Shown here: one piece after another, positions 1 through 48,133 of the stretch | Numbering within the stretch: position 1 is the stretch's first letter | How the letters are laid out: each line of letters opens with the position of its first letter | NCBI GenBank assembly: GCA_003162935.1 | Contig: PLUW01000023.1 | Location: 13,588-61,720, forward strand | DNA length: 48,133 nt | Reading direction: 5' to 3' | Origin: Acidobacteriaceae bacterium | Lineage (GTDB): Bacteria > Acidobacteriota > Terriglobia > Terriglobales > Acidobacteriaceae | The notes under the pieces: generated by a model | What the model was told of the DNA's origin: nothing | The model's input: only the letters and a program-made list of their open reading frames with translations | Databases searched by the model: none | Made by a program: the position numbers and the translations under genes

Positions 1-32
1 CTTCCTCCGCCCCTACCCTTGGATGTTCGAAT

Positions 33-1307
33 ATGAAGATCCTCGTCATGGGCAGTGGCGGACGCGAGCACGCTCTGGTCTGGAAACTCCGGCAATCACC
101 GCGGGTGACGAAAATCTACTGCGCGCCCGGCAATGGCGGAATCGCAGACGAAGCGGAATGCGTCCCGGTCGATGTGAAGAGCCTCGACTCGATGGTCGAA
201 CTCGCCAATCACATCCAGCCCGATCTCACCGTGGTCGGCCCGGAGTTGCCGCTGATGCTCGGCGTGGTGGACGAATTCACCCGACGAGGCTGGCGCACAT
301 TTGGCCCCACTCGGGCCGCCGCGCAACTGGAAACGAGCAAGAGCTTTGCCAAGGAATTCCTGCAGCGCCACCGCATTCCAACGGCTCATTATGCGATCTG
401 CGATTCTGCTGAACAGGTGCGCGACGCCTTGCCGCACTTCCACACTCCGATCGTCGTGAAAGCCGACGGACTTGCTGCCGGCAAAGGCGTGGTCATCGCC
501 AAGAACAAGGACGAAGCTTCCACCGCAGCCAACGAAATGCTAAGCGGCCGGATGCTGGGCGAAGCCGGATCGCGCGTAGTGCTGGAAGAATTTCTCGAAG
601 GCGACGAACTCTCGTTTCTGGTGGTCAGCGACGGCGAGCGTGTCGCCCCGCTGGTCGCCGCGCAGGATCATAAGCGAGTTGGCGACGGCGACACTGGCCC
701 GAACACCGGCGGCATGGGCGCCTACACCACGCGCGACATCGTTGATGACCAGATGCGCGAATGGCTCCTCGCCCACATCGCTCGCCCCGTGGTGGCCGGC
801 ATGAAGGCCGAAGGCGCCGAGTACAAAGGCGTCCTCTATTGCGGGCTGATGATGACCGCGCGCGGACCCATGGTGCTCGAATTCAACTGCCGTTTCGGAG
901 ATCCCGAGACGCAGCCCATTCTGATGCGCCTCGAAAGCGACCTGGTGGAAGCGATGGAGGCGTCCATCGACGGCCGCACCAGCGACGGGGATTTCAAGTG
1001 GTCAAACGATGCCGCGGTGTGTGTGGTGATGGCTTCGGGCGGTTATCCGGGAAGTTACGAGGTGGGCAAGAAAATCACCGGCCTTGGCGATGCCGGGAAA
1101 CTGGAAGGCGTAAAAGTCTTCCACTCCGGCACCTCGAAGTGTGAAGGTGCTTTCTACACTTCCGGCGGCCGCGTACTCGGGGTCACAACCCGAGCTGCGG
1201 AACTGCAAACCGCGTTGCAGCGCGCCTACGAGGCCTGCGCAAAAATTAGCTTTGATGGCGCGCACTACCGCAAAGACATTGCGGCACGGGCGCTGCGGAA
1301 GAAATAG
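33..1307 (+). CDS. purD: Phosphoribosylamine-glycine ligase (GAR synthetase)
   Basis: Catalyses ATP-dependent joining of glycine to 5-phosphoribosylamine, the second step of de novo purine synthesis, in the cytoplasm. The 424-residue protein has the usual family length. It opens with the N-domain signature MKILVMGSGGREHAL, carries the ATP-grasp region VVKADGLAAGKGV near residue 140-155, the GGMGAY loop near residue 225, and the metal/ATP segment LEFNCRFGDPETQ near residue 285. The ATG at 33 fits the family N terminus; no strong Shine-Dalgarno precedes it. No other purine gene is adjacent; purS lies 23 kb away. The call is secure. Confidence 0.97.
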   Translation: MKILVMGSGGREHALVWKLRQSPRVTKIYCAPGNGGIADEAECVPVDVKSLDSMVELANHIQPDLTVVGPELPLMLGVVDEFTRRGWRTFGPTRAAAQLETSKSFAKEFLQRHRIPTAHYAICDSAEQVRDALPHFHTPIVVKADGLAAGKGVVIAKNKDEASTAANEMLSGRMLGEAGSRVVLEEFLEGDELSFLVVSDGERVAPLVAAQDHKRVGDGDTGPNTGGMGAYTTRDIVDDQMREWLLAHIARPVVAGMKAEGAEYKGVLYCGLMMTARGPMVLEFNCRFGDPETQPILMRLESDLVEAMEASIDGRTSDGDFKWSNDAAVCVVMASGGYPGSYEVGKKITGLGDAGKLEGVKVFHSGTSKCEGAFYTSGGRVLGVTTRAAELQTALQRAYEACAKISFDGAHYRKDIAARALRKK

Positions 1308-1357
1308 CGTCCCGTCGATTCGCCATCCCGTGCGATGCCCTGCGTTTGCAGAATGGG

Positions 1358-1699
1358 TTATCCCGGCGGCCATTGCAGCGAGCGTCCGCCGATCAGGTGG
1401 ACATGCAAATGGAAAACCGATTGCCCGGCGCGAGGACCGACGTTCAATACCGTGCGGTAGCCATCTTCAATCGAACGTTGCCGCGCGATGTGTGCAGCCA
1501 CCAGGTGACAGCGTCCCACTAATTCCGCATCTTCCGCCGCGGCTTCTTTCAAGCCAGTGATATGTTTTTTCGGAATGATCAGAACGTGGGTCGGGCCTTG
1601 CGGGTTCAGGTCTTCAAAGGCAAATGTGTGTTCATCTTCATGAACCTTCTTGGATGGTACTTCGCCTCGAATAATGCGGCAGAATAAACAGTCCGCCAT
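1358..1699 (-). CDS. HIT family nucleotide hydrolase/transferase (Hint-like)
   Basis: Small 113-residue cytoplasmic protein of the histidine triad superfamily, which hydrolyses nucleoside phosphoramidates or adenylylated compounds. The catalytic triad is visible as HLHVHLIGG near the C terminus, and the N terminus (CLFCRIIRGEVPSKKVHED) matches the Hint branch, including the CxxC pair often seen there. The start is supported by AGGAG eight bases upstream of the ATG at 1699. It converges on purD with about 50 bp between stops. The physiological substrate cannot be told from sequence. Confidence 0.93.
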   Translation of the reverse strand: MADCLFCRIIRGEVPSKKVHEDEHTFAFEDLNPQGPTHVLIIPKKHITGLKEAAAEDAELVGRCHLVAAHIARQRSIEDGYRTVLNVGPRAGQSVFHLHVHLIGGRSLQWPPG

Positions 1700-1816
1700 C
1701 GGTGAGTCTCCTCTTGCCTGGGATTACGATCTCCCGGCAAATCAATATGGAGATAGGACTTTATATCTCTGCCGGTAACCATACCACTCCCGCGAACTAA
1801 GGTCTCGCACAACCTC

Positions 1817-2599
1817 TCAGTCGAGCCGCACCATGAATACCGCTCCCTCCGCGGTCGCCGTCTCGCGGGCGAGAGTTGAAGCCCGCTGGCGGTCGTCACC
1901 CAGCACGCGCGCGCGAACCCACCAGCCTCCGGCGGGACTCTCGAACTTCAGGACTTGCGCCGTCTGATACCGCTTTTGCAGGTGTTCCGCGAATTCCGCA
2001 GCTACTTTCTTCTCGGCAAAGGAACCGATTTGCACCGCCCAGCGGCCACCCGTATCGAGAGGCGCGGGCGACTGCAGCACTTCCAGGCGAACCTTGGCCG
2101 TGCCCGGCAGGTACACATCCAGAGCCTTGGCTGCGGCCAGCGAAAGGTCGACGATGCGCCCGGGAACGAACGGCCCGCGATCGGTGATACGCACCACAGC
2201 CGAGTGCTCGGTCTTCAGATTCGTGATGCGCACGACGGAGCCCAGCGGCAAGGTAAGATGCGCCGCCGTCATCGCGTTCATGTCGTAGACCTCGCCGTTC
2301 GATCCGCGCCGGTTGTGATAGGGAGCGCCGTACCAGCTCGCCATCCCGGTTTCTTCAAAAATCGGCCTTGCGTTTGTGGGAACGCCGGCCTTCTGTTTGT
2401 TTGTCTCCGCAGACGGCGGAGTCTCGGCCGGATTTTCCTGCTGTAGTGACGGTGCTGGTGGAACCGGTACCGGTGTAGCTTTATGCCCGCAACCGCCGAG
2501 CAGCGCGACACCCATCAGCACAAGGATCAGGAGACACAGATCGAGGCATCGCGACAATCGCGCGTTTCTGCGCGGACCGTTGGAAGGGAGGCAATTCAA
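1817..2599 (-). CDS. RlpA-like lipoprotein (DPBB plus SPOR domains)
   Basis: Probable envelope lipoprotein of the RlpA family, which binds denuded peptidoglycan and in some bacteria is a lytic transglycosylase. Visible parts are a hydrophobic stretch ending in a lipobox (ALLGGC), a proline-rich linker, the double-psi beta-barrel segment starting GMASWYG and containing VVRITDRGPF, and a C-terminal SPOR-like domain starting RWAVQIGSF. The frame stays open far upstream, but that part overlaps another plausible gene. I place the start at the TTG overlapping the upstream stop (TTGA, translational coupling). A second TTG at 2557 would give a shorter signal peptide. No good Shine-Dalgarno supports either. 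Confidence 0.85.
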   Translation of the reverse strand: MNCLPSNGPRRNARLSRCLDLCLLILVLMGVALLGGCGHKATPVPVPPAPSLQQENPAETPPSAETNKQKAGVPTNARPIFEETGMASWYGAPYHNRRGSNGEVYDMNAMTAAHLTLPLGSVVRITNLKTEHSAVVRITDRGPFVPGRIVDLSLAAAKALDVYLPGTAKVRLEVLQSPAPLDTGGRWAVQIGSFAEKKVAAEFAEHLQKRYQTAQVLKFESPAGGWWVRARVLGDDRQRASTLARETATAEGAVFMVRLD

Positions 2600-2820
2600 G
2601 AATTCTTGCGCTGCGTTTCCAGGAAATCTGCGAATTTGGCGAGTTTGCCAGCCGCCGTCCGCAGCGCCTTCGACGAATGGGTTCTCACCGCTGGCACAAC
2701 TTCGTCGTTGAGATACGTAACCAGTTCCGCCGTCTCTTTTTCCAGAGTGCCGGCGATATTCGCCACCGAGCGATTGATGCGCGCGGAAGCCTCTTCCACC
2801 TTGCGGTCGAATTCGGTCAT
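2596..2820 (-). CDS. Small conserved-looking helical protein, unknown function
   Basis: A 74-residue protein with no recognised domain, rich in Ala, Glu and Lys and predicted by eye to be two or three amphipathic helices (ITEFDRKVEEAS-type start, ending ETQRKNS). I choose the second of two close ATGs because AGGA lies five bases upstream; the other ATG is at 2826. Its stop overlaps the TTG start proposed for the RlpA-like gene, suggesting one two-gene transcript. The composition argues for a real protein rather than a shadow frame, but no function can be assigned. Confidence 0.6.
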   Translation of the reverse strand: MTEFDRKVEEASARINRSVANIAGTLEKETAELVTYLNDEVVPAVRTHSSKALRTAAGKLAKFADFLETQRKNS

Positions 2821-2974
2821 ACCCATCCTGCCGGTTCGGGTTGATGTTCACGCGTTGTCGCGGTTACCAGGCTTCATCATTATGGGTGTGAGCACTTGCA
2901 GCGGTCAATGGGCTTTGTGAGGGAGTGGGGCGAAGTTCCGTCGCCACACGCCCCAGGCACGGTACAATCTCGCC

Positions 2975-3484
2975 ATGCGTCCGAGGATTACCGTCGAACC
3001 CCGCCCGCTTTCTCCGATTGTGATGCTGACTGTCGCGCGGATGTTCGCGTTAGTGTTCGCGTTAATGTTCACTTCGGCCTGTACCTTTTATGGCGAGCAT
3101 CCAGCCCGCGTTTTATCCGATGCCACCGGAGGCGAGGGTCTGGAGCGCGTCTTCTGGAAGGATGTGCAAGCAGGAAACTGGGCCGAAGTGGAGCGCGCTC
3201 TGGCTTCGAACTATGTGGGCGTAACGCCCAGCGGAGCGCTCGACCGCGCTGCAACCATCGAGCAGTACCGCACTTGGCAGTTGAAAGATTGTGTCATCGG
3301 AGATTTGAAGACCGAGTTGAACGGAACCACCATCGTGGTGACCTATTCGATTACTCTGAATGGCGCCTCCAATGGAACCGGCGGCTCGCAACCGCTCCCG
3401 TCTGCGCCGCAGCATATGATGACCGTCTGGCAACAGCAGAAATCGGGATGGGTCGTGATTGCGCACAGCGTCAGCCAACAATAG
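2975..3484 (+). CDS. Putative lipoprotein with NTF2-like (DUF4440-type) fold
   Basis: 169-residue protein with an N-terminal hydrophobic segment ending in the lipobox-like FTSAC around residue 36, so probably exported and lipidated. The following part (FWKDVQAGNWAEVERAL, then YVGVTPSGALDRA, then a C-terminal WQQQKSGWVVIAHSVS) has the shape of SnoaL/DUF4440 NTF2-like proteins, which are small ligand-binding or catalytic cone folds. An in-frame ATG at 3023 gives a tighter signal peptide and may be the true start. The stop abuts the next possible ATG (TAGATG), so it may be co-transcribed with mutY. Confidence 0.72.
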   Translation: MRPRITVEPRPLSPIVMLTVARMFALVFALMFTSACTFYGEHPARVLSDATGGEGLERVFWKDVQAGNWAEVERALASNYVGVTPSGALDRAATIEQYRTWQLKDCVIGDLKTELNGTTIVVTYSITLNGASNGTGGSQPLPSAPQHMMTVWQQQKSGWVVIAHSVSQQ

Positions 3485-3535
3485 ATGCGCATTCGATCCG
3501 CCATCCCCGCGGAGACGTTGCTTGCTGCATCTCCA

Positions 3536-4573
3536 ATGCCACTGACCGGCAAAAACCTGCCGGCCTTCCGCCGCAGTCTCCTCCATTGGTATGACCAGAA
3601 TCGCCGCGATCTTCCATGGCGTAGAAGCCGCGACCCTTACCGCATCTGGCTCAGCGAAATCATGCTGCAGCAAACGCGTGTCGCTGCCGTTCTGGACCAC
3701 TACCGGATCTTCCTCGAACGTTTCCCGAATGTGCAGTCGCTGGCCGCGGCTTCTGAAGATGCTGTGCTCGCGGCGTGGAGCGGCCTGGGCTACTATCGAC
3801 GCGCCCGCATGCTGCATCAGTGCGCGAGAGAGTTGGCGCAAAAGCACGCAGGGCGGTTTCCGCAACGTGCCGAAGACCTCCAGAATCTGCCCGGCATCGG
3901 ACGCTACACGGCTGCCGCCGTCGCCAGCATCGCGTTTGCCGAGCCAATCGCGGTGGTCGATGGGAATGTTGAGCGCGTTGTGCAGCGATTCCTCGGTGGC
4001 CATCGAACGACGCCGCAAATCTGGCAACACGCGCAGGCGCTGCTTGCCCGCTCGCGGCCCGGCGACTTCAATCAGGCGATGATGGAGCTCGGCGCAACCG
4101 TGTGCGTGCCGGGAGAACCCCGATGCCTGGTCTGCCCTATCCGGAGATGGTGCGTCACGCAGCCGTCTCGCCAAGCGGGAAGCCGCCCAATCACAAGAGG
4201 ACGCCGCTCGTCCCCGTCCGGCAAAACGCCACCCTCGATTCGTCCGGCGAAGAAGAACATCTGGTGTCTGCTCAACCAGCGCAATGGCAGAATCCGCCTC
4301 GTGCAACGGCGAAAGAAGGCCTCACTCATGCCCGGCATGTGGGAATTGCCGCAATCATCCGAGCCTCCACGTCGGTTGCCCCCGGCCGCGCAGTGGCGCA
4401 CGTTTCGCCATTCCATCACCGTTACCGACTACACAGTGCACGTGCTTCGGAATGCGGCGTTAATCAATGCCGCTCTTGCCGCCAGAAGTAAGTGGATCGC
4501 AATCGATCGCATCGCGCAGATTCCGATCACTGGCCTGACTCGGAAAATCCTCAAAGCCAGCGGCATCATCTAG
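3536..4573 (+). CDS. mutY: A/G-specific adenine DNA glycosylase
   Basis: Removes adenine mispaired with 8-oxoguanine. The 345-residue product has the HhH-GPD glycosylase domain (LSEIMLQQTRV, the hairpin LPGIGRYTAAAVASIAF and the catalytic Asp in VVDGNVERV) and the four-cysteine Fe-S loop with spacing C-x6-C-x2-C-x5-C (CVPGEPRCLVCPIRRWC). The C-terminal part contains KNIWCLLNQRNG, typical of the Nudix-like 8-oxoG recognition domain. An ATG at 3485, directly after the upstream stop, would add 17 residues. I prefer 3536 because the distance to the WYDQ motif then matches E. coli MutY. Neither has a clear Shine-Dalgarno. Confidence 0.94.
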   Translation: MPLTGKNLPAFRRSLLHWYDQNRRDLPWRRSRDPYRIWLSEIMLQQTRVAAVLDHYRIFLERFPNVQSLAAASEDAVLAAWSGLGYYRRARMLHQCARELAQKHAGRFPQRAEDLQNLPGIGRYTAAAVASIAFAEPIAVVDGNVERVVQRFLGGHRTTPQIWQHAQALLARSRPGDFNQAMMELGATVCVPGEPRCLVCPIRRWCVTQPSRQAGSRPITRGRRSSPSGKTPPSIRPAKKNIWCLLNQRNGRIRLVQRRKKASLMPGMWELPQSSEPPRRLPPAAQWRTFRHSITVTDYTVHVLRNAALINAALAARSKWIAIDRIAQIPITGLTRKILKASGII

Positions 4574-4594
4574 AATTATGGAGGTAGCACTTCC

Positions 4595-5143
4595 ATGAAG
4601 TGGCTCAATCGTTTGTTCGGAGGTCCGAAAGATATGGCTGCCCTGCCGGCCGGAACCAAAGCACCCGACTTCACTCTGCCTGACGTCTCCAGCGGCAAAG
4701 ACGGCGGCAGTTTTTCATTGCAGGCCGCTCTCCAAAACGGACCCGTCCTTGCCGCGTTCTTCAAGGTTTCCTGTCCTACCTGCCAGTACACGTTCCCGTT
4801 TCTGGAACGCATCCACCAAGCGCACGGGGACACGAGAATCACGATCGTCGGCATCTCGCAGGACAACCAGCGCGACACTGCCGCTTTCCTCAAGGAGTAC
4901 GGAGTTACTTTTCGCACGCAGCTCGACGATCCGAATGGCTACGCGGTCTCAAACGCTTACGGGCTGACCAATGTCCCGAGTTTGTTCCTGATCGGGCAGG
5001 ATGGCCGAATCGAAGTCAGCAGCGTGGGATGGGTAAAGCAGGAGGTCGAGGACATCCACCGCAAGCTCGCTTCCTGGCAGCAAACTCCGCTTCTTCCACT
5101 TTTTAATCCTGGGGAGGAAGTTCGCGACTTCCGCGCCGGTTGA
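4595..5143 (+). CDS. Thioredoxin-fold redoxin (AhpC/TSA, TlpA-like)
   Basis: 182-residue cytoplasmic thiol protein. The segment APDFTLPDVSSGKDGGSFSL is the usual redoxin N-terminal strand. The redox site is CPTC at about residues 60-63 within FFKVSCPTCQYTFPFL, and the cis-Pro region is seen in LTNVPSLFLIGQDGRI. There is no signal peptide, so it probably acts inside the cell as a disulfide reductase or peroxiredoxin-like enzyme. GGAGG lies ten bases upstream of the ATG. It is 21 bp downstream of mutY, consistent with a shared transcript and an oxidative-damage theme, though that link is inference. Confidence 0.88.
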   Translation: MKWLNRLFGGPKDMAALPAGTKAPDFTLPDVSSGKDGGSFSLQAALQNGPVLAAFFKVSCPTCQYTFPFLERIHQAHGDTRITIVGISQDNQRDTAAFLKEYGVTFRTQLDDPNGYAVSNAYGLTNVPSLFLIGQDGRIEVSSVGWVKQEVEDIHRKLASWQQTPLLPLFNPGEEVRDFRAG

Positions 5144-5317
5144 GGATCGAAAAACTAATCCCGCGGTCGCGGGAAAACGCGCCAGGGCGCAACTCTCGGC
5201 AAACGACAGGCCACCTCGCGCAGAAACTTGGGTAACTTTGGCCCCCTCCGCCAACATGCTAGCCTCCTTAGTATCGCGGTTTCAGTCATTTCCCAGTAGT
5301 TCGCGAGACTAGAGGCG

Positions 5318-7570
5318 ATGCCTAAGCTCCCGATTTTTCGGTTGCGCAATACCGAACCGTCCAGTCTGCCCGAACTGCGGTACTACGGGATCACACTCTC
5401 GTTCACCGATTTGCAACTGGGCGTCGACAATCTTCGCTACGACGTCTTTCTCAGCCCTCGTATCACCACCGATTTAAAGTTTCATTTGGCGCGATACATC
5501 TGCCGCTTCGGCGAGGTGGAATCGCTGTTCGAGAGGGAAGTGGCACCCTCCGCGACTCAAAGCAAGTTCATTCGCGCCGCCGAGGGCGTCGCTAAGCCAA
5601 ACAAATCCGCCCCAGTGGACCTCAAAGCGCTGCTGGTCTCGATTCATCTCGCCATCCTGAACCGGGCCAAGACGGCGGGAAATCCTTCGATCGATGTACT
5701 CGGGCGCCTGGCCGTGCTGAAGTTCATCCGCACCGAACTGCATGGGCAGTTTGCCAGGATTCTGGAACAGTGCCGCATGAAGGCGAGATCGCTCGAAGGT
5801 GTGCGGCAAGAAAAGTTGATGCGGACGCAAGAACTCGTTTCTTCGTTTCAGGTGCGCAAGAAGATCATCCTTCGCCGCGCCGGACAAGAGATGTTCCGAT
5901 TGCTGCGCGAGATCGAAAAAGAAACGCTGTCCCGGACTCGCCGCTCGCTGCTCGGCGAGTTACCGTCCGACATCTATCGGCTTTTTCTGAACCCGCTGAT
6001 CTTCAGCGAAGATGGAAGCGACGATTATCTCTGCGCCGAGCACTATTACATGTTTGGCAACTTCGAAAAAGATCCCGACCGTTTCCCGATTTTCCGCCGG
6101 TTGGCACTGAGTTTTCTGCGGGAATTGGGATACGGGAAAGCGGTGGACGATGAGCATTTGGAACAGGCGCTGAATGCTCCCGCGAATGCCGCCGCACTGG
6201 TGGGCACGGGCAACGGCGAAGACTCGACGCCGGAGGATCGCTATCGGGAGGATCGTCTCGATATCTGGACTCGCATTTTGCAGCGGGAAGGCGTGATTTC
6301 GCACGTCGTTGCTTCCTATGAAGCAGTTCCTCTGCTCGCCGATTATGCGCCACGGGTAAACCCGCAGCAGATCAAGAATGCGCTGATATTCCGCGAAGAA
6401 GCGGCGCGCGTTGAAAAAATCATCGCCGAAAGCCGGCTGAATTCCGACCGGCTGTTTGCCGCCATCGGACGGGTGGCTTCGTGCCGCGGCTCGGAGCGTG
6501 GCCGCTTTGCCGCGCGTCTTCTCCACGACCTTATCTGCTATCACCGCGACCTGCGCGGACTGGAAGCCCTCGGCGCCGGTTTCGACAGCATCAACCTGGT
6601 GAGCGACGATAAAATTCGCGAACTTTCCGCGCTCAACGGAATGCTCTACGAGTTCCTGCCGCCGGAAGACCAGAAACCGACCGAAGATCGGGTTGTTCAC
6701 CATGTGATCCTGAAGGCGGACGTGCGAGACTCCTCGCGGCTCACGCGCTCGCTGATGGAAAAAGGCATGAACGCCGCCTCGTACTTCAGCCTTAACTTTT
6801 ATGACCCGGTCAACAAGCTGCTGGCGAAATATGGAGCCACGAAGGTTTTCCTCGAAGGCGACGCCATCATCGTGGCACTGCTCGAGCACGAGGGCGCAAA
6901 CAATCTTAGCGTCGGCCGCACCTGCGTCCTGGCGTGGGAGATTGTGAGCCTGCTGCGCGAGTATAACGAACTGCTGGAACGCTCGGGCCTGCCGCCAATA
7001 GAAGTCGGCCTGGGCATCGCCTACCAGGGTTCAGCACCGCTCTACCTGATGGATGGCGAGCACCGCATCATGATTTCCGACGCCATCAATGAAAGCGACC
7101 GGCTTTCTTCCTGCAATAAGCGTGTCCGCAAGCGCCTGGCGCCCGATGCCGGAGTCTTCCAGGTGTATTCGGTCTTGATTGGAAGCGGAGGCAACGGCGA
7201 TGACCGCGCGGGCGTCGACGCCGGAACCGAAGAAATGCGCCTCAACTACAACGTGGGCGGAATCTGCCTGAGTGAACCTGCCTTCCGCAAACTGCAGCAG
7301 GAAATCGCTCTCTCCCCCCGCGGTGGGAACCTCATCGAGCCCGGCTTTAACGGACCCTGGGTCGACGAGCAGTGCGAGCTTTTTGTCGGCACCGTTCCCG
7401 TCTCCACTGGAGTGTTTCGTAAAATTGCCATTCGCCAGAACCGGATCGCTCAAGTCGACATCCGCGATCTCTCGATATTGCGCTGGACCGATCAGTGCTA
7501 CTACGAAGTCTGTGCCAACCCCGCCGTGTACGCCGCCCTGGCAGAAGGGCAATCTACAACCGCCCATTAG
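5318..7570 (+). CDS. Large soluble protein with divergent class III nucleotide cyclase domain
   Basis: 750 residues, no signal peptide or membrane segment. Residues 1 to about 460 match no domain I recognise; residues 140-215 look helical and basic. Residues 462-600 look like a class III adenylate/guanylate cyclase catalytic domain: D468 (ILKADVRDSS) and D515 (LEGDAIIVAL) fit the two metal-binding aspartates, and D588, N591 and R595 in SDAINESDRL fit the base-contacting Asp and the transition-state Asn/Arg. The lysine usually three residues before the GD pair is replaced (F511), so activity or base choice may be altered. Residues 600-750 are unassigned. It stands alone, converging on the TonB-family gene. 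Confidence 0.72.
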   Translation: MPKLPIFRLRNTEPSSLPELRYYGITLSFTDLQLGVDNLRYDVFLSPRITTDLKFHLARYICRFGEVESLFEREVAPSATQSKFIRAAEGVAKPNKSAPVDLKALLVSIHLAILNRAKTAGNPSIDVLGRLAVLKFIRTELHGQFARILEQCRMKARSLEGVRQEKLMRTQELVSSFQVRKKIILRRAGQEMFRLLREIEKETLSRTRRSLLGELPSDIYRLFLNPLIFSEDGSDDYLCAEHYYMFGNFEKDPDRFPIFRRLALSFLRELGYGKAVDDEHLEQALNAPANAAALVGTGNGEDSTPEDRYREDRLDIWTRILQREGVISHVVASYEAVPLLADYAPRVNPQQIKNALIFREEAARVEKIIAESRLNSDRLFAAIGRVASCRGSERGRFAARLLHDLICYHRDLRGLEALGAGFDSINLVSDDKIRELSALNGMLYEFLPPEDQKPTEDRVVHHVILKADVRDSSRLTRSLMEKGMNAASYFSLNFYDPVNKLLAKYGATKVFLEGDAIIVALLEHEGANNLSVGRTCVLAWEIVSLLREYNELLERSGLPPIEVGLGIAYQGSAPLYLMDGEHRIMISDAINESDRLSSCNKRVRKRLAPDAGVFQVYSVLIGSGGNGDDRAGVDAGTEEMRLNYNVGGICLSEPAFRKLQQEIALSPRGGNLIEPGFNGPWVDEQCELFVGTVPVSTGVFRKIAIRQNRIAQVDIRDLSILRWTDQCYYEVCANPAVYAALAEGQSTTAH

Positions 7571-7600
7571 CCGCCCGACGCCAAGCCCTCCCACAGCGGT

Positions 7601-9256
7601 TCAGAAACTTTGCCGAACCCGAAATGGAATCATTACCACCGCTTCGAGCGCGACTGGTTTCCCCGCTCGTTCCGCGGGCACAAACTTCCATCTGGCCAGG
7701 GCTTTCGACGCGAAAGAATCCAAACGTTCGTCCTCGCTGTTGAGGACTCGAATATCGCCTACCTTGCCATCCGAGCGAATGACGGCATACAGCGTGACCA
7801 TGCCGTGGACGTTGGCACGAATCAATTCCAGCGGATAGCCGGGGTCTGATTTCTCCGTGGCCACCGGCTCCAGCAGTTCGCCCTCTTTCTCTTTGCGATC
7901 GCCGCCAAGTTCCGCAAACTTGATCACCCAGCTGCCGGTCGTGGAATTCAGATTCGGCATGTTCAAGGTTCGCCCATAGACGCGCTTGCCGCCAAAAACC
8001 TTGCGGTCCAGGTCGGTGATTTTGTCGTCGGAAATCGGGGACGCAACGCGCGGGTTCGAACCTACACCCGATGGGGGCCGGGATGACGCCATCTCGCCTG
8101 CGTCATCCGCGGCGCCAACGTGCAGGCCGGCGGGAAAAGAACCATGATTGCGCTCGTTGAAACCTGCATCCGCTTTCGATCCCGTAAAATCCGGCGTTCC
8201 CGAAGCGCCGGGTTTTCCCTTGGGGGTCGCGGCGAATGTTCCCCGGCGATTGCCTCCAGGAACTGCCACCGGTCCGGTGGGAGTGACGGGATGAATGCCC
8301 AACGCAATCAGCCGTCCTCCACTGGCGTTGCCCGCCATCAAACTCGGTGGAGGAGCCACCGGCTGCACGCCACCGCTCGGCAGACGTCCGCCGCCACGCG
8401 CCGCCTGCGAATGTTGTTCCGCCAGCGTAAGCTGCGGAGCCGGCGCCACCACATCTCCCGGTCCAAGATTCATCGGCCCGACGATTCCCTTCGTTGATCG
8501 CGTTGCTTCCGCCTGCGCGACTTCCGGCGGCGGGGCAATCACCTCCGATGCCATCGCTGCCTGCACCACACGGTTGGGCGCAACCGCCACGTCCGGCGCG
8601 GGCGCGACGACCTGCAAATCCGAAACTTCGGGTACGATTTGGCGGCTCAACCGAGCTGGCGCCGCATCCAGCGGAACGGCTGGAACGATCGTTCCAGTGG
8701 CAATGATGTTCGGCATGGCAACATCGCGGTCAAGTTTGAGATCGGGCGGCACGACGATGGTTTGGGAACGATTGTCCGCTTCGGGCGGCACCGAAAGGAT
8801 CGGCTGCCGGGCGTAAGCGGGATCACCCTTTTGCGTCTTCGGCGCGGCGTTCCCGCCCGTATCGAGCGGAGGCAGGTATTCTTGCGGCGTGTAAGTCACA
8901 AGCGACGCCGGATCAAAGGCCGCGCGCGCCAGAACTTGTTGTTCTTGAACCCATGAAAGCGAAACCGCCCAGATGAGCCCGCCTGCCGCCAGGTGCAGAA
9001 ACGCAGATTGCAGAAAGCGTCTCCAGGGCAGTTTCTGCTGGACGAAAACATCCCGCCACAGATCGAATTCGCCGACGGGCAAAGGTGGCTGCGGAAGTGC
9101 TGGCTGAAGTCCTGGGCGCAATGCGGGCTTCGATATCCGGTAAGGTGCGGCGGCCGCTCTGCGTCGAATTTCCTGGCGTTCGGGAACGCGCACTGCGGAA
9201 GGCTTCCACAAAGGCTTCCACAAGAATTCCCACAGTCTTTCCCCAAGGGATTCCAT
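7601..9256 (-). CDS. TonB family protein, proline-rich
   Basis: 551-residue energy-transducing protein. A tryptophan-rich N terminus (LWEFLWKPLWKP) is followed by one membrane segment at about residues 81-103 (FLQSAFLHLAAGGLIWAVSL), a long Pro/Ala/Val-rich periplasmic linker to about residue 450, and a C-terminal TonB domain (YPLELIRANVHGMVTLYAVI, then ALARWKFVPAERAGKPV). TonB domains contact outer-membrane receptors. No exbB, exbD or receptor gene is nearby. Start choice: ATG at 9256 with AAGGAG 13 bases upstream; an upstream GTG at 9268 is too close to that Shine-Dalgarno. The linker is unusually long. Confidence 0.87.
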   Translation of the reverse strand: MESLGERLWEFLWKPLWKPSAVRVPERQEIRRRAAAAPYRISKPALRPGLQPALPQPPLPVGEFDLWRDVFVQQKLPWRRFLQSAFLHLAAGGLIWAVSLSWVQEQQVLARAAFDPASLVTYTPQEYLPPLDTGGNAAPKTQKGDPAYARQPILSVPPEADNRSQTIVVPPDLKLDRDVAMPNIIATGTIVPAVPLDAAPARLSRQIVPEVSDLQVVAPAPDVAVAPNRVVQAAMASEVIAPPPEVAQAEATRSTKGIVGPMNLGPGDVVAPAPQLTLAEQHSQAARGGGRLPSGGVQPVAPPPSLMAGNASGGRLIALGIHPVTPTGPVAVPGGNRRGTFAATPKGKPGASGTPDFTGSKADAGFNERNHGSFPAGLHVGAADDAGEMASSRPPSGVGSNPRVASPISDDKITDLDRKVFGGKRVYGRTLNMPNLNSTTGSWVIKFAELGGDRKEKEGELLEPVATEKSDPGYPLELIRANVHGMVTLYAVIRSDGKVGDIRVLNSEDERLDSFASKALARWKFVPAERAGKPVALEAVVMIPFRVRQSF

Positions 9257-9410
9257 GGCGCTCGACACACTCCTTAGCCAACTCCCACGATAGTGGGCCC
9301 GGAAGGCGGGATCCGAGGCGTTTAGTGGCTCGCCAAGGACGGCTGATATGAACCAGATTATAGCCGACTCAACAGGTGCCGAGGTTAATCGAATCTCACG
9401 ACGTGGCGTT

Positions 9411-9440
9411 TTGCCTACTCTTGATCGCCGCCGCTATACT
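9411..9440 (+). promoter_or_regulatory. Sigma70-type promoter candidate
   Basis: TTGCCT at 9411-9416 and TATACT at 9435-9440 are separated by 18 bp, about 18 bp upstream of the start codon of the secreted-protein gene. Assigned by eye against the consensus. Confidence 0.5.
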
Positions 9441-9458
9441 GGCTCTTCCGAGGTGAAT

Positions 9459-9974
9459 ATGCCAATCCGTTCTTCCGCGTTTCCGCTTGCGTGTTTCGTT
9501 CTCTTTGCTTGGATGCTGGCGGGCGCGCAAGCGAAACCGGAAACGCGAAATTCGGATGCGCAAAATTCAACCACCGGCGCGGAATATTCCGGCATGTATG
9601 GTTTCTTGAACGACGGTGAGTTCGTGCAGCTTACCGTTGAAGACCAGGGACATGTCATCGGCTTTATTTCGCGCTATGCCGACTCGTCGCACGAAGGCGG
9701 TTTTCTCGAACATTTTCTTGAGTCGGGACAACTCGAGGGCAATCGCCTCGTGTTTACCAGCAAGATCGTGAAGGGTAAATCGTTCCAGTTTCAGGGAACG
9801 GTCGAACGGGGCGAGGGCAAGAGCCGGGCCGACGAAGCCTATTACGTGCTGCAGGGAACTCTGGTCGAGAACACGACCGATGCAGCGAAGAAAATTTCTT
9901 CTCGCTCAGTCGATGTTTTGCTGCGAAGCTTTCCACAGGATTTGGCCCCGCCACCACCAACGGAAAGGAAATAG
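9459..9974 (+). CDS. Small secreted protein, unknown function
   Basis: 171 residues with a clear signal peptide (MPIRSSAFPLACFVLFAWML followed by AGAQA). The mature part starts with a polar linker, then a compact segment (YSGMYGFLNDGEFVQLTVED, then HVIGFISRYADSSHEGGFLEHF) that reads like a lipocalin/beta-barrel style fold with repeated strands, and ends in a proline-rich tail. The start at 9459 is chosen because GAGG lies seven bases upstream and the signal peptide begins there; the frame is open further upstream. No family is recognised. Confidence 0.78.
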   Translation: MPIRSSAFPLACFVLFAWMLAGAQAKPETRNSDAQNSTTGAEYSGMYGFLNDGEFVQLTVEDQGHVIGFISRYADSSHEGGFLEHFLESGQLEGNRLVFTSKIVKGKSFQFQGTVERGEGKSRADEAYYVLQGTLVENTTDAAKKISSRSVDVLLRSFPQDLAPPPPTERK

Positions 9975-10109
9975 GCCTCCGTGTTCGATCCGCCTTCTGT
10001 GAAGGCGCGCTCAGGAGTTCCATTGACCTGCACCGTTTGCAAGTGTCGCAGATGGCATGGTAGTGTCGATTTCTCAACCCAACCGTCCAACTCATGAAAG
10101 GAGTTTCTT

Positions 10110-10811
10110 ATGAAGAACAGGATATTGCTTGTAGCCATTCTGCTGGCCAGCGTGGTGCCAGCCTTGGCCGCAGACAAGGAAGAGAAAGTAGAGGACCGCA
10201 TCAACCAATCTGCGACCGTGTTCAAGGAAATCCTCGGCATGCCGGATGGGATTCCGAAGGATCTGCTCAACAAATCGTATTGCGTCGCGATTTTTCCATC
10301 GGTAAAGAAAGCGGCGTTCATTGTGGGCGGCAGCTATGGGCGAGGACTGATCACGTGCCGCAAGGGACACAATTTCAGGGGCTCATGGAGCGCACCCTCA
10401 ATGTTTGCGCTGGAAGCTGGGAGTGTCGGCTTTCAGATCGGCGGCCAGGAAACCGACTTCGTGCTGTTGATCATGAATGACGCGGGCGCAAACTCGGTGA
10501 TGTCAAGCAAGGTGAAGTTGGGAGGGGACGCATCGGTTGCGGCCGGCCCAGTCGGGCGCGATGCCGCTGCGGCAACCGATATCGTGATGAAGGCTGAAAT
10601 TCTGTCGTATTCCCGGGCCCAGGGACTGTTTGCGGGCGTGTCATTGGAGGGTTCGACGCTGCGCTCCGATGACGGCGCGAACAAGACCCTGTACGGCAAG
10701 GAACTGAGCGCGAAGGAAATCGTGCGCGAAGGGAAAGTACCACCGCCGGCAGACGCACAAAAGCTGCTGGCGCTCCTGCGCAAGGCATCTCCGGTACACG
10801 TAGGCAAGTAG
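10110..10811 (+). CDS. SYLF (YSC84-like) lipid-binding domain protein
   Basis: 233 residues with a signal peptide (KNRILLVAILLASVVPALA), so exported. The rest matches the SYLF/DUF500 pattern: KSYCVAIFPSVKKAAFIVGG, YGRGLITCRK, WSAPSMFALEAGSVGFQIGG, TDFVLLIMND, then VAAGPVGRDAAAATD and YSRAQGLFAGVSLEGS. Family members bind phosphoinositides in eukaryotes; bacterial ones are uncharacterised envelope proteins. AAAGGAG precedes the ATG by seven bases. A rho-independent terminator follows, making this a likely single-gene unit. Confidence 0.93.
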   Translation: MKNRILLVAILLASVVPALAADKEEKVEDRINQSATVFKEILGMPDGIPKDLLNKSYCVAIFPSVKKAAFIVGGSYGRGLITCRKGHNFRGSWSAPSMFALEAGSVGFQIGGQETDFVLLIMNDAGANSVMSSKVKLGGDASVAAGPVGRDAAAATDIVMKAEILSYSRAQGLFAGVSLEGSTLRSDDGANKTLYGKELSAKEIVREGKVPPPADAQKLLALLRKASPVHVGK

Positions 10812-10835
10812 CACAAACGGAAGTGAGTCGAAAAC

Positions 10836-10873
10836 AACCCCCCGACTTGGGCTTAGGCTCTGCGGGGGTTTTT
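10836..10873 (+). terminator. Rho-independent terminator after SYLF gene
   Basis: AACCCCC at 10836-10842 pairs with GGGGGTT at 10864-10870 and runs into five Ts. It sits 25 bp after the SYLF stop and before trpD. Confidence 0.75.
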
Positions 10874-10925
10874 CTTGCGCCGCCCAGTTTGAAAGTAGCC
10901 TCGGTTCTGCTGTAGCTTGGAGCTT

Positions 10926-11990
10926 GTGATCCTCGACGTTCTCCATCGCATCGCGAACCACCGTCAATCGCTGTCACGCGCAGAAGCGCGCGCGGTCATG
11001 AGCGAGGTCCTCACCGGCCAATGCACGGACGCGCAGATCGCGGCGCTGTTGGTGGCGTTGCACATGAAAGGCGAGACCGTCGAGGAAATCGTGGGATTCG
11101 CCGAGGCCATCCGCGCCGCCGCTATTCCGCTCGACCTTCATGCCGATTCCGTTCTCGACGCGAGCGGCACTGGGCGCGACGCGCTGGTCGATACCTGCGG
11201 CACTGGCGGCGACACCAGCGGCACCTTCAACATTTCGACGGCCACGGCCTTCGTGGCTGCCGGAGCCGGCGTGCGCGTCGCCAAACACGGCAATCGCAGT
11301 GTGACCTCAAAGTGCGGCTCGGCCGATGTGATGGAAGCGTTGGGCGTGAATATCAATCTGCCGCCGGCGCAGATCGCAGCCTGCCTCGAGCAAGTGGGGA
11401 TTGCGTTTCTTTTTGCTCCCGCCATGCACTCAGCGATGAAGCATGTGCAGGCCGCGCGGCGTGAACTGCGTCTGCGGACGGTTTTCAATCTTCTCGGGCC
11501 GCTGACGAATCCAGCGCGCGCCACCTGCCAAGTAGTGGGCGTCTATTCCGCGGATCTGGTCGAAAAACTCGCGGAAGCGCTCAGCATGTTAGGGTTGCGC
11601 CGCGCGCTGGTCGTCCGCGGAAACGACGGACTGGACGAAATCACGATCACGGGTTCCACCCGTATCGCCGAAGTGCGCGAAGGACAGGTTCGGAGCTACG
11701 AAGTGACGCCCGAGGAATTCGGCTTGAAGCGCGCCGCGATTGACGAAGTCTCCGGCGGAGACGCCGCTTGCAATGCTGGACTGATCCGCGAAGTTCTATC
11801 TGGCAAGAAATCTGCCCGCCGCGACGTGGTGCTGCTCAACGCCGCCGCCGCGCTCGTTGCGGCTGGGCGGGCCGATCATCTGCGCGATGCTGTGCCGTCA
11901 GCGGTGAAGTCCATAGATTCCGGCGCGGCACTCGCAAAACTGCAAGCGCTTGTTGCTTTCACCGTTGCCCACGCGACGCGCCCAGATTAG
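10926..11990 (+). CDS. trpD: Anthranilate phosphoribosyltransferase
   Basis: Transfers phosphoribose from PRPP to anthranilate in tryptophan synthesis. The 354-residue protein has the N-terminal helical domain ([20 protein letters not shown]), the PRPP loop [16 protein letters not shown], the KHGNR motif ([20 protein letters not shown]), anthranilate contacts around [20 protein letters not shown], and the metal-binding DE pair in DGLDEIT. GTG at 10926 with GGAG three bases upstream is my start; a TTG at 10917 is possible. No other trp gene is in the window, so it appears detached from a trp operon. Confidence 0.95.
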
Positions 11991-12004
11991 CACTATCGGT
12001 CGAG

Positions 12005-12487
12005 CTAGTTGACACTCGCCGCTGCTTTCAACTTCTCAATTTGTTTCAGGTGTCCGGCCCCGTGCCCACCCATTCTCTCGATCAGGTCGGCGACGGTCAT
12101 CTCGCGCTGCATCTCCGGGTGAAAAGCCGACTTCGCAAAGTCGGGAGCTTTCAGACTTCGCAGCAGACGCAAGTTATGATGCCGCCCCAACCCGTAGAAT
12201 GCGACCAACTCCGAGGCAGGCGAATCGAGGTAGTTCAGATTGCGGGCCCAAGCATCCTGATTAATCGGAGCGATGACGGGCTTGGTATCCGCCAGCATCT
12301 GTCGCAACCGGTATCCGTAAACGATCTCCACATCCGCCAGGTGGCCGAGGATCTCGAGCACGCACCATTTCTCAGGAGAAGGCTTGTAGCGCAGAACTCC
12401 TTCCGGCAGACCGGAAACAGCGGCCGCAATTTCCTTCGGACTCTTCTCCGCTGCATCGAGGTGTTTCTTAAACTCTGCTTCTGTCAT
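12005..12487 (-). CDS. DinB-like (DUF664) four-helix metalloprotein
   Basis: 160-residue cytoplasmic protein of the DinB/YfiT superfamily, whose members are four-helix bundles with three His metal ligands and often act as thiol transferases. Candidate ligands are the His in WCVLEILGHLADVE, one of the pair in LGRHHNLRLL and the His in GGHGAGHLKQIEKL. The second ATG is chosen because a GGGGG-type Shine-Dalgarno lies eight bases upstream; the other is at 12493. It follows the peptidase gene by about a dozen bases and is probably co-transcribed with it and rlmB. Confidence 0.87.
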   Translation of the reverse strand: MTEAEFKKHLDAAEKSPKEIAAAVSGLPEGVLRYKPSPEKWCVLEILGHLADVEIVYGYRLRQMLADTKPVIAPINQDAWARNLNYLDSPASELVAFYGLGRHHNLRLLRSLKAPDFAKSAFHPEMQREMTVADLIERMGGHGAGHLKQIEKLKAAASVN

Positions 12488-12499
12488 GGGCATCGCCCC

Positions 12500-14218
12500 C
12501 TACGGCGTGGAAATCTCAAACGAATCGTTCGTCAGATCGCTTTCCGGAACGCTGCCATCGTTGACTACGATCTCGCTGGCCGCGCCCTTCAATTCAACTC
12601 GCGTCGTGGCTGTGCTTTTGGCACGCACTTCAATTCGATTGGTGACCTCGCCGTCTTCCGACATAATGGTGAATGGAACCTCCGCGCCGGCATTGCCGAG
12701 GTTTTCCAGAGTTACGGTGACGAACTGTACATCCTTATCCGACTTCCATGGATGCGCCGACTGCACGCGGAAATCCGGCAGGCCGCGATCCTGATACACC
12801 CAATCGTCGAAGAACCATCCTAGGTCGCGCTTGGCGTTGGCTTCGATCAATCGTTCCACATATTTAGGGTCTTTGTCGTCCTCGGCGCGATACCTGGCAA
12901 GGGCCTGCTTCAGCGCATCGTCGCCGACCATGTCGCGTAACATCCACCACACGTATGCGGCTTTGCTGCGATAGTAACTTTCATCGAAAGTGGTGGCCAG
13001 CGGCTGGCCAACATTTTTCTGCGGGCCGTTCTTCGCCAGAGCGGCCGCCACTTCCTTTTCCGAATCGAGAAACGCTGCTCGGTGCAGTCCAAGAAAATCG
13101 AGAGCTGCCTGGCGTCCGCCTTGCTGCTGGCGATACATGGCTTCGGCGAAGTGCGCCAGTCCCTCGTAAACCCATGGCCTCGGCGACGGCAACGCGGAAT
13201 GAACCAATTCGTGAACCAGGTTGATGCCCGCGAGCTTCGAATCTTCCGCGGCCATCGATGCCATCAACAACGTGCCGCTTTCAAATGGAGCGGAATTCGG
13301 ATCGGCAAAATCGGCGATGGCAATCGGCGCGCTTGGCTGACCGAACCAGCTACTTACAAATTTCATGGCAGGATCGAGCGCATTGAAATAAGTCGCGGCC
13401 CCGACCTCGTGGCCCGGCAGGCTGAACAGGTTCAAGGGAGACTTAGATTGCTTTACGTAACTTGCCGTCACAAATGTCGGTGCGATCGTGCCGAGTACTC
13501 TCCAATGGCAAGTTGTCAGCAGCGTCCAATTCTTCCCAAAATCAGCATCCGCTCCTCCATTGGCGCCGCACAGCAACGTCTCAGCTTCCTCGCCGCCGGC
13601 ACCGGACAGGCTGAGGCTAGCTTGGAATTCGCTCCCCGATTCCCGCGCCTTCCATCGATTCACGACCTCAAACAAACTGTTCCCCTCCGAGAAATCCGCC
13701 GACTCAGTTGTAATCGGATACCACGCCACATATCCCGCGCCGCGCACCGCTGTAAACGATGAACCGATCTGGTCCCAGCTCGAATGTCTGGCGATCTCCT
13801 CCGGCACTCCGACCCGCGTCAGCCGCGTCGTATCCCGCGGGATGACCCCCTCATAGCCGATCTCAAGTTCCACGGAGCCCTTTGGCTTGATCTCGGCGGG
13901 CAGAGTCACGATTGCTTCAGCGAGCGCGCCCGTGTGGTCGATATCCGACTGGTAAGGTTGCGAGACATATTGCACCGCCTTGCCGTCGACGCGGATCGAA
14001 CGCCAATTGAGGGACGCGGAAATTTGCAGCACGACGATCTTCTGCGGATGAGTAGAGTCGTTGCGCAATGTGACCTTGCCGCGCGCGCCGAGCCTCTGCT
14101 GCTGGGGCTCCAACTGAATCTCCAGATCGTATTTTGTGATCGTGAACGCCTCCCGGTCGAGAGCGGCCGCGGAAAGGCTTGCGCCAAGTAAGACGCACAA
14201 AACACAGAGAAGTCTCAT
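12500..14218 (-). CDS. Secreted M1-like zinc metallopeptidase
   Basis: 572 residues with a signal peptide (MRLLCVLCVLLGASLSAAA). An N-terminal beta-rich domain (YDLEIQLEPQQQRLGARGKV) as in M1 aminopeptidases is followed by a gluzincin domain with HELVH, 18 residues, then Glu (HELVHSALPSPRPWVYEGL...HFAE), the exact M1 metal-site spacing. The segment YYRSKAAYVWWMLRDM resembles the helix carrying the catalytic Tyr. The usual GAMEN exopeptidase motif is not seen (PFESGTLLMASM stands in its place), so specificity may differ. Its start overlaps the rlmB stop by four bases (ATGA), indicating translational coupling. Confidence 0.85.
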   Translation of the reverse strand: MRLLCVLCVLLGASLSAAALDREAFTITKYDLEIQLEPQQQRLGARGKVTLRNDSTHPQKIVVLQISASLNWRSIRVDGKAVQYVSQPYQSDIDHTGALAEAIVTLPAEIKPKGSVELEIGYEGVIPRDTTRLTRVGVPEEIARHSSWDQIGSSFTAVRGAGYVAWYPITTESADFSEGNSLFEVVNRWKARESGSEFQASLSLSGAGGEEAETLLCGANGGADADFGKNWTLLTTCHWRVLGTIAPTFVTASYVKQSKSPLNLFSLPGHEVGAATYFNALDPAMKFVSSWFGQPSAPIAIADFADPNSAPFESGTLLMASMAAEDSKLAGINLVHELVHSALPSPRPWVYEGLAHFAEAMYRQQQGGRQAALDFLGLHRAAFLDSEKEVAAALAKNGPQKNVGQPLATTFDESYYRSKAAYVWWMLRDMVGDDALKQALARYRAEDDKDPKYVERLIEANAKRDLGWFFDDWVYQDRGLPDFRVQSAHPWKSDKDVQFVTVTLENLGNAGAEVPFTIMSEDGEVTNRIEVRAKSTATTRVELKGAASEIVVNDGSVPESDLTNDSFEISTP

Positions 14219-14961
14219 GATTCCTTGGATGCGGCGAGCCGCCTTTGCCGCACCACTTCATACAGCACCACGCCCGCCGCCACCGACACATTCAGCGAGG
14301 GCACGTTTCCCAGCATCGGAATCGACACCAGGAAATCGCAGTGACGGCGCACCAGATCGTGCAGTCCCTTGCCTTCGGCGCCGAGCACAATGGCGCAATG
14401 CATCTTGTAATCGACGGCATCGTAAGTTTGCTCGCCGCGCTCGTCTAATCCAACCACCCACAGATCCTTCTCCTTCAATTCCTCAAGCGCTCGCGAGATG
14501 TTGGTGACTTTCGCAATCGGAAGGTGTTCGCTGGCTCCGGCCGAAACCTTCGCCACCGCCGCTGTAACCGCCGCCGAACGGCGCTCGGGAATCACCACGC
14601 CGTCGGCTCCCGCAGCGTCGGCGGTGCGCAGGATCGCTCCCAGATTGTGCGGGTCTTCGACGCCATCAAGCACAACAATCAGCGACTGCTTGCCGCGGCG
14701 CGACGCGACAATATCGTCGAGGTCGCTATATTGCTTTGCCGAGGTCGCGGCCACCAGACCCTGATGCGCGGCGTTGCCGGCGATTTCGTCGAGTTCCACG
14801 CGCGACAAAACGCGCACCGGGACGCCAATTTTGCGGCACTCTTCAATGGCGCGCTTCAAGCGAATGTCGTTCCGTTCCTTGGCGACCGCAACCCACTCGA
14901 AGTTTCGCCCACGCGCCTTGAGCGCCTCGGTGACTGTGTTGATTCCGTAGAGAATGTTCAC
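14215..14961 (-). CDS. rlmB: 23S rRNA (guanosine-2'-O)-methyltransferase, SpoU/TrmH family
   Basis: 248-residue SPOUT methyltransferase, most like RlmB, which methylates G2251 of 23S rRNA. The N-terminal L30e-like substrate-binding domain (MNILYGINTVTEALKARG) is followed by SPOUT motifs 1 (DGVEDPHNLGAILRTADAAG), 2 (AIVLGAEGKGL) and 3 (IPMLGNVPSLNVSVAAGVVL), which form the knotted SAM site. The first gene of a three-gene minus-strand unit with the peptidase and DinB-like gene. TrmH-type tRNA specificity cannot be excluded, but the N-terminal domain favours RlmB. Confidence 0.93.
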   Translation of the reverse strand: MNILYGINTVTEALKARGRNFEWVAVAKERNDIRLKRAIEECRKIGVPVRVLSRVELDEIAGNAAHQGLVAATSAKQYSDLDDIVASRRGKQSLIVVLDGVEDPHNLGAILRTADAAGADGVVIPERRSAAVTAAVAKVSAGASEHLPIAKVTNISRALEELKEKDLWVVGLDERGEQTYDAVDYKMHCAIVLGAEGKGLHDLVRRHCDFLVSIPMLGNVPSLNVSVAAGVVLYEVVRQRRLAASKES

Positions 14962-15002
14962 GTTGAGTAGTTTACCGCGTGCGGTCTCTGTTGCTTATGT
15001 CG

Positions 15003-15023
15003 GGACGGGGCTCAGGCCCGTCC
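15003..15023. repeat. Palindromic repeat (GGACGGG hairpin)
   Basis: GGACGGG at 15003-15009 pairs perfectly with CCCGTCC at 15017-15023. The same GGACGGG/CCCGTCC core recurs at 43883-43904 and, in variant form, inside alaS at 42840-42860. Lies in the gap between rlmB and the thiolase gene. Confidence 0.7.
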
Positions 15024-15094
15024 AGTCTAGCCCCGCCTCCACGCGGACATCTGAGCTAAGTTTGGTCTAGACTGAAGCGTCCGGGAGGCTCCCG

Positions 15095-16276
15095 TTGAAC
15101 AACGTCTACATCCTCTCCGCCGTGCGCACGCCCATCGGCAAGTTTGGAGGCTCGCTCGCCTCGCTCTCCGCCGCCGACATGGGCGTGGTCGCCGCGAAGG
15201 CTGCGCTCGAACGCGCCGGCGTCGAGCCGCAGCAGGTCGAAGAAACGATCTTCGGCAATGCCCGGCAGGCTGGAGGCGGACCCAATCCCGCGCGCCAAAT
15301 TTCGATCCGAAGCGGCGTTCCTCAGGAAGTTCCCGCCTACACGGTAAACAAGGCGTGCGCGTCGGGCATCAAATCCATCGCGCTCGGCTTCCAGGAGATT
15401 GCCACCGGCAATCTGGATTGCGTGCTGGCGGGCGGCACCGAATCGATGTCGCGGCTCCCTTATTATCTCGAGGGTGCGCGCTGGGGATATCGTCTCGGCA
15501 ACCAGGAGCTCGTCGACGGCATGTACCGCGACGGATTTTTCTGTCCTTTGGCCAAGATGCTGATGGGCGAGACCGCCGAGACTCTCGCCGTGCAGTACAA
15601 GATCACGCGGGAAGAGCAAGATCGGTTTGCGCTCGTGTCGCAGCAACACGCAGCGACGGCGCAATCCAGCGGTCGCTTCGATGCGGAAATCGCTCCCGTC
15701 AAGATCGAAGGCAAGAAGGGAACAACCGTTTTCTCTCGTGACGAACACCTGTTTCTCGACGCAACGCCGGAGAAGATGGCGAAGTTATCGCCGGTGTTTT
15801 CCAAAACCGGCACGATTACTGCCGGGAACTCCTCCGGCATCACCGATGGCGCGGCGGCGGTAGTGCTGGCGAGCGAGAAATTCCTCCAGCGAAACAATCT
15901 GAAGCCGCTGGCGCGAATTCTGGCCGCGACTTCCGCGGGCGTGGACCCGCGCCTCATGGGCCTCGGGCCCGTTCCAGCCATTCGCAAGCTGGAACAGAAA
16001 CACGGGCTCAAGCTCAACGATTTCGATTTGGTTGAGCTCAATGAAGCCTTCGCCGCCCAGGTGCTGGCCTGCGATCGAGAACTGCATTTCGATCGGGAGA
16101 AACTCAACGTAAACGGCGGTGCCATTGCACTCGGCCATCCCATCGGCTGCACCGGAACGCGCATCACCGTGACGCTGCTTCACGAAATGCTCAAACGCAA
16201 GGCGCGGCGCGGCCTCGCCACCCTCTGCGTCAGCGGCGGCATGGGCATGGCGCTGGCCATCGAGAGTGTTTCGTAA
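15095..16276 (+). CDS. Acetyl-CoA C-acyltransferase (thiolase)
   Basis: 393-residue thiolase acting on short- or medium-chain acyl-CoA in the cytoplasm, either condensing two acetyl-CoA or cleaving 3-ketoacyl-CoA. The nucleophilic Cys is C88 in [12 protein letters not shown]; the other family motifs are [21 protein letters not shown] (catalytic His) and the C-terminal CVSGGMGMA (second Cys). The start is TTG at 15095, preceded by GGGAGG at six bases spacing, with no better ATG. No other beta-oxidation gene is adjacent, so synthesis versus degradation cannot be decided. Confidence 0.95.
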
Positions 16277-16379
16277 AGGAGTTGCGACTGGCGGGCCGGT
16301 CGTTGCGGTAGCTATACTTGCTAAAGATATGGCGATCGCCGCCGCAAATACCGGTTTCGCCAGCTCGGCTCGAAACCCT

Positions 16380-17159
16380 ATGCCCCTCTCCGCCATCATC
16401 GTCGACGACGAACAACTGGCGCGCGACGAACTTGCCTACCTGCTCAAGAACGCCGGCGACATCAACATCGTCGCGCAGGGCAAGAACGGACTCGAAGCCG
16501 TCAACCTAATCAAAGAACACAATCCCGACCTGGTGTTTCTCGACGTGCAGATGCCGGGCCTCGACGGTTTCGGCGTCATCAAAAAACTGCTCGACCGCAA
16601 GGTTCCACTGCCCAAGATTGTCTTCGCTACTGCCTTCGATCAATACGCAGTGAAAGCGTTCGAAGTGAATGCGGTGGACTACATCCTCAAGCCCTTCGAT
16701 AAGAGGCGCGTGGCCCAGTCCATCGAAAAGGCGCGGGCAAAGATTGAGGCGGGCGCCGGACCGGAAGAGAAATTCGAAGCGCTGGTGCGGATGCTGGAGT
16801 CGCAAAAGCCGCAAACGGCGAAGATCTTGATCAAGGTGGCAGGAAGGCTGTTCCTGGCCGATCCGAAAGATGTTTGCTACGCGACCATCGACGATGGCGT
16901 AATCACGGTGACCACCAGCGGCCACCTCGGCATGGAAGGGCAGTCGAACTGCCGGACGCTGGAAGAGCTTTTTGAGAACCTCGATCCCAACCTGTTCTGG
17001 CGGGCGCACCGGTCGTTTCTGGTCAACAAGAATCACATCCGCGAGGTTGTGCCCTGGTTCAAAAGCTCCTATCAGTTGCGCATGGACGATAAGAAACAAA
17101 CGGAGATTCCGGTAAGCCGCGCGCAAACCCGCCGCCTGCGCGAACTCTTCAACCTCTAG
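16380..17159 (+). CDS. LytTR-family response regulator
   Basis: 259 residues. An N-terminal receiver domain (SAIIVDDEQLARDELAYLL, phospho-acceptor Asp in LVFLDVQMPGLDG, and Lys in DYILKPFDKRRV) is followed by a linker and a LytTR DNA-binding domain (residues about 160-259: AGRLFLADPKDVCYATIDDG, then FWRAHRSFLVNKNHI, ending TRRLRELFNL). LytTR regulators bind imperfect direct repeats. No histidine kinase is nearby, so its partner is encoded elsewhere. An in-frame ATG at 16329, ten bases after a TATACT box, would add 17 residues; I keep 16380 because the receiver domain starts there. Confidence 0.92.
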   Translation: MPLSAIIVDDEQLARDELAYLLKNAGDINIVAQGKNGLEAVNLIKEHNPDLVFLDVQMPGLDGFGVIKKLLDRKVPLPKIVFATAFDQYAVKAFEVNAVDYILKPFDKRRVAQSIEKARAKIEAGAGPEEKFEALVRMLESQKPQTAKILIKVAGRLFLADPKDVCYATIDDGVITVTTSGHLGMEGQSNCRTLEELFENLDPNLFWRAHRSFLVNKNHIREVVPWFKSSYQLRMDDKKQTEIPVSRAQTRRLRELFNL

Positions 17160-17164
17160 CGGGG

Positions 17165-17199
17165 AAAAAAGGGGCGGACAGAGACCGCTTCGTCCGCCC
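17165..17199 (-). terminator. Rho-independent terminator of the FNR-like gene
   Basis: On the minus strand GGGCGGAC (17199-17192) pairs perfectly with GTCCGCCC (17179-17172), followed by C and six Ts (17170-17165). It sits 12 bp after the FNR-like stop, between the two convergent regulators. Confidence 0.85.
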
Positions 17200-17211
17200 G
17201 GGGGAGGGATC

Positions 17212-17922
17212 TCAGGACATAATTGCTTGCAACGCGATCCGGTTGGGAATTACCAGCGTCGCGCCCTCAAGGCGAATCAAATCTTTCCGCTTCATGTCGC
17301 TCAGTAGGCGGGTGACTGTTTCTCGCGACGATCCAATCATTTGCGCCATTTCTTCATGCGTGAATTCCGTGGGAACACAGAGATCCCGGTTGCGGGGCTC
17401 GTTCGCGACCCAGGAAAGCAGCAGCCGGGCGAGTTTCTCCGTCGAACTTCGCGCCAGCAGCAGATCGTAGGCATCGTCGAACGAAGTTGCGATCTCGCGC
17501 GCAATCATGGTGGCGCAGGCGAGCGCGGCATGACTGCTGCGCTCGATCAGACGCAGGAAGCTGTCGCGTTCGATGAACTTGATCTGGCACAGCTCGATCG
17601 TGGTGACCGTAATCAACGACGGCCCGCCGGTAACTACTGCACTCAGTCCCAATACCTGATGGTCGCCAGCAATTTTCAAAATGATTGTCTTGCCATCGCG
17701 AGCGCGAATCGAAAGCTTGGCCCGCCCGCCGCAGGCGATATAGACGCCGCGCGGAATTTCACCTTCGGTCATCAAGGTGGCGTTGGCGGGATACAAGGTG
17801 GGGTGCCCCAGCGCGTTGAATTCGGCCATCACGGGCGGAGGCAAACCGCAGAAGTCGCCGGGCCGCTTCAAATGGCAGCTTTGACAGTCCATCGAAATCG
17901 CCAAACGTCGGGACACACCCAT
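17212..17922 (-). CDS. Crp/Fnr family regulator with FNR-type cysteines
   Basis: 236 residues: an N-terminal cysteine cluster, a cyclic-nucleotide-fold domain (about residues 40-130), a dimer helix and a winged-helix DNA-binding domain. C13, C16, C25 and C112 (IELCQIKF) occupy places like the four ligands of the oxygen-sensing [4Fe-4S] cluster of E. coli FNR, though spacing C-x2-C-x8-C differs from C-x2-C-x5-C. The recognition helix GSSRETVTRLL has R200, E201 and R205, the CRP pattern rather than the FNR pattern. The start is set by GGGAGGAG eight bases before the ATG at 17922; an open upstream extension is ignored. Its own terminator follows. Confidence 0.9.
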   Translation of the reverse strand: MGVSRRLAISMDCQSCHLKRPGDFCGLPPPVMAEFNALGHPTLYPANATLMTEGEIPRGVYIACGGRAKLSIRARDGKTIILKIAGDHQVLGLSAVVTGGPSLITVTTIELCQIKFIERDSFLRLIERSSHAALACATMIAREIATSFDDAYDLLLARSSTEKLARLLLSWVANEPRNRDLCVPTEFTHEEMAQMIGSSRETVTRLLSDMKRKDLIRLEGATLVIPNRIALQAIMS

Positions 17923-18191
17923 CGCACAACTCCTCCCGGACGACAAGACGTATCTGGTGGAATCCTCCGCCGAGATGCGGGAATGCACCACCGGAAGGCA
18001 TTGCACACCAAGGACCACTCCCTTGCAGGGCAGTTAAGTGGCTCTACCTTCACTTCTTGGCGTGATTTGAACCAGCGCAACGCCAAACAATATTGCCGGA
18101 GCACTGACCGGCTGCCGACAGTTGGGCAATGCATTCGCGGAGACTAGTGGAGAATGGCTAAATGACGGGAGAATCCGACACAGACTGGCTT

Positions 18192-20243
18192 CTAGGGTAG
18201 AAAATCTGCGCGTGAGATTCCCAGCCGCTGCATTTTATATTGCAGGGTGGTGCGCTTGAGGCCAAGCCGGATCGCTGCACCGGCCGGACCCGACAATGCG
18301 CCTCGGGTCTGGCGCAGGATTTCGACGATGTGATCCCGTTCCCGGTCGTGCAGCGTACCTTCGAAACTGGAGATCGGCCTCGCGCTTTCCTTCAGCAACT
18401 CGCCGAGAGGCGGACTCAACCGGGTGCTTTTGGACAGGATCACCGAACGCTCGATAAAATTCTCCAACTCGCGGATGTTTCCCGGCCAACTCCAGCGCAT
18501 CATGGCTTGGATGGCATCGTCCGGAATGATGTCGATCCGCTTGTTCAGTCGCGCCGCGCATTTCTCGATGAAGTGCAAAATCAGCTTTGGGATGTCGTCG
18601 CGCCGCTCGCGCAACGGCGGCAAATGCAACGGAAACACGTGCAAGCGATAGAACAGATCGCTGCGGAATTCCTTCTCTTCCACCGCCCGCGAAAGATCGA
18701 TGTTGGTGGCCGCAATCAACCGTACGTCCACTCGGATCGTTTTCGTCCCTCCCAGGCGCTCGAACTCCTGGTCCTGCAGCACGCGCAGCAGCTTGGGCTG
18801 CAACTCCAGCGGAATGTCTCCCACCTCGTCGAGCAGCAGAGTGCCCTCGTCCGCCAATTCCAACCGGCCGATCTTCTGGCTGATGGCGCCGGTGAACGCT
18901 CCTTTTTCGTGGCCGAACAATTCGCTCTCCAGCAATCCGGTGGGAATCGCGGCGCAGTTCACCTTGATGAAGTTGCGATCTTTGCGCCGGCTCATGTTGT
19001 GAATCATCCGCGCGATGCGTTCTTTGCCGGTTCCGGTTTCCCCGGTAATGAGAACGGTCGAATCGGTGTCGGCGACGATGGCAGCGTGTTCCAGTACACG
19101 CTTTAACGCCGGACTGCTGCCGACAATCTCGTCGGTGCGGTTTGCGCTCTGGATTTCATTCTCCAGATATCGCTTCTCGTGGGTGAGGCGGTCCGTGAGC
19201 TTTTCGATCTCACGATAAGCGTGCGCATTGTTGAGCGCAGCCGCGATCACACTGGCCACTTGCTGCAGATATTCCGCCTCGGGTGGGCCAAAAGCGTCCT
19301 CCACCGTGCTGGTTGCATTCAGGGCTCCCCATACCCGATCGCCGGCAATTAGCGGAACACTGCACACGGCCCGAATTCCAGCCGCGTACAAGGCGTTCGC
19401 CGTTGGAGCCTTCATATCGCGCAATTCGTCCGCGGCAAGAAATGCCACGCGGCGCGTCCGGATCGCCTGGCCGGAAAGCGCTTGATCGACCGGAGCCACG
19501 GTTTCATGATTGGGGTGAGGCTCCCATTCGAGAGCGTCGCCAAACACGCGCAGATCCTTTCCGTCCTCGTCCAACAAGGCGAGGATGGTGCCTTCGTAAC
19601 GCGCAATACTCCGCAGGCTGGAAAGAATCGCCGGCAACAGTTTTTCCAACTCCAGGCTCGCACTCAATTGGCGGCTGATGGCGGCCAGGCTCTGCTGTTC
19701 CTCCAAGGCGCGGCCGCCTCTCTGTTTCTCCAGCGTCACCGCTCCCAGCAGCGCAATGCGTGAAAGGACTTCGACATCGTCGGCATGGAGCGCCTCGGCA
19801 ACCTTCTTGCCCAAGCCGACCGTCCCAAAATGAACCAAAGGTGTGCTCATGGGGAGGACCGTGTACGATCGAACGCCATGATCGCGCAACACCGGCACAC
19901 AGCCGTGAAAGCGCTGTTCGCACTCCGTGTCCGGAATGGTGATCGTCTCCTGATGTTCCCATGCCCACCCGCTCGCCGCTTCGTCGACCGGGAAGGCGTT
20001 GAACTCTCCACTTTCCCGGTTCTTTTTCCAATACTGCGTGAGCATGCAGTTCCGGCGCGGGTCGTGGTGGGAGAAAGTCAACAACTCGCATCCCGTGAGA
20101 GCCAGCACCCGGGGGGCCAGTTCCTTGAAGGCTTCGGGTAGGCTCTTGGCATGGGCGATTAGGTCGGTGATTTCGAGTAACACCCGATAGCGGGTACGTT
20201 CCGGCGAGGCATCTTGATCGAGTGCGACACTCTCTTCTGACAC
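18192..20243 (-). CDS. Sigma54-dependent activator, GAF-GAF-AAA+-Fis
   Basis: 683-residue enhancer-binding protein, FhlA-like in layout. Two GAF sensor domains (about residues 20-175 and 190-335) precede the AAA+ domain, which has Walker A GETGTGKE, the sigma54-contact loop GAFTGA, Walker B LLLDEVGD and the arginine-finger region FRSDLFYRL. The C-terminal Fis-type helix-turn-helix is [20 protein letters not shown]. The GTG start at 20243 is set by AGGAGGTG just upstream; the ATG six codons earlier overlaps that Shine-Dalgarno. Without a receiver domain it should sense a small ligand or redox state through GAF. It lies upstream of the FNR-like gene, 270 bp apart. Confidence 0.95.
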
Positions 20244-20261
20244 GCAGTACACCTCCTGCAT

Positions 20262-20697
20262 CCGCCAAGTGCAATACTTAAGAGCACCTTGTATTGAGCA
20301 GGAACTGGGTCGTCGCAGCTTGCCAAGCTAGCAGACTTACAGTTCATCATCGCGCCGCAGGCGTCGGTTCCTTACGTGGGAACCAATCTTCTTTTTCCCC
20401 AGCCGGGGAATTTCCTCAGGTGCTGCGACGCGCTTTCCTGGATATAAATTCTTCCAGAAGGAGTTTTTTACTCCATCCACGGTCCCAGTCAAGACAGAAC
20501 ATTATTTCTGTTACGAAAACCGGACAGACGCCTCCGGGAACCTGGCCGCCAGACACGGCCGGCGGTTTTGCCCAAAGTCCGTTTTGAAGAAACACGCTGT
20601 AACCACGCGCGTTTTTCTGTTCCAAAATCCGAACATCGGGTGAAAGATCCGGTCATTCCACGTTCGGAACCGATGGTAGAATGTCCCCAAGGGGAGC
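20262..20697. other. Long divergent intergenic region
   Basis: About 440 bp between the divergent sigma54 activator and XRE regulator. No convincing gene is seen. It holds hairpin-prone segments (CCGCC at about 20546 against GGCGG followed by TTTT at about 20567), an inverted repeat and a -10-like box next to the XRE gene. No -24/-12 sigma54 promoter was recognised. Confidence 0.5.
20628..20682 (+). promoter_or_regulatory. Inverted repeat and -10 box upstream of XRE gene
   Basis: TCCGAAC (20628-20634) and its exact complement GTTCGGA (20662-20668) are 27 bp apart; the second arm lies just upstream of a -10-like TAGAAT (20677-20682), in the core promoter. The layout fits an operator for autoregulation by the neighbouring regulator, but a chance 7-bp match is possible. 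Confidence 0.35.
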
Positions 20698-20703
20698 GTG
20701 TTT

Positions 20704-21546
20704 GTGCAACTCAATGGCGGACAGAGACTGCGGGCGCTACGTGAGACCCTCGGATATCGCATGCGGGACGTCGAGCTCGCCAGCAATCAGATTGCGCAAA
20801 GATTTGCGAATGAGGAATACTCGATTCCGCCCAGCCGCTTGTCCGACATCGAAACCAAGGGCATCATCCCCAATATTTTCCGGCTCTATTCGTTTGCCGC
20901 CATTTATCGGCGGGAGTATCGGGAGTTACTGTCCTTTTACGGCCTGGAACTGGACGGCATCTCGACCGACGTTGGCTTTGCGCAACCGCAGAAGTCTCAC
21001 CTCTCGGAGGCTTCGAGCAACATTACGCAAGTGCGCATCCCCACCAAGCTCGATCCGGGATTCTCGCTCCAGAAAACAACGGACATGAAACGGGCCATCC
21101 AGCAATGGGGTACGGTGCCCATGGCTTACCTGGAACTGTTTGCCGACGACCGGTACTCCTATGGATATATTGGATCGGAAGACTTCACCATGCATCCCAT
21201 TCTTCCGCCCGGCAGCTTCGTTCAAGTGGACCAGGCAAGAAACAAAGTAGAGGAAGGCACATGGCGTTCGGAATTTGAGCGGCCGATTTATTTTGTGGAA
21301 CTGCGCGACGGATTTGCCTGTTGCTGGTGTTCGAAAAAAGGCGAATCCATTGTCCTGCAACCTCACCCTTTGTCGCCCGCCGCCGTGCGAGTGCTTAAAT
21401 ACCCGCAGGAGGCCGAGATCCTTGGGCAGGTGGTGGGGGTGGCGATGCGCCTCGGAGGTTGGCAATACTTGGACTCTCAAGCAACGCCGACAGTGCGCTC
21501 AACACTGACTTCAGATGCGCCTGAGCAGCTAAAGAAAGGGGCTTAG
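20704..21546 (+). CDS. XRE-type regulator with degenerate S24-like C-terminal domain
   Basis: 280 residues. The N-terminal helix-turn-helix (QRLRALRETLGYRMRDVELA, then PPSRLSDIETKGIIPNIFRL) is XRE/Cro-like with an unusually long insertion between helices. The C-terminal part (residues about 145-260: GSEDFTMHPILPPGSFVQVD, then RPIYFVELRDGF, ending EILGQVVGVAMRL) has the shape of LexA/phage-repressor S24 domains, but the catalytic Ser-Met pair reads Thr-Met, so self-cleavage looks lost. GTG at 20704 is preceded by GGGGAG seven bases away; the GTG at 20698 overlaps that site. Its 3' end overlaps a convergent gene by about 150 bp. Confidence 0.85.
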   Translation: MQLNGGQRLRALRETLGYRMRDVELASNQIAQRFANEEYSIPPSRLSDIETKGIIPNIFRLYSFAAIYRREYRELLSFYGLELDGISTDVGFAQPQKSHLSEASSNITQVRIPTKLDPGFSLQKTTDMKRAIQQWGTVPMAYLELFADDRYSYGYIGSEDFTMHPILPPGSFVQVDQARNKVEEGTWRSEFERPIYFVELRDGFACCWCSKKGESIVLQPHPLSPAAVRVLKYPQEAEILGQVVGVAMRLGGWQYLDSQATPTVRSTLTSDAPEQLKKGA

Positions 21547-21847
21547 GCAGCAGGTGCGCCAGCGAGGCCAGGAACTCCCTTTCGGTCGGATACTCGCTTG
21601 AACAGGTCTCTAGCTCATTGAGTAATGCCGCCAGAGGCTTCTTCAAAACCGCGGACAAAACTGCCCGGTGGGAAGAGCCGATGGCGCACACCGCGGCTTC
21701 GGCGCCATGCACCTTCGCTAAACCCCAGTGCTCATACCCACCTTCGCCATCCTGCAGCCTTCCCACGTAGGAAAGTCTGCCCAACGCCCCGGCAACCGCC
21801 TTTAGCGTGTTTCCTTCAAAATCTTCGAAAGCGGATTTCAATCTCAT
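21395..21847 (-). CDS. Hypothetical protein, convergent overlap with XRE gene
   Basis: 150 residues, no recognised domain. Residues 1-120 read as a helical, Leu/Ala-rich soluble protein (LKAVAGALGRLSYVGRLQDG, GYEHWGLAKVHGAEAAVCAI, REFLASLAHLLPKPLSLAAQ); the last 30 are proline-rich. Composition and a clean ATG at 21847 favour a real gene. The final 50 codons are antisense to the end of the XRE gene, unusual for a bacterial pair, so either overlap is tolerated or the proline-rich tail is a read-through extension. Confidence 0.6.
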   Translation of the reverse strand: MRLKSAFEDFEGNTLKAVAGALGRLSYVGRLQDGEGGYEHWGLAKVHGAEAAVCAIGSSHRAVLSAVLKKPLAALLNELETCSSEYPTEREFLASLAHLLPKPLSLAAQAHLKSVLSALSALLESPSIANLRGASPPPPPAQGSRPPAGI

Positions 21848-21954
21848 CGAATTTACAATTTACAGAAAAACATCGGCGCTGAACTAAGCGGGTGAGAAAC
21901 CGACACCTCAGGCAAGGTATCACGGTGCGAACACTTTTCGCCCAGGAGACTACC
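21848..21954. other. Intergenic gap before SD-led mini ORF
   Basis: First part of a 555-bp stretch between the minus-strand hypothetical gene and the membrane-protein gene. It would contain the promoters of the flanking minus gene and of the small ORF. No clear consensus boxes or repeats were seen. Confidence 0.4.
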
Positions 21955-22074
21955 GTGATACAACTGATTTCGATCGCCGTACTATTGGCTCAACTCCTTG
22001 CACCTGTAGCGCGCCCAAAACCGGCCGACGGCAACCCCTCGGATCCCCCCCATACCCTTTCACTTGGAAAGTAG
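21955..22074 (+). CDS. Putative 39-residue exported peptide
   Basis: Begins at GTG with AGGAG six bases upstream, one of the best Shine-Dalgarno sites in this region. The peptide starts with a hydrophobic stretch (IQLISIAVLLAQLLAPVA) that could be a membrane anchor or short signal peptide, then a polar, proline-rich tail with Asp, Asn, His and a final Lys. No homologue is recognised. It could be a membrane micropeptide, a signalling peptide or a fortuitous ORF. The XRE regulator gene lies 400 bp upstream on the same strand. The next 290 bp up to the promoter at 22366 hold nothing I can name. Confidence 0.4.
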   Translation: MIQLISIAVLLAQLLAPVARPKPADGNPSDPPHTLSLGK

Positions 22075-22365
22075 CGGTGCCAAGGTCATAGTGTCCGTAA
22101 GAACTTTCGAAACCAAGAAAACTGCGGCGGGTTTCTCTTCCCGAGGGATCCCGCCGCACGCTTTTTCTGCGCGATGCAACCCACTCGCCGAAAGTTACCA
22201 ACGAGCAAGACATCACGGTGTGCATGTTACCTCCAAAACCCGCGAAAGCGGTTTCCTGTCTCACAAAATTTACGATTTCCGAACGGATGCCAGAGTTCAA
22301 GCCAAGCGCGGGCAAGGCCTCTGCCATATTTAAATGAGTTGCTGCAGGTCTGACTGGTTTCTTCG

Positions 22366-22394
22366 TTGAAAGAGGAACGCTGTCGGGGTATAGT
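22366..22394 (+). promoter_or_regulatory. Strong sigma70-type promoter, nearly leaderless
   Basis: TTGAAA (22366-22371) and TATAGT (22389-22394) with exactly 17 bp spacing. The ATG of the membrane-protein gene at 22403 is only eight bases past the -10 box, so the transcript would start at or next to the start codon. Confidence 0.65.
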
Positions 22395-22402
22395 GCTCTG
22401 AA

Positions 22403-23173
22403 ATGCTTCGCCTCGATTGGTACAGGCCGGTGTTGCTTTTCCTGTGGATCTCGCCGCATGCGCTTCTCGGCGTGCTCGCGGTCGTTCTTTGCAAACGCCG
22501 ATTGTACCGGGAATTTCCGGTCTTTTTTGCCTATGTGTTTTACGAGATTGCCGAGTTCATTCTGCTGTTCACTTTGCACACCCTCGCCATCGTGACTCGG
22601 GAACAGTATAAGTATGCATATTGCGCCACGCTGTTGTTCAGCATCGTTCTGCGTTTCGGGGTGATCGACGAGATTTCCAAGAATTTGTTTCGCGAATCCC
22701 ATTTTCTGAAGATGGCAGCGAGGCGAGCGCTGCAATGCGTGACGGTTTCCCTTTTGGTGGTGGGTGCCCTGCTCGTTGTCTATGCACCCGGAAGTAATAA
22801 CGGCAGGTGGTATGAAGGTGTATTCGTCGTCAACCGTGGAGCGGCTATGGTTCAATGTGGCTTGCTCCTTGCCTTGCTGCTCTCTTCCTGCTTTTTGGGT
22901 CTGTCCTGGCGGCGCCCCGCGTTCGGAATCGCGCTGGGTCTTGCGGCACTGACAAGCGCCGATCTGGCTACGTTTGCTCTCCGCGCGGCATTCACCAGTG
23001 AGGCGGCCAAGGAGATTTTGAATCTGCTGATGACCGGCCCTTACCTGGTTTGTGTTTCGATCTGGATCGGGTATTTGCTGGCCCGCGAACCTAAACCTGC
23101 GTCCGTCGCAGTTCTTCCCCATGATGAGGTGGAAACATGGAACACGGAATTTCAACGCTTGCTCCGGCATTAA
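22403..23173 (+). CDS. Polytopic membrane protein, unknown function
   Basis: 256 residues with about seven hydrophobic segments (for example VLLFLWISPHALLGVLAVVL, VFFAYVFYEIAEFILLF, VTVSLLVVGALLVVYA, LLLALLLSSCFLG, FGIALGLAALTSADLA, GPYLVCVSIWIGYLLA). The C terminus is a polar cytoplasmic tail. I do not recognise a functional family; the pattern is of a lineage-specific integral membrane protein. It has a good promoter but no Shine-Dalgarno and a leader of about two bases. The next gene starts inside its 3' end, so the two are probably translated together. Confidence 0.8.
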   Translation: MLRLDWYRPVLLFLWISPHALLGVLAVVLCKRRLYREFPVFFAYVFYEIAEFILLFTLHTLAIVTREQYKYAYCATLLFSIVLRFGVIDEISKNLFRESHFLKMAARRALQCVTVSLLVVGALLVVYAPGSNNGRWYEGVFVVNRGAAMVQCGLLLALLLSSCFLGLSWRRPAFGIALGLAALTSADLATFALRAAFTSEAAKEILNLLMTGPYLVCVSIWIGYLLAREPKPASVAVLPHDEVETWNTEFQRLLRH

Positions 23174-23712
23174 TCGCCACTTGGTCTCTCGTCGCGGTTG
23201 CGTTTCTCGCGCTGGGGATCGTTGTGTATGTGGCCATCCGCAGTCGCACGCGCCGGATTGATTTAGAAACAGCGGTTCAGGCCTTCCGCTCCCTCGACAT
23301 TGAGGCCTTCCGAAACCTGATCGACTCCGCCGAGGAAGCGTTTCTGCGCAATAATTTGCCGCCGAAGAAGTTTCGCGAGATTAAGCGGCAGCGCGCATGG
23401 GCGGCGCTGATCTACACCCGTGAAACGGGCAAGGCCGCGGCGGCGCTGGCCGTGGTTGCTCAAACTGCGCAACGGAGTTCCGATCCAATAGTTGCAGCCT
23501 CCGGCGCTAAGGTTGCCGAGAATGCGTTCCGCCTTCGATTGCAGACCACTCGGGCTAGCCTCCAATTGCTGACCGACATCGTACTGCCCATCATGCCTAG
23601 CCGGCCGCTCCCTCTTTTCATCGATCAGTATGAGCGAACGGCCCAGACACTTTTCCGGCTCGGCAGATTTTCGTCTGGAGCGCACGGGTTGCCGAGTTCT
23701 GGGAGTGTTTGA
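23137..23712 (+). CDS. Single-pass membrane-anchored protein, unknown function
   Basis: 191 residues. One N-terminal membrane segment at about residues 8-33 (LIATWSLVAVAFLALGIVVYVAI) precedes a helical cytoplasmic part (AFRSLDIEAFRNLIDSAEEA, then PPKKFREIKRQRAWAALIYT). It starts 37 bp inside the preceding membrane-protein gene with GAGG about seven bases upstream of the ATG, so it is a co-translated partner. No domain is recognised. Confidence 0.75.
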   Translation: MEHGISTLAPALIATWSLVAVAFLALGIVVYVAIRSRTRRIDLETAVQAFRSLDIEAFRNLIDSAEEAFLRNNLPPKKFREIKRQRAWAALIYTRETGKAAAALAVVAQTAQRSSDPIVAASGAKVAENAFRLRLQTTRASLQLLTDIVLPIMPSRPLPLFIDQYERTAQTLFRLGRFSSGAHGLPSSGSV

Positions 23713-23773
23713 CGCCGCCAACAAGCGCATCGGCTAGCACTGCGACCTCCAGCGCGGTACGATGGTAGTTCTA

Positions 23774-24043
23774 ATGGCGCGCGGCTGGGAAAGTAAGTCC
23801 GTCGAGCAACAGCAAGAAGAAAGGTCGTCGCCGAACCAGGCCTTTCGCGCCCCGCTCTCACCCGACGAGCAACAACGCAACCGGAAACGCGACGGTCTGC
23901 TCCTTTCCCGCGAGCGCCTCGCACAGGAGTTGCAAGCCGCTACAAACCCTCGCTGCCGCGAGATGTTGCAGCGGGCAATCGCGGAGTTGGATGGTCAACT
24001 AGCGTCTTTCAAACAAGTTACCGACCAGACGTCACCAAAGTGA
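23774..24043 (+). CDS. Small charged hypothetical protein
   Basis: 89 residues, hydrophilic and probably coiled-coil in the second half (LLLSRERLAQELQAATNPRC, then MLQRAIAELDGQLASFK). The N-terminal ARGWESKSVE looks conserved-like. Start chosen at the ATG opening that motif; a GTG at 23762 is also in frame. No Shine-Dalgarno is visible. Function unknown. Confidence 0.65.
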   Translation: MARGWESKSVEQQQEERSSPNQAFRAPLSPDEQQRNRKRDGLLLSRERLAQELQAATNPRCREMLQRAIAELDGQLASFKQVTDQTSPK

Positions 24044-24102
24044 GTGGTCCCCCGCATACCCCTCATAACGAAAACCACGGTTCGGTTCGATGCCCCCTGA
24101 CG

Positions 24103-24108
24103 TATAAT
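24103..24108 (+). promoter_or_regulatory. Consensus -10 box (TATAAT) before purS
   Basis: Perfect TATAAT only 11 bases before the purS ATG; the -35 region is weak. If used, transcription would begin about four bases before the start codon, giving an almost leaderless purS message. Confidence 0.5.
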
Positions 24109-24119
24109 CGATAGTACTG

Positions 24120-24365
24120 ATGAAAGCTCACGTCTACGTGTCGTTGAAGAAGAGCGTTCTGGATCCGCAGGGCAAAACCATCCACGGCGCCCTGACCAAG
24201 ATCGGCTATAAGAATTTGCACGAAGTACGGCAGGGAAAGTACTTCGAAATTTCTCTCAATGGCGGCATTTCGAAGGACGAAGCGCAAGCCGAAGTGGAGC
24301 GGATCGCGCGCGAAGTTCTGACCAACCCCGTGATTGAAGAGTATCGTTTCTCCCTCGAAGACTAG
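24120..24365 (+). CDS. purS: Phosphoribosylformylglycinamidine synthase subunit PurS
   Basis: 81-residue small subunit of the three-part FGAM synthase (PurL, PurQ, PurS) of purine synthesis; it bridges the glutaminase PurQ and the synthase PurL for ammonia transfer. Family motifs are [20 protein letters not shown] at the start, [16 protein letters not shown] in the middle and CxxLLxNPVIE-type end ([14 protein letters not shown]). purQ and purL are not in the window. glmS follows 50 bp downstream. Confidence 0.95.
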
Positions 24366-24415
24366 ATCATCACCGGTTCCCCCAACCGATAGATTCGTCA
24401 AGGAGCAATCATCCA

Positions 24416-26290
24416 ATGTGCGGCATTGTCGGATATGTGGGTAAGAAGCAGGTCGTTCCCGTCATCATCGAAGGCCTGAGAAAGCTGGAGTATCGCGGCT
24501 ACGACTCAGCCGGAATCGCAGTCTCTGGCAACGGCGAAGGTCTGCAGATCCGCCGCGCCGAAGGCAAGCTGCGCAATCTGGAAGAAGTCATCCGCCTCAA
24601 GCCGCTCGATGGCACCTATGGCATCGGACACACCCGCTGGGCCACGCACGGCCGCCCCACCGAGGAAAACGCCCATCCCCATCGCGACTGCACCGGCAAA
24701 ATCGTGGTCGTGCACAACGGCATTGTCGAAAACTACCTCTCGCTCAAGAAGAAACTGATCGCCGAAGGCCACCGGTTCACCACCGAAACCGATACGGAAA
24801 TCATCGCGCACCTGGTCGAAAAGCATTACCTGCAAACCGGCAACGGCCATCGTCCATTACTGGAACAAGCCGTGCGCCAAGCCGTCAAGGAACTCGCCGG
24901 CGTGTTCGCGCTGGTGGTGATCGCGATCGACGAACCGAACAAGATCGTAGCGGCGCGCAATGGGCCGCCCGTCGTCATCGGCATCGGCAAGGACGAGTAC
25001 TTCGTCGCCAGCGACGTGCCCGCGCTCCTCGATCACACCCGGGACCTTTTCTTTCTCGGCGATGGCGATCTTGCCGTGCTCACCCAGGACGGCGTACGCG
25101 TCACCGATTTCGACGGCAACCCGGTGGAGCGCAAGGCGCAGCGTATCACCTGGGATCCGATCATGGCGGAGAAGGGCGGCTTTAAGCATTTCATGCTCAA
25201 GGAAATCTATGAGCAGCCGCGCACCGTCCGCGATACCACTCTCGGCCGCGTCTCGCAGGACACCGGCCATGTCTTCCTCGACGAAATGCACGTCAGCGAA
25301 GCCGAATTCAAAGCCTTGAAGAAAATCAATATCGCCGCCTGTGGCACCAGTTGGCATGCCGGACTGGCGGGCAAATTCATGATTGAAGACCTGGCGCGCG
25401 TTCCGGTTGAAGTCGACTACGCCAGCGAATGGCGCTATCGCGATCCGATCCTAGGGCCGGATACGATGACGCTTCTGATTTCACAATCCGGCGAAACCGC
25501 CGACACGATCGCGGCGCAGCGCGAAGCCAAGTCCAAGGGATCAAAGACACTCGCCATCTGCAATGTCGTCGGCTCCATGATCACGCGCGAGGCCGTGGGA
25601 ACCGTCTACACCCACGCCGGCCCCGAAATCGGCGTGGCCTCGACGAAAGCTTTCACCGGACAACTTACAGCTCTCTACTTATTCGCCTTGTATCTCGCAC
25701 AAGTGCGCGGGGCCATGACGCCCGAGCAGGCAAAAGCCGCCGTGCAACAACTTACTCACATCCCCGCCAAGTTAGATCAGATTCTCACCCACGACGAAGC
25801 CTGCGAAGAGCTGGCGAAAACTTATGTCCGCGCGCAGGACTTCCTTTTCCTCGGACGCGGCATTCACTATCCCATCGCTCTCGAAGGCGCGCTCAAGCTT
25901 AAGGAAATTTCCTACATCCACGCCGAAGGCTATCCCGCGGGCGAGATGAAGCACGGCCCGAATGCGCTGATCGACGAAAATCTGCCAGTGGTGATCATCG
26001 CCACCCGCGACGTGACCAGCCCCCAGTCGATGGTTCGTTACGAAAAAACGATGTCAAACCTGAAGGAAGTAAAGGCGCGCTCCGGCATCGTCATCGCACT
26101 CGCAACCGAAGGCGACAAGGAAATCGCCGAGGAAGCCGATCATGTGCTCTTCGTTCCGCCAGCTCCCGAAGAATTATCGGCGATTCTCGAGATTGTCCCT
26201 CTGCAACTGCTCGCTTATCACATCGCCGTCCGCCGCGGCTGCGACGTGGATCAGCCGAGAAATCTGGCCAAATCGGTGACGGTGGAGTAA
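24416..26290 (+). CDS. glmS: Glutamine-fructose-6-phosphate aminotransferase (isomerizing)
   Basis: Makes glucosamine-6-phosphate from fructose-6-phosphate and glutamine, the entry to peptidoglycan and LPS amino sugars. The 624-residue protein starts with the class II glutaminase nucleophile Cys (MCGIVGYVG), has HTRWATHG and HNGIVENY in the glutaminase half, and two SIS sugar-isomerase domains ([20 protein letters not shown], then [20 protein letters not shown]) ending in the conserved AKSVTVE tail. No ribozyme or riboswitch was recognised in the short upstream gap. AAGGAG precedes the ATG. Confidence 0.98.
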
Positions 26291-26330
26291 GCAGCCGCCG
26301 GCAATCCAATCGGTCGAGGTGGGCGTACCA

Positions 26331-27290
26331 ATGGCGTCGTTTTCAGGGCCAACAAGCAAATTCCGGTCTCTGCCTGTGGCGACGGTTCGTCTTATAGTTC
26401 GTCTTGTAGTTTGCCTTCTGGCATTTCTGCTGGCTGCCAGCCGCGCAGACGGCCAAAGCACCCAGCCCGAAGTCCTGACCGAACCGCTGCAGGCGGACGC
26501 CATCATGGCGCGGGTGGCCGCCAACCAGGATCGCAGCGAGGCTTCGCGGAAGGATTTCGTCTACAAACAGCACATCCACATCGCCACCCATAAGCCCGAT
26601 AGCAGAATGATGCGCGAAGAAAACGCCGATTACGACGTGGCGCTTCGGCCGGACGGAACCAACAGGCAGCTCAAATTGCTTACCGGGCGCTATTGGAACA
26701 AAGACAAGTATGTGGACTTTCAAGGCGAGCCTGCGCCCGTGCCGGGCAGCACGAATGCGGACCTGATTCACAACTTGCGCAACCACGAGCCTGTGCCCGA
26801 GGCCGGCAGAACGGATGCGGATTTAATCCGCAACTTACGCGACCACCTCTTGAACGACAATTCCAAGAACGGCTTGGCGCATGACCTCTTTCCGCTCACC
26901 TCCGAGGAGCAGAAAGACTATGACTTCAAGCTTCTTGGGCAGGAGGTCGAGGCGGGACGCAACGTCTACCACATCGCCTTCGCGCCCAAGGACACGCAAG
27001 AACCAACCTGGTCGGGCGAAGCATTCATCGATGCCGCGGAATTCCAGCCCGTTCGGGTGTTCACCAGAATGTCGCGGCGCATCCCCTATTTGGTGCGGAC
27101 GATGTGGTTCGATCTGCCTGGATTCGGGTTCAACGTGGTCTACGAGCGCCAGGAAGACGGAGTGTGGTTTCCTTCGATCTTCGGAACCGAGTTCCGGCTC
27201 CACGTGGGCCCCCTGTTCTTCTTCAATCGGGACGTTTCGATTTCGCTGGAAAATTCGGGGTTTAAACATGCGCAGGTGGAGACCCCGTAA
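26331..27290 (+). CDS. Secreted protein with internal 20-residue tandem repeat
   Basis: 319 residues, exported (hydrophobic LIVRLVVCLLAFLLAASRADG). The mature part resembles acidobacterial proteins of the outer-membrane lipoprotein sorting/LolA-like type in shape (beta-rich, VYHIAFAPKD, WSGEAFIDAAEFQPVRVFTR, VVYERQEDGVWFPS), but I cannot name a family with confidence. Residues about 133-172 are a tandem duplication (ADLIHNLRNH and ADLIRNLRDH). Start at ATG 26331, with GAGG about 11 bases upstream. Confidence 0.75.
   Translation: MASFSGPTSKFRSLPVATVRLIVRLVVCLLAFLLAASRADGQSTQPEVLTEPLQADAIMARVAANQDRSEASRKDFVYKQHIHIATHKPDSRMMREENADYDVALRPDGTNRQLKLLTGRYWNKDKYVDFQGEPAPVPGSTNADLIHNLRNHEPVPEAGRTDADLIRNLRDHLLNDNSKNGLAHDLFPLTSEEQKDYDFKLLGQEVEAGRNVYHIAFAPKDTQEPTWSGEAFIDAAEFQPVRVFTRMSRRIPYLVRTMWFDLPGFGFNVVYERQEDGVWFPSIFGTEFRLHVGPLFFFNRDVSISLENSGFKHAQVETP
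26727..26846 (+). repeat. 60-bp tandem duplication inside CDS
   Basis: Units 26727-26786 and 26787-26846 are directly adjacent, both 60 bp, and match at 47 of 60 positions by my count. They keep frame and encode two 20-residue units. Confidence 0.85.
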
Positions 27291-27583
27291 CGGTTGTGGG
27301 CCGGGGATCTCGCCTCCATCTCCGAGATGGAAGTCGGCAATTTCGATCTCCCACGTTTCCTGGAGCAAAATTCTGCCGACCTGTGATCTCTGTCACTGCG
27401 GACCGTGGCGAACGGAATAGCCTTGATTTGCAAGGCTCCGTCTCTCCGAAGAGCTGTTCCTACCCATCGGAACGCAACACCCCCGAGACGAGTTCCAAGC
27501 AACTGCGCCTCCCGAACCGCGCGCGCTTTTCCGTCGGATCGCAAGGCGAGCTGCCCACTGCAACTCTAAGGAGAATCGATCCC

Positions 27584-28015
27584 ATGACTGTACGCAAGAT
27601 TTTGGTTGGATCGTTGCTTCTGCTTGCCGGCGGTTTTCTTGGTTCCGCGCAACAGGCGGGAATCCGGGAGGTTCCGATCAAGAACGTCGACCCCACCTCC
27701 GGGCTAAAGATGTACCGGAATTACTGTGCGGCCTGTCACGGCACGGACGGCAAAGGAACCGGACCGGCTGCCAAGGCTTTGAAAACCTCGCCCGGTGACC
27801 TGACAACTCTCGCCCAGCGCAATCACGGGAAATTCCCGGCAAAGTATGTTCACCAGGCGATCCTCGGCGATGCCGAGCCTGCTCCGCATGCCAACCAGGG
27901 CATGCCTGCCTGGAGCGGTTTGTTTCTTTCCATCAGTGGGTCGCCGGTGCCGCAAGCCGAAGTGGAACAGCGGGCCTTCAATCTCACCACGTATGTGAAA
28001 TCTCTGCAGCAATGA
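27584..28015 (+). CDS. Exported c-type cytochrome
   Basis: 143 residues with a signal peptide (KILVGSLLLLAGGFLGSA), so periplasmic. The heme site is CAACH in MYRNYCAACHGTDGKGTGPA and the distal Met is probably that in NQGMPAWSG; a class I small cytochrome c. ATG at 27584 has AAGGAG about ten bases upstream. The 290 bp upstream hold no gene I can support. It ends 12 bp from the convergent ilvD stop. Confidence 0.9.
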   Translation: MTVRKILVGSLLLLAGGFLGSAQQAGIREVPIKNVDPTSGLKMYRNYCAACHGTDGKGTGPAAKALKTSPGDLTTLAQRNHGKFPAKYVHQAILGDAEPAPHANQGMPAWSGLFLSISGSPVPQAEVEQRAFNLTTYVKSLQQ

Positions 28016-28027
28016 ACGTGGGCCGGG

Positions 28028-29704
28028 TTACTTGCTGGGGGTCGTAATTGCGCCTTCTGACGCCGACCGAACTAGGGCGGCGTACTTGGCGAAGACTCCG
28101 GTCTTGTACCGCGGGGCCGGTGGCTTCCATTCCGCCATGCGGCGTGCGATCTCGGCGTCGGAAATTTCCAATTCCAGTTTGCGGATTTTAGTGTCGATGG
28201 TGATTTTGTCGCCTTCGTGGATGGCGGCGATTGGACCGCCCAGCGCCGCTTCTGGAGCCACATGGCCGACCATCAGGCCTCGGGTCGCTCCGCTGAAGCG
28301 TCCGTCGGTGAGCAAGGCTACGCTTTCGCCCAGGCCCTCGCCTACGATCGCGGCGGTTACGCTCAACATTTCGCGCATGCCGGGTCCGCCCTTGGGACCT
28401 TCGTAGCGAATCACTACCACGTCTCCGGCTTTGATCTGCTTGCTGGTCACGGCTTGCATGGCGGCTTCTTCGGAATCAAAGACTCGTGCGGGGCCGGTGT
28501 GCGAGCCGCGTTCGTGGCCTGTCATCTTTAGAACCCCACCCCCCGGAGCTAAATTGCCTTTCACTATGACCAGACCGCCTGTGGTTTTCAGCGGCTTGCT
28601 CAAGGGAGCGATTACGGTTTGTCCGGCGGTCTCTATGGCTTGGTTCGCCTCTTCGGCAAAGGTCTTCCCGGTCACGGTCATTGCTGAGCCATCGACGTGC
28701 TTGCCTTCCAGCAGGCGCTTGGCGATTAGCTGAATCCCTCCGGCGGCATCCACGTCGGCGGCCACATGTTTTCCGGCGGGCTTTAGATCGGCCAGCAGCG
28801 GCGTACGTTCGCTGACGCGCTGAAAATCGTCGATATCGAGCGGCAGGCCCATTTCGCGCGAGATTGCCAGCAGGTGAAGCACGGCATTGGTCGAGCCTCC
28901 CGTTGTCGCCACGCCCGCGATCGCGTTCTCGAACGCGGCGTGCGTCAGAATGTCGCTGGGACGGATCCCCCGCTTCAGAAGATTCATCACCACTTCGCCA
29001 CAGCGGAACGAAACCTCGTCCTTGCGCGGATCCATGGCTGGAATTCCATTGAAGCCCATGGGCGAGAGGCCGATGAATTCCATCACCGTGCTCATTGTGT
29101 TGGCGGTGTACTGGCCGCCGCACGCGCCGGCTCCCGGACACGCCACATTTTCCAGCGCCAGCAGATCGGCGTCGCTCATCTTGCCTGCCGCGTTGGCGCC
29201 CACGGCCTCGAATACATCCTGAACGGTAACGTCTTTGCCGCGAAACTTTCCGGGCATGATGGTCCCGCCATAGAGCACCAGACCGGGCAGGTTCATGCGC
29301 GCCAGCGCCATGGCGGCGGCGGGAATGGTCTTGTCACATCCCACGATGCACACTGCGGCGTCGAAAAGCTGCCCGCGGCAGACCAGTTCGATGGAATCGG
29401 CAATCACCTCGCGGCTTACCAGCGACGCCTTCATGCCTTCGGTGCCCATGGTCTCGCCGTCGGAAATGGCGATGGTGTTGAACTCCATCGGCGTGCCGCC
29501 GGCGGCGCGGATGCCCTCTTTTACCTTGGCAGAAAGCCGCCGCAGGTGGAAGTTGCAGGGCATGGTTTCGATCCAGGTGTTGGCGACTGCGATCAGCGGC
29601 TTGGCGAGGTCGGCGTCGGTGAAGCCGATGGCTTTGTACATGGCGCGAGCCGGAGCCTGGTCGCGTCCGTCGGTGATTTGGCGACTGATGTGTTTGAGGT
29701 CCAT
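28028..29704 (-). CDS. ilvD: Dihydroxy-acid dehydratase
   Basis: Third enzyme of valine/isoleucine synthesis, dehydrating 2,3-dihydroxy acids with an Fe-S cluster. The 558-residue protein has the cluster cysteines in TMPCNFHLR, VGCDKTIPAA and GACGGQYTANTM, and family motifs ATGGSTNAVLHLLA and DGRFSGATRG. It lies downstream of ilvC on the same strand, 93 bp apart. No Shine-Dalgarno precedes the ATG; instead a terminator-like hairpin with six Ts ends four bases before it, so expression may depend on read-through or antitermination. Confidence 0.97.
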   Translation of the reverse strand: MDLKHISRQITDGRDQAPARAMYKAIGFTDADLAKPLIAVANTWIETMPCNFHLRRLSAKVKEGIRAAGGTPMEFNTIAISDGETMGTEGMKASLVSREVIADSIELVCRGQLFDAAVCIVGCDKTIPAAAMALARMNLPGLVLYGGTIMPGKFRGKDVTVQDVFEAVGANAAGKMSDADLLALENVACPGAGACGGQYTANTMSTVMEFIGLSPMGFNGIPAMDPRKDEVSFRCGEVVMNLLKRGIRPSDILTHAAFENAIAGVATTGGSTNAVLHLLAISREMGLPLDIDDFQRVSERTPLLADLKPAGKHVAADVDAAGGIQLIAKRLLEGKHVDGSAMTVTGKTFAEEANQAIETAGQTVIAPLSKPLKTTGGLVIVKGNLAPGGGVLKMTGHERGSHTGPARVFDSEEAAMQAVTSKQIKAGDVVVIRYEGPKGGPGMREMLSVTAAIVGEGLGESVALLTDGRFSGATRGLMVGHVAPEAALGGPIAAIHEGDKITIDTKIRKLELEISDAEIARRMAEWKPPAPRYKTGVFAKYAALVRSASEGAITTPSK

Positions 29705-29707
29705 GAG

Positions 29708-29750
29708 AAAAAAGCTACTGGCTTCTAGCTGCTGGCTAGAAGCTAGTAGC
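29708..29750 (-). terminator. Terminator-like hairpin directly before ilvD start
   Basis: On the minus strand GCTACTAGCTTCTAGC (29750-29735) pairs with GCTAGAAGCCAGTAGC (29729-29714) with one mismatch and a 5-base loop, followed by six Ts (29713-29708), CTC and the ilvD ATG. Shape is that of a rho-independent terminator or attenuator, but its words also resemble the interspersed repeat families of the window. Confidence 0.65.
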
Positions 29751-29797
29751 CAGCGGCTTGGTTACGCGTTGACTGCTTTCCGTTCCGTTGCGCTTAC

Positions 29798-30805
29798 CTA
29801 CGCGCTCTTCTTCTCCGCGGGCAACCACGACATCATCTTCCGCAATTGCTCGCCGACTTCCTCGATCTGGTGGCGTTTCGCTCCCTCGCGCAGCTTGGCG
29901 AATTTCTTTCCGCCCTTCTTGTTCTCCTTAATCCATTCTTTGGCGAACGAGCCGTTCTGGATTTGCTTCAGAACTTTCTTCATCGCCTTGCGAGTGTTGT
30001 CTCCGACCACCATTTCGCCGCGGGTCAGGTCGCCGTATTCCGCAGTGTTCGAAATTGAATAGCGCATACGGCTCAAGCCACCTTCGTAGATCAGGTCGAT
30101 GATCAGCTTCATCTCGTGCACGCACTCGAAGTAGGCGATCTCGGGAGCGTAGCCGGCATTGACCAGAGTCTCGAATCCTTTTTGCATTAGCGAAGTGAGG
30201 CCGCCGCAGAGGACTGCCTGTTCTCCGAAGAGGTCGCTCTCCGTTTCTTCTTTGAAAGTCGTCTGCAACACGCCGGCCCGGGTCGAACCGATGCCGTGCG
30301 CGTAGCTGAGCGCGAATTCATGGGCGCGCTTACTTGCGTCCTGATGGATCGCGAGCAACGCGGGCACGCCTCCGCCCTGGGCGTAGACTCGGCGCACTAA
30401 ATGGCCGGGCCCCTTGGGAGCGATCATAACCACGTCCACATCTTTGGGAGGCTTGATGGTTTTGAAGTGGATGGAGAAGCCGTGCGAGAATCCGAGAATT
30501 TTGCCCTTGCGCAGATGCGGCTTGATGGCCGACTCATAGAAGTCGGCTTGGGTCTCGTCCGGTGTCAGAATCTGGAGATAATCGGCGCGCTTGGCGGCCT
30601 CGGAGGGAGCGACGACCGTCATGCCGTCGGCACGCGCCTGCTTGGCCGAGCCGCGCTCGGGATCGAGACCGATGATAACTTCGTATCCGCTGTCGCGGAG
30701 GTTCTGCGCCTGTGCGTGTCCCTGGGAACCGTAGCCGAACACGGCGATGGTTTTGCCCTTGAGCGCGGAGGGATTGGCGTCGTTCTGATAAAAGACTGTG
30801 GCCAC
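29798..30805 (-). CDS. ilvC: Ketol-acid reductoisomerase (class I)
   Basis: Second common enzyme of branched-chain amino acid synthesis; isomerises and reduces acetohydroxy acids with NAD(P)H and Mg. The 335 residues match class I length: Rossmann loop [17 protein letters not shown], metal and substrate residues in [15 protein letters not shown] and [20 protein letters not shown], and the C-terminal knotted domain. The GTG start at 30805 has AAGGAG seven bases upstream; the frame is open further up but without homology. First gene of an ilvC-ilvD unit with a promoter and palindrome upstream. Confidence 0.97.
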
Positions 30806-30860
30806 GGGAAAACTCCTTAATGGATGTAGGCTGAATTGCCGAATTATGTTGGGAAAGCCG

Positions 30861-30882
30861 AAACCGACCAATCGGTCGGTTT
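30861..30882. promoter_or_regulatory. Perfect 9-bp palindrome upstream of ilvC, operator candidate
   Basis: AAACCGACC and GGTCGGTTT separated by AATC. It overlaps the expected transcription start of the ilvC promoter, a typical repressor site position, and the ACCGACC/GGTCGGT core resembles TetR-family operators. It could instead act as an RNA hairpin in the leader. Confidence 0.6.
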
Positions 30883-30887
30883 TAGAA

Positions 30888-30917
30888 ATGCTACTCACCT
30901 TGGCGTGTTGATGTCAA
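30888..30917 (-). promoter_or_regulatory. Sigma70-type promoter of ilvC
   Basis: On the minus strand TTGACA (30917-30912) and TAGCAT (30893-30888) are 18 bp apart. The predicted start is near 30881, giving a leader of about 75 bases before the ilvC GTG. Confidence 0.65.
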
Positions 30918-30919
30918 CT

Positions 30920-30947
30920 CCAGATTCATGGGTCCAGATTCATGGGT
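30920..30947 (+). repeat. 14-bp tandem duplication
   Basis: CCAGATTCATGGGT occurs twice without a gap (30920-30933, 30934-30947), just upstream of the ilvC promoter. Confidence 0.8.
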
Positions 30948-30996
30948 GTCTGCGCTAGATCGACGATTCCAAGCCACTATCGGCCGGTGTCAAGAC

Positions 30997-31347
30997 TCAA
31001 AATTCGAAGTACGATCCGGCACCTGCTGGAGGCGCAGCGCCCCCGGTTCCAGTCGCCGGGAGCAACCCTTCTTCAATCCCATGCAGACTTTCCCAAGCGG
31101 CTTCGGTGAGGGACGGGTCGGCGCCAACAATATCGCGGATCATTTGCCAGGCCGCGAGGTTGAGCGCACCCTCCGGCGCCGGTCCCATGGCCAGCGAAAC
31201 CGAGCATTGCGGGCAGAAACAGATGCGCTGGGCCGAGGATTTCTGCCGCGGCCTTACACCCGTCGTCTGTGCGAACACAAACACGGCCACCGATTTTTGT
31301 CCGGCCTCGATCTCACGGCTGCAGCGAAGGCAATACAAATTGTCCAA
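30997..31347 (-). CDS. Zinc-ribbon-like hypothetical protein
   Basis: 116 residues with two CxxC pairs (LYCLRCSREIEAG and ICFCPQCSVSLAMG) placed like the ligands of a zinc ribbon, then a helical segment (ALNLAAWQMIRDIVGADPSL) and a Gly/Pro/Ala-rich tail. Probably a small nucleic-acid- or protein-binding zinc protein; function unknown. TTG at 31347 is chosen because AGGAG lies nine bases upstream and the first CxxC follows immediately; a TTG at 31398 is also in frame. Confidence 0.65.
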   Translation of the reverse strand: MDNLYCLRCSREIEAGQKSVAVFVFAQTTGVRPRQKSSAQRICFCPQCSVSLAMGPAPEGALNLAAWQMIRDIVGADPSLTEAAWESLHGIEEGLLPATGTGGAAPPAGAGSYFEF

Positions 31348-31440
31348 AGACTCCGTCTCCTGTTGTCCACAAAGTTCTGTTCCCGTTACTGTCTCCAAGA
31401 CCCTGCCGTTCGCACAAGTATGCAGAAAGATTCCCGCACA

Positions 31441-31537
31441 CTAAGAAAACTCTGATTAAGTCCCGGTTTCCCCCGTGCACCCCTGTGTACCCTGTGGTTC
31501 ATGCTCTTTGCCGACACTTAATCAGAATTTTCCTAAG
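31441..31537. repeat. MITE-like element with about 20-bp inverted ends
   Basis: Left arm 31441-31461 and right arm 31516-31537 are inverted copies sharing TCTGATTAAGT/ACTTAATCAGA plus a flanking AAAA/TTTT block, with a few mismatches. The centre holds the word GTGTACCCTGTGGT (31485-31498), found identically inside mnmG. No ORF inside. Together with the remaining bases it fills the gap between the zinc-ribbon and Nudix genes. Confidence 0.7.
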
Positions 31538-31605
31538 GATCGTCAACTCCCCGTGAACCAAGCTTTGCTCTAGGCAGAAGTGGAGGCATCGCGCACTCTA
31601 CTGAC

Positions 31606-32439
31606 ATGGGTGTCCGAATCTCCGCAAAGTTCTTGCCACCGGCGCGGCGTTTGAAAGTGCGTCAGGAGGTCGCTGCCGTTTGCTACCGCGTGGGCGGACG
31701 CGGCATCGAATTCTTGCTGGTGCAGACCCGCGGCGGCCGTTGGATCTTCCCCAAAGGCGGCGTCGAACGCGGCCTAACACGCGCCCAATCCGCGGCCCTG
31801 GAGGCCTTTGAAGAGGCTGGCGTTCATGGCCGGATCGAAGCGGCCGCCTTCGCGCGTTATTTCAAGAGCGGACGTATACCGCCATTCGCAACAAAGAATC
31901 AGCGGGCTGACGCCAGATCTGCCGAGGAAGAGTCCAGCGTCAGCGCCTACCTCTGCGAAGTCACCCGGCTTGAACCGCCCCAGGAATCGAACCGCAAGCC
32001 CACCTGGTTTTCCGCGGAAAAAACGAAACAACGCCTGCTCAAGAATCGCGAACCGGAATTCGGAGCCGAACTTGTCCGCGTCGTCGACCGTGCTGCCGCA
32101 CGCATCCGGCGATTGCACGGAGGCTCCGCGCACCCAAGGGGTCACACCCAGCCTGCTCCGGGCAAGAAAGAGGCGTTGCAAGAAGTTCACTTCGATGCCT
32201 TCGAAATCGCTCGCCGGCACGGCTTGGCTGCCGCCTACGCCCGCCACCTTGACCGTGAACACGCTGACGATCGCTCGGCCGCCAGCCCTCCGTTCGCGTC
32301 CAACCGGCCCACGTTGCGATTGCAGGGCGGAACTGCCTCGGAACGCAGCTTGCTGCAAAAAGTGCAGTTCATCGACGACGCCCGCCCCGCGAATGGCAGC
32401 AAAGCTCCCGCGAAATCGCCACGGAGCCGCGGGCAATAG
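31606..32439 (+). CDS. Nudix hydrolase with C-terminal extension
   Basis: 277 residues. The Nudix domain (residues 20-145) contains WIFPKGGVERGLTRAQSAAL followed by EAFEEAGV; the box keeps the catalytic EE and upstream Glu but has Leu where the usual Arg precedes the first Glu (REx2EE is LEAFEE). This resembles diphosphoinositol-polyphosphate or diadenosine-polyphosphate hydrolases. Residues 150-277 are basic, Ala-rich and low-complexity, without a known domain. ATG at 31606; no close Shine-Dalgarno. Confidence 0.8.
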   Translation: MGVRISAKFLPPARRLKVRQEVAAVCYRVGGRGIEFLLVQTRGGRWIFPKGGVERGLTRAQSAALEAFEEAGVHGRIEAAAFARYFKSGRIPPFATKNQRADARSAEEESSVSAYLCEVTRLEPPQESNRKPTWFSAEKTKQRLLKNREPEFGAELVRVVDRAAARIRRLHGGSAHPRGHTQPAPGKKEALQEVHFDAFEIARRHGLAAAYARHLDREHADDRSAASPPFASNRPTLRLQGGTASERSLLQKVQFIDDARPANGSKAPAKSPRSRGQ

Positions 32440-32517
32440 TCCTCCAACGCCACATCAACCCAGCCGCGGACATTCCCCTGTAGAGCAAACGCCCATTCCG
32501 CGATACCATCTCTGATA

Positions 32518-33144
32518 ATGCTTCGCGACGCCATTGCCGAACCACGTCAGGAACCCCGGCAGGAACCTCGTCAGGAGATCCTGCGCACCGCCGCTCGCCT
32601 CTTTCAGCAGCGGGGATACGATGCCACTTCCATGAACGATGTCGCCGCCGCGCTCAAGCTTTCCAAAGGCGGTCTCTATCATCACTTCGAGTCGAAAGAC
32701 GAAATCCTGTTCCACATCATGTCGCACGCCATGCAGATCACCGAGGACCGCGTCATCAATGTGGTGCGCCGCATCGACGGCGCTCGCGTGGATGCAGTCG
32801 AAGAACGCCTGCGCACGCTGATCCGGCTGCACATACAGGTTGTGCTCAGTCCCGAAGACCGCGAGATTACGGTCATGCTGCACGAGAATCATCCATTACC
32901 GCCGGCGCTGCGCCGCAAGATCAACGCGCGCAAGAAAGACTACGTGCATTTCGTCGAGAACTTAATCGCCGAGGTTCAGCGCAAGCGCGGCTCTAAGTCC
33001 CCGGTCACGCCGCGCGCGGCCGCGTTTGCCTTGGTCGGCATGATCAACTGGATCTATCAGTGGTATAAGCCCGATGGCTCGCTCACCGGAGAGGCGCTGG
33101 TGCAGCAATACACGGATATCTTCTTTCGCGGAGCCGTGGGATAG
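32518..33144 (+). CDS. TetR family transcriptional regulator
   Basis: 208 residues. The N-terminal helix-turn-helix is ILRTAARLFQQRGYDATSMN followed by DVAAALKLSKGGLYHHFESK, the TetR signature; the rest is a helical ligand-binding domain with MINWIYQWYKPDG near the end, as in regulators of fatty-acid or acyl-CoA genes. The N terminus carries three EPRQ repeats encoded by 12-bp tandem units. Nearby candidate targets are the palindrome at ilvC and the cupin gene that follows. Effector unknown. Confidence 0.92.
   Translation: MLRDAIAEPRQEPRQEPRQEILRTAARLFQQRGYDATSMNDVAAALKLSKGGLYHHFESKDEILFHIMSHAMQITEDRVINVVRRIDGARVDAVEERLRTLIRLHIQVVLSPEDREITVMLHENHPLPPALRRKINARKKDYVHFVENLIAEVQRKRGSKSPVTPRAAAFALVGMINWIYQWYKPDGSLTGEALVQQYTDIFFRGAVG
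32539..32574 (+). repeat. Three 12-bp tandem units in TetR gene
   Basis: Units at 32539, 32551 and 32563 follow GAACCNCGKCAG and encode EPRQ three times just before the helix-turn-helix. Confidence 0.8.
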
Positions 33145-33157
33145 TTTTCAGCTCCCG

Positions 33158-33493
33158 GTGTCGCATTTCGTGAGTCACTTCTTCCAGATCGGCGATCTCT
33201 CCCGCCTGCGAGCCGAAAAGGGCAAACTCTACCTGGAGTTCCTCCGCGTCCCCGCCATGAGCGCCTGCGTCTACGTTCTGCCGAAGGGCGGCACCGATCC
33301 GCAGAAGCCGCATCGCGAAGATGAGATGTACTACGTCATCCGCGGACGTGCCCGTATGCAAATCGGCTCCGACCACGCCGAGGTGCGTGCCGGTTCCGTA
33401 ATTTTCGTCGAGGCGGAACGGGAGCATCGGTTCTACGACATCGAGGAGGAACTGGAAGTCCTCGTTTTCTTTGCGCCTGCCGAGCAGGAATAG
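33158..33493 (+). CDS. Small cupin-domain protein
   Basis: 111 residues forming a single cupin: the motif 1 region around KPHREDEMYYVIRGRARMQI gives candidate metal ligands His and Glu, and motif 2 is around VRAGSVIFVEAEREHRFYDI with the second His. Such proteins are dioxygenases, isomerases or sensors. Start is uncertain: GTG at 33158 or 33170, neither with a good Shine-Dalgarno. It begins 13 bp after the TetR stop and may be co-transcribed with it. Confidence 0.82.
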   Translation: MSHFVSHFFQIGDLSRLRAEKGKLYLEFLRVPAMSACVYVLPKGGTDPQKPHREDEMYYVIRGRARMQIGSDHAEVRAGSVIFVEAEREHRFYDIEEELEVLVFFAPAEQE

Positions 33494-33497
33494 GGAA

Positions 33498-33579
33498 GGT
33501 GTCAGGTGTCATTTCTCCTGTGTCGGAGAACCTGGCGCGAACCGCCTTTCCTGAGACCTGAGACCCAACACCTGACACC
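33498..33579. repeat. Interspersed repeat with 12-bp inverted arms (CAGGTGT family)
   Basis: GGTGTCAGGTGT (33498-33509) and ACACCTGACACC (33568-33579) are perfect complements. Related to the element at 39341-39433. Confidence 0.85.
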
Positions 33580-33580
33580 T

Positions 33581-33619
33581 GAAAAGAGAACAGCCCGCAA
33601 GCTTTTCAGCCTGCGGGCT
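33581..33619 (-). terminator. Terminator-like hairpin, minus strand
   Basis: AGCCCGCA (33619-33612 on the minus strand) pairs perfectly with TGCGGGCT (33599-33592), followed by a T-rich tract (33591-33581). It probably ends transcription coming from the glycosyltransferase gene. Confidence 0.55.
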
Positions 33620-33811
33620 GCCCGGTGGACTGTTTCGGATTGACTGAGGTGGTCACTCTCGTGGCCCCTCGCTAGTTCCGGTGCCGGGCACAGCGTGTGC
33701 TCGGCGGATCAGACTTTATCAATCAGCCCATACTCACGGATTGTTTGCGAGAGAATGTTCCCGATTCCCCCGACCAAAGGTTCCTCGAGAACTCCGCTTA
33801 GAGCAACCGCC

Positions 33812-33874
33812 CTAAGACTCAGCCACCTCACCTGGTCTGGTAATGCCACAACTATGAGAATCCGAACTTTGCAT
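33812..33874 (-). CDS. Possible 20-residue ORF with strong Shine-Dalgarno
   Basis: ATG at 33874 is preceded by AAAGGAGG at seven bases spacing, the best ribosome site of this gap, yet the frame stops after 20 codons (polar, one Cys). A neighbouring frame remains open for about 50 more codons with protein-like composition (VALPDQVRWLSLRAVALSGV) ending at 33709, but has no start near the site. Micropeptide, decayed gene or frameshifted gene are all possible. Confidence 0.25.
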   Translation of the reverse strand: MQSSDSHSCGITRPGEVAES

Positions 33875-33966
33875 CCGACCACCTCCTTTCCGGTGTACGC
33901 GCAGAGTACAAAAAATCCGGGGCTGGAGTCAACGGCACTGAGGTGGCGTACCGGAAGAGGCAATAG

Positions 33967-33987
33967 CTCTCAGCTGTCAGCTCTGAG
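33967..33987. repeat. Repeat word supplying the stop codon of the GT-C gene
   Basis: CTCTCAGCTGTCAGCTCTGAG-type element with CTCAG/CTGAG arms. The stop codon of the glycosyltransferase gene (33979-33977) lies inside it, so the element defines the C terminus of that protein. Confidence 0.55.
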
Positions 33988-35266
33988 TAAAACCCTGGCG
34001 GCCGGGTTCCGGGAACTGAGAGCCGGAAACCTTGAACTGGCTCGCCAGAAAGACAATCAAAATCAGCATCGCAGGCTCTACCGGATGCCGATACCGCGGC
34101 ACGGGGAAAGTGATGTAGTAAATCGATGGGAAAAACACGAGCAAAAACATGAACAGTTCCGCTCCCGGACGGCGCTGCCGCAGCGCGATCAGCAATCCCC
34201 AGAACGCGAACACAGCGACGCTCAGGGAAAGGAACATTTTCGCTTCCGCGACGCCGGCATATTTTTCCGCGTGCGGCGGGCCCGCCCAGTAGTAGACGCA
34301 GTGGGCGAAAGTCAAATAAGCAAAGCGCCCAGGATTGTCGCGAACAAACTGCAATGTCATCTCCAGTTTGCTGTGGACGTAGGCAATCTCCCCCATCTCC
34401 TTATACTTCCGCAACTCCAGTACGTTTTGCGAAGGATGCTTGAACGATTGCCAGGCTCCCATGGCGTCGGGCGTGTTGCCGAGATGAAACTCGACCCCAA
34501 AATTGCCGCGGATCGGAACGAATTTGTGGAACACCCGGTAATCGCGAATGCACCAGGGCGCAATCACGGCAAAAAACAAAACCGCTCCTGCCACGGCATT
34601 GCGAAAAAACGGCTTCCCCTGGCGGAACTGGCGGTAGCAAATCCAACAGCCGGCAAAAGGCAGGAACACGAGTTCCGCGGTATTGCACAACCCCGCAATC
34701 CCCCACAGCAGTCCATAGCCCGCCCATTTGAGCAGCGTGCTCGACTCCGCCAAATGCACCGTCGCCATGAAACACAGGGCGAACAGAAATGCCGATAGAG
34801 GAGTGTCCCAGGGATGCCGCATTCCCCAATACATGGTGTATGGGAATAACGCCCACACCCAAGCCGAGCGTGCGGCGATGCGCTCGCCGAACGTGTAGCG
34901 GGCAACGAAGTAAATCGGGACACAAGTCAGGGCCGAAACCGTGCAGTTGAAGACCAACACCCAGAAAATCGCGGTAGGAGTGTAGGTGCCGAAGGCGATA
35001 AAGAATCGGCTGAGCACGAACGGAAACAGGGGACCAAGCCAGGCCGTGGGCCCGGTCGCCGGTCCGAAGGGATTGCTAAACCCTTGGCCCGAGGCGATGG
35101 CCGCGGCGATGTGCGCCCCCTCGTCGAAATCGAGCTTCACGCGGTAGGAGTGCATCAGCACCATCCCGGAAACCCGGAGCAGCAGGCCAATCACGACGAT
35201 TTTAAGCAAAAGGCGACGCAGGCTGGCCGGGTTGGAAGCAGTGCTCACTTGAGAGAACTTGCGCAA
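33977..35266 (-). CDS. GT-C fold membrane glycosyltransferase (PMT/ArnT-like)
   Basis: 429-residue polytopic membrane protein. The first periplasmic loop carries the acidic motif DFDEGAHIAAA, the catalytic Asp-Glu region of GT-C enzymes that use polyprenyl-phosphate sugars, followed by about ten membrane segments (FPFVLSRFFIAFGTY, FWVLVFNCTVSALTCVPIYF, GYGLLWGIAGLCNTAELVFL, LFFAVIAPWCIRDY, YYITFPVPRYRHPVEPAMLI). Likely transfers a sugar to lipid, protein or polysaccharide at the outer face of the inner membrane. The last 20 residues are encoded by repeat-like DNA. No partner glycan gene is adjacent. Confidence 0.85.
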   Translation of the reverse strand: MRKFSQVSTASNPASLRRLLLKIVVIGLLLRVSGMVLMHSYRVKLDFDEGAHIAAAIASGQGFSNPFGPATGPTAWLGPLFPFVLSRFFIAFGTYTPTAIFWVLVFNCTVSALTCVPIYFVARYTFGERIAARSAWVWALFPYTMYWGMRHPWDTPLSAFLFALCFMATVHLAESSTLLKWAGYGLLWGIAGLCNTAELVFLPFAGCWICYRQFRQGKPFFRNAVAGAVLFFAVIAPWCIRDYRVFHKFVPIRGNFGVEFHLGNTPDAMGAWQSFKHPSQNVLELRKYKEMGEIAYVHSKLEMTLQFVRDNPGRFAYLTFAHCVYYWAGPPHAEKYAGVAEAKMFLSLSVAVFAFWGLLIALRQRRPGAELFMFLLVFFPSIYYITFPVPRYRHPVEPAMLILIVFLASQFKVSGSQFPEPGRQGFTQS

Positions 35267-35590
35267 TTGCGGTATCGCGGAGAATCGGGATTGCCGTTTG
35301 GCGGCGACAGCTAGTTATATCGAATCGGGGCGCAAGCAGCAAGGATGCAATACAGGCCGGGAAACCGGCTTATCTCGTGAACTCCGCACTCACGGTACAT
35401 GCCCGCCAGATACCTACCTTCGTTACCGTCCCTTCCCTAGACTGAATACAGCCCTGCAAGGCAGGAAAGACTCTCCCCGAGTCCCCCAAGTCATAGATCT
35501 TTTAATGAGTTCTCAGTTCTCAGTTCTCAGAAAAAACTTGCGCCAGCGTGCATGGGCTCTGCACTGGCAGCTGGCAGCTAGCAACTGATC
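35267..35590. other. Intergenic region with short repeats
   Basis: 324 bp between the glycosyltransferase start and the ubiX stop, both minus strand. It would contain the glycosyltransferase promoter. Repeat words are TTCTCAG three times in a row (about 35512-35531) and CTGGCAGCTGGCAGCTAG (about 35564). No gene seen. Confidence 0.55.
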
Positions 35591-36193
35591 TCAGCCCTTC
35601 CAACGGTACGCATCCGCTTGGGCCAGTCCTATATGTGCCAACACGCGGTTGGCGAACTCCTGCGCCATGGCATCGGCGCTCGACGGATGGTTATAGAACG
35701 TCGGGATCAGCGGGAAGATCGTTGCCCCCGCGTCGGCCGCGAGCGACATGTTGCGAAGGTGGATTTTGTTCAGCGGCGTCTCGCGAACGCAGAGCACCAG
35801 CGGGCGGCGCTCCTTGAGGGCGACGTCGGCGGCACGTTCGATCAGGTGCGAGGCCGTGCCGTTGGCAATGCGGCCGAGCGTACCGACGCTGCATGGGATA
35901 ACGACCATCGCGTCGGAAGGATACGACCCGCTGGCCACATTGGCACCGATATCCGCGTTCGATTGCTGCTGAATCTTTGCCGAAGCCGCGCCGATGATTT
36001 GACGTAGCAGATCCGAGCGGCCTTCGATTCCGAGTTCTTCGACCATAACGCGCAGGCCGCTGTCGGAAGCGATGAAGTTCACCGTCTTGACGCGCGCGTC
36101 GCGTTCCACGGTGAGGAGAAAGTGCTTCAGAAATAGCGAGCCGCTGGCGCCGGTCGTGGCAACAGTCAGGTTTTCCGGCGCAAGCAGGGGCAA
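35591..36193 (-). CDS. ubiX: UbiX-like flavin prenyltransferase
   Basis: 200-residue flavoprotein that prenylates FMN to make the prenyl-FMN cofactor of UbiD decarboxylases. Motifs are TVATTGASGSLFLKHFLL at the N terminus, VVIPCSVGTLGRIANGTASH, ERRPLVLCVRETPLNKIHLR and IFPLIPTFYNHPSSADAMAQ. The frame is open 85 codons upstream over repeat-rich DNA, so I place the start at TTG 36193, seven bases after GGAG and just before the flavin-binding strand. No ubiD gene is in the window. Divergent from the ChaN-domain gene, 169 bp apart. Confidence 0.87.
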   Translation of the reverse strand: MPLLAPENLTVATTGASGSLFLKHFLLTVERDARVKTVNFIASDSGLRVMVEELGIEGRSDLLRQIIGAASAKIQQQSNADIGANVASGSYPSDAMVVIPCSVGTLGRIANGTASHLIERAADVALKERRPLVLCVRETPLNKIHLRNMSLAADAGATIFPLIPTFYNHPSSADAMAQEFANRVLAHIGLAQADAYRWKG

Positions 36194-36324
36194 AATGAGC
36201 GCTCCACGAGGCTTGGTTCCGTGCACGGCCTCGAAAAACTGAGGATAGGGACGGACGAAAGGCAAGTCAAGGCGGGGAACCCCGCCGATTTGTAATCCGC
36301 CATTCAGCGAATGCGAATGGCGAA

Positions 36325-36356
36325 CGACTAACGAACAGCGACTAACGACCAACGAC
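36325..36356. repeat. Short direct repeats (CGACTAACGA words)
   Basis: CGACTAACGA at 36325-36334 and 36339-36348, followed by a degenerate third copy, directly upstream of the ChaN-domain gene. Same style as the other interspersed words. Confidence 0.6.
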
Positions 36357-36362
36357 GCACTT

Positions 36363-38063
36363 ATGGCAACTACCGGCATCCTACGATCGCGGCGCAGTGC
36401 CGCCCAGCTCCACGCCATTGCCAGCGTCGAGCGCGAGATTCGCGCCATTGACCCCGCGACGGGGCGTAAGTATCTGCGCGACTTTCGCGAAGCCTACTGC
36501 TCTTACGAAAAGGTCATTGCCGCCAGCGACGTCCGCCACGAAGTCGCCAAAGCCGGAATCGTTCTGGTGGGCGACTACCATGCCTTGCCCAATTCGCAGC
36601 GCTACTTGACCTCGCTGCTTTGCGAGCTCCGCCGCCATCATCGCCCGGTAGTGCTCGGAGTCGAAACCATCTTCTCCCGCGACCAGCACATTCTCGACGA
36701 ATGGTTCCGCGGTGAAATTGACGAGGCGGAACTGCGGCAGCGCATCCGCTTCGAACTCGACTGGGGATACGATTGGACTCCTTTTTACGAACTGCTCGTC
36801 GCCGCGCGGGACCACGGCACGTCCATCTATGGTCTCGATTGCATGCCGCGCGAAGATCTGCGCAAGATCGGAGCGCGCGACCGGCACGCCGCCGGCAAAA
36901 TCGCCGAACTCCGCCATCGCCATGCCCACGCGCTCATCCTTGTACTGTTCGGCGAGTCGCACCTGGCGCCGCAGCACCTGCCAGCCCTGCTCCAGCAGAA
37001 GCTCCCGGCGGAACCCCTGCTCACAGTCCTGCAAAACGTCGACGCTCTTTACTGGCGCGCTGCCGGAGAAGCTCACGATCACGTCGAGGCTGTCCAAGTC
37101 CGCAAAGACGCCCGCGACAACGTTCTTTGCGTGTTTAACGCAACCCCGCTAGAGAAATACGAAAACTACCGGCTCTGCCTTGATCGCTGGGGACGCAACG
37201 ACCACAGTGCGCCCGATCTCGGCCCCACCCTCTACAATCTGATCGACGGCCTGGTGCGCTTTCTTGGCATCAATCAATATTCCCCGCACAACACCACGCA
37301 GCCCAGGCTCCTGGTCGACCTGATGCCGGAAGTCTATTCGCGAAGCTCCGATGCGCTGCTGCGCCGCTTGCTCTCGCGCAAAGGATTCACCACCGAGCAG
37401 CGCCGGTCTCTTCTGCGCCGGGTCAGCGACCGCGGCAGCGTCTACCTTGCGCCCATCAACGCCGTATATGTGCGTCAGTTTGGCATGACCTCCGCCGCCG
37501 AGGACGCCACTCGCTTCCTGCATCAAGCCTGCCGCGGGTTGCCGAACCTAATAAACGGCAAGGCTGCAACTCGGCGCAGTGCACCGAATGGCGCGCCAGT
37601 TGCCGCGTTGCTCGATCAAGACGGCGCCTTTTACGCGGCCGTCTTCGAACACGCGCTCGCCTTTTTCGGATCGCGGATCTTATACCCCGCCCGTCGCGCT
37701 CTGCGCGATGCCGACATCGCCGATTTGTTCGACGTGACTCGGGAAGACCTTGAACACCAGACGTCGCTTCCCTTCGCCGACGCCGTCGAGGTTCTCGACT
37801 TTCTGACCCTCCACCGCGCCAACGATCCCCGCGCCGCCGAGTCGCTCACGTCCGCCCCCGACTTCACCGGACACAAGTACGAATATGCCGCCGAGCAACT
37901 CGGATATCTCGCTGGCAACGATCTCTACGACGCATACCTGGAAGGCCGCATGACCACCGCCGCCTTGCGCAAACTCTTCTTGACCCACATCGAACAGCCC
38001 CGCGTCGCGCCCGCAGCCTATGTGCAGTTAAGAACGCGCCTGCGCACCGGACAGCGGGAATAA
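36363..38063 (+). CDS. ChaN-domain (heme-binding family) protein with C-terminal extension
   Basis: 566 residues, no signal peptide. Residues about 55-260 resemble the ChaN/DUF399 family, known from a Campylobacter heme-binding lipoprotein: IVLVGDYHALPNSQRYLTSL, VVLGVETIFSRDQHILDEWF, WTPFYELLVAARDHGTSIYG and ALILVLFGESHLAPQHLPAL. The two His-containing motifs are in place. Residues 290-566 (LCLDRWGRNDHSAPDLGPTL onward) are a second, unrecognised domain, and the lipoprotein signal of ChaN is absent, so it should be cytoplasmic. Followed by the Rieske oxygenase gene on the same strand. Confidence 0.75.
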   Translation: MATTGILRSRRSAAQLHAIASVEREIRAIDPATGRKYLRDFREAYCSYEKVIAASDVRHEVAKAGIVLVGDYHALPNSQRYLTSLLCELRRHHRPVVLGVETIFSRDQHILDEWFRGEIDEAELRQRIRFELDWGYDWTPFYELLVAARDHGTSIYGLDCMPREDLRKIGARDRHAAGKIAELRHRHAHALILVLFGESHLAPQHLPALLQQKLPAEPLLTVLQNVDALYWRAAGEAHDHVEAVQVRKDARDNVLCVFNATPLEKYENYRLCLDRWGRNDHSAPDLGPTLYNLIDGLVRFLGINQYSPHNTTQPRLLVDLMPEVYSRSSDALLRRLLSRKGFTTEQRRSLLRRVSDRGSVYLAPINAVYVRQFGMTSAAEDATRFLHQACRGLPNLINGKAATRRSAPNGAPVAALLDQDGAFYAAVFEHALAFFGSRILYPARRALRDADIADLFDVTREDLEHQTSLPFADAVEVLDFLTLHRANDPRAAESLTSAPDFTGHKYEYAAEQLGYLAGNDLYDAYLEGRMTTAALRKLFLTHIEQPRVAPAAYVQLRTRLRTGQRE

Positions 38064-38096
38064 ATTCTCGGCCTCTGCTGCGAATCGTCTTGGTCT

Positions 38097-38127
38097 TCCC
38101 CGTGTTCCTCCGTGTCCTCTGTGGTTC
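38097..38127 (+). repeat. Interspersed word repeat (CCGTGTCCTCTGTGG family)
   Basis: CCTCCGTGTCCTCTGTGGTT-type word between the ChaN-domain and Rieske genes. Variants at 31471-31500, 40786-40818 and, in coding DNA, 47706-47737. Confidence 0.7.
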
Positions 38128-38171
38128 AAGGTTTTGATTTTGCGTCAGCTGCGGTATCCTCACTTGTTCCC

Positions 38172-39332
38172 ATGCCCGACGACTTTCCACTCCAGTCCCA
38201 GACCGCGGCCCCCGGCGGGCCCGACTTTGGCCCGCTGGGGTGGCAAACACCCGACTCGCTCATGCTCTTCGGTTTCTGGTACCGCGCGCTCCCGGCAAGT
38301 CAAGTCCATCGAGCGCAGCTTGCGAAGGCGACGTTGCTCGAACAGCCGCTGGTCATCGGACGCGATAGCCACGGCCAAGCCTTCGCTCTGCGCGACGCCT
38401 GCCCCCATCGCGGCATGCCGCTTTCCCGCGGACCCTTCGACGGCGAACAAATCGAATGCTCCTACCATGGCTGGAGATTCGACGCTCACTCCGGCCAGTG
38501 CAAGCTGATCCCGTCGCTCGTCCCCGAGCAAAACCTGAAGATCGAGCGCATCTACGCCGGCAGCTATCCCTGCGAAGAGCGCGACGATTTCATCTGGGTC
38601 TTCATCCCCGATCCCAGCCCATCCGGCGCTGGATTTTCAAAACCCGTGCTGGCGCCAACTCCCGCGCCCGAGATTCCGAAATTCACCGAGCATTACAAGC
38701 TCGCCTATCTCACCGCCAACCTGCCCTGTTCGGTCGACCACGGCATCATCGGATTGATGGATCCGGCGCACGGCCCCTTCGTTCATCAGGCGTGGTGGTG
38801 GCGCACGCAGAAATCAATCCACGAGAAACACAAGAACTTCGAACCCATCCCCTACGGATTCCGCATGAGCGCGCATACCCCCAGCTCCAACAGCGCGCCC
38901 TACAAGCTTCTGCGCCTCTACGCCGACGCCGATTCGATCACCACGACCATCGATTTCGTCCTGCCCAACCTGCGTTCGGAAGTCATTCGCGCCGGCAAAT
39001 ACTGGTTTTCCAGCCTGACCACCGTCACGCCAATCACGCGCAACCAGTGCCGCATCGACGTAGTCGCCGCCTGGAATCTCTTCCGCTGGATTCCCTTCGG
39101 CCCCGAGTTGCTGAAATTCGTCTTCGCAAAATTTGTCGAGCAGGATCGGCGCACCATGGAACTTCAGTCCGAGGGCCTGAGGCACAACCCCCACCTCATG
39201 CTGATCGACGACGCCGACCGTCCCGCCAAGTGGTACTTCGGCCTGAAGACCGCAATGCTCGAGATGAAGAAAAATGGCGGAGAGTTTAGGCATCCACTGG
39301 CCGGACCAGTGACATTGAAGTGGAGAAGTTGA
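38172..39332 (+). CDS. Rieske non-heme iron oxygenase, alpha-subunit type
   Basis: 386 residues. The Rieske [2Fe-2S] site is visible as CPHRG, 16 residues, CSYHGW. The catalytic mononuclear iron site is likely in VDHGIIGLMDPAHGPFVH, with both His ligands and a bridging Asp, a pattern close to vanillate demethylase and pheophorbide a oxygenase-like enzymes. The substrate is unknown; no reductase or ferredoxin gene is adjacent. The ATG at 38172 begins the homologous part; the frame is open 20 codons upstream over repeat DNA. A hydrophobic C-terminal anchor is not evident. Confidence 0.9.
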   Translation: MPDDFPLQSQTAAPGGPDFGPLGWQTPDSLMLFGFWYRALPASQVHRAQLAKATLLEQPLVIGRDSHGQAFALRDACPHRGMPLSRGPFDGEQIECSYHGWRFDAHSGQCKLIPSLVPEQNLKIERIYAGSYPCEERDDFIWVFIPDPSPSGAGFSKPVLAPTPAPEIPKFTEHYKLAYLTANLPCSVDHGIIGLMDPAHGPFVHQAWWWRTQKSIHEKHKNFEPIPYGFRMSAHTPSSNSAPYKLLRLYADADSITTTIDFVLPNLRSEVIRAGKYWFSSLTTVTPITRNQCRIDVVAAWNLFRWIPFGPELLKFVFAKFVEQDRRTMELQSEGLRHNPHLMLIDDADRPAKWYFGLKTAMLEMKKNGGEFRHPLAGPVTLKWRS

Positions 39333-39340
39333 AAAAGCGC

Positions 39341-39433
39341 GTGTCAGGTCTCAGGTGTTAGGTCTCAGGAAAGGCCATAGCAATCGACAGAATGGGCGAA
39401 TCACGGCGAAGAGATTTTCCTGAGACCTGACAC
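39341..39433. repeat. Interspersed repeat with 15-bp perfect inverted arms
   Basis: GTGTCAGGTCTCAGG (39341-39355) and CCTGAGACCTGACAC (39419-39433) are exact complements; an inner pair GGTCTCAGGAAA/TTTCCTGAGACC extends the fold. Lies between the convergent Rieske and STAS-like genes. Confidence 0.9.
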
Positions 39434-39447
39434 CTTGGACCTGACAC

Positions 39448-39810
39448 CTACTCTCCCACCAGCCAGTCCATCGCCTCTTCCCGCGTCTTGAAGGTCGTAA
39501 TCTCGCGCTGGGAAAAGTTGTGGAAGTTTTCCATGAAGGCATGCGGAATGCCCTCCGCGCCTACCCATGCCGTCTTCTTCACGAAAGGCCGGTCGAGCGT
39601 CAGCACTTCTTTGATCTTGGTGGCCACGGCGTGATCCACAGTAGCGCCGGTGAAGTCGGCCAGCGTCACTACCGACTCGTGCGCGTGCCGCGCCACCGTG
39701 ACTCGCACATACTCGAGCAGAAGCTGCATCTCGTGGGTGCTGGAATGCGAAAAATCCAGCAGCAGAATCCGCTTGCCCTGGTGCTCGACGAATTTTATCC
39801 GGTCATCCAT
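39448..39810 (-). CDS. STAS/SpoIIAA-like small protein
   Basis: 120 residues with alternating strands and helices like the SpoIIAA/STAS-like fold (DDRIKFVEHQGKRILLLDFS, SVVTLADFTGATVDHAVATK, KKTAWVGAEGIPHAFMENF). These are often small regulatory or lipid-associated proteins in soil bacteria. GGGAG four bases before the ATG sets the start. It follows the lipase gene by 23 bp, so the two form an operon. Confidence 0.72.
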   Translation of the reverse strand: MDDRIKFVEHQGKRILLLDFSHSSTHEMQLLLEYVRVTVARHAHESVVTLADFTGATVDHAVATKIKEVLTLDRPFVKKTAWVGAEGIPHAFMENFHNFSQREITTFKTREEAMDWLVGE

Positions 39811-39833
39811 AGCGCTCCCAGCAACAACAGACT

Positions 39834-40736
39834 CTACGCCCTGCAACCCGCATCCACCGGCAGGCTCGCGTCCAGCCAGTGTAAATAGGTTTCCATCGAA
39901 TGCCAACACACCGGGTTCATCTTCGCCATCCCCTCGGACGAAAACTCATAGGCCGTATTCACATGCTCATAGTCGAGGATACCCGGAATGCGAAGCGGGA
40001 GCTTGGGCACCAGATCCCAGGAGTTGACGATGCGCCACGACGCGATGGGCAGCAAATTGAAAATTCGCACAAATTCCGTGTTGCCAACGCGGGGCGAGGC
40101 AAACTTGCACGACGTCGTGATGTCGAACTTCTTCTTCTCCTCGTTCTCCATCACGAAGAGCGTGGTCAGCGCTGCTCCCAGACTGTGCCCGGTCACAATG
40201 TAAGGACGCTCGGGCCGCCCCTTTGCCCGGTTGACCACCGTTTCTTTCGTGCTGACTCGCTCCAGTCGCTTGTGCAACTCCTCCAGTTGGTCGCCGAACG
40301 ATCCCTGCAACTCCGGCAGCGGCCCGGCTTCCAGCAAACGCCCCGCAGTCCGCGGATGCTGCTCGATCTTCAACGTGCTGTAGATCTTGTCGAAGCCGTG
40401 CGCCACCCGGCCCGCGTCCGGAACCTGCGCGAACGGGACCATGTAAGCCGAAGCGTCGTCCCACCATTCCACCAATCCTTCGGTGCCGCGAATGGCCACC
40501 GCGAAATCTGCTTGCGTATTCTTGTTGCGCGCGATCAGCCCATAGAACCGCGGCTCCGTGCGGCCGGGGATGAAGTCGGACATGTGAATCCAGGCCACGA
40601 ACTCATAAGGATCGGGGAGATCGCCCGGTTGAGGCTCGGGCCGAAGACTGGAAGGATCGCGCGTGAACATCGCATACGCGCCCTGCACCAGCCGGCCATA
40701 AAGAACCGCTTCGCCGTTCACCAGGGGTCGGCCCAT
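39834..40736 (-). CDS. Class 3 lipase-family alpha/beta hydrolase
   Basis: 300 residues. The nucleophile elbow is TGHSLGAALTTLF, with the catalytic Asp probably in NSWDLVPKLPLR and the His in VCWHSMETYLHW, as in fungal-type class 3 lipases. FAVAIRGTEGLVEWWDD is the conserved strand and oxyanion region. No signal peptide is seen, so the enzyme is probably intracellular or exported by an unusual route. AGGAGG six bases before the ATG at 40736 sets the start clearly. Operon with the STAS-like gene. Confidence 0.9.
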   Translation of the reverse strand: MGRPLVNGEAVLYGRLVQGAYAMFTRDPSSLRPEPQPGDLPDPYEFVAWIHMSDFIPGRTEPRFYGLIARNKNTQADFAVAIRGTEGLVEWWDDASAYMVPFAQVPDAGRVAHGFDKIYSTLKIEQHPRTAGRLLEAGPLPELQGSFGDQLEELHKRLERVSTKETVVNRAKGRPERPYIVTGHSLGAALTTLFVMENEEKKKFDITTSCKFASPRVGNTEFVRIFNLLPIASWRIVNSWDLVPKLPLRIPGILDYEHVNTAYEFSSEGMAKMNPVCWHSMETYLHWLDASLPVDAGCRA

Positions 40737-40785
40737 GAAGCACCTCCTAGGAAGGAATTGTGAATTGGATTGCCGGGTCTCGTTG

Positions 40786-40818
40786 CCTCTGTGATCCCCC
40801 GCGTCCTCCGTGGTTAAC
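40786..40818. repeat. Interspersed word repeat (CCTCTGTG...CGTCCTCCGTGG)
   Basis: Member of the CCGTGTCCTCTGTGG word family, in the gap between alaS and the lipase gene. Confidence 0.65.
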
Positions 40819-40842
40819 GCCTTTTTCCGCTCGCGGAGAACC

Positions 40843-43719
40843 TTACCCCAACAGCGACTCCACCACGCTGTAAGCCTCGCCCAAAGCCGAGTCCAGCGCC
40901 GCCGCATCTTTTCCGCCCGCTTCGGCCAGATCTGGACGCCCGCCGCCCTTGCCGCCAACCTTCTGCGCGATGGGCCCGATAACTTTTCCCGCCTGAATAC
41001 GTCCCGTGAGATCTTTGGTGACGCCGACAATCAGCGAGACGTTGCCATCCGAGGCCGAGGCCGACCCCAGCACCACCACGCCCGATCCAAGCTTGTCGCG
41101 CATCTGATCGACCAGCGTGCGCATCTGCGCCCGCTCCAGATTGTCCACGCGATGGGCCAGCACTTTAACTCCCTTAACCTCTTTGATTTTCTCGCCGATG
41201 TTAGCCGTCGACGACGATGCCGATTTCATCCGCGCCTGATCGAGTTCGCGCCCCAGCCGCTTGATCTCCGCGTCTTTCTTCTCGATCTCGGCCTTTAGAG
41301 CTTCTGCGGGCGTTGCCGGACCCTCCTCAGAGGCGGATGCCCCATCCTTGCGCGCTTTTTGCGCAAGGGTGGGTGAAACAAACGCCGACACCACTCCTTC
41401 CAACTCGTGGTCCTGGCGGAAGTGCGCCAGCGATCCCAACCCAGTGATCGCCTCAATACGCCGCACGCCCGACGACACGCTGCCTTCTTTCAATATCTTG
41501 ATCAGCCCAATCTCGCCCGTCGCCCCCGTGTGCGTGCCGCCGCAAAGTTCGGTGGAAAAATCTCCGATCTTAATCACGCGCACCTTGTCGCCATACTTCT
41601 CGCCAAACAGCGCCATCGCGTGATACTCATTGACAGCCACGTCAATCGGAACATTTTCGACAATTTCTACTTTTTCGTTGCGCAGAACTTCCTTGTTGAT
41701 GATGTCTTCAATATCCTGCAACTCCTCGTCGGCGACTCCAGTAAAGTGCGAAAAATCAAACCGCAGATGATTGGGAGCAACGAGCGACCCCGCCTGCTTC
41801 ACATGCTTCCCGAGAACTTCGCGCAGCCCCGCCTGAAGTAGATGCGTAGCCGTGTGATTGCGCATAGTGGATTCACGAATCGCGGCGTCCACCACGGCAT
41901 CGACTTTCTGGCTAACGCGAATTGGCTGCTTGGCTGTGACCTGATGCGCTCGCACTCCCTGCACCGGGTAGTAGCATCCAGTCACTTCGGCGACAACGGT
42001 GTTGTGATCATCAGAGTAAAGCCATCCGCGATCGCCAACCTGGCCGCCGGATTCAGCGTAGAACGGAGTGTGGTCAAAAATGATTTCGCCGGATTCTCCA
42101 GCCTTGAGCTCCTGTGCGCCTTGGCCGTCCTTGATGAGAGCCAGCACTTCGCAGCCATCGGAGCGAGTCTGACGATAGCCTTCGAATTCAGATTTCGGAA
42201 GCTGCTGATAGATAGGGTTGGCCGTCTGCTTCGCCGCGCCTTTCCATGAGGCGCGGGCACGCTCACGCTGCTCCTGCATCGCGTGATCGAAGCCCTGTTG
42301 ATCGAAAGAAATCCCTAGATCACGGCAGAAATCGATTATGAAGTCGAGGGGCAAACCATAAGTGTCGTAAAGCTTGAACGCGTGATCTCCCGGATAGGTC
42401 AAGGGGAGGCCTTGAGCCTTGATCATATCCAAGGTCCAGTTCTGCCCCGCGTTCGGCGCTCTGACGCCCGGGGCATTCATGAACTGACGCATGGCACCGT
42501 CCTCTAAGCGCTCGAATCCAATGTCCAGGGCGTGAGCAAACCGCGTTTCCTCCACCAGTACCGCCTTCGACACCCGGTCCGCCGACTCTTTCAACTCCGG
42601 GTAGGCATCCTGCATCAAGTCACGCACAGCAAACACCATTTCGTGCAGGAACGGATTTTCTTGTCCAAGCAATCGGCCGTGGGTGATGGCGCGACGAATG
42701 ATCTTCCGCAGCACGTATCCGCGTCCTTCATTCGATGGAGTTACTCCATCCGATATTAGAAAAGTTGCTGCACGGGAGTGGTCGGCAATCACGCGCAGGG
42801 AAGCTGCCGACTTAGAGCCTGCCGAGCTTTGCTCGGCTTGGACGGGCGAGGCGCTCGTCCCCGCACGGGCAGTGGCGCTTCCCGTCAACTCCGCCGCCCG
42901 CTTGATCAACGGAGTAAACAAATCTGTCTCGTAATTCGAAATCACCCCCTGCAGCACGGACGCCACGCGTTCCAATCCCATTCCCGTATCGATCGATGGT
43001 TTAGGCAGTAACTTGGTCACACCAGCCTGGCGATCGTATTGCATAAAAACCAGATTCCAGATCTCCACATAACGACCGCATTCACATCCGAACTCGCAGT
43101 CTGTGTGTCCTTGGTCGCTGGCCGCCACACCCATGTCGTAGTGAATCTCGCTACAGGGACCGCAGGGGCCGGTGTCGCCCATTTGCCAGAAGTTGTCCTT
43201 CCTACTCCCAGGGAAAATGCGCTCCTGGGGAACTCCTGCATCAAGCCAATATTGCTCCGCCTCACGGTCGCGCTCAACGTCGAAACCTAGCTCCCGGGAG
43301 GCCGCTGCTTTGTCGGCGTCATCAAAGATCGTTACGTAAAGCTTCCCCTTATCAATCCCAAACCACTCCGGCGAAGTAATCAGCTCCCAGGCGTACGCAA
43401 CCGCGTCTTTCTTGAAGTAATCGCCAAACGAAAAATTTCCCAGCATCTCAAAAAACGTGTGGTGACGATTGGTGAAGCCCACGTTTTCGAGATCGTTGTG
43501 CTTCCCTCCTGCACGCACGCATTTCTGCGAGGTCGTCGCCCGCGCGTAGTCGCGCTTTTCGAGGCCCAGGAAAACGTCCTTGAACTGATTCATCCCGGCG
43601 TTGGTAAAGAGCAGCGTCGGATCATTGGCCGGAACCAGCGACGAGGAGTGCACCTCGCGGTGTCCCTTCTGAATAAAGAAGTCGAGAAACTTGCGGCGAA
43701 TTTGGGAGCCTGTAAGCAT
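40843..43719 (-). CDS. alaS: Alanine-tRNA ligase, enlarged by in-frame repeats
   Basis: Charges tRNA-Ala. The catalytic core ([33 protein letters not shown], then [19 protein letters not shown]), editing domain with zinc ligands HTATHLLQ and [11 protein letters not shown], and C-Ala domain ending in [12 protein letters not shown] are all present, so it should be functional. It is 958 residues against 876 in E. coli AlaS. At least two extra segments coincide with palindromic repeats (42821-42860 and 41341-41373). ATG 43719 matches the family N terminus; a TTG at 43737 is in frame. Confidence 0.97.
41341..41373. repeat. Palindromic repeat inside alaS, C-Ala linker
   Basis: CCCATCCTTGCGC (41341-41353) and GCGCAAGGGTGGG (41361-41373) form a 13-bp stem with one G-T pair around a T-rich loop. 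It encodes part of the segment [19 protein letters not shown], absent from typical AlaS. Confidence 0.8.
42821..42860. repeat. Double palindromic repeat inside alaS, catalytic domain
   Basis: Two adjacent hairpins: GCCGAGC-TTT-GCTCGGC (42821-42837) and GGACGGGCG/CGCTCGTCC (42840-42860). They encode part of [19 protein letters not shown], an insertion just before the SLRVIADH motif. The second hairpin resembles the intergenic palindromes at 15003 and 43883. Confidence 0.8.
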
Positions 43720-43882
43720 GGGGGCTTGATTGGTCAAGATTAAATTCTAAACGATAAACCACAACGAGAAACAAGGCCCGGCTTGGCCGCTTCGGCGGGG
43801 GACGTTCGAAAGGCAAGCGGACGGTCCGCGGAAAGACCGCAGACCAAGGAATCCGCCTGCATGCGAGGCGAGCGATACAGCA

Positions 43883-43904
43883 GGACGGGCGGAGACGCCC
43901 GTCC
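43883..43904. repeat. Perfect 9-bp palindromic repeat (GGACGGGCG)
   Basis: GGACGGGCG, GAGA, CGCCCGTCC: a perfect 9-bp stem with a tetraloop, between alaS and the LEA-like gene. No T-tract follows on either strand, so it is a repeat rather than a terminator. Confidence 0.85.
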
Positions 43905-43922
43905 CTCCATTAACCTAACTAG

Positions 43923-44342
43923 CTACTTCACCGCGTCGTCGGTCTTCTCGGCGCCCGTCTTTACTCCGTGGCCGACTGCCTTGGTGCCTTTCTTCACGCC
44001 CTTGCCGGTATCCTTGGCAGCGGTCTTGGTGGCATCGCCGGTCTTGTCGGCGGCCTTTTCGGTGGCGTCGCCGGTTTTCACGGCCGCTTTCTTCGTGACG
44101 TGCGCCGTCTTCACGGCGGCGGTCTTGGTGGCGTGTCCAGTGTCCTTGGCAGCGGTTTCCGTCGCGTCGCCGGTCTTCACGGCGGCCTTCTTGGTGGCAT
44201 GCCCCGTCTTCACAGCGGCCTTTTTCGTCGCGCTGCCCGTGTCGTCGGCGGCCTTCTTCATGTCGTCCCCGGCCTGGCCGTAGGAGACCGCAGTCAGAGC
44301 CAGCAGCGCGGTTGCGATCGTCAAACAGAACTTCGTCTTCAT
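43923..44342 (-). CDS. Exported LEA-like protein with 11-residue repeats
   Basis: 139 residues: signal peptide (KTKFCLTIATALLALTAVSYG), then about nine consecutive 11-residue repeats of the type GHATKKAAVKT / GDATEKAADKT, Ala-, Lys- and Thr-rich and without hydrophobic core residues. This is the hallmark of group 3 LEA-type proteins, which fold as amphipathic helices on drying and protect membranes or proteins. GGAGG four bases before the ATG supports the start. Role in desiccation is inference from composition. An imperfect inverted-repeat element lies upstream. Confidence 0.85.
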   Translation of the reverse strand: MKTKFCLTIATALLALTAVSYGQAGDDMKKAADDTGSATKKAAVKTGHATKKAAVKTGDATETAAKDTGHATKTAAVKTAHVTKKAAVKTGDATEKAADKTGDATKTAAKDTGKGVKKGTKAVGHGVKTGAEKTDDAVK

Positions 44343-44426
44343 AGTTCCTCCAAGGGAATTGCAGATATTTTCGTTAGTGCAAAGTTTTATCAGAGTAGGT
44401 AGGCAGGCGCAATAGCGAAGCAGCGC

Positions 44427-44533
44427 CAGGTGTCAAAGTCTCAACCCTTCACAGCTTCAAAGAACCGGCGAAATCGACGCGACCGGTACCGCGTCGTCGT
44501 TGAAATTTTGAAACCCTGAAACTTTGAAACCTG
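44427..44533. repeat. Interspersed repeat with imperfect 25-bp inverted ends
   Basis: Arms 44427-44451 and 44509-44533 are inverted copies with about five or six mismatches; the clearest block is TCAAAGT/ACTTTGA. Placed immediately after the recX stop. Confidence 0.6.
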
Positions 44534-44535
44534 CT

Positions 44536-45072
44536 TTACGTTTCATTCTCCAGTTCGCTAAGCGTCTCTTCGTCTACGTCCCATTTTTTCAGGATCGTAA
44601 AGATGGTCTTCGATCCAAACCCCGCGCGCATCAATTGGCGGAAGATGCGAGCCGTCTGCTTCTGATCCCTGTCCTTGGGCTTCTGCAGCCGTTTGCGGCG
44701 TAGATAGGCGCGCGCGAGATTTTCTTCTTTCACATCGTCGTAAACGGAAGAAACCGCCTTCTCGATGACTTCACCGTGCACTCCCTTGGCTTTGAGGTCG
44801 TTGACGACGCGCATGCGCCCGAATTTTTCGTTGTCGCGCCGATAGGACGAAAAAGCCGTCGCGTACTTCGCGTCGTTCAGATAGCCCTGATCTTTCAGGC
44901 GGACGACAATCAACTCCACCAGCGTCTTGCCGAACTCCGTATCGGCTTCGACGCGATTACGCAGCAGGCGCTTCAACTCCGCAACCGACCGCATGCGGCG
45001 CGCCAGGGCGCCAACGGCGTACTCGTAAAGCTCCGCTTCGGTAAAGAGTTTTCTGGGACGGCCAAACGCCAT
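44536..45072 (-). CDS. recX: Regulatory protein RecX
   Basis: 178 residues of the RecX family, which modulates RecA filaments. Tandem three-helix repeats are visible: YAVGALARRMRSVAELKRLL, DQGYLNDAKYATAFSSYRRD, RMRVVNDLKAKGVHGEVIEK, and a final helical repeat (FRQLMRAGFGSKTIFTILKK). recA is not in the window. The ATG at 45072 has no clear Shine-Dalgarno. It is followed by repeat DNA. Confidence 0.92.
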   Translation of the reverse strand: MAFGRPRKLFTEAELYEYAVGALARRMRSVAELKRLLRNRVEADTEFGKTLVELIVVRLKDQGYLNDAKYATAFSSYRRDNEKFGRMRVVNDLKAKGVHGEVIEKAVSSVYDDVKEENLARAYLRRKRLQKPKDRDQKQTARIFRQLMRAGFGSKTIFTILKKWDVDEETLSELENET

Positions 45073-45130
45073 GCTTACACGATAGCGCGAGAAAGGGCTC
45101 GTGGGTTAGCGCGGGGCGCCCGGCGCAATT

Positions 45131-45721
45131 TTATTTCGCCGGCGCGGAACTCGGGAACCCTGGCGCGGGCGGTATCGGAGACACAAGCGGCACAGTTGTC
45201 GTCGCCGCATTCGCTCCGACGGGCGCGACCAGCTCCGCTTTTGCTGCAGGCGGCAGCTTGTCGGCATTCGCCAGCAGCAGCGCCATCTGCCACATCTGCG
45301 TCTCCGAAAGGGTTTTGCTGAAGCCGGGCATACCGGTCAGTCGAATGCCGTTGAAGATCTTCCAGTAGGTCTCGCCCGGCTCGTCGTCGGTCACACCCTT
45401 TCCCTGGAATAGCTGCGGCGGCCGCGGATACATTCCCGTCGCGATTGCCGTCTTCGGCGACAACGGCAAGCCGTGGCAAACTCCGCAATGCTGCTTGTAC
45501 AGTTCCGCCCCGGCCACGTAGTTGGTTTCGGTCGGCTGGATCGGAACGTTCTTCGGCATGTCTTTCGCAATGCGCGCATTCAAAGCCTTGTGCGCGAAGT
45601 AATTCTCGAACGGCATATCCGAATCGGTCGTGGCCACGGGCGCCGCGCCGCCCGTGAAATACAAATAAGCGCCGAAGGGCACGATGAGAAGTCCGAGTAT
45701 CAGTCCGCCGATGAATTTCAC
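45131..45721 (-). CDS. Membrane-anchored c-type cytochrome
   Basis: 196 residues with an N-terminal membrane anchor (FIGGLILGLLIVPFGAYLYF), then a periplasmic domain with heme motif CGVCH in YKQHCGVCHGLPLSP and a probable distal Met in GIRLTGMPGFSKTL; the C terminus is Ala/Pro-rich. A single-heme electron carrier, likely tied to respiration. GTG at 45721 with AGGA eight bases upstream is my start; a GTG at 45760 is also in frame. Confidence 0.88.
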   Translation of the reverse strand: MKFIGGLILGLLIVPFGAYLYFTGGAAPVATTDSDMPFENYFAHKALNARIAKDMPKNVPIQPTETNYVAGAELYKQHCGVCHGLPLSPKTAIATGMYPRPPQLFQGKGVTDDEPGETYWKIFNGIRLTGMPGFSKTLSETQMWQMALLLANADKLPPAAKAELVAPVGANAATTTVPLVSPIPPAPGFPSSAPAK

Positions 45722-45952
45722 TGGCTTGTTCCTGCCTTTCTGAATTTCATACTTTACCACTGCGACCTAGCGTCGAAGCCAGTTTAATTGACATCCGATT
45801 TCCGGTAGCTCGGGCGGCGAGATGGGCAGGCCCTCCGAGACGGCTCTAAGCGCCCTCACAGGCCGCCTTCATCTGCCCCGCCACAGCCGCCAACGTTGTT
45901 ACAATCAAGCAGCAGTCTCCCCTCCGTTCACGTGGGCTTCTGAGCAGTGCAC

Positions 45953-48046
45953 ATGCAGAAATTTGACGAACATTTCGACGTTGTCGTGGTCGGAGCCGGT
46001 CATGCCGGATGCGAAGCCGCCATGGCATCCGCTCGCCTGGGCCTGAAGACGGCGCTCTTCACGTTGAATGTCGACCTGATCGCCCAAATGTCGTGCAACC
46101 CCGCCATTGGCGGCATCGCCAAGGGCCATCTCGTCCGCGAAGTCGACGCGCTCGGCGGCATCATGGGCGAAATCACCGACGCCGTCGGAATCCAATTTCG
46201 CCTGCTCAACACTTCCCGCGGCCCCGCCGTCTGGTCGCCCCGCGCCCAGTGCGACAAGCAAGCCTATCGCCTGAAGATGCGCGAGGTCCTCGAATCGCAG
46301 CCGAACCTCAGCATCAAGCAGGCCGAGGTGGCGGATGTGATCATGGAGCAGTTGCCAGCCGCCAGCTGTCACCTGCCAGTTACACCTGGCGCGACTGACA
46401 ACTGGCAACCGGCAACTGGCAACCGTATCACCGGCATCCTCCTCCGCGACGGCCGTCGCGTCTCCGCCGAAGCCGTCATCGTCACCACCGGAACCTTTCT
46501 CAACGGCCTCATTCATTGCGGCGAACAGCAGTATCCGGCCGGACGCTCGGGAGAACCCGCCGCCATTCTGCTCGGCGAAGCGCTCAAGAACCTCGGCCTG
46601 CGCGGATGCCGCCTCAAAACCGGCACGCCTCCACGCCTCGACGGCCGTACCATCGACTGGTCGCGCTTCGAGCGCCAGCCCGGCGATGTCGATCCCACGC
46701 CCTTTAGTTTCCGCACCCGCCGCGTCGCCCATCACGACTCGCAGGTGCCGTGCTACATCGCGTTCACCACCGAAGAAACGCATCGCATCATTCGCGAGAA
46801 CGTGCATCGCTCGCCCATGTATAGTGGGCAAATTCAATCGACCGGCCCGCGCTATTGTCCATCGATTGAAGACAAAATCGTCAAGTTCCCCGACAAACTT
46901 ACGCATCAGCTGTTTCTGGAGCCCGAGGGCCTCAACACCCACGAAATCTACGTCAACGGCATGAGCACCTCGCTGCCAATCGACGTGCAACTCGCGATTC
47001 TCAAGTCCATCCCCGGACTCGAAAACGCCGAGATGATGCGTCCCGGCTACGCCATCGAATACGACTCCATCGATCCCACCGAACTGAAGCGCACGCTGGA
47101 AACGAAAAAAGTCGTCGGCTTGTTCCTCGGCGGACAGATTAATGGCACGTCAGGCTACGAAGAAGCGGCGTGCCAGGGACTCATGGCGGGCATCAACGCC
47201 GCGCTGAAAGTTAAGCAAGAACCTCCGCTGATTCTCGACCGCACCGAAGCCTACACCGCCATCCTGATCGACGACCTGATCTCAAAAGGCACCAACGAGC
47301 CATATCGCATGTTCACCTCGCGCGCCGAATTCCGCCTGCACCTGCGCATCGACAATGCCGATCGCCGCCTAACTCCGCATGGCCGCCGCGTGGGCCTGAT
47401 CTCGGATGAAGCCTGGAACGAGTTTGAAGCGAAGCAGGCCAGGCTGGAAGAAGTAAAGCAAATCCTCGACAAAACCAAACTCACCGCAGCCATCGCGGAA
47501 CTCGTGCTGGAACCGGCAAGCGTGGTGACGGGAATCCGCCCCGTCGAAGTCGATCCGAGCTCGACTGCTGTCGCTGGCAGCGCGACGGATCTGTCCTCAG
47601 CAATCGGTCAGCCTTTGTCGCAACTGCTGAAGCGCCCCGAAATCGTCATCGAGCAACTAGCGCCCATTCTGCAAAATATCGTGCCCAGCTTTTTCGAAAG
47701 AACTTCCTCTGTGCCCCCCGTGTACCCTGTGGTAAAGATTTCCTCCGAAGTCCGCAACGAGCTCAAGTCCATCGAAACGGAAATCAAATACGCCGGCTAT
47801 CTCGACCAGCAACAGCGCGCCATCGATCGCCTGAAAAAGGCCGAATTGCGCCGCATTCCTGACTGGTTCGACTACCGTGCCGTCAGTGGTCTATCGCGCG
47901 AGATGCAGGAGACACTCGGCAAAGTCGTCCCCCAGACGATCGGCCAAGCCTCGCGAATCCCCGGCGTAACGCCAGCCGCCGTTTCACTAATTAACGTCTA
48001 TATTGAAATCCAGGCTCGGCGCCGCGACCAAGCCGCGGCGTTGTAG
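45953..48046 (+). CDS. mnmG: tRNA uridine-5-carboxymethylaminomethyl modification enzyme, with in-frame repeats
   Basis: MnmG (GidA) acts with MnmE to modify U34 of tRNAs using FAD. Motifs are the FAD loop [69 protein letters not shown] and the C-terminal [17 protein letters not shown]. At 697 residues it is much longer than E. coli MnmG (629). Two extra segments coincide with repeat DNA at 46351-46424 and 47706-47737. ATG at 45953 is preferred over GTG at 45947. mnmE and rsmG are not in the window. Confidence 0.97.
46351..46424. repeat. CTGGCAAC-type repeat inserted in mnmG
   Basis: GTTGCCAG (46351-46358) is complementary to CTGGCAAC (46402-46409), followed by a direct copy of CTGGCAACCG at 46416. 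Encodes a segment ([23 protein letters not shown]) absent from E. coli MnmG at this place. Confidence 0.75.
47706..47737 (+). repeat. CCGTGTACCCTGTGG-word repeat inserted in mnmG
   Basis: Contains GTGTACCCTGTGGT (47720-47733), identical to 31485-31498 in the MITE-like intergenic element. Encodes [11 protein letters not shown], an unusual segment in this region of MnmG. Confidence 0.75.
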
Positions 48047-48103
48047 AGCTCGTGTGGTGCGCGGCCGTCGCCGGATCGTTGCTGCCCCAGCATCCACAGT
48101 CGT

Positions 48104-48133
48104 TCAGCGCGCGACCGCCTTCTCCAACGCCGC
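48104..48133 (-). CDS. Possible C-terminal end of a CDS running off the window
   Basis: On the minus strand the last 30 bases read AALEKAVAR then stop, compatible with the end of a gene lying beyond the window. Too short to identify. The 57 bp between it and mnmG hold nothing recognisable. Confidence 0.25.
   Translation of the reverse strand, partial: AALEKAVAR

Follow-up and report, generated by a model that had tools for sequence, protein, structure and literature searches.

A REP-like palindromic repeat of a Terriglobia genus lies in frame within alaS and other protein-coding genes

The Rickettsia palindromic elements (RPEs), about 150 bp in size, are described in the relevant part of PMC10969869 as short palindromic repeats that occupy unrelated genes in frame, encode a conserved peptide there and occur between genes as well. 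Two of the Rickettsia elements, RPE-4 and RPE-6, are grouped among the CGTC-tagged REPs in the corresponding section of PMC3733652 (Di Nocera 2013), which also records REPs within the genes for UvrD/Rep helicases, tRNA synthetases and repair in other bacteria, and GTGG-tagged REPs in Opitutus terrae; Acidobacteria are mentioned once in the searched text of that source, for tyrosine transposases. For Acidobacteriota, searches of an open-access library turned up no earlier account of palindromic repeats within genes.

Here we analyse a stretch of 48,133 nucleotides from an Acidobacteriaceae bacterium (assembly GCA_003162935.1, contig PLUW01000023.1, positions 13,588 to 61,720 of the forward strand; this whole stretch is termed the window), in which the gene for alanyl-tRNA synthetase, alaS, contains a palindromic insert. 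We consider it very probable that this insert is a copy of a non-autonomous, REP-like palindromic element that has multiplied in one genus of Terriglobia and is tolerated in frame as an innocuous loop peptide. The unit is about 49 nt long and comprises a GTGTGG tag, a hairpin of 21-22 nt with a 9-bp stem (hairpin A), a 2-nt junction and a hairpin of 17 nt with a 7-bp stem (hairpin B). Profiling 78 distinct copies, taken from two genomes of the genus (G003 and G009), position by position gives the consensus GTGTGGGGACGGGCGCCTCGCCCGTCCAAGCCGAGCGAAGCTCGGCAGC, in which conservation begins at GTGTGG and fades past hairpin B, the flanks being unconserved.

Like the palindromic elements of Rickettsia and Wolbachia, the acidobacterial unit occurs in frame in unrelated protein genes and also in intergenic copies. 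It differs from the RPEs, with which it was compared by description, in its size (about 49 nt, against about 150 bp in the account of PMC10969869), its two hairpins, its GTGTGG tag and its hosts, which are Terriglobia of soil and peat MAGs rather than Rickettsiales (57 of 57 matching stretches in a species collection carry acidobacterial titles). With the CGTC-tagged REPs, as outlined in PMC3733652, it shares stems of 8-9 bp, intragenic copies and the lack of a known dedicated transposase. However, its unpaired tag is GTGTGG, CGTCC occurs inside the stem only, a second hairpin is present and its stem starts with GG, a combination that departs from the CGTC tag, the AT bases in the first two stem pairs and the CCA-type tail of that group. 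In the broad sense the unit is a REP, being multi-copy, palindromic, mostly outside genes and of a common consensus, although REPs measure about 14-40 nt, against about 49 nt for the unit and about 22 nt for its single-hairpin relatives. It resembles MITEs in being dispersed, equipped with inverted repeats and apparently non-autonomous, but its profile contains no long terminal inverted repeats.

The alaS insert and its relatives in the window

The open reading frame of alaS occupies positions 40843-43737 on the reverse strand, with a probable ATG start at 43719 (the first ATG, 18 bases in), and is the only AlaS match in the source assembly. The element copy lies at 42818-42866 on the same strand and consists of a GTGCGG tag, hairpin A (42840-42860; 9-bp stem with one mismatch, 3-nt loop), an AA junction, hairpin B (42821-42837; perfect 7-bp stem, 3-nt loop) and AGG. 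The hairpins read GGACGGGCG-AGG-CGCTCGTCC (A) and GCCGAGC-TTT-GCTCGGC (B), and the coding strand at the insert reads GTGCGG GGACGAGCG CCT CGCCCGTCC AA GCCGAGC AAA GCTCGGC AGG. With a covariance model of the family (cmsearch), this copy scores 66.3 bits, with E values of 3.6e-16 in the window and 2.8e-14 in the whole 3.6-Mb assembly; the preliminary description, made from the letters of the window, had proposed that a short repeat family had landed in an essential synthetase, and the genome-wide score bears this out.

Both hairpins directly precede the conserved SLRVIADH motif, where that description had placed them, and extra residues are indeed present there. Their number is smaller than the 24 or so first suggested: the peptide then quoted has 19 residues, alignment with Escherichia coli AlaS (3hxu) leaves a 19-residue gap at the insert, and the loop spans 46 codons, against 37 for the commonest length in relatives of the same genus, whose insert-free loops range from 30 to 42 codons. 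Since the net gain is just nine residues, the insert has replaced part of a variable loop. A 57-nt strand of the insert folds into both hairpins, with z -2.25 as DNA (4 of 200 shuffles equally stable) and z -1.55 as RNA (15 of 200), so that its folding energy by itself is modestly unusual. An Rfam search of positions 40500-45500 gave nothing near a gathering score, the best two matches being to a lncRNA and a miRNA family far under threshold (E 0.51 and 0.74), and a known RNA family was accordingly rejected as the identity of the insert.

A second, degenerate coding copy is found at 47520-47568 on the forward strand (31.0 bits, E 1.4e-6 in the window), within mnmG/gidA (45947-48046, forward strand; TIGR00136, E 1.1e-245, the match being split into two stretches of which the best ends at residue 514). 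It has the same reading frame as the alaS copy and encodes a peptide of 16 residues. Two intergenic palindromes had also been put forward as relatives of the insert. That upstream of alaS holds well: the region 43880-43910 on the reverse strand is a single-hairpin relative and an exact palindrome with GGAG ahead of the stem, GGAG-GGACGGGCGTCTCCGCCCGTCC (24.2 bits, E 9.6e-5 in the window). The other, at 14997-15031 on the forward strand, is weak (15.5 bits, E 0.022 in the window), with 7-bp arms GGACGGG/CCCGTCC and a differing loop.

The AlaS loop varies in length and sequence across the genus, and a relaxed 22-nt palindrome pattern shows no excess in the window (two matches, at one place on both strands, against 1.11 expected), as would suit an ordinary loop of high variability in which GC-rich DNA has formed hairpins by chance; this pattern does not fit the alaS copy, the loop of which is one base shorter. 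Such a chance origin is exceedingly improbable in view of the genome-wide E value, the near-identical copies elsewhere and the empty reversed-pattern controls described below, and we reject it on the strength of the genome-wide copy searches.

Copy number, distribution and pairing of the family

A two-hairpin pattern allowing up to three mismatches found eight matches in the source genome and none in its reversed control, and a 22-nt single-palindrome pattern gave 33 matches per strand, against 13 and 8 in the reversed control. A 28-nt core, again with up to three mismatches, is present in 18 of 24 genomes of the genus, whose assemblies range from 2.9 to 6.1 Mb, with 162 matches in total (44 in G003, 34 in G009) and none in the reversed-pattern control. 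At the same stringency the core is missing from 395 other genomes of the phylum, a draw without further members of the genus.

The covariance model was built from 51 of 102 distinct intergenic copies. Searching the source genome with it yielded 58 matches at E<=0.1, a few of which are the two strands of one place, and the alaS copy ranks third. With scoring confined to 150 first-look candidates per genome, E<=0.001 gives at least 145 matches in G003, at least 151 in G009, at least 24 in G015 and at least 18 in G006, together with at least 49 in G124, a genome of another genus in the family; among the candidates so scored, none in G113, G026, G030 or G039 reached this threshold. An exact search of a species collection with a degenerate pattern matched the 57 stretches mentioned above, all of them titled as MAGs of Acidobacteriaceae, Terriglobia or Acidobacteria bacterium. 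The isolate and scaffold names of these stretches refer to bog, fen, palsa and soil depth. At the level of sequence comparison, membership of the alaS insert in a multi-copy family is thereby established, and the search for other genomic copies that the preliminary description had proposed has returned many.

Pairing can be tested fairly on the 3' arm of hairpin B, which the search core does not include. In 49 of 150 copies the 5' arm is variant; with loops of 2-5 nt allowed, the 3' arm pairs fully in 19 of these (e.g. GCGGAGC/GCTCCGC) and at six of the seven positions in 17, some changed on one side only, whilst in 13 it pairs at five positions or fewer. Pairing holds for 92.4% of cells in the 51-row alignment, and 9 cells differ on both sides against 2.2 expected, a count reached in 0 of 500 shuffles, with a covariation score likewise above all 500. 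Counted by pairs, two-sided changes are unexceptional (3 against 1.7 expected; 88 of 500 shuffles), and control slides of -3 and +2 columns give the same count of nine cells. Covariation in the repeat family is thus not uniform.

Host genes, reading frames and shared insertion sites

Copies were classified, and their frames called, with a codon-usage gene finder devised for this analysis and trained on the AlaS open reading frames of the genus and ten open reading frames of the window. The 152 distinct copies so treated comprise most of the 162 core matches; most of the 12 copies of G017 were left out, its AlaS copy having entered the set from the AlaS search. Among them 110 are intergenic, 34 lie within genes and 8 at gene edges. 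As about 80% of the same fetched loci was called coding, the 34 genic copies amount to a depletion from genes; a copy that broke its gene would be counted as intergenic or edge, so the in-gene counts hold for intact frames only. Good coding scores on both sides distinguish 31 of the in-gene copies (hereafter strict), the other three having a weak score on one side. In the source genome, 28 of the best 30 loci could be anchored, of which 18 are intergenic, 6 genic and 4 edge loci; judged by eye, two of the last (L351 and L357) look wrongly anchored.

Family searches identified as hosts AlaS, MnmE (two sites), a PcrA/UvrD helicase, SelA, SelD, RecJ and a class II ribonucleotide reductase (RNR), as well as a ThiO-type oxidase, Dpp5-type peptidases (two sites), a molybdopterin oxidoreductase, a 4-hydroxybenzoyl-CoA reductase-type subunit, MacB/FtsX permeases and a PKS/NRPS protein. 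To these the model search of the source genome adds, at lower model scores, MetG, the MnmG of the window, a 2-oxoacid dehydrogenase E2 and an MsbA-type transporter.

The consensus is open in all six frames, and the in-gene copies strongly prefer one of them. The 31 strict copies fall into the frame containing TGASPVQAE (20 copies), the frame containing DGRLARP (5) and the reverse frame containing RSAWTGEAP (6), with none in the other three; 20 of 31 in a single frame has P 3.5e-9 against 1/6. When the copies are grouped, by eye, into 17 gene sites with AlaS entered twice, the frames in this order count 13, 3, 1, 0, 0 and 0, and the dominant peptide is VGTGASPVQAERSSA. At 1/6 each, the probability of at least 13 of 17 sites in one named frame is 9.3e-8; with AlaS counted once it is 4.3e-7 (12 of 16), or 2.6e-6 once corrected sixfold for choosing the frame. 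Codon scores are most host-like in the reverse frame (0.99) and the TGASPVQAE frame (-0.29), the remaining frames scoring from -4.1 to -8.9, the third used frame (-5.7) among them. The MetG, MnmG, E2 and transporter sites of the source genome use solely the reverse or the TGASPVQAE frame. These frames are read directly from the copies, and the in-gene copies are presumably translated. Genic and intergenic copies, the former in a preferred frame and putatively translated, reproduce the RPE-like behaviour for which the preliminary description had argued by analogy.

Filled and empty sites can be told apart by alignment, which also suggests that the inserts occupy loops. The class II RNR is the cleanest case: 5 of 16 readable relatives (G008, G012, G014, G004 and G017) carry 17-19 extra residues, the site is empty in the other 11, with a uniform short loop, and two further rows are unreadable there. 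The RNR inserts are of two subtypes at one site, TGVSPVQAERSSA and TAAPGRPAERSSA, the second carried by G004 and G017; in G012 a similar peptide is kept and the palindromes have decayed. In SelD and PcrA the element or its remnants occur at the same loops in many relatives.

In AlaS an insert is present in 4 of 17 readable genes of the genus and in none of 13 loci from outside it, where no model match fell below E 0.2. The alignment of relatives called for in the preliminary description thus places these residues outside the general run of acidobacterial AlaS, and an ancestral AlaS feature is rejected. G015 has as its insert a related unit that faces the other way (31.9 bits on the other strand), its frame ending in ...SPVPT, and since two orientations occur, one loop must have received at least two insertions. 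In the AlaS tree, 3 of whose 16 inner branches are well supported, insert-bearing G000 and G017 are sisters (support 81/89), and insert-bearing G001 pairs with insert-free G002 (95/80). Most simply, then, the loop would have been invaded three times in the genus, although one old gain followed by losses could still account for the inserts of G000/G017 and G001.

Synonymous divergence within several shared inserts is low. The PcrA insert, in nine species, has the lowest of its gene (0 of 476 overlapping windows along the gene as low), and few windows are as low as the RNR insert of G008/G014 (2 of 630) and the AlaS insert of G000/G017 (16 of 823). The RNR set of three species including G012 is an exception (pS 0.57; 378 of 630 windows as low), and the RNR insert of G004/G017 does not stand out (136 of 863). 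Neutral decay after one old insertion does not account for the low values of PcrA, AlaS and one RNR pair; any of three processes could do so, namely recurrent insertion, gene conversion and a constraint on the nucleic acid.

A constraint of the last kind would mean that the hairpins are functional DNA or RNA structures kept in genes by selection, as pause sites, in mRNA control or in protein binding. The low synonymous values and the compensated arms of hairpin B would fit such a role, but G012 keeps a similar RNR peptide without the palindromes, the G004/G017 pair is ordinary, the host genes are unrelated and most AlaS and RNR relatives do without the insert, which together make this explanation decidedly unlikely. 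Gene conversion among copies, or repeated insertion into the same loop, would keep genic copies young and alike, and is consistent with the low pS at shared sites, with two RNR subtypes at one site and with an AlaS loop invaded at least twice; each insert holds only about 14-16 synonymous sites, and we entertain it as a possibility that falls somewhat short of probable.

Summed over comparisons, pN/pS within the inserts is below 1 yet above that of the flanks (0.18 against 0.06 and 0.42 against 0.12 for the two RNR subtypes, 0.41 against 0.14 for AlaS and 0.68 against 0.28 for PcrA), with single PcrA pairs ranging from 0 to 1.78. Such ratios suit an encoded peptide that is weakly constrained at most, and we take it to be close to neutral.

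Mobilisation and biological meaning

Dispersal, a bounded and tagged hairpin unit and the filled and empty sites together argue for a non-autonomous element moved in trans; the relatives, the flanks of filled and empty RNR sites included, are too diverged for target duplication or excision to be seen, and mobility is accordingly deduced from dispersal. One candidate mobilising enzyme is a Y1 tyrosine transposase (PF01797) of the genus, which would make the element a RAYT-mobilised REP of the GTAG superfamily with a GTGG tag. Matches to PF01797 occur in 22 of 24 genomes of the genus, and GTGG stands immediately 5' of the stem, a variant tag reported in the pertinent section of PMC3733652 for most Opitutus GTAG-20 elements. 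However, PF01797 had no match in the source genome (an assembly 83% complete), 20 RAYT loci (flanks of up to 1.5 kb, at most one locus per genome) contain no copy of the element, and the eight with the strongest matches bear other hairpins of their own, e.g. CCCAGCGC/GCGCTGGG or CCCACGGC/GCCGTGGG. RAYT is therefore not supported as the cognate enzyme, and we regard mobilisation by it as unlikely.

The element resembles the GTAG-superfamily REPs in being a multi-copy, mostly intergenic palindrome with an unpaired end tag, and differs from them in its absence from the 20 RAYT loci, in its two hairpins and in the dominance of one translated frame; its tag is GTGTGG, with GTGG adjoining the stem, a variant that PMC3733652, in the part concerned, reports for one family. 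Because neither the CGTC tag nor adjacency to RAYT genes (20 loci) was found, and because the RPEs were compared by description, we place the element in the broad kind of REPs and translated palindromes. Its likeness to RPEs, drawn from those descriptions, is supported as an analogy of behaviour.

We propose that the non-autonomous element spreads by copy-and-insert, probably through a folded single strand and an enzyme acting in trans, and that genic copies would persist only in loops or linkers where they stay in frame and encode an innocuous peptide, mainly VGTGASPVQAERSSA and less often AELRSAWTGEAPVPT or one of 15 residues. The AlaS loop ahead of SLRVIADH would be one such tolerant place. 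A more far-reaching reading, which we offer tentatively and do not favour on balance, is that of a translated palindrome outside the Rickettsiales that has a consensus permitting translation by itself (six open frames, the two most host-like being inert linkers), re-enters the same loops of essential genes and leaves shared copies younger than their host genes. If correct, it would describe a selfish repeat pre-adapted to life in genes, and AlaS, MnmE, PcrA and ribonucleotide reductase would carry a natural series of linkers inserted in frame.

Rickettsia is the best-known setting of translated palindromic repeats, and the same behaviour is now apparent in Acidobacteriota of soil and peat. Copies, species and pairs of filled and empty genes are numerous enough for measuring how far individual frames, loops and proteins tolerate a repeat that invades them, so that how mobile repeats become parts of proteins can be tested, and the family provides linkers inserted by nature into core enzymes, a tRNA synthetase among them.

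Repeat-like peptides and insert subtypes in host genes

A longer translated unit, TGAP-x-x-PGFGLTGW-x-x-SA, is common to two unrelated genes of one genus relative (G009), i.e. mnmE (locus L152) and a molybdopterin oxidoreductase gene (L168). It immediately follows the element peptide (the translation of the in-gene element copy, mainly in the TGASPVQAE frame) in both, and its presence in the two genes suggests a second repeat that is nested in or fused with the element.

In many members of the genus the SelD loop upstream of the HALTD motif (L281-L298) is occupied by the element, whole or truncated, or else by a different repeat-like peptide, which reads RPTTNDAF or a variant of it. Two inserts in the class II ribonucleotide reductase gene (L372 and L374) form a subtype with a first hairpin of 22 nt and a junction that is one base short; since these length changes are opposite, the downstream frame PAERSSA is kept. 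AlaS of the genus relatives has another length-variable loop, with 30 to 107 residues between the anchor motifs IGFERLED and FKLYDTYG, which is longest in L045, L039, L040, L044 and L041.

Other repeats in the window

Eight 33-bp direct repeats lie in tandem at window positions 43939-44299. A gene predicted on the minus strand, at roughly 43923-44324, encloses them, and in it they would be read as 11-residue repeats. The CCTGAGACCTGACACCT-type repeats at 33537-33580 and 39406-39449, which are 80% alike, are a second dispersed repeat kind.

Hairpins at transposase loci

At the eight loci with the strongest matches to the RAYT (the Y1 tyrosine transposase, PF01797, considered as a possible mobilising enzyme of the element; L086-L093), the transposase gene is adjoined on one or both flanks by hairpins of its own, for example CCCAGCGC/GCGCTGGG and CCCACGGC/GCCGTGGG. 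This layout of gene and hairpins is a RAYT-REP-like arrangement in Acidobacteriota.
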